Shown here in pieces: positions 1-23,384 of a stretch of 23,384 nucleotides of DNA (within the stretch, counting starts at the first letter, position 1; each line of letters opens with the position of its first letter). A program made the position numbers and the translations under genes. This stretch comes from a virus, in IMG/VR virus record IMGVR_UViG_3300042338_000363, positions 1 through 23,384 of that record. One strand, given 5' to 3'. Under the pieces are notes generated by a model. The model was not told the DNA's origin. It worked only from the letters and a program-made list of their open reading frames with translations, and made no database searches.

Positions 1-153
1 TTGGAATGTATGCAGGTCGTTTGCGCGCTCGCGTCGGGGATCATGTTCCCGGAGGTAGAGGCTCCAAAGTTGACACCGCGCATCCCTGCAAATGGCGAAT
101 CCGAGTTGGCTAACGATCTACCGAGCGTACACCACGCCCGAACTGCAAGGTGA
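1..153 (+). CDS. Putative terminase large subunit, C-terminal end (partial)
   Basis: The reading frame is open from base 1 to a TGA at 151-153 and gives about 50 residues. It begins LECMQVVCALASGIMFPEVE and ends in a disordered-looking tail. A Cys/Met-Gln-Val stretch followed by a hydrophobic helix resembles the extreme C-terminus of GpA-type large terminases, the ATP-driven DNA packaging motor and nuclease. Position agrees: the large terminase normally sits directly upstream of the small joining protein and portal in lambda-like phages. It overlaps the next gene by 62 bases, which is long for this genome, where most overlaps are 1-8 bases. None of the catalytic region is in the window, so the assignment rests on position and a short tail. 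The other two forward frames also stay open for part of this stretch. Confidence 0.45.
   Translation: MECMQVVCALASGIMFPEVEAPKLTPRIPANGESELANDLPSVHHARTAR
68..75 (+). promoter_or_regulatory. AGTTGACA gene-start motif, copy 1
   Basis: AGTTGACA lies 16 nt before the ATG at 92, inside the presumed terminase end. It is one of five copies in the window, all 14-16 nt ahead of an ATG. The role is unknown. A sigma-70 -35 box is unlikely because transcription would begin inside the gene. Confidence 0.5.
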
Positions 154-322
154 GCTGACCCGGCTTAGAGAGCAGGTCGCCAATCCGTTCAGCTCCACAG
201 GGGCCGGAGGCGCTTCCGCGTCGCGTGACATGGCGCTTTTGACGGCGCAGCTCGACGGCGCAACGCAAGCGATGAACGAACGGCGGGGGAATGTGCGGCG
301 GAGAACCTTTGCGACCTGCTAA
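92..322 (+). CDS. Small head-tail joining protein (gpW-like position)
   Basis: This 76-residue protein lies between the terminase end and the portal gene, the place of lambda gpW, which completes the head and prepares it for tail joining. It starts MANPSWLTIYRAYTTPELQG and runs into a Leu/Arg-rich helix (ELTRLREQV). An Ala/Ser-rich linker and a second polar helix follow. Such two-helix proteins of 60-80 residues are usual at this position. No family motif is certain. The ATG at 92 is preferred because the conserved AGTTGACA element lies 16 nt upstream. It ends 3 nt before the portal ATG, so the two are probably cotranslated. Confidence 0.6.
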   Translation: MANPSWLTIYRAYTTPELQGELTRLREQVANPFSSTGAGGASASRDMALLTAQLDGATQAMNERRGNVRRRTFATC

Positions 323-325
323 CCC

Positions 326-1789
326 ATGAAGCTATCCAACCTTTTTGACTCCGCGCTGGCGGTTGTCGCGCCTCGGATGGCAGTCAAGCGGCTCCATGCA
401 CGCGAAGTGCTGACCGAGTTAAGCCATCGCGCAGCACGACCCGGACGGGAGCGGAAACTTGCGCCGAGTTCCGGCAATCAGTCTCCAGACTCTTCCGCGA
501 ATAATCGCGACCGGGTGCAGCTCATTTGGGAGGCTCGCGAACTCGAAGAGAATTTCCCGCTGCTCACCGGCCTCCTCGGGAAGCTGGCGTTGTACACGTT
601 CGGCTCACTGAAATATCAGGCCCGCACGTCGGATAAGGACATCAACGCAAAGTATGAGGCGTACTTTGAAGAGTGGAGTGAGGGCGCAGATTCGACCGGC
701 AGGCACGATTTCAACACGATCGTTTCGCTCGCGTTCACTTCGATGATCCGGGATGGGGACATTGGAATCAATATGCGCCTAACCCCTGACGGGTGGAAGC
801 TGCAATATGTTGAGGCTGACCGCATTGGACGACCCGGCGAAGGCTCGATTGGCGAGACGTATCTCGCGGGCATTACCACGGACGAAGAAACGGGCGCGCC
901 GGTTCAGTACCGCGTGTATAACCGGACTCGGGAGGGGATGTATATCGACCCCGTGGAGGTTCCTGCCAGCCAGTTCATCCACCTCTTTGATCCCAAGCGA
1001 TTGGATCAGGCGCGGGGGACGACACACTTTGCTTCCGCGATAGATACCGCTCGGGACATTTGCGACGTGATGCAGAGTGAGCGGTTCGCGGCTCGATGGG
1101 CGGCGGCTCAAACGGGCGTTGTTAAAAACGAAGCGGGGGAAGGTTCCGCGTGGGACTCGCCTAAAGGCGCGGACGGTTTGCCACTCGAGAAGATCCAGTT
1201 CGGCCAGGTGAATTACCTTCGGCCCGGTGAGTCTATGGAGACGTTCCGCAGTGAACGGCCAAGCGTCACGTTCTCGGGATTCATGCAGGCGTTACAGCGG
1301 GACGTGTGTCTCTCGCTTGGGGTGTCCTACGGGTTCTTTGTGGACTCCTCAGCACTGGGAGGCGCGGCGGGCCGACTGGACTCACAGCAGGCCAACCGTG
1401 TTTGCAATCGGTATCAGCGCATCTTCGTTTCCAAGTTTTTGAACCGTGTGAAAAACGCGGTTATCGCGTTCGGGATTTCGTTCGACGGTCTCCCTTCGTG
1501 CCCCGATTGGAAGGCTGGCAAGTGGCAGTTTCCAGCGTGGCCGAGCAGTGACCTCGGGCGTGAGTCAGCATCGAACCTTGAAGAGTGGAAGGCTGGAGCG
1601 CGCACGATGTCGGACATTTACGCAGAGCGGAATGAGGACTGGGAAGAGCAGCTTCTCCAACTCGGACGCGAACGGAAACGGATTAAGGAGATTGCCGAGG
1701 AAATGGGCGTTCAAATCGAGGAAATCAGTCAGCGGTTTCCAAATCAGCAAGCAGGGGCTCCGCAACCTGGGCAACCTCCGAGCGTATGA
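326..1789 (+). CDS. Phage portal protein (lambda family)
   Basis: This 487-residue protein forms the dodecameric ring at one capsid vertex through which DNA enters and leaves; the terminase docks on it and the connector is built below it. Length (lambda gpB is 533) and the order of segments fit the lambda portal family: an Arg-rich N-terminus (about 15-50), an alpha/beta core with the stretch MIRDGDIGINMRL and ADRIGRPG (about 140-175), a VPASQFIHLFDPKRLDQARG segment (about 210-230) typical of portal proteins, a helical stem-like region around 240-330, and a charged Glu-rich C-terminal helix (about 430-470). There is no Shine-Dalgarno sequence before the ATG, only AACCC. It ends in an ATGA overlap with the next gene, suggesting translational coupling. 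Confidence 0.9.
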   Translation: MKLSNLFDSALAVVAPRMAVKRLHAREVLTELSHRAARPGRERKLAPSSGNQSPDSSANNRDRVQLIWEARELEENFPLLTGLLGKLALYTFGSLKYQARTSDKDINAKYEAYFEEWSEGADSTGRHDFNTIVSLAFTSMIRDGDIGINMRLTPDGWKLQYVEADRIGRPGEGSIGETYLAGITTDEETGAPVQYRVYNRTREGMYIDPVEVPASQFIHLFDPKRLDQARGTTHFASAIDTARDICDVMQSERFAARWAAAQTGVVKNEAGEGSAWDSPKGADGLPLEKIQFGQVNYLRPGESMETFRSERPSVTFSGFMQALQRDVCLSLGVSYGFFVDSSALGGAAGRLDSQQANRVCNRYQRIFVSKFLNRVKNAVIAFGISFDGLPSCPDWKAGKWQFPAWPSSDLGRESASNLEEWKAGARTMSDIYAERNEDWEEQLLQLGRERKRIKEIAEEMGVQIEEISQRFPNQQAGAPQPGQPPSV

Positions 1790-3171
1790 GGTTCACGAAT
1801 TTAGAGTGGGATGAATCGAAGCACCGGCGCGTCGGGGGCAAATTCGCGCCGAAAGGCGGCGGTGGGGAAGCACCCAAAACACCGGCCAAGGCTGGCAGTG
1901 GGGAGCCTAAAACTCGCTCCATTGCTGGGCTTGGGAGCGTAACGACCGGCGGAGGGAAAACAGTTCTCAAAGTTTCGTGGCTTGGAAAAGTCGCAGCGGA
2001 AACCGCAGTCGGAGCGGCGGCGGTGGCCGCGTTGCCAGAGGTAGCCGTGGGCGCGGCTGGGGTTATCCTCGGTGGATTCTTCCAGAAAATCGCAGCAAAG
2101 GCAGCGACAGCAGTCGGAAGCAAAGTTCTTGGCGTTGTCGCGCAGAAAGCTGGGGCAACAGCAGCACAGAAAGCGGCAGGCATAGCAGCGGGTAAAGTTT
2201 TAGCGGGGGCCGTCCAACGGAACACGCTGGGATCAGGGGCGCTCGGGTTTCTGAAAGACCGCTTGAGCCGGGTATCAGTAGAAACCGAGGACGGCTGGTT
2301 TAAGCCGAGTACAATCACCATCGACCAGAGGAAAGACCTTATGAGCAGATTACGAATCACCGCGCTGCGGAATGCCGCCAAGGTAACAAATTTCACAGCT
2401 TGGGACGAATCAAAAGTGTCTCGCAAGGCAGGGAGGTTTGCAAGCAAGGGGCAAGCTGAGGCCGTTTCCGCCCACTATAAACAGGCCATCACAGGAGCAA
2501 AAAAAGACCTGTCCGGGCGCGGGCCAAAGCCAGCCAAACAAACAGCCAAGGCGAGGCCCCTTGATCCCAATGCTAGGCGGGAAGGTGGTAAATTTGCGCC
2601 AAGAGACGGTTCTCCTTTAGTAAAAAAAGAGCGGTCTTTGTTTCAAATTCTTCGAGCGCACACAAAGAAGATTGAGCGCAAGGAATCTCGCATTGATTCT
2701 GCCATCGCGAGACTACAAGAGGCTCGGGCTAAAGTTTCGGAGGTTAAGGCTCCTGAGGCTCCAGTTATAGCGGCGATGCCAAGAAGTAAAAAAACAGAAT
2801 GGAAATCGACGAACGGAACACCAGTGGGGGTCGAGGTGGAGGTGGATTATGAAATTATGCGTAACGGCAATATGCGCACAGATGGGCCTAAGCAGGTCTA
2901 TGTTTTTCCGGTTATTAATGGGCAGCGAGGCATGGCTGGAACCTTGGCCTACGGCACAAAGGGCCTGCCCGCTGGATTCCCTGCAAATGTGGGTCGGCTG
3001 GCTATTCCTCCGCAAGTTCTCCCCGAGATCGAGGCTGCGCTTGAGGCGGCACGGGCCGAGGTTACCGCTCACAATGAACCATTTAAGAAGGCTGCAAAAC
3101 AGTCGGACGCCGCATATAAGGCAATGAAGGCAATGGAAAAGAAAATGGCTTACGGGGAGCCTCTCAGGTAG
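1786..3171 (+). CDS. Minor structural protein with repeated DESK/GGKFA motifs
   Basis: This 461-residue protein has no confident family. Three copies of a short motif are visible: WDESKHRRVGGKFAPKG (residues 8-24), WDESKVSRKAGRFASKG (206-222) and LDPNARREGGKFAPRDG (259-275). Similar DESKHPR..GKF stretches occur in phage proteins encoded beside portals. Residues about 65-150 are an Ala/Gly/Val-rich hydrophobic stretch able to form long helices or membrane-inserting segments. Residues about 280-330 look like a charged coiled coil. The C-terminal 130 residues hold a compact domain (GTPVGVEVEVDYEI) and a helical tail. Position between portal and protease corresponds to minor capsid or ejected internal proteins. 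It starts by ATGA overlap with the portal. A role in DNA ejection is a guess. Confidence 0.6.
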   Translation: MRFTNLEWDESKHRRVGGKFAPKGGGGEAPKTPAKAGSGEPKTRSIAGLGSVTTGGGKTVLKVSWLGKVAAETAVGAAAVAALPEVAVGAAGVILGGFFQKIAAKAATAVGSKVLGVVAQKAGATAAQKAAGIAAGKVLAGAVQRNTLGSGALGFLKDRLSRVSVETEDGWFKPSTITIDQRKDLMSRLRITALRNAAKVTNFTAWDESKVSRKAGRFASKGQAEAVSAHYKQAITGAKKDLSGRGPKPAKQTAKARPLDPNARREGGKFAPRDGSPLVKKERSLFQILRAHTKKIERKESRIDSAIARLQEARAKVSEVKAPEAPVIAAMPRSKKTEWKSTNGTPVGVEVEVDYEIMRNGNMRTDGPKQVYVFPVINGQRGMAGTLAYGTKGLPAGFPANVGRLAIPPQVLPEIEAALEAARAEVTAHNEPFKKAAKQSDAAYKAMKAMEKKMAYGEPLR

Positions 3172-3183
3172 GCGCGCCTCCTA

Positions 3184-3191
3184 AGTTGACA
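3184..3191 (+). promoter_or_regulatory. AGTTGACA gene-start motif, copy 2
   Basis: AGTTGACA lies 14 nt before the protease ATG at 3206, in the 34-nt gap after the upstream stop codon. There is no Shine-Dalgarno sequence between it and the ATG. Confidence 0.55.
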
Positions 3192-3205
3192 GTCCGGCCC
3201 TACGC

Positions 3206-4144
3206 ATGGGCCGTGTTACATGCTTTTCCGAGACTCTCGCTTCCAGTCACATTGACCGGGAGGCGGGCGTTATCTTCGGCGTTTCTGTCATAACAGAAGG
3301 CCCCGCGCTGGGTCACGATCTCATCGTTGACGCGAAGACACTCGCACAGCTAAAAGCTTCTTCCACTACGTTTTCCAGCGGGGTTAAGGTAAAAGCGGAG
3401 CATAAAGGCGGAGTCTCAGAGATCCTCGGAGTGATCAAGGATTTCCGAGTCGAAGGGAAGAAGCTCATTGGTGATTTCCATCTTCTTTCCACAGCTCAGG
3501 GACGAGAGCACGTCTTGGAGTTGGCCGAGAAAATGCCGGACACGTTCGGGCTTTCCGTTTCGTTCCAGGGTGAACCGGAAGGGAACAAAGCGCGTTGCAC
3601 GAAAATCCGCTCAGTTGACTTGGTAGCGGATCCAGCAGCTAACCCCGGTGGTTTATTCGAGGAAGTTGACAAGGCGTGCAGGGATATGTCCAAACCCGAC
3701 CCCACCCTCGAAAAGGAAAAGTCTCCCAAAGACGAGGAGACAACTGAGCTGGCAGACGCTGCCGGTATCGACGCACTCACCGCCCGCGTTGAGGCGCTCG
3801 AAAAGCTGATTAAGGCAGCAATCGAAGCCGAAGGCGCAGAGCAGGAAAAGACCAAGCTGGAATCGGACGACGAGCCCACGGCGATGTCTGCAATTCTCGC
3901 AAAGCTCACCGAGTTTTCCGTGAAACAGGAAGCGATGGCTGAGCTTCTCAAGAACACGTCTTCCACTTCCGTCTCGGCTTCCTCTGCCGCTGGCAAGGCC
4001 AAGACAACCACCTTCTCGGAAAAGGTTTCTGAGTACATGGCAACCGGCAAATCCCGAGCAGAGGCAACGCGCTTTGCCATCGAGAAACACCCTGACCTCC
4101 ACCGCACTGAACTCAGTGCATCTGGAATCTTCACCAAACTCTAA
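3206..4144 (+). CDS. Prohead protease fused to scaffold domain
   Basis: This 312-residue protein probably matures the prohead by cleaving scaffold and capsid proteins. Residues 1-150 look like a prohead protease. His66 in KAEHKGG and Ser117 or Ser119 in FGLSVSF are the candidate catalytic pair, and VDLVADPAANPGGLF (137-151) is the tail that commonly ends prohead protease domains. From residue 161 the character changes to a highly charged, helix-rich region with a predicted coiled coil (about 185-225), a Ser/Thr-rich linker and a basic C-terminal segment, as in scaffolding proteins. An internal in-frame ATG at residue 161 with its own AGTTGACA element suggests that the scaffold is also made alone. 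It lies directly before the decoration and major capsid genes. The protease family is not certain. Confidence 0.7.
   Translation: MGRVTCFSETLASSHIDREAGVIFGVSVITEGPALGHDLIVDAKTLAQLKASSTTFSSGVKVKAEHKGGVSEILGVIKDFRVEGKKLIGDFHLLSTAQGREHVLELAEKMPDTFGLSVSFQGEPEGNKARCTKIRSVDLVADPAANPGGLFEEVDKACRDMSKPDPTLEKEKSPKDEETTELADAAGIDALTARVEALEKLIKAAIEAEGAEQEKTKLESDDEPTAMSAILAKLTEFSVKQEAMAELLKNTSSTSVSASSAAGKAKTTTFSEKVSEYMATGKSRAEATRFAIEKHPDLHRTELSASGIFTKL
3664..3671 (+). promoter_or_regulatory. AGTTGACA motif, copy 3 (internal)
   Basis: AGTTGACA lies inside the protease gene, 14 nt before an in-frame ATG at 3686. This is the same spacing as copies 2 and 4, which precede whole genes. A weak CAGGGA also sits just upstream of the ATG. 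Confidence 0.5.
3686..4144 (+). CDS. Candidate internally started scaffold protein
   Basis: An in-frame ATG at codon 161 of the protease gene would give a 152-residue protein beginning MSKPDPTLEKEKSPKDEE. It contains only the acidic, coiled-coil scaffold part and none of the protease domain. The ATG lies immediately after the predicted end of the protease domain. It is preceded by AGTTGACA at the same 14-nt spacing seen at genuine starts. In lambda, the scaffold Nu3 is made from an in-frame start within protease gene C, and this arrangement copies that logic. The internal start is inferred from the motif, frame and domain boundary; no product has been observed. Confidence 0.55.
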   Translation: MSKPDPTLEKEKSPKDEETTELADAAGIDALTARVEALEKLIKAAIEAEGAEQEKTKLESDDEPTAMSAILAKLTEFSVKQEAMAELLKNTSSTSVSASSAAGKAKTTTFSEKVSEYMATGKSRAEATRFAIEKHPDLHRTELSASGIFTKL

Positions 4145-4145
4145 A

Positions 4146-4511
4146 ATGGAAAACAACACTGGATTTCGCTCCTTCGTGGCGTCGTTCGCAGCCGTAAAAG
4201 GCCAGCGAGTAATGTTGAACAGCTCGGGCGGGGTTGACCTCGCTACCGCCGTTAATGGCGTGACAATCGGCGTTGTGACACAGGACTGCGCAAGCGGCGA
4301 TTCTGTCACGGTTAAGTTGCTCACGGCACCCGGAACCTTCGAGGTGACGGCTAACGGAGCAATTACGGCAGGTGCCGTTTGTTACGGAGGCGCAAGCGGC
4401 AAGCTGTCGCCCACCTCTGTCAGTTCCAACACGGCAAGTTTCCGCGCAATCGAAGCAGCCACAGCGGACGGGGATCTCATCGAGGTTATCCCGCTCCTTC
4501 CCGGCAACTAA
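4146..4511 (+). CDS. Capsid decoration (cement) protein, DUF2190-like
   Basis: This 121-residue, Ala/Gly/Val/Thr-rich beta protein probably coats and stabilises the expanded capsid, as lambda gpD does. The pattern VKGQRVMLNSSGGVDLATA, then IGVVTQDCASGDSVTVKLL, then ITAGAVCYGGASGKLSP matches the general layout of DUF2190-type capsid cement proteins: a modest beta barrel with repeated G-x-V-x-L strands. Position between the protease/scaffold and the major capsid gene is the lambda gpD position. An upstream in-frame ATG at 4074 is rejected because it lies inside the protease gene; the ATG at 4146 is one nucleotide after the upstream TAA, in a TAAAATG context without a Shine-Dalgarno sequence. 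Confidence 0.78.
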   Translation: MENNTGFRSFVASFAAVKGQRVMLNSSGGVDLATAVNGVTIGVVTQDCASGDSVTVKLLTAPGTFEVTANGAITAGAVCYGGASGKLSPTSVSSNTASFRAIEAATADGDLIEVIPLLPGN

Positions 4512-4531
4512 CCCACCACTGAGCATTTTTT

Positions 4532-5482
4532 ATGGCTTACTCTAATGCTGGGGCGATCATTCGCCATGACATCAATTCGTACGTCTTACAGGCGGCGAGC
4601 GTTGAAACCACACTGGTAGCGCAGAAAGTTCTTCCCGCGCTGTCAGTTTCTTCCCGTGCGGCAACCTATCCCAAGATCAAGGTTTCCAAAGGGGAACTCT
4701 TGAAGGCGGCGGCGGACACGCTTCGCGGCGCAAACGGATCGTACAACGAGATTTCTCGTTCCTATGAATCTGACAGTTACGACTGTTTGGATCGCGGGCT
4801 TGAAGAGCGGATCGACGACGCGTTCACACGCGACATGGATCGGTTCTTCGACAACGAAAAGATCACCGCCCAGATGTTGCTCCGCAATATCATGCTCGCG
4901 GCTGAAGTTCGTTGCGCTGCGAAGGTCATGGACACGGGAGTGTTCACGACGACCAACGGAAGCGTTGCTTACTCGGAAGGAAACATTGCGACCATCGACT
5001 TTGCCGCTGACTTGTCGGCAGCTCAGGAGCGGCTTGCGATGTATGGCCAAGTCGCAAACACCCTGGTGCTGAATTTGAAGTTGTGGAATCGCATTCGTCG
5101 TTCGACGAAGTTCCAGGCTTACCTGTTCGGGAACCTCCCGAGCGGTATCTCCCGCACCGTTAAGCCGCAGGATGTGGGCGACGAGTTTGGGCTGAATGTT
5201 GTGGTGGCCGCTGGCACCAAGGACACCGCCAAGAAGGGGCAAACCGCTTCCTTGTCGTTCATCTGGCCTGACTCCCACGTCTGGCTCGGAAACGTCCAGA
5301 GCGGGGACTTCGCAGCCGGTGGCGCTGGCCGCACACTGGTTTGGAGCGAAGACTCCGACCTGTACACCACCGAAACCTACCGCGAGGAAGGTCGGCGCGG
5401 TGACATGGTTCGGGTTCGTCAGAACTGTGTGGAAAAGATCATCGACGAGACTGCCGGGCAGTTGATCGCAACACAGGTCTAA
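4532..5482 (+). CDS. Major capsid protein
   Basis: This 316-residue protein is the expected shell subunit (HK97 fold). It follows the decoration protein and is followed by a strong terminator, as expected for a highly expressed capsid gene. Features in order: an N-terminal arm (about 1-55), an E-loop-like region SKGELLKAAADTLRGANG (about 52-70), a helical segment with DRGLEERIDDAFTRDMDRFF (about 88-107) comparable to the spine helix, a P-domain/A-domain core with LVLNLKLWNRIRRS (about 175-190) and a C-terminal beta region with VWLGNVQSG and DMVRVRQNCVEKIIDE. No separate cleavage site is evident. The start is preceded by an A/T-rich GCATTTTTT rather than a Shine-Dalgarno sequence. Confidence 0.85.
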   Translation: MAYSNAGAIIRHDINSYVLQAASVETTLVAQKVLPALSVSSRAATYPKIKVSKGELLKAAADTLRGANGSYNEISRSYESDSYDCLDRGLEERIDDAFTRDMDRFFDNEKITAQMLLRNIMLAAEVRCAAKVMDTGVFTTTNGSVAYSEGNIATIDFAADLSAAQERLAMYGQVANTLVLNLKLWNRIRRSTKFQAYLFGNLPSGISRTVKPQDVGDEFGLNVVVAAGTKDTAKKGQTASLSFIWPDSHVWLGNVQSGDFAAGGAGRTLVWSEDSDLYTTETYREEGRRGDMVRVRQNCVEKIIDETAGQLIATQV

Positions 5483-5497
5483 GCGTAAGCGGTTGAC

Positions 5498-5533
5498 AGG
5501 GCGCTTCTCGAAAGGGGAGCGCCCTTTTCTTTT
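5498..5533 (+). terminator. Strong hairpin terminator after the major capsid gene
   Basis: AGGGCGCT (5498-5505) pairs with AGCGCCCT (5518-5525). Inside it TCTC (5506-5509) pairs with GGGG (5514-5517), including two G-U pairs, and closes on a GAAA loop. The 12-bp stem runs straight into TTTTCTTTT, which ends at the ATG of the next gene. Termination here would keep capsid transcripts abundant relative to tail genes, with read-through supplying the rest. A GGTTGACA, a variant of the AGTTGACA gene-start motif, overlaps its left edge (5491-5498). Confidence 0.85.
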
Positions 5534-5857
5534 ATGGATCCATATTTCAAAGCGGCGATTGCCGGGGCAGCGACCGAGAACATTCGCATGTACGCGACGG
5601 ACGCGACATTGAACGGCAAAGCGGTGCAGGTGATTCCCGAGACGGAAGCGGAATCGTTCCCGATCGGGGACGGTGGGATGATCGAGACGCAAACGATGGG
5701 CGTGATTATTTCCACGGCGCAGTGGCTCAAACACAAAACAACTCGGGCCAGCTCCAATGTGATGGTGCTTGGTGGGACTACGTTCCGGGTTCTGCCGGTT
5801 CAAGTGCTCCCGAATTTCCCGACAGTGAAACTCACGCTCGAAAAACCGACCTCTTAA
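5534..5857 (+). CDS. Putative head-tail connector/joining protein
   Basis: This 107-residue protein directly follows the capsid terminator, the usual place of head-completion proteins (lambda FII, HK97 gp6/gp7 group). It starts MDPYFKAAIAGAATENIRMY and is mostly beta-strand (NGKAVQVIPETEAESF, VMVLGGTTFRVLPVQVLP). Small beta-barrel proteins of about 100-120 residues at this place seal the portal channel and form the tail attachment surface. I recognise no diagnostic motif, so the role rests on position, size and predicted fold. The ATG follows the terminator T-tract directly, and no Shine-Dalgarno sequence can be seen. One nucleotide separates it from the next gene. Confidence 0.5.
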   Translation: MDPYFKAAIAGAATENIRMYATDATLNGKAVQVIPETEAESFPIGDGGMIETQTMGVIISTAQWLKHKTTRASSNVMVLGGTTFRVLPVQVLPNFPTVKLTLEKPTS

Positions 5858-5858
5858 A

Positions 5859-6254
5859 ATGGATTTCCTTTCTGACATCGAAACGGGGATCGCTGAGGCG
5901 CTTGCGGGGTTAACCGGCGTTCAGATTTTAGAGCGTGAGACGGACGAGATCCGGGCGACCAAGGCAGTTGTGGTGAAAGCGGAGATCGTTAAGGAGTTTT
6001 CCGCAGGCTCGCGAATCTGGGAAGTGGAGATTGAGGTCGCCTTGCGAGTGAACCGGATGGAACACGACGCCGATGTCGCAAAGGATACGTTCCAAGACAT
6101 GTTCGCCTTAGTCTGTAACACGGACAAAGAAGACATCTGCGACCCGGCAAAGGTGACTCTGTTTTCGTGGTATGTCCAAGGGACTTCGAGCCAATGGGCG
6201 CAGGATGTCTCGGTGCAGTCGGTGAAGGTTCGCTGTCACGCTCAGCAGGTCTAA
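5859..6254 (+). CDS. Putative tail terminator / tail completion protein
   Basis: This 131-residue protein starts MDFLSDIETGIAEALAGLTG and has an alternating helix/strand pattern. An N-terminal helix is followed by strands (AVVVKAEIVKEF, WEVEIEVALRVNR), then a long helix (DVAKDTFQDMFALVCN) and a final strand pair (SVQSVKVRCHAQQ). This alpha-beta layout, at 120-140 residues, is that of tail terminator proteins (lambda gpU type), which cap the tail tube and join it to the head. Position between a connector gene and the probable tube gene fits. The stop TAA (6252-6254) overlaps the AGTTGACA element of the next gene. No sequence-specific family motif was recognised. Confidence 0.5.
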   Translation: MDFLSDIETGIAEALAGLTGVQILERETDEIRATKAVVVKAEIVKEFSAGSRIWEVEIEVALRVNRMEHDADVAKDTFQDMFALVCNTDKEDICDPAKVTLFSWYVQGTSSQWAQDVSVQSVKVRCHAQQV

Positions 6255-6261
6255 GTTGACA
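6254..6261 (+). promoter_or_regulatory. AGTTGACA gene-start motif, copy 4
   Basis: AGTTGACA starts at the last base of the upstream stop codon and lies 14 nt before the ATG at 6276. The flanks TAAGTTGACAG are identical to those of copy 2. Confidence 0.55.
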
Positions 6262-6275
6262 GTTGGTGCGCTTGT

Positions 6276-6647
6276 ATGTGCGCAGCCGTTATTCACCCAT
6301 CCGCTTCAGGAATCACTTTCGGAGCACCTGACTACACAGGGCTTCTTGTCCAAAATTGTTCAATCAAGAAGAGTTCTGGCAAAAAGGAAATTGCCGACCA
6401 TGAAGGCGAGTTCGCCGCCATTGTTTACTTTCAGAAAAAGAACGCCGTCCAAGTCGATGGATACGCTCTTACCACCCAAGATTTGGGGATTGGTATCAGC
6501 CAGGCACCTCTCGCCGCGTTGACGATTGGCGGGATTACTTCCACCGGACTTTGCTTTTTGGATTCCGTGGACGCTTCCGCTTCTAACTCGGACGCAACAA
6601 AGCTGAGTATCTCCGGTTCCGCTTACGACGCCATCACGACCAGCTAA
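6276..6647 (+). CDS. Probable tail tube (major tail) protein
   Basis: This 123-residue beta-rich protein sits where lambda gpV sits, after the terminator-like gene and upstream of the frameshifted chaperones. It begins MCAAVIHPSASGITFGAPDY. Strand-forming segments include TGLLVQNCSIKKSS, FAAIVYFQKKNAVQVDGYAL and LAALTIGGIT, with a small-residue loop near the end (VDASASNSDATKLSISGSAY). It is short for a tube protein, which usually runs 140-250 residues, so it may instead be a small tail completion protein. The ATG at 6276 is chosen over other in-frame starts because of the AGTTGACA motif 14 nt upstream; no Shine-Dalgarno sequence is seen. Confidence 0.45.
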   Translation: MCAAVIHPSASGITFGAPDYTGLLVQNCSIKKSSGKKEIADHEGEFAAIVYFQKKNAVQVDGYALTTQDLGIGISQAPLAALTIGGITSTGLCFLDSVDASASNSDATKLSISGSAYDAITTS

Positions 6648-6656
6648 AACTGGGCT

Positions 6657-7163
6657 GTGCTCGAAAAATATTACCAAACTCGGGACACAAAGCTCGCTGT
6701 GGCGATTGCCACTCTCGAAGTCCCTTTTCATAATCCCGCCGCCCCTTGCACCTCAGTGCAGGAGGTGGGCGGGCTGCAAACCACTTGGCGGTTCAAGCTA
6801 GATGGAGTCTGGCGGAACCTGCTTTCCGGCGAGACGTGCATTGTTCGGACGGAACACATCGGGATCGCTTGGGGATCACCCAACGCCGGGCCACTACCGG
6901 CAGGGCCACGGGCCGAGCTTCTCCTAATGAAGCGGGCGCTTGAGAATCGGGCGCTATTACAACAGGCGGCGAGGGCGCAAAGCATGGATGTCCGTTATGT
7001 GGGCGAAGCGATTCGCGAGAACATAAACATCATGCAGCGCATCATGATGGAGGGGTCGCTTGCACAGCTAAAGACCCGAGCGGGACGGCTTTTTGTCCCG
7101 TCATTTCACGCACGGGATCACTTTCGAGACGCAGAGAAGGCTTTTGGAATTAAATGCTTATGA
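6657..7163 (+). CDS. Uncharacterised tail-region protein (GTG start)
   Basis: This 168-residue protein has no family I recognise. The N-terminal half looks like beta structure (TKLAVAIATLEVPFHN, TTWRFKLDGVWRNLL, ETCIVRTEHIGIAWG). The C-terminal half is helical and basic (LLLMKRALENRALLQQAARA, IMQRIMMEGSLAQLKTRAG). The only start near the previous stop is GTG at 6657, 10 nt after it. It overlaps the chaperone G gene (TGA at 7161-7163, ATG at 7154 and ATGA at 7160), implying coupled translation. Lying between the probable tube and chaperone genes, it is probably part of tail assembly. No signal peptide or clear membrane segment is visible. Confidence 0.55.
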   Translation: MLEKYYQTRDTKLAVAIATLEVPFHNPAAPCTSVQEVGGLQTTWRFKLDGVWRNLLSGETCIVRTEHIGIAWGSPNAGPLPAGPRAELLLMKRALENRALLQQAARAQSMDVRYVGEAIRENINIMQRIMMEGSLAQLKTRAGRLFVPSFHARDHFRDAEKAFGIKCL

Positions 7164-7555
7164 TTGAACCATATTACGAATTGAACGGGAAAGAAGGTAG
7201 GCCAATGAATGCGGCTTCGCTGGCGGTGCTCCGCATTGTTGGGAATCCACTAATGAAAGAGGGGGCCACCTCGGACTTAGATATTTCCTCCTTCCTGTTC
7301 GTGCATTTTGGGGACTGGAAGACCGTGAACAAACTGGCGTCGAAAGTGTACGTCACTCAAAACATGGAGCCGTGGGTGGAGGCTGTTTTGGACTGGTCTG
7401 CGGAGATGTTTCAAGGGCTCGGGGCACTAGCCGGAGTGGAAGCGGGGACACTGGCAGCAACGATGCTCGAAAACGGATTCAAGACGCGCGTTTCGGTGAC
7501 AGGAGAAGGGGGTGAGCCGGGAAAGGGCACGCTCCCGACTGGCTTGCCAGCCTGA
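7154..7555 (+). CDS. Tail assembly chaperone, G-like (zero frame)
   Basis: This 133-residue protein occupies the lambda gpG position directly upstream of the tape measure region. In lambda, G and its frameshifted form G-T bind tape measure and tube subunits during tail assembly. The sequence is mainly helical (PWVEAVLDWSAEMFQGLGALAG). The strongest evidence is the slippery heptamer G GGA AAG at 7519-7525 near its 3' end, with an open -1 frame beyond it. In the zero frame translation ends at TGA 7553-7555. Two starts are possible: ATG at 7154 (GGA 5 nt upstream) and ATG at 7160, which forms an ATGA overlap with the upstream stop. The second would remove two residues. Confidence 0.8.
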   Translation: MLMIEPYYELNGKEGRPMNAASLAVLRIVGNPLMKEGATSDLDISSFLFVHFGDWKTVNKLASKVYVTQNMEPWVEAVLDWSAEMFQGLGALAGVEAGTLAATMLENGFKTRVSVTGEGGEPGKGTLPTGLPA

Positions 7556-7761
7556 TTCTAAGCGTCGCTCGCGAAACTGGATGGAGTGAAGCGCAAATCG
7601 AACACATCCCCCTTGAGCGGCTCTTTGAGTATGAACACGCCATCCTTACAGCGAACGGGCACGAGTGCCTAAAGGATTCGGAAACGGCGAACGCCAGCAT
7701 TGAGAAACAATTGGAGGAGATTGAAAAATGGTCACATTCGATTTCGATTCTCGGAGATTAG
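7154..7761 (+). CDS. Tail assembly chaperone G-T fusion by -1 frameshift
   Basis: Slipping back one base on GGGAAAG (7519-7525) joins 124 zero-frame codons to 78 codons read from 7525, ending at TAG 7759-7761. The product is about 202 residues. The extension begins GHAPDWLASLILSVARETGW, contains EAQIEHIPLERLFEYEHAIL and ends with a charged helix, the helical style of lambda T domains. A stop in the -1 frame at 7513-7515 means that the shift must occur between 7516 and 7553, which brackets the heptamer. AGGAG at 7501-7505, 13 nt upstream, could act as a Shine-Dalgarno-like stimulator. CTGG/CCAG at 7539-7550 is at best a weak downstream hairpin. The fusion overlaps the start of the next gene by 34 bases. 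Confidence 0.85.
7519..7525 (+). promoter_or_regulatory. -1 ribosomal frameshift slippery site GGGAAAG
   Basis: In the zero frame the heptamer reads G GGA AAG. After slippage both tRNAs re-pair on GGG and AAA. It has the X XXY YYZ form and is the same heptamer used in lambda G/G-T. Confidence 0.88.
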
Positions 7762-8279
7762 CTGAGGCGTTCCGCCAGTACATCGCGGTTAATCGCCGCG
7801 ACACTGCGGAGCTTTTACAGCGGCAGGCAAACGCCCTTGTGAACACGCTTGGACGAAAAGGGCCGAAAGGATTGTTCCGTGAAGCTCTCGACGAGAAAGC
7901 GAATGTGCAGGCAGCAATCCGGCAGGTGGCAGCGTCGGGGCCACTAAAGCGACCCAAGGGCCGGAGTTGGCAAGCTGAGTTTGCCATGCGGCTTAAATAC
8001 GCTGGGGCAATACAGGCGGCAGGCTGGCTAACGCATCGGTACGGTCGGGCCACCTCCATCGGCGGGATTCGGAAATTGCGGCTCATTGAGAACCCGCAAG
8101 GGCAGGTGAATCAGCGGTTGGAAGGCAACGAGATGTTTATTGAGATCACGAACCGGCAGGCTCGGGCGGCAGAGTTTGCGCAGGCGTCGGGGTACTTGGA
8201 GCGGGCTATCAAGAACCGAGAAATTGACATGCTGGCATACGTGGAACGCAAAACGAGGGAACGCGCTCAACAGTTTTAG
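7728..8279 (+). CDS. Uncharacterised tail protein upstream of tape measure
   Basis: This 183-residue basic, helix-rich protein begins MVTFDFDSRRLAEAFRQYIA and continues with RRDTAELLQRQANALVNTLG. Further basic clusters (PLKRPKGRSWQAEF, RKLRLIENPQGQ) and a C-terminal Arg/Glu-rich helix follow. It lies between the chaperone and tape measure genes. Proteins starting with a helical segment of this type are seen in phage tail and neck operons, but I cannot name the family. It has one of the clearer ribosome binding sites here (GGAGGAG, centred about 13 nt before the ATG). The start lies within the G-T extension, so its translation may be coupled to frameshifting. Confidence 0.6.
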   Translation: MVTFDFDSRRLAEAFRQYIAVNRRDTAELLQRQANALVNTLGRKGPKGLFREALDEKANVQAAIRQVAASGPLKRPKGRSWQAEFAMRLKYAGAIQAAGWLTHRYGRATSIGGIRKLRLIENPQGQVNQRLEGNEMFIEITNRQARAAEFAQASGYLERAIKNREIDMLAYVERKTRERAQQF

Positions 8280-8282
8280 AAA

Positions 8283-10259
8283 ATGGCTGAAGCATCTGTA
8301 CGGTTAGGCATGGACACGCGCCCCTTTGAACAAGGGGCATCTAAGGCAACGTCCACAATTAACGATATTTCGACGTTTGCGGCGGCAAAGTTCGCCGCTG
8401 TCCAAGCGGTTGTTTCGCGGGCCGTGGATACGGCTGCGGACTTGATGCAGGCCGGACTCCAGAAGGCCGTTACTGGGCTCAAAGAAGCGGCAGCACGGGC
8501 CGAGGGGCTCAACGCTGTATCGAAAAACTTCGAGGCGATCTACAAAAGCTCAAGCCAGGCTGAAGGCGCGCTTCGTGGAGTGGCGAAGATCACCGACCTG
8601 CTCAATACGTCCAGCCAAAGCGGGACAGGGATTGCAAAGCAGTTGGCCGAGGCTGGCGTGAAAGCGAATCAGCTTGTCTTGGCTGTTGGTGTGCTCTCGA
8701 ACATTTCCGCAGGCTCCGGGCAGTCGCTGGAGTCGCTCGGGAAAACCTATTCGGACGTGTACAAGCGCGGGTTCCTCTCCACATCCGAGCTAAACGCCAT
8801 GACAGCGGCCGGAATCCCGCTTCAGCAGCAGCTTGCACGGCAGATGCACGAAAGTTTCGGCAGCGTTGAATCAATGGCGTCGAAGGGGAAGATTTCAGCA
8901 GCGGACTTCTTCAAGGCGCTGCAAAACATGGGCACGAACACCGGAAACAATTCCGGCATGATGTCGATTTATGCGGGCGCATCAGCGGCGGCACTGGACA
9001 CGTTTGAAGGCCGGATAAACAAGATCCGATCGACACTCTCAGACATGGCAGTTGCGATTATTCGGCCCTTCGTGGGCGCGGGTGAAGCTATCGATAAAGC
9101 CACCACCCCACTTGCAAAGATCAAGGAGGCGTTGAAGCCAGTCGCGGAGATTGTTCTCTCCACGGTGCAGGCTCTTCAGCCTTCGATCGACTCAATGGCG
9201 AATCGCTTCCGTGTTTTGCTCGCTGGTCTGGCCGGCGGTGTATCAATGGCGGACGAGATCGCCGGACGGTTGAAAACGGGCGTTGGATCGTTGGATTTCC
9301 TGCAAAAACTGCCCGGTTACGCCGCGGAGTTCGGGAAAGGGCTCGCCAGCGCTGTTGATTTTCTCGCTACAGCGTTCCAGCAAGGGACACTCTGGGAGAT
9401 TGCCGGGCTAAAGCTCCGTATTGCGTTCGATTCAGCCACGGAGGCGCTTTCAGCCAAGGTTTCGGCGGCTATGTCCGGCGCTCGGGAGACGCTCAAGGCG
9501 GCAGTCGGCTACGCAATAGATTTCCTGACGGATCCGGGCCAATTTCAACGAATTGGGGCTTCGCTGCTGGCTGTATTTGACACCGCGGCGAGTTTTCTCA
9601 GTTCAGCAATGGAATCGGCTGCAAATAAGCTCAAGGCGATCTTCCAGAACAGCATTATCCCGGCGATCACCGGAGGGCTTCAGTACGCAGTACAAGAGGC
9701 GGCGGCAGCTATTCGCTCAAAAATGCCGTGGGTGGCCGAAAAGATGGGAATCGGCGGCGGGGCTCAGGTCACACTCGATGGAGCCATTGGAGCCAATACA
9801 CCGAAAGGCGGCGCGGTGAGCGAGGGGCCATCGTTGCGCGACTCCGTGAAGGAATTGAGCGGGAAGATTTCAGAGTTTTCAGCAGGAAGCGCGTCCCGTT
9901 TAGCGGATGCGCTCGGGAAAGCAGTGGAGGGAGGCGGCGGAGGCGCACTGCAAGGGCCAAGCTCATCCGAATTTGAACTCAACAAGCGGATGTCGGCGGT
10001 TCGCTCGGGGATTGCCGATACTCAGCCAATGGATTCGCCAATGGTGAGTTCGCGGGCGTTGAACACCGGGGGCACCAGCAAGAATCCGTGGGCGTTAGAT
10101 AGGGGCGTGAAGCTTATTCCGGGCAAAAATGCGCAACAATCGGCGGACATTGCCAGTGAGAAGGCCGTGAAACAGTTACAAGAGACGAACGTGCTGCTTA
10201 CGAAAATCCTCAACAAAGGCGGAGGCTGGAAAGGTGAGTCAGCAGAGGAAGGAATGTAA
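8283..10259 (+). CDS. Tape measure protein
   Basis: This 658-residue protein sets tail length and fills the tube lumen before it is expelled at infection. It starts MAEASVRLGMDTRPFEQGAS, the usual opening in which a short strand is followed by a D-x-x-x-F-x-x-G segment. Residues about 75-225 match the tape measure N-terminal domain, including GFLSTSELNAMTAAGIPLQQ (163-182) and GKISAADFFKAL. Long Ala-rich amphipathic helices follow (about 270-470), with hydrophobic stretches typical of the channel-forming part. A Gly-rich, low-complexity end (about 480-600) comes last. At about 0.15 nm per residue the tail would be near 100 nm, an estimate from known scaling. There is no Shine-Dalgarno sequence before the ATG. 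Confidence 0.9.
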   Translation: MAEASVRLGMDTRPFEQGASKATSTINDISTFAAAKFAAVQAVVSRAVDTAADLMQAGLQKAVTGLKEAAARAEGLNAVSKNFEAIYKSSSQAEGALRGVAKITDLLNTSSQSGTGIAKQLAEAGVKANQLVLAVGVLSNISAGSGQSLESLGKTYSDVYKRGFLSTSELNAMTAAGIPLQQQLARQMHESFGSVESMASKGKISAADFFKALQNMGTNTGNNSGMMSIYAGASAAALDTFEGRINKIRSTLSDMAVAIIRPFVGAGEAIDKATTPLAKIKEALKPVAEIVLSTVQALQPSIDSMANRFRVLLAGLAGGVSMADEIAGRLKTGVGSLDFLQKLPGYAAEFGKGLASAVDFLATAFQQGTLWEIAGLKLRIAFDSATEALSAKVSAAMSGARETLKAAVGYAIDFLTDPGQFQRIGASLLAVFDTAASFLSSAMESAANKLKAIFQNSIIPAITGGLQYAVQEAAAAIRSKMPWVAEKMGIGGGAQVTLDGAIGANTPKGGAVSEGPSLRDSVKELSGKISEFSAGSASRLADALGKAVEGGGGGALQGPSSSEFELNKRMSAVRSGIADTQPMDSPMVSSRALNTGGTSKNPWALDRGVKLIPGKNAQQSADIASEKAVKQLQETNVLLTKILNKGGGWKGESAEEGM

Positions 10260-10262
10260 TTT

Positions 10263-10991
10263 ATGGAGTATCACGGCGCATCGGAAGTCCCGTTAAGGCA
10301 ACGGCACGTTATAGCGGAAGATGGGATTGGCACGTATACGGTCACTCTGTTTTATGAGACCGAGCCGACCCTTCCCGCTATTGGCAGCGCGCCAGCGGAG
10401 GTTATTACGGCCGACCGGTTGGCGGGGGTGACACTGTACGACCTGACGAGTCTGGAGATCGCAAAAGCGGACGGCGGCTTTGAATTGTCGCTCACGTACA
10501 AGGGTATCGGGCAAGATGTGGTTTTAGTCTCGGTGGACGGCGGAACGTCCGATGAGTCGATTACCTCGCATCCGGATTTCGCTTCATGGGCAGGGACGCC
10601 AGCGGCTCCGATTTTCTCGAAGTCTTTTTGGGACAAGCTCGAACAAGGGGAAGATGCAGACCCTTCCGTAAAGTCCACGATTTACAAGTTTGCCGGGTTC
10701 AAAGAAGGGGCGACCGTCACCGGAGGCGCGGGGACATTTTCAATGTCTGGCGTGGAATCGTACCTGGTCGGCTCGTACACCATCCAGATCACCGACCTCT
10801 TAACAAACGGGCATTCATTTCCTGACGCTGCGACCATTGGGATTCCGAGCGTCGCGGGCTGGACGTTTCCGGGGACATACCTTTTTGAAAGCCCCTCGGT
10901 CGAGAAACACGGCGCGGCGTACCGGCGTACTCGTCGGTATCGAAAAGCGGGGGCGGTGCCGTGGAATGGGGCAATTTACGCAAGCTCATAA
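10263..10991 (+). CDS. Uncharacterised tail-tip protein
   Basis: This 242-residue protein directly follows the tape measure gene, where distal tail and hub proteins are encoded. It is beta-rich (GIGTYTVTLFYETEPTLP, GFELSLTYKGIGQDVVLVSV) with a mid-region of aromatic and acidic residues (DFASWAGTPAAPIFSKSFWD) and a basic C-terminal tail (YRRTRRYRKAGAVPWNG). I recognise no distal tail or tail-hub motif. Ordinary distal tail proteins begin with different strands, so the role rests on position only. The start has AGGAAGG 9 nt upstream, one of the few Shine-Dalgarno-like sequences in the tail genes. Three nucleotides separate it from the next gene. Confidence 0.5.
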   Translation: MEYHGASEVPLRQRHVIAEDGIGTYTVTLFYETEPTLPAIGSAPAEVITADRLAGVTLYDLTSLEIAKADGGFELSLTYKGIGQDVVLVSVDGGTSDESITSHPDFASWAGTPAAPIFSKSFWDKLEQGEDADPSVKSTIYKFAGFKEGATVTGGAGTFSMSGVESYLVGSYTIQITDLLTNGHSFPDAATIGIPSVAGWTFPGTYLFESPSVEKHGAAYRRTRRYRKAGAVPWNGAIYASS

Positions 10992-10994
10992 CCT

Positions 10995-11648
10995 ATGCCA
11001 CAAGGACTCTCAGGGTTTCGCCGGTTGTCCGGCACTGGGCCAATATCGAGGGCAGTGAACGCGCTCGCTGACGTGGTGGCACGGCAACAAGTTATCGGAG
11101 GAAATGGCATCCTCGTTAGCCACGGGTCACAAACAAAGGTAAGCCTGAGCGCCCTCGCAAAAGGCGGCAAGCGGGGGGCAGTTGCGGAAGAGGCGTTGCC
11201 GCTACCCTTCGAGGTTGCGGACGCAGGCTCAGAGAATTTGACAGTGAGGCCGGGGACGCTGATTAGCTCAGTCCTTGGTGAGGCTGTTACGATCTCATAT
11301 CCCGCCAACTTTGCGATACCAGCAATCGGCTCGGTGGTAACACTGACCGTGACGCTTAACCCCGGCACGCTGGCCGTCACCGCCGCTTCAATCGCCAGTG
11401 GGGCGGCGTGGTCGGGCTACCCTAACCCCATTGTACTGGGAACAGGAGGAGATGCAGGCAAACAGGTGTCGCTCAAGGTCGCTTTGGCCGTGATTGTCGC
11501 AACAAGCTCCGCGCTACCGGGTAAAGTGTACGGAACGAAAAAAGTGTGCCAGTTGGTGAACACTGGGCTTTGCCTTTTCATCACAGCCATAAACGGGCGG
11601 GCGGCATGTGTCGCAATGCCTTGGCCGCAACGCGGTGCGCTGTCGTGA
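10995..11648 (+). CDS. Uncharacterised tail protein with Gly/Ala/Val-rich body
   Basis: This 217-residue protein begins MPQGLSGFRRLSGTGPISRA. An N-terminal basic helix (about 1-35) leads into a beta-rich body (PFEVADAGSENLTVRPGTLI, VVTLTVTLNPGTLAVTAASI). Such bodies, made of short strands rich in small residues, suit fibre- or tip-associated phage proteins that pack on a trimeric tip. No enzyme motif or signal peptide is visible. The stop TGA overlaps a GTG (gTGA, 11645-11648) that is the most likely start of the next gene. There is no Shine-Dalgarno sequence before the ATG. The function is unknown. Confidence 0.5.
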   Translation: MPQGLSGFRRLSGTGPISRAVNALADVVARQQVIGGNGILVSHGSQTKVSLSALAKGGKRGAVAEEALPLPFEVADAGSENLTVRPGTLISSVLGEAVTISYPANFAIPAIGSVVTLTVTLNPGTLAVTAASIASGAAWSGYPNPIVLGTGGDAGKQVSLKVALAVIVATSSALPGKVYGTKKVCQLVNTGLCLFITAINGRAACVAMPWPQRGALS

Positions 11649-13342
11649 GCCTGACCTTTTTCCCAGCCACCCCAGTCGAGTGCTACGGTGACGCGCTCAA
11701 CGAGCTTGAAACTCACTCCGTCGAAAATCCGCTGTACGACGCGACGCTAAACGGGCAAGCGCCGGGTGAGGATGAGCCTGACACGGACGCTTACAAATGG
11801 ACGCGCTCGAGACGCATGACTCCGCGCGCGATTCACGGCTCCATTTCGTTGAGCGAGGTTAACGCCATACGCTGTCATTTCGTGCAAAGTTGGTATGTTA
11901 AACGGCTGTACGATAGCCCGTTCCCAGTTTGGCCCCTAGCTAGTTACAGAGACACCAGCTACCCAGAGCCAACAGCGCGCACTGAAAATAACCAGTATGA
12001 GTTTGTTGCAACTGAGTTGTACCGGCGCACGAATACCGTTCTGATGGACGATACTAATCTCAACTTTAGTTTTTTTGTAACAGAGGAGGAAAAAGCGGGG
12101 ACTTTGCCGGGGTATCCGTCGCCATACATTGAGGATCCCGACCCAATGGACGGCATCTTCACCTCGTACCCAAACTATTTTGCGTATTACTCGCTTATAC
12201 CTAAGCCTGGAACACCGTATCCGGGGGGGAGGTATATTGATGGGTACCCTTTGCCTTACCCAAATTTTCCAACGACGGCGGAAGACGGCAGGGACAACCA
12301 TCTCGGCGATTACCAGTGGTTTGGTTTTGTGGAGTTTCGCAACGCGACGCAAGCCATGCTCATGGTGCGCTACCCACAAATAGGGACGCAATTTACTGAG
12401 CAAGCAGCAATATCAGTCGATACGGCAACCATTAGCCGAGCTGTTCCATATTGCCTGCATTCGGACAACTCAGAGGACGGGATCGACGTAGGTTTTTTGG
12501 CGAGGGCGGCATTTAATAAATTCGGGGCAACCTCAGACGAGGACGATTATGCCAGCGCTGGGGCGGACTACGCAACGACCGTGACGGGTGTCAGCGACCC
12601 TCGCTCGCAAAACGACCTCCGGCAACGCGGCGCATTCCGGGGACTGCTGGGGCACGCTCCGACGCCCATGTTTCCGCTCGATGCACCTCGGGCGGTAAAT
12701 TTAGCGGCCTCCTCGCGAGGTATTCTGGCACCCGGAGATCAATTTATGACTGGGTTCTCCGGCAGTGGCACCGGGGTAAAAATTGATATACCGCTGGTAG
12801 AGGTTTATCTCGGCATTTTCCGACCAACTCTAATTGGAGCGCCGACCGACGAAAGGGCGCACCTCGAATGGCCTGGCATTGTCCGTACGGCGAGTTTCTC
12901 ACCCCAGCACTGGTTTATGCCTGTTGGGTTTTCGCCGGCGCAAGCCCTAAGGCTTTTGCCGGATGTGATTTCGGGGTTTGTTACGACAACGGGGTGGACT
13001 GCCGCCTCCGGTATTGGCGGCACCTTCACAAATCAAACATACCTCCTTTTTGCGCTCGATCGCAGCGTGGACGAGTACGTTTTGGAGCGGCGCAGTGACG
13101 CGTGGATTTTAGAGCAACTCATTCCCCCGACGGGTTATGAGGACGCGATTACATACCTGCGCGACTGGCTCAACGCGCAGATTGCGGCGATCAACGAGGT
13201 GGGGGCCGTGGAGGTTCGCGGGCCTCTCCCAGTCGCCGCGACGGACGATGAGCGAGAGGTTTTGTCATCGCAGCCGCTGTTTGGACTGCCAGGACTCGGC
13301 ACGTTTAGCGTCCGATTTATGATGGCCGAGTCAGAGAGTTGA
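11645..13342 (+). CDS. Large unassigned tail-tip protein
   Basis: From the GTG at 11645, which overlaps the upstream stop (GTGA), the product is 565 residues beginning VSLTFFPATPVECYGDALNE. In-frame ATGs at 11546 and 11606 lie inside the previous gene and are less likely. The protein is rich in Tyr, Pro, Asp and Gly in its middle part (LPGYPSPYIEDPDPMDGIFT, GGRYIDGYPLPYPNFPTT), and a long C-terminal part ends in a helix near DAITYLRDWLNAQIAAINE. I recognise no catalytic motif, coiled coil or membrane segment. Its size and position suggest a tail hub, tip or baseplate-like component that could contact the host. The stop overlaps the AGTTGACA element of the next gene. Confidence 0.55.
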   Translation: MSLTFFPATPVECYGDALNELETHSVENPLYDATLNGQAPGEDEPDTDAYKWTRSRRMTPRAIHGSISLSEVNAIRCHFVQSWYVKRLYDSPFPVWPLASYRDTSYPEPTARTENNQYEFVATELYRRTNTVLMDDTNLNFSFFVTEEEKAGTLPGYPSPYIEDPDPMDGIFTSYPNYFAYYSLIPKPGTPYPGGRYIDGYPLPYPNFPTTAEDGRDNHLGDYQWFGFVEFRNATQAMLMVRYPQIGTQFTEQAAISVDTATISRAVPYCLHSDNSEDGIDVGFLARAAFNKFGATSDEDDYASAGADYATTVTGVSDPRSQNDLRQRGAFRGLLGHAPTPMFPLDAPRAVNLAASSRGILAPGDQFMTGFSGSGTGVKIDIPLVEVYLGIFRPTLIGAPTDERAHLEWPGIVRTASFSPQHWFMPVGFSPAQALRLLPDVISGFVTTTGWTAASGIGGTFTNQTYLLFALDRSVDEYVLERRSDAWILEQLIPPTGYEDAITYLRDWLNAQIAAINEVGAVEVRGPLPVAATDDEREVLSSQPLFGLPGLGTFSVRFMMAESES

Positions 13343-13344
13343 CA
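13337..13344 (+). promoter_or_regulatory. AGTTGACA gene-start motif, copy 5
   Basis: AGTTGACA overlaps the TGA stop (13340-13342) of the upstream gene and lies 15 nt before the ATG at 13360. An in-frame TTG at 13339 sits within the motif but is not the preferred start. Confidence 0.5.
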
Positions 13345-13359
13345 CGCGCGCCCCCACTA

Positions 13360-13698
13360 ATGGGCGGCATCTACAACGAGCTAATAATAGAGGCGGGAGC
13401 GGACTCCCCTTTTGGCTTGTTATGGAAAGAGAACGGGGTCGGCGTTGACGTAACGGACTGGGAAATTACATGTCCCGTTGCTGACGCTCGCACGGGTGCG
13501 TTTTTATTTGAGGGCACCGTGGAAACACCCGCGACTCCAGTCGGGACGATAAACGTCACGTTCCCGGCGTCGCTAACCAACGCGCTGCCGAACACGCCAT
13601 GCGTTTACGAGGTTTTTGCGATCCTCCCGAGCGGCCAAAAGATTTTCGTAATCCGTAAATCGACAGCAACCCTAATCGGCTCGGTGGCCGACGCATAA
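13360..13698 (+). CDS. Tail fibre adaptor-like small beta protein
   Basis: This 112-residue protein starts [20 protein letters not shown] and continues [17 protein letters not shown]. The order (hydrophobic strand, E-x-G-A/D, L-x-W-K-x-x-G-x-x-V-D-x-T) matches the small Ig-like or BppU-N-like proteins often encoded just before phage collagen fibres. They are thought to dock fibres on the tail tip. Residues 40-110 continue as strands ([38 protein letters not shown]). I chose ATG 13360 over the in-frame TTG at 13339, which would begin TTG-ACA inside the conserved motif. It ends just before the collagen-like fibre gene, which it probably serves. Confidence 0.6.
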
Positions 13699-13699
13699 T

Positions 13700-14557
13700 A
13701 TGGGAGCCGAGGTAACTGTAGTTGAGCAAAACGTGGTGGTCGTCGAGGTCTCGACTGGGCTGCAAGGGCCAGCGGGGCCAGCAGGGCCAGCGGGAGCGAC
13801 CGGGCCAGCAGGCGCAACTGGCGCAACGGGGGCGCAAGGGGCGACCGGCCCACAAGGCCCGACAGGCTCAACAGGTGCGACTGGAACCGCAGGCGCAACA
13901 GGCCCGCAAGGCGCACAAGGCCCGCAGGGCATCCAAGGCGAAACGGGAGCCACGGGAGCCACGGGAGCCACGGGGGCAGATGGTAAAACTGTACGCAGCG
14001 GATCCGGCGCACCATCGAACGGGCTCGGAGTCGATGGTGACTATTACATTGACCCATCGACCTCACTAATTTACGGGCCGAAAGCCTCGGGGACATGGCC
14101 GAGTGGCGTCTCTTTGGTCGGAGCAACGGGGGCAACCGGTAGCACTGGAGCGACCGGAGCACAGGGGCCGCAGGGAGATACGGGCGCAACCGGCGCGACT
14201 GGATCGCAAGGCCCGCAGGGGCCAACGGGCGCAACTGGAGCGACAGGCAGTACAGGAGCAACTGGTGCACAAGGCCCAATCGGCGAGACCGGCCTCTCAT
14301 TTTCCCAACAGGTTTTCACGGGTAACGGCTCGCAAACTCAATTCCAGCTTTCGGCCACCAACACGAACGACCCGGAGCAGCTTTTGATCTACTTGGGCGG
14401 CGGAGCGAAACAACGCCCCGGCACGGACTACTCGGTTTCCAACGGGCTAATCACGTTTGTGAGCGCGCCCGCATCCGGCGTCTTGGTCGATGTCACCGCC
14501 AGCAAGACCGGCGCAATCTCTGACAACCTCGCCATTGCATTGGCCATCATACTCTAA
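13700..14557 (+). CDS. Collagen-like tail fibre protein
   Basis: This 285-residue protein opens with [20 protein letters not shown], then has G-X-Y triplets at about 20-95 and 141-198 (many GAT, GPQ and GPT triplets). Between them lies a short folded insert with [16 protein letters not shown], a common interruption in phage collagen-like fibres. The C-terminal 85 residues form a beta domain ([20 protein letters not shown]) ending in the hydrophobic [10 protein letters not shown]. Collagen triplets trimerise into stiff rods, so this is probably the shaft of a side or tail fibre. The upstream adaptor-like gene supports this. It ends in TAATG overlap with the large fibre gene. No Shine-Dalgarno sequence is visible. 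Confidence 0.85.
13943..13969 (+). repeat. Perfect triple 9-base repeat in collagen region
   Basis: ACGGGAGCC occurs three times in a row and encodes G-A-T triplets. Perfect copies in a region of otherwise mixed codons suggest recent slippage expansion, which would lengthen the fibre by three residues at a time. Confidence 0.8.
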
Positions 14558-17500
14558 TGAACTCCAGAACCTTAACTGAAGCGCTCACATTCACTCCGGC
14601 AGCGCGGACGATTGATTTCGCAAACGTAGCGGGGTTTGATTTTCGGCGGTTGGTCTCGGTCGTAAATCAAACGACGGGCGTCAAGATTTTCATGCCAGTG
14701 CTCGGTGCCGGTTATACAGCAACCGCCTCCGGCAGTCTGGTAACATTTTCGGCTGACACGACCGCGATGAGCAGTGGTGACGTGCTGCAATGCCAGTACG
14801 CCAACGCAGATGCGGCATCCGTTGCGCTCCAGACGGTAGCGAACTCCGCACTATCGTCGATCGCTGCGCTGGAGTCGATCCAGACGGGGCAACTCTCTGG
14901 GCTCACTAGTCTGGCGACGGCTGAGCTGAGCGCAATGCAGGCAGTGCAGGTGCTTGAAGGAATCCAGACCAGTCAACTTTCCGGGATCTCGACGCAGCTC
15001 ACGACGCTCCAGGGTCTCCAATCGCTTGCAACCAACCAACTTTCGAGCCTCGACGCTAAAACGCCAACGCTCGTCTCTGGTCGCCAGCCGGTTGATGGGA
15101 GTGGCGTTGTTCAGCCGATTTCGGCAAGCTCATTGCCGCTGCCCAGTGGAGCTGCAACAGCAGCAAAACAGCCAGCGTTAGGCACAGCAGGAACGCCAGC
15201 GTCTGACGTGCTTACGGTGCAGGGTGCGGCTTCGATGACCCCCTTTCTTGTAGCGGGATCTTCTGCGGTTGGGTCTGCTCCCGTTTTGAGTCCGGTGTCT
15301 GTTTCTGGTGTAGACGGAAGTGGGAACAAGCGCCACCTCCTTACAAACACCGCAGGAAAGCTGCAAGTTACGCCCGACGCTGTCGCATCTCTCGGCACAA
15401 ATGCCGATGGAGCAACGCTCCCCCTGGCGCTGACTGAGAACGGGGCTTTGATGGTCGGTAACGCCTACAAAAAATTCCGCGATGGGTTTGTGCAGGCATC
15501 CCCCAACCTCACAGTTTGGGATCAGGCTTGGACGAACCAGGGCACAGGTTTTGTTAATCGTGGAGGTGATGCTGCTGGCTCGGCCTACCTGCGCATCAGT
15601 CTCGATCCGACGCGGGCGGATTCAGAGTACGAGCTGACCACAAAAACTGCATTCCGGCTTCCATCTCGTTTCATTTTTGGCGTATCCCAGACCCATCGCT
15701 TTCTTGGGCACGAACTAGAGGTGAGCCTCGTCGGCGTAGACGGTGCCGGAGCCATCGAGGTTAACTCGGCCTTCGCGGATGTGGCTATTTCCGAGACGGT
15801 TACGATTGCGACGAACGTAGCGACGATCAATTTTGCGAGCGCGCTGCACGGGATCAAAGGCGGCGACCGCGTGCTTTTGGTAGGCAACACTGAAAACCGC
15901 CTAAACGTCGGGCCAGTCACTGTGACCATTGTGACGCCCACGCAAATCACCGTTCCATGTACCCTCGCCAACGGGACTTACACCGCCGGTGGTGTTGTTC
16001 GGTGGGCAGACCCCGCCAAAATGGCGCGGAATGCGTGCGGGCTATTGTTTGAAAATGCAACCGTAACAAACGCAACATATTTCACCCGCCGCAATGGCAG
16101 CTCTGGCAGGTTGCTGACGGCAACAACCGCGACAACAACTGGAACGCAGTCAAATACGTCCCCGTATTCCGACGCATTTAATAGCGCGGGGGCGCATGAG
16201 TTAATAGGCTCCATGCAGGAGTTTATGTTCATTTCTAAAGCCGCTGATGGAATCGCGGCGGCGAGTGGGCAGGGTCGGTGGTCGCAGGGGATTCCTGACG
16301 AAGAGAAAGAGTACAAACTCCGCATTCGCGCTAAGGCGCTTTCAAACGTCACGCGCCCGATTGGGAAGATTGTAACAGCAACAAAGTTAGCGGCATCCAC
16401 CACGACGAATATCGTGACAAGCGCCGCACATGGTCTTGCAGTTGGTTCATGGGTAGCTATTTCGGGAGTTCGCGATATTGCGAATTTCCCCAACACGGCA
16501 GCAGCAGCAGTTTTGTCGATTGTTAGCTCCACAGAATTCACAATTGCTATGGCGGGCACGACCATAAGCAATAGTGTTGGCGGCTCCGCAATTCTGGTGG
16601 AAGGATCGACTGTCCTTTCGGGCCTCACGGGTCTCTCTGTTCAGAGTATCCAGCGGACAAACAACATTTTAACGGTAACGGTCAACACGACCGCAACTGG
16701 CGCTCTCCCCGGTGAGTACTGGGAGATGCACGGCTGTAATGCAACGAGCATGGGGCTCTACGATGGCCCATACAAAATGCTCCGAATGACCGGCTCGACC
16801 TACGAGGTTGAGTCTGTTGGCTCGAATTTTAGCTCGATCAACTGCGGTGGCACATTTTTCCGTCGTACAGAGCATCGCCTCCATTTTGTACAGGAATTGG
16901 AGTACACGCGGCATGTGGTTGAGCTGTTTAACCAGCACGGATCCCTTGATGCGTCACGGGCTTTAGCTGTGGCTCCCGTATCGCTGCCGACACTGGGAGC
17001 TATTACGAACGGGATGCTATCTTTCCCTGTTCTTGCCGCGGACATCGCTTCGGCGGCAATAGCGACAGCAACAACCGCAGCGGTCACTCAGGCGCAGGGC
17101 ATTTCCTACTCAGTCGCCATCGGCATCACCGCGGCTGCATCCCTTGTAATGGATGTGGGAATCGAGGAGTCGGATGACGTTGGGGTAAACTGGGTTCGCG
17201 TTTACGATTTCCCGCGCACCAGCACAAGCGCAGCGCAGGTGATACGCAGTCCCGTATTGCGTTCGATAGGCACCCGTATCCGTTATGTCACCACGCTGAT
17301 CTCCGGAACAGGAACCCGCGTCTTGAACCGCTTCCAAATGTCTCAGCCTGCTGGAGTTTTCCGCCAGCGGTACGATCGAACCATCACGCTCACCTCACTC
17401 TCCAGTGTGACGGCTACATTGGAAGCGGATGACTGCGACAAAGCCGAGTTGGTGTTCAACGTGGGGGCCATCACGACCACGGCTCCGGTAATCCAAATGC

Positions 17501-17679
17501 AGAAGTCCGAGGACTACGGACAGAGTTGGGTTGACATTGGCTCAACGCTGACGGCGGTCGCAAGCAGTACGGTTTCGCAGACGATCACGGCGGGCGTTGG
17601 TCGCCAGTTACGGGCGATTGTGAAAACCGCAGGCGTCGGCGTAACGGCTGGCTACGTGATGCTTAAAGCTTGGAGGTAA
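14557..17679 (+). CDS. Large tail fibre / host-contact protein
   Basis: This 1040-residue protein is the longest in the window. Residues about 90-165 hold Leu/Gln/Thr-rich helical repeats (LESIQTGQLSGL, LEGIQTSQLSGI). About 193-205 is LPLPSGAATAAKQ, a stretch common in phage tail fibre proteins. Then follow beta-rich domains. Two resemble each other, with HG(I/L)..G..V...G centres near residues 430 and 625, and a related one with MHG lies near 720. The C-terminal domain (about 940-1040) has YDRTITLTSLSSVTATLEAD and ends LKAWR. It was identified from composition, position and these motifs. It probably forms a central or side fibre that meets the host. Its 3' end carries the ribosome binding site of the following small gene. 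Confidence 0.8.
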   Translation: MNSRTLTEALTFTPAARTIDFANVAGFDFRRLVSVVNQTTGVKIFMPVLGAGYTATASGSLVTFSADTTAMSSGDVLQCQYANADAASVALQTVANSALSSIAALESIQTGQLSGLTSLATAELSAMQAVQVLEGIQTSQLSGISTQLTTLQGLQSLATNQLSSLDAKTPTLVSGRQPVDGSGVVQPISASSLPLPSGAATAAKQPALGTAGTPASDVLTVQGAASMTPFLVAGSSAVGSAPVLSPVSVSGVDGSGNKRHLLTNTAGKLQVTPDAVASLGTNADGATLPLALTENGALMVGNAYKKFRDGFVQASPNLTVWDQAWTNQGTGFVNRGGDAAGSAYLRISLDPTRADSEYELTTKTAFRLPSRFIFGVSQTHRFLGHELEVSLVGVDGAGAIEVNSAFADVAISETVTIATNVATINFASALHGIKGGDRVLLVGNTENRLNVGPVTVTIVTPTQITVPCTLANGTYTAGGVVRWADPAKMARNACGLLFENATVTNATYFTRRNGSSGRLLTATTATTTGTQSNTSPYSDAFNSAGAHELIGSMQEFMFISKAADGIAAASGQGRWSQGIPDEEKEYKLRIRAKALSNVTRPIGKIVTATKLAASTTTNIVTSAAHGLAVGSWVAISGVRDIANFPNTAAAAVLSIVSSTEFTIAMAGTTISNSVGGSAILVEGSTVLSGLTGLSVQSIQRTNNILTVTVNTTATGALPGEYWEMHGCNATSMGLYDGPYKMLRMTGSTYEVESVGSNFSSINCGGTFFRRTEHRLHFVQELEYTRHVVELFNQHGSLDASRALAVAPVSLPTLGAITNGMLSFPVLAADIASAAIATATTAAVTQAQGISYSVAIGITAAASLVMDVGIEESDDVGVNWVRVYDFPRTSTSAAQVIRSPVLRSIGTRIRYVTTLISGTGTRVLNRFQMSQPAGVFRQRYDRTITLTSLSSVTATLEADDCDKAELVFNVGAITTTAPVIQMQKSEDYGQSWVDIGSTLTAVASSTVSQTITAGVGRQLRAIVKTAGVGVTAGYVMLKAWR

Positions 17680-17683
17680 CAAT

Positions 17684-17860
17684 GTGGACTACACTATTTT
17701 TCGCCCCGAAGACGCTTACTTTGTGCCAACAGAATCCTGCATGTTCACGGATGACATTGGAGCTATGGAGTATCTAGCCACGCTCGGAACCGGCTACCAC
17801 GCCGAGGTCGTAGTCGGCGGCGGGTGCCGAATAATTTCACTCCCGGAGGTTTTTGAATGA
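17684..17860 (+). CDS. Small uncharacterised protein between fibre genes (GTG start)
   Basis: A 58-residue ORF starts with GTG at 17684 and ends with TGA at 17858-17860, overlapping the next gene as ATGA. GGAGG at 17672-17676, 7 nt before the GTG, is the best Shine-Dalgarno site among the fibre genes and decides the start. An out-of-frame ATG at 17682 gives only a 31-codon ORF. The product begins VDYTIFRPEDAYFVPTESCM. It has acidic middle residues, a hydrophobic strand with Gly (AEVVVGGGCRIISLPEVFE) and two cysteines. No family is recognised. Its location between two fibre genes suggests a fibre-assembly chaperone or small fibre component, which is inference. Confidence 0.7.
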   Translation: MDYTIFRPEDAYFVPTESCMFTDDIGAMEYLATLGTGYHAEVVVGGGCRIISLPEVFE

Positions 17861-19596
17861 GCCTGATTTCCCCGTCTGTAATAGAGCAACTCCCCACGTC
17901 GCAAATCACCGGCCTGCGGGCTATGGTGACTTCTGAGATCGCGGCGGCTCAGATCACATCGAATCAAATCACTGCCATGAGTTCGGCTCAGGTGGTGGGG
18001 TTGTCGGATCAGCTCGCGCTCAAGCAAAACGCATCGAGTGCGCTGACCACGACGCAGGTGGACAGCATGATTACGGCGGCAATCGGAGAGCTGGCAACGG
18101 CTCCGGTTTCGAGTGTGGCAGGGCGGACGGGGGCGGTGACGCTGACCACGGCTGACATTGCTGGGCTATCATCCGCGCCAGTCACATCCGTGGCGGGGCG
18201 GACTGGGGCCGTCGCTCTCACGACCTCGGACATCGGGGGACTCTCCACGCTCGCAGTCACTACGGCTCAGATTGTCGGACTGGACGCCCGCACGGATTCG
18301 CGGATTGCAGGGGCATCCATCACGACCGCACAGATTAGCGGGCTTACATCGGTGCCACTCAGCTCGACGCAAATAAATGCGCTGACACTACAGACGAATC
18401 AGATCACGGGGTTTGACGCGCGCGTTGATTCGAGGATCGCCAGCGGTGCCATGACGACCAGCCAGATCACCGGCCTGAGTGCGGCACTGGCGACAAAACT
18501 CGACGCCTCCGGCTCAATCGCAACCAGTCAGGTGACAGGGTTACAGTCGATGGTGACCAGCCAAATTGCATCGGCTGCAATCACAACAGCACAGGTGACA
18601 GGGTTCGACTCACGGGTGGATTCACGCATTGCCTCCGGGTCGATGACGACCGCGCAAATCACGGGACTCTCGACAGCGCTCTCTGGTAAATCGAACACCG
18701 GCCACACACACACAGCTTCGCAGGTCACGGACTTCTCGACAGCGGCAGACGCTCGCATTGCGGCAGCGGCTGGCGTTTCGGTCTGCCCGCTATCAGGCGG
18801 ACTGGTGCCGTCTGGGTATCTCCCGAGCTACGTTGACGATGTGCTGGAATACGCGAACCTCGCAGGGTTCCCGGGTACCGGTACGACCGGGAAGATCTAC
18901 GTCGACCTCGCCACGAATAAAACCTACCGGTGGAGCGGCTCGGTTTACGTTGAGATTTCATCTTCGCCTGGCAGCACCGACAGCGTGACGGAGGGCTCGG
19001 TGAACCTGTACCACACGAGCGGTCGGGCGGACGCACGGGTGCAGGCGGCAAAGGGTTCAGCCACCCCGGCAATGAACGGCGCGGCTGCAGCGGGCTCGGC
19101 CACAACCTGGTCTCCTGTTGACCACATTCATCCGACCGACACCAGTCGGGCGCCGCTGAACAACCCGACGTTTACGGGCAACGCGGGCGTGCTCGCTCCG
19201 TTTATGCAGGTGCGCACCACTCGCGACCTGACGACCATCGTCGCCAGCGCTGCGACGGGTACCATTAATTACGACGCACTTACGCAGGGGCGGGTTTACT
19301 ACACGACCAACGCCTCCGGGAACTGGACACTGAACATCCGGGGTGACGGCAGCAACACGCTCAACTCCCTAATGGCCGTGGGGGAATCTGTCTCGCTTGA
19401 GTTCTGGGCTGCACAGGGGGCGACACCGTACTGGAACAACGTGCTCCAAGTGGACGGATCCGCGCAGACGATCAAATGGCTAGGGACAACGCCAACGGGC
19501 GGGAACGCAAGCGGCATTGACACTTACGCGTACACGATCCTGAAAACGGCGGCCAACACCTACACGGTCCTCGGATCACAGACGAAGTTCGCATGA
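17857..19596 (+). CDS. Repeat-rich tail fibre protein
   Basis: This 579-residue protein has an N-terminal repeat region (about 10-290) of units like TTAQITGLS and DARVDSRIASGAMTTSQITG. Two copies of SVAGRTGAVxLTT (86-98 and 111-123) are the widespread phage fibre repeat. A Gly/Ser-rich hinge and a domain with TTGKIYVDLATNKTYRWSGS (about 345-365) follow, then a C-terminal beta domain of about 140 residues (TIVASAATGTINYD, YWNNVLQVDG, YTILKTAANTYTVLGSQTKFA). The C-terminal domain is of the sort that binds host surface structures. It starts in ATGA overlap with the small gene; GGAGG sits 11 nt upstream (GGAGGTTTTTGAATG). It ends as ATGA into the LamG gene. Confidence 0.85.
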   Translation: MSLISPSVIEQLPTSQITGLRAMVTSEIAAAQITSNQITAMSSAQVVGLSDQLALKQNASSALTTTQVDSMITAAIGELATAPVSSVAGRTGAVTLTTADIAGLSSAPVTSVAGRTGAVALTTSDIGGLSTLAVTTAQIVGLDARTDSRIAGASITTAQISGLTSVPLSSTQINALTLQTNQITGFDARVDSRIASGAMTTSQITGLSAALATKLDASGSIATSQVTGLQSMVTSQIASAAITTAQVTGFDSRVDSRIASGSMTTAQITGLSTALSGKSNTGHTHTASQVTDFSTAADARIAAAAGVSVCPLSGGLVPSGYLPSYVDDVLEYANLAGFPGTGTTGKIYVDLATNKTYRWSGSVYVEISSSPGSTDSVTEGSVNLYHTSGRADARVQAAKGSATPAMNGAAAAGSATTWSPVDHIHPTDTSRAPLNNPTFTGNAGVLAPFMQVRTTRDLTTIVASAATGTINYDALTQGRVYYTTNASGNWTLNIRGDGSNTLNSLMAVGESVSLEFWAAQGATPYWNNVLQVDGSAQTIKWLGTTPTGGNASGIDTYAYTILKTAANTYTVLGSQTKFA

Positions 19597-20333
19597 TAAC
19601 GTCGATCCCTAGAGTCGGCTTCTCTTCGCGCGTCATGCAAAAGCTGGCGGCCGGTGGCGACGCGCACAGGGCCAACCGCTCGCTCCTTCTGCACATGGAG
19701 GGGGCGAATGGAGGGACGTCGTTTACAGATTCGAGCGCCAATGGATTCACGGGCACGCCCACCAGCGCAACAACGTCAACGACGCAGGCGAAATATGGAA
19801 GCTCCTCGCTCAGCGTTGGCAGGTCTGGCCGTGTTTCCATCCCTAGTAATGCGGCGTTCGATTTCGCTACAGGGGACTTCTTTCTGGGCTTCTGGTGCTA
19901 CTTTAACTCGGTAGCCGGGGAGCAATGGCTCACAACTCGCGGCGGTATCTCTGCCAGTAGCACTACTGGCCCTTTTGCCGTGATTTTGGTCGGCGGGAAC
20001 ATTGGGTTTTACTCCACTGCAAACAATCTCGCGTGGGACATCGCGAACAACTTGCTTATCAAGGCGAGTCCTTCCTCGGGAGCGTGGAACCACATCGGTG
20101 CAGCTCGCATTGGGAACAACTTTTATACCTACTGGAATGGGGCGCAGGTCTCAACAGTCTCCTCTTCGAGTTCGCTTTACGCAAACGGGGCGGCTGTCTC
20201 GATTGGGAACGACTCCAATAACTCCTCCGCCAAGGGGGCGAACGCTTACATCGACGAGTTCACTCTGGTGAAAGGGTCTTCAGCCGGGGCGACCTCCTCA
20301 ACATGCCCCACGACCGCAATCCTCGACTTCTAA
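19593..20333 (+). CDS. LamG-like (concanavalin-like) tail protein
   Basis: This 246-residue protein contains a Laminin-G/concanavalin-like jelly-roll domain. The order RSLLLHMEGANGGTSFTDSS, SLSVGRSGRVSIPSNAAFDF, FFLGFWCYFN, WNHIGAARIGNNFYTYWNG and YIDEFTLVKG follows the usual LamG sequence: two N-terminal strands with L-x-H/L-x-x-x-G/N, a G.....IP turn, the WxH motif and a terminal D-E-F/V-x-x strand. These domains bind carbohydrates or pack into tail tips; an adhesive role at the tail tip is likely. The first 25 residues are basic and lie outside the domain. It starts as ATGA with the fibre gene and is followed by the lysis genes. Confidence 0.8.
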   Translation: MITSIPRVGFSSRVMQKLAAGGDAHRANRSLLLHMEGANGGTSFTDSSANGFTGTPTSATTSTTQAKYGSSSLSVGRSGRVSIPSNAAFDFATGDFFLGFWCYFNSVAGEQWLTTRGGISASSTTGPFAVILVGGNIGFYSTANNLAWDIANNLLIKASPSSGAWNHIGAARIGNNFYTYWNGAQVSTVSSSSSLYANGAAVSIGNDSNNSSAKGANAYIDEFTLVKGSSAGATSSTCPTTAILDF

Positions 20334-20344
20334 CCAGGTAACCC

Positions 20345-20662
20345 ATGGCCGCACCAGAGCACGATCCAACAACGTTTCCGATCCTCACATACGCGTGGGT
20401 ACTCGGGCTCTCGATCATGGGCGGATTCGCCGCATTCATGCGTAAGCTGAAGGACGGGTCAGCGCGGGTGTTCAACTTCGTAGAGTTTATCGGCGAGGTG
20501 GTTACTTCGGCATTCGCCGGGCTGATCACGTTCTATCTCTGCGAGGCCTCACAGCTCGACCGGATGTTATCGGCCGCCCTGGTCGGAATAGCCGGACACA
20601 TGGGTTCGCGCGCCATTTACCTGCTCGAAAAGTTCCTCAGCGACAAATTCCCGAAGGCTTAA
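20345..20662 (+). CDS. LydA-like phage holin
   Basis: This 105-residue membrane protein opens the lysis cassette. Hydrophobic segments lie at about 14-32 (YAWVLGLSIMGGFAAFM), 50-67 (GEVVTSAFAGLITFYLCE) and 74-90 (MLSAALVGIAGHMGSRA), giving two or three membrane passes. Between the first two are MRKLKDGSARVFNF and the phrase FIGEVVTSAFAGLITFYLCEA, which match the LydA-type holin pattern (phage_holin_3_3 type). It would form membrane pores that let the cytosolic endolysin reach peptidoglycan. The preceding AGGT is a weak Shine-Dalgarno sequence. It directly precedes the endolysin gene, 2 nt apart. Basic and helical residues form the C-terminus (EKFLSDKFPKA). Confidence 0.8.
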   Translation: MAAPEHDPTTFPILTYAWVLGLSIMGGFAAFMRKLKDGSARVFNFVEFIGEVVTSAFAGLITFYLCEASQLDRMLSAALVGIAGHMGSRAIYLLEKFLSDKFPKA

Positions 20663-20664
20663 AC

Positions 20665-21126
20665 ATGGACACACGAACCGAGAAAAACCTCTCCACGCTA
20701 GTGCCTGAAGTTCAGGACAATTTCCGTGCCTTTATGACAGAGGCGCAGGCGCTCGCAGCATCCAAAGGGCTCGAATATCGGGCGATATGCGGAACGCGGG
20801 ATTGGGATGAACAGGCGCGGCTGTACGCTCAGGGACGGACAGCACCGGGTAAAATCGTAACGAAAGCGCCACCCGGAAACTCGTTTCATAATTTCGGGCT
20901 CGCCATCGACTGCGGCGTTTTCCGTGGCGGTAAATATCTCGATGAAGCGGAGCCAAGGACGGCTGACAAATTCCACAGGGAAGCGGCGAAGCTCGCCAAG
21001 GCGCATAACATCCGTTGGGGTGGCGACTTCAAAAGCATTTACGACGCTCCGCATTACGAGTACAACACGCCGTTTTCGCTGACTGAATTACGTAACAAGC
21101 GCGGACGGGGTGAGAAGTATGTCTGA
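20665..21126 (+). CDS. Endolysin, M15 zinc peptidase (VanY / Ala-Glu type)
   Basis: This 153-residue enzyme probably cuts the peptide stem of peptidoglycan as an L-alanyl-D-glutamate or D-Ala-D-Ala peptidase. Zinc ligands are His75 and Asp82 in NSFHNFGLAIDCG (72-84), an S-x-H-x-x-G-x-A-x-D site, and His130 in DAPHYEY (127-133), with Asp127 nearby as catalytic candidate. TRDWDEQARLYAQGR (44-58) supplies the conserved substrate-binding Arg/Gln segment. There is no signal peptide or SAR segment, so release depends on a holin. The size matches T5-like and A118-type M15 endolysins without a cell wall-binding domain. It overlaps the small membrane gene by 8 bases. Confidence 0.9.
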   Translation: MDTRTEKNLSTLVPEVQDNFRAFMTEAQALAASKGLEYRAICGTRDWDEQARLYAQGRTAPGKIVTKAPPGNSFHNFGLAIDCGVFRGGKYLDEAEPRTADKFHREAAKLAKAHNIRWGGDFKSIYDAPHYEYNTPFSLTELRNKRGRGEKYV

Positions 21127-21277
21127 GATTGCGCTAACGGTCGGCATTGGCATTGGTGCATTTATTGCAGGGGTCGCAGTCGGGATTTTCGTCCTTGCAG
21201 GCAAGATCCTATCCTTCACCAATGAAGAGGTTCGGAAGGCCCGCGCTTGGCTGGACTCGGAAAGTAACAGCTTATGA
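21119..21277 (+). CDS. Single-pass membrane miniprotein in lysis cassette
   Basis: A 52-residue ORF starts at ATG 21119, 8 bases before the endolysin stop, and ends in ATGA overlap with the next gene. It begins MSEIALTVGIGIGAFIAGVA and continues VGIFVLAGKILSF, giving one glycine-rich transmembrane helix at about 4-31. A charged amphipathic C-terminal helix follows (TNEEVRKARAWLDSESNSL). The weak site GGGGTGAG lies 7 nt before the ATG. Its place between endolysin and the 3TM holin suggests an accessory lysis protein, such as an antiholin or a spanin-like protein. No lipobox or overlapping Rz1-type frame was seen. Function is not assigned. Confidence 0.7.
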   Translation: MSEIALTVGIGIGAFIAGVAVGIFVLAGKILSFTNEEVRKARAWLDSESNSL

Positions 21278-21666
21278 GTGCGGATTTAACCGGAATCGGA
21301 GCGGTGGCGGATCTCGCTGGGCAGGTGATCGGCAAAATCTGGCCGGATAAATCCGAACAGGAACGCCAGCAGCTCGCCGCAGCGGTTTCGTTGATTCAAG
21401 GGCAACTCGCAATCAACCAGGCTGAGGCGAGCAATCCGTCGGTGTTCGTATCAGGCTGGAGACCGGCTATTGGCTGGGTGTGCGGACTTGCGTGCGCGTG
21501 GAACTGGGTCGGCGTCTCGGTGGTCAATGCGCTGGCCGAGCTGGCAGGCCACACGCTCTCGCTTGCGCCTGCCAACACGACGGAAATGATGCCAGTGCTA
21601 CTCGGATTGCTCGGTCTCGGTGGGCTTAGGACGTTCGAGAAAGTGCAGGGCGTTGCGCGAAAATAA
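21274..21666 (+). CDS. 3TM holin of the GTA type
   Basis: This 130-residue protein has the features of the 3TM holin family first described for gene-transfer agents. A Leu/Gln-rich amphipathic helix (DKSEQERQQLAAAVSLIQGQLAINQAEA split over residues 25-52) precedes the signature FVSGWRPAIGWVCG (58-71). Membrane helices follow at about 64-86 (AIGWVCGLACAWNWVGVSVV), then a short one around 86-98 and one at about 104-119 (MMPVLLGLLGLGGL). Its pore would act with or instead of the LydA-like holin. It starts as ATGA with the miniprotein and is the last gene on the plus strand, ending before a hairpin terminator. Family assignment rests on the GWRP signature. Confidence 0.82.
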   Translation: MSADLTGIGAVADLAGQVIGKIWPDKSEQERQQLAAAVSLIQGQLAINQAEASNPSVFVSGWRPAIGWVCGLACAWNWVGVSVVNALAELAGHTLSLAPANTTEMMPVLLGLLGLGGLRTFEKVQGVARK

Positions 21667-21683
21667 CTTTTGGTGTCATACGC

Positions 21684-21722
21684 AAAACCCCGCCCCTCGT
21701 GTGAGGTGAGCGGGGCTCTTTG
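21684..21722. terminator. Bidirectional terminator between convergent operons
   Basis: CCCCGC (21688-21693) pairs with GCGGGG (21710-21715); inside it CCTC (21695-21698) pairs with GAGG (21703-21706) around GTGT. On the plus strand CTCTTTGTT follows; on the minus strand TTTT follows. It sits between the stop of the 3TM holin and the stop of the leftward gene, so it can end both operons. Confidence 0.85.
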
Positions 21723-21914
21723 TTATTTGGCGGCTAATTTACGCTGGCGCTTACTGTTCGGGTTGATCGGACGCCCGCCTTTTTTGCCGTTGCTGGCGGA
21801 GGCTGTTTGCTGGGCCGGAGTGTTTTTGGCGCGACCGATCCGGCCTATTTTGGCCTGATGCTCAGTAATTGCCGCCGAGATGTCGCCGCCGCAGTGTGGA
21901 CAGTTTGCATTCAT
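21723..21914 (-). CDS. Small basic protein with CxxC and KKGGRP motif
   Basis: This 63-residue protein is the last of the leftward set. It begins MNANCPHCGGDISAAITEHQ, a single CPHCGG knuckle, followed by an Arg/Lys-rich helix (AKIGRIGRAKNTPAQQ) and a tail with NGKKGGRPINP. The tail resembles the KGGRP minor-groove/AT-hook-like ends of several small phage proteins. It could bind DNA, or dimerise around zinc, but only one CxxC pair is visible, so a full zinc finger would need a second chain. ATG 21912-21914 overlaps the upstream stop (ATGA) in the leftward direction. The terminator lies directly downstream. Confidence 0.6.
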   Translation of the reverse strand: MNANCPHCGGDISAAITEHQAKIGRIGRAKNTPAQQTASASNGKKGGRPINPNSKRQRKLAAK

Positions 21915-22315
21915 GGCTGGGCCTCCAGCATCGCAGCTGCCATACAGCGCTCAAAATCAGCGAGCCACCCGATGTCATTTTTAGCAGTATTGGCGAGCGG
22001 CGGCAGGAGGACAACCGCCAGCCATTGGCCGGCTGGTGGCTCGGCTGAGACTGGCGCAAATTTAGCCTGCACATCGCACAGAGCTGCCCATGTGTCGTCG
22101 CGGGCGGATCCAATCCCGCACAGGACCAGAGGCTCCGCGCCTCTGTAGATGGTAAAAACTGGTCCATGTGGCACGACCCGGAAAGCGGGATAGCCGGGGA
22201 TCGGCCCACCGTCGGGGAGCAGGGCGGCGCAGGAGGCCACCGCACCGGGCTCGAGCGTGTCGAGCCGGTGGGCGACACTGTTGCCGGTACAGAGGGTGAT
22301 GTGGTGCAGGAGCAT
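21911..22315 (-). CDS. Uncharacterised leftward phage protein
   Basis: This 134-residue protein begins MLLHHITLCTGNSVAHRLDT and ends near DIGWLADFERCMAAAMLEAQ. The middle is Pro/Gly-rich with strands (FTIYRGAEPLVLCG, GQWLAVVLLPP). Its helical end and compact size look like a folded cytosolic protein, but I recognise no motif. Its frame is preferred over the overlapping leftward frame (21862-22278) because it starts one nucleotide after the upstream stop and links by ATGA to the next gene. The sequence AATTAAA lies just before the ATG, similar to the tail of the repeated leader elements, though without a hairpin. Confidence 0.55.
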   Translation of the reverse strand: MLLHHITLCTGNSVAHRLDTLEPGAVASCAALLPDGGPIPGYPAFRVVPHGPVFTIYRGAEPLVLCGIGSARDDTWAALCDVQAKFAPVSAEPPAGQWLAVVLLPPLANTAKNDIGWLADFERCMAAAMLEAQP

Positions 22316-22316
22316 T

Positions 22317-22547
22317 TTAATTGGAGGAGGCTCGGGCGATGAATCCCTCCCCTAGTTGCGAAAAATCGACGCGGAATCCGCCGATCACTGCCGTTTTTGC
22401 GAGCAACCGAGCAGCCTGCTGAGGTGAGACTCCCTCAGGCACATTTAAAACCTCGTAGTGGCTGGCATTGCCGCTAGGGCAAACACCGATGGGCGCTGAT
22501 GGGTGAGCGGGGGCGATGCCACCCTGTGAGTTACATTTAAATTTCAT
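22317..22547 (-). CDS. Uncharacterised small protein (leader copy 1)
   Basis: The ATG at 22545-22547 gives a 76-residue protein starting MKFKCNSQGGIAPAHPSAPI and ending RASSN. An upstream start at 22595 is rejected because it would put the hairpin leader inside the coding region, while every other copy of the element sits immediately before an ATG. A Cys-rich N-terminus (C5, C23) is followed by SHYEVLNVPEGVSPQQAARL and a compact alpha/beta end with LAKTAVIGGFRVDF. No function is recognised. It lies one nucleotide before the next leftward gene. Confidence 0.6.
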   Translation of the reverse strand: MKFKCNSQGGIAPAHPSAPIGVCPSGNASHYEVLNVPEGVSPQQAARLLAKTAVIGGFRVDFSQLGEGFIARASSN

Positions 22548-22594
22548 AATTTTAAGAAGGGTTCCCCCTCCGAAGAGAGGGCGAGGGGAAGTCA
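22548..22594 (-). promoter_or_regulatory. Hairpin leader element, copy 1 (UUCG loop)
   Basis: Reading leftward, CCCTCTC pairs with GAGGGGG (plus 22564-22581) around a TTCG loop, with one G-U pair. Then come AACCCTTCTTAAAATT and the ATG at 22547. The stem base lies 16 nt before the ATG. Confidence 0.75.
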
Positions 22595-22942
22595 CTATTC
22601 GAGGATGTCCGAGGCATTCACGGAGTCTGCTGACGCCTCTTCCAAGTCAGCGCCCTCCCAGCCGCAACGCATGGCAAATGCCTCGGCGAGCGCCCTAGAG
22701 GTAAACCACGCAGGTTCCTCCCCTCTATTTGCGGAGGAGAACCCGTAAACAACTGCTGGGGAGCATGGCTCATTTGAGCCGAGCAGGGATAACTCAGAGA
22801 GGCGGTATGTTCCCGTGTCCCCGTCGGCAAACAGGCATTCAACCGAGTCTCCAGTTTTATTGATCATTTGCACTTTCTGGCCATTTTCTGGGAGGTTGTA
22901 ATTTGAGATCCAGTGAGTGGGGGCGAATGTCGTGTTGGTCAT
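22595..22942 (-). CDS. Uncharacterised leftward protein (leader copy 2)
   Basis: This 115-residue protein begins MTNTTFAPTHWISNYNLPEN. The segment GQKVQMINKTGDSVECLFAD continuing DGDTGTYRLSELSLLG (about 21-57) has the look of a small SH3-like beta barrel, a fold used by many phage-encoded small proteins. The second half has an acidic helical end (AEAFAMRCGWEGADLEEASA). I cannot name a family. The start is set by the hairpin leader directly upstream, with ATG at 22940-22942. Its stop lies just upstream of copy 1 of the same leader, so transcription of the leftward genes is probably continuous. Confidence 0.55.
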   Translation of the reverse strand: MTNTTFAPTHWISNYNLPENGQKVQMINKTGDSVECLFADGDTGTYRLSELSLLGSNEPCSPAVVYGFSSANRGEEPAWFTSRALAEAFAMRCGWEGADLEEASADSVNASDILE

Positions 22943-22983
22943 AATTTAAGAAGGTTGCCCCTCCGGAGAGGGGCGGGTTAGGA
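22943..22983 (-). promoter_or_regulatory. Hairpin leader element, copy 2 (UCCG loop)
   Basis: Reading leftward, GCCCCTC pairs with GAGGGGC (plus 22957-22974) around a TCCG loop, a 7-bp stem. Then come AACCTTCTTAAATT and the ATG at 22942. The stem base is 14 nt before the ATG. Confidence 0.78.
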
Positions 22984-23175
22984 TTAGAGGAGTGTTGCCG
23001 CTTGCCAAACTGGGGTCTCGGCGGGAAATCCACTTAGCGCTGCAACAGGGTCTGCGATTTTAGCCAAACGATCAGCGTGATCGGCGTTGCAAGCCTCAGC
23101 AACGAGGGCTGCGATGATTTCTGCCGGGCTCAACTTGCGGAGGTCAGAGACAGTGGGTGTATTTGTAGTGGTCAT
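22984..23175 (-). CDS. Uncharacterised small helical protein (leader copy 3)
   Basis: This 63-residue protein begins MTTTNTPTVSDLRKLSPAEI and continues IAALVAEACNADHADRLAKI. It is a short predicted helical bundle with one cysteine and a Pro/Ala-rich end. Its first three residues share the MT(T/N)T pattern with the next leftward protein. No function is recognised. The hairpin leader directly upstream fixes its ATG at 23173-23175. It is one of the three genes carrying this leader and lies between two copies of the element. Confidence 0.55.
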   Translation of the reverse strand: MTTTNTPTVSDLRKLSPAEIIAALVAEACNADHADRLAKIADPVAALSGFPAETPVWQAATLL

Positions 23176-23221
23176 AATTTTAAGAAGGTTGCCCCCTCCG
23201 TAGAGGGGGCGGGTTGGGGTG
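23176..23221 (-). promoter_or_regulatory. Hairpin leader element, copy 3 (UACG loop)
   Basis: Reading leftward, GCCCCCTC pairs with GAGGGGGC (plus 23191-23210) around a TACG loop, an 8-bp stem. Then come AACCTTCTTAAAATT and the ATG at 23175. The stem base is 15 nt before the ATG. It fills the whole gap between two genes. Confidence 0.8.
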
Positions 23222-23383
23222 TTAGGCGTGTGGGTTTTCGAGTGTCACTTCTAGGGACGACTTAGAGACCCAGACCAGCCCCCAGCTCATCTCTATTTCC
23301 ACGGCGGTGATTGCTGCGTTTTTGCTAAACTCAGCAGCGGCGATTTCTTTGGCTTCAGTCAGTGTGGTTGGCTTTTTCGTCAT
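23222..23383 (-). CDS. Uncharacterised small leftward protein at window edge
   Basis: A 53-residue ORF starts at ATG 23381-23383, one base from the window end, and stops at TAA 23222-23224. The product begins MTKKPTTLTEAKEIAAAEFS and ends VSKSSLEVTLENPHA. An N-terminal helix with alternating Lys/Glu is followed by strands (AITAVEIEMSWGLVWVSK). Its upstream region, and any hairpin leader, lies beyond the window. No function is recognised. Its translated frame is clean and the next leader element starts straight after its stop, which supports it as a gene. Confidence 0.6.
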   Translation of the reverse strand: MTKKPTTLTEAKEIAAAEFSKNAAITAVEIEMSWGLVWVSKSSLEVTLENPHA

Positions 23384-23384
23384 G

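Follow-up and report, generated by a model that had tools for sequence, protein, structure and literature searches.

The window analysed here is the whole 23,384-base stretch of an IMG/VR record, in which the portal, tape-measure, endolysin and holin genes run rightward and the right end is occupied by a leftward block of small genes (Table 1). The 53-aa upstream gene gave no Pfam or PHROG match, and no relatives of the 63-aa or 115-aa genes were found when close ones were sought in IMG/VR. All three real gaps in the leftward block (46, 41 and 47 nt) hold a copy of the element described below; the junctions at 22315/22317 and 21911/21914 overlap or nearly touch and do not carry it, because there is no room there. 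An SD sequence of 4 nt or longer was found for just 9 of 26 window genes (window 326-23175), and SD-poor initiation is therefore normal for this phage.

Table 1. Genes and hairpin-bearing gaps of the leftward block at the right end of the window
Feature	Positions	Strand	Description
Upstream small gene	23222..23383	-	53 aa, ATG at 23383, at the contig end
Copy 1, whole intergenic gap	23176..23221	-	46 nt: stop, 11 nt CACCCCAACCC, hairpin, 15-nt linker, ATG at 23175
Copy 1, hairpin	23191..23210	-	GCCCCCTC-TACG-GAGGGGGC, 8 bp
63-aa gene	22984..23175	-	behind copy 1
Copy 2, whole intergenic gap	22943..22983	-	41 nt: stop, 9 nt, hairpin, 14-nt linker, ATG at 22942
Copy 2, hairpin	22957..22974	-	GCCCCTC-TCCG-GAGGGGC, 7 bp
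115-aa gene	22595..22942	-	behind copy 2
Copy 3, whole intergenic gap	22548..22594	-	47 nt: stop, 13 nt, hairpin, 16-nt linker, ATG at 22547
Copy 3, hairpin	22564..22581	-	CCCTCTC-TTCG-GAGGGGG, 7 bp including one G.U
76-aa gene	22317..22547	-	behind copy 3
134-aa gene	21911..22315	-	anchor for finding relatives

Each hairpin lies wholly between the upstream stop codon and the next ATG. A preliminary description had reported three gaps of 41-47 nt, each with a 7-8 bp stem, a UNCG loop closed by C-G and then an ATG, with the base of the stem 14-16 nt from that ATG, and the coordinates and sequences bear this out. The loop is UACG in copy 1, UCCG in copy 2 and UUCG in copy 3, and the orientation with respect to transcription is the same in all. 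The stem is preceded by a C/A-rich segment of 9-13 nt (CACCCCAACCC, TCCTAACCC and TGACTTCCCCTCG; 11, 9 and 13 nt from stop to stem in copies 1, 2 and 3) and followed by a Y/A/U-rich linker of 14-16 nt without an SD sequence (AACCTTCTTAAAATT, 15 nt, in copy 1; AACCTTCTTAAATT, 14 nt, in copy 2; AACCCTTCTTAAAATT, 16 nt, in copy 3). Copy 3 is the most diverged of the three.

Hairpins were counted as C(UNCG)G loops on stems of at least 7 bp with at most one G.U pair, and these three were the only ones on either strand of the window, compared with a mean of 0.074 and a maximum of 1 in 500 dinucleotide shuffles of the window. Per-gap shuffles gave probabilities of 0.0001 to 0.0009, and the repeated UNCG element is real and non-random. 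The gap MFE was -19.8 for copy 1 and -16.6 for copy 2. In copy 3 the UNCG hairpin, predicted at -12.3 kcal/mol, is not the MFE structure: a competing stem of 8 bp around a 12-nt loop came out slightly better, at -13.4. The start regions of copies 1 and 2 were predicted to be largely unpaired (0.91 and 0.87). An effect of the hairpin on opening the start region was not seen in folding against shuffles: predicted accessibility was about the same after the stop-to-hairpin part was shuffled, with no clear difference.

Two relatives, both IMG/VR phages, were found with the 134-aa gene, one close (39 kb) and one more distant (36.7 kb), in which the protein is 93% and 65-66% identical; no relatives of this gene were found in GTDB genomes. 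The 36.7-kb phage has an integrase-like gene, on a reading of its translation. Each relative carries a single copy of the element, compared with three in the window. In the 39-kb phage (L039/L040) it reads GCCCCCTC-TTCG-GAGGGGGC-AACCTTCTTAAAATT-ATG and stands before the same 76-aa gene, so that the linker as well as the hairpin is conserved between this phage and the window. In the 36.7-kb phage (L042) the hairpin GCCCCTC-TTCG-GAGGGGC is followed by a different linker, AAAATAAA, with a stem-to-ATG spacing of 8 nt, and lies two genes before the 134-aa homologue. A DNA search of INPHARED with the 1,685-nt region gave no match, a search there for a near-identical element with a 52-nt query gave hairpin matches only (the best in Streptomyces phages and Roseobacter phage CRP-361), and a plasmid search gave nothing useful. 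Exact matches to the linker plus ATG came mostly from A/T-rich phages without a hairpin and were set aside as chance.

Changes in the pairs were read by hand, since the MAFFT alignment was out of structural register at the outer pairs, and no covariation count is claimed. Loop change across the copies is confined to the free N of UNCG. In copy 2 and in the 36.7-kb phage both arms are one base shorter together (4C/4G vs 5C/5G), and in copy 3, compared with the 39-kb relative, a C-G pair has become U.G and one outer pair is broken. No two-sided (compensatory) substitution was found among the window copies and the two relatives, and the signal of covariation within this family is weak, as is that of selection on pairing in the window phage's own copies. 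The comparison shows that most of the sequence change keeps the predicted hairpin and that the element is conserved in both relatives, with the linker changed in the more distant one.

The gap of the 39-kb relative is closest to copy 1 (43/46 identical, vs 39/49 to copy 3), whereas the sequence 3' of it resembles that of copy 3, with 57 of the first 60 nt of the 76-aa gene identical to the window, and the sequence 5' of it matches nothing in the window. Homology to this relative therefore breaks at the element. This suggests recombination at the element, with crossover in the repeats exchanging the genes that they flank, as judged from one genome pair in which part of the pattern could also stem from divergence of copy 3.

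IMG/VR pattern scans for CCCCTCTNCGGAGGGG near an ATG returned many matches, many of them T-run terminators and many others intercistronic hairpins followed by an SD sequence and an ATG. Dozens of unrelated phage loci share the layout of stop, hairpin, linker and ATG, in many cases together with an SD sequence, and named examples are Streptomyces phage Comrade gp103/104 and Roseobacter phage CRP-361 gp38/39. In intercistronic gaps with an SD sequence the stem-to-ATG distance ranges from 8 to 27 nt and the stop-to-stem distance clusters at 6-8 nt, in a sample picked by one stem sequence and a nearby ATG and with the window copies themselves at 9, 11 and 13 nt. A stem start about 7 nt after the stop suggests that the hairpin is tied to the ribosome terminating there and not to the start that follows, and a start at this distance past the upstream stop in many unrelated phages is a candidate rule for an unbiased test. 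Stop-to-stem distances of 6-8 nt for the CCCCTCTNCGGAGGGG stem in gaps with an SD sequence are seen in L163, L177, L224, L153 and L205, among others, and 6-8 nt past the stop is about where the leading edge of a terminating ribosome would be.

Other SD-less gaps with a hairpin have a stem-to-ATG spacing of 12-13 nt, and a separate SD-less group (L128, L219 and L231) has the layout accaagt-hairpin-cactttaaacaa-ATG. In the orthologous gap before a 71-aa gene, L128 has CCCCCCTC-TTCG-GAGGGGGG and L219 has CCTCTC-ATA-GAGAGG, so that the hairpin is kept and the stem differs. The strict pattern of hairpin, CAA and ATG was found in genomes at three unrelated MAG loci only, all with an SD sequence. A T4-type match was rejected as a comparable gap because it falls within the gene 40 coding sequence. 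The preliminary description had proposed selection on RNA structure, and this proposal is supported in part: a structure at the RNA level is favoured by the confinement of loop change to N, the paired change of the arms, the hairpin with a new linker in L042 and the stem swap between L128 and L219, but the phage's own copies contribute no two-sided substitution.

A structure acting at the RNA level is likely, as judged from these comparisons. The explanation that we favour, which we hold to be about evenly balanced between right and wrong, is that the three gaps are copies of one intercistronic spacer cassette in which an RNA hairpin would serve mainly as an mRNA-end barrier, the linker would be an SD-independent start region and the repeats would provide homology tracts for gene exchange. 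Each cassette would run from just past the stop of one gene to the next ATG on the leftward mRNA. By what is generally known of ribosome footprints, the hairpin would lie past the leading edge of the ribosome that terminates upstream and near the rear edge of the one that initiates downstream, and it could therefore stay folded on translated mRNA. There it may act as a barrier between cistrons that shields mRNA ends or sets where they lie, either against exonucleases or after processing, with the U/A-rich linker left as the putative SD-independent start region, and neighbouring small genes may be gained or lost through the repeats as homology tracts. The mRNA-end barrier is the best-supported role because the gaps have no T-run terminator or sigma-70 promoter, there is no SD sequence upstream of the stem and no clear gain in accessibility was predicted. 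The element had been described as a leader before genes, and it does adjoin the ATGs; it is better described as an intercistronic spacer than simply as a downstream leader, and the stems of other phages are usually placed at a short distance past the stop.

The foremost competitor, which we regard as unlikely, is that the hairpin and U/A-rich linker together form a site where ribosomes enter the downstream gene independently of an SD sequence, through standby or positioning and an S1-type contact. Conservation of the linker up to the ATG, the narrow stem-to-ATG range in all copies, the lack of an SD sequence after the hairpins, the predicted unpaired start regions of copies 1 and 2 and the similar spacing in other SD-less hairpin gaps are all consistent with such a site, and given the conserved linker the element could act chiefly at the start site. 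However, the lack of an SD sequence is ordinary in this phage, predicted start accessibility is about unchanged by shuffling the stop-to-hairpin part, and the 36.7-kb relative has replaced the linker and shortened the spacing. Quite unlikely is a portable SD-independent start cassette in which a super-stable hairpin would sit behind the initiating ribosome as a standby site or insulator, be reused for successive genes and double as a recombination tract for small-gene swaps. Next comes the improbable case in which the short repeats are passive, having spread by duplication or recombination without any other role; it fits a repeat unit equal to the whole gap and the variable copy number among the relatives. 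Passive repeats do not account for a hairpin kept in L042 despite the changed linker, for loop change confined to N or for the same layout in unrelated phages.

There is slender reason to regard the hairpins as intrinsic or attenuating terminators whose U-tract was lost or never present. A T-run does follow the same hairpin sequence in other phages, in 57/77 non-intercistronic and 24/64 intercistronic cases, but the tail here is AACCTTCTTAAAATT, a scan found no terminator-like site at the gaps, and three terminators in series in a small operon would silence the downstream genes. A DNA-level inverted repeat acting independently of RNA, as a repressor operator, stoperator or recombination site, would suit inverted repeats that recur at gene boundaries in one phage and a homology junction at the element, and it is very improbable given that the sense-strand centre is always TNCG, with N the free position of the RNA tetraloop, that all copies are oriented alike with transcription and that in the L128/L219 group the hairpin persists although its stem sequence changes, which would not be expected of a sequence-specific operator. 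A split ribosome-binding site of the T4 gene 25/38 type, in which a hairpin shortens the distance from a far SD sequence to the ATG, is scarcely credible: the hairpins do lie between coding regions just before an ATG, but the sequence contradicts it, with no SD sequence before them (CACCCCAACCC, TCCTAACCC, TGACTTCCCCTCG) and the sole GGAGG within the stem.

The element belongs with the phage intercistronic UNCG hairpins, with which the window copies share a UNCG loop on a complementary stem and an intergenic location, and it resembles the SAS/ESAS repeats and the PeSL cassettes; its class is already known. The PeSL cassettes of T4-type phages, said to have been described by Arbiol in 2010 and Comeau in 2014, reportedly join an early promoter to a stem-loop terminator, and the likeness lies in a repeated intergenic stem-loop cassette thought to mediate the shuffling of small genes. 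The window copies fall outside that group, since a scan for promoters of the sigma-70 type only and for T-run terminators found neither at the gaps. They also fall outside the Rfam families, with two matches only, both far below the gathering score and one on the opposite strand partly over copy 1.

The preliminary description knew of no described family with this element, but both CUUCGG hairpins (PMC8948821) and the start-associated repeats of Cluster K mycobacteriophages (PMC3203893) were already on record. According to the summary in PMC8948821, phage genes commonly have hairpins of the CUUCGG type between them, and the mRNA of T4 gene 32 owes stability to a 5' hairpin of this type. The phage intercistronic hairpins of Tuerk et al. 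1988, as summarised there, are like those of the window in their C(UNCG)G loop, up to about 8 pairs, intergenic location and placement on the transcribed strand; relative to that summary the window differs in that just one of its loops is UUCG, the other two being UACG and UCCG, and in that the hairpin is part of a whole-gap cassette that recurs and whose linker, conserved and SD-less, reaches to the ATG. The SAS/ESAS repeats, start-associated repeats with inverted repeats, similarly abut the starts of some of the non-structural genes, and in about half of the cases an inverted repeat lies immediately before them (PMC3203893). In Cluster K the SAS is a 13-bp GGGATAGGAGCCC that has an SD-like core and is found 11-19 times per genome, and the ESAS is an inverted repeat of 17 bp that is imperfect and mostly has a spacer of 4-13 nt (PMC3203893), whereas the window has, in 3 copies, an SD-less linker and a perfect or near-perfect stem of 7-8 bp with a 4-nt UNCG loop. 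The window element is therefore not a member of that family, its ATG-adjoining sequence being AACCTTCTTAAAATT and not GGGATAGGAGCCC and its inverted repeat 7-8 bp and not 17. The translation-enhancing stems of T4 genes 25 and 38 are alike in being intercistronic hairpins close to an ATG, but they lie between the SD sequence and the ATG (PMC3014915), and the window stems have no upstream SD sequence. The window adds a clean repeated example to the long-known, poorly explained super-stable hairpins between phage genes.

Elsewhere in the window, several starts have a pyrimidine-rich and then A/T-rich 5' sequence, for example CCGACCTCTTAAA-ATG at 5859 and CCTCCTCCAATTAAA-ATG at 22315. A 316-aa ORF at 4532-5482, in the probable capsid region, had 0 tblastn matches in 50,697 phage records, and an ORF at 13700-14557 with long collagen-like Gly-X-Y repeats probably encodes a tail-fibre type protein.
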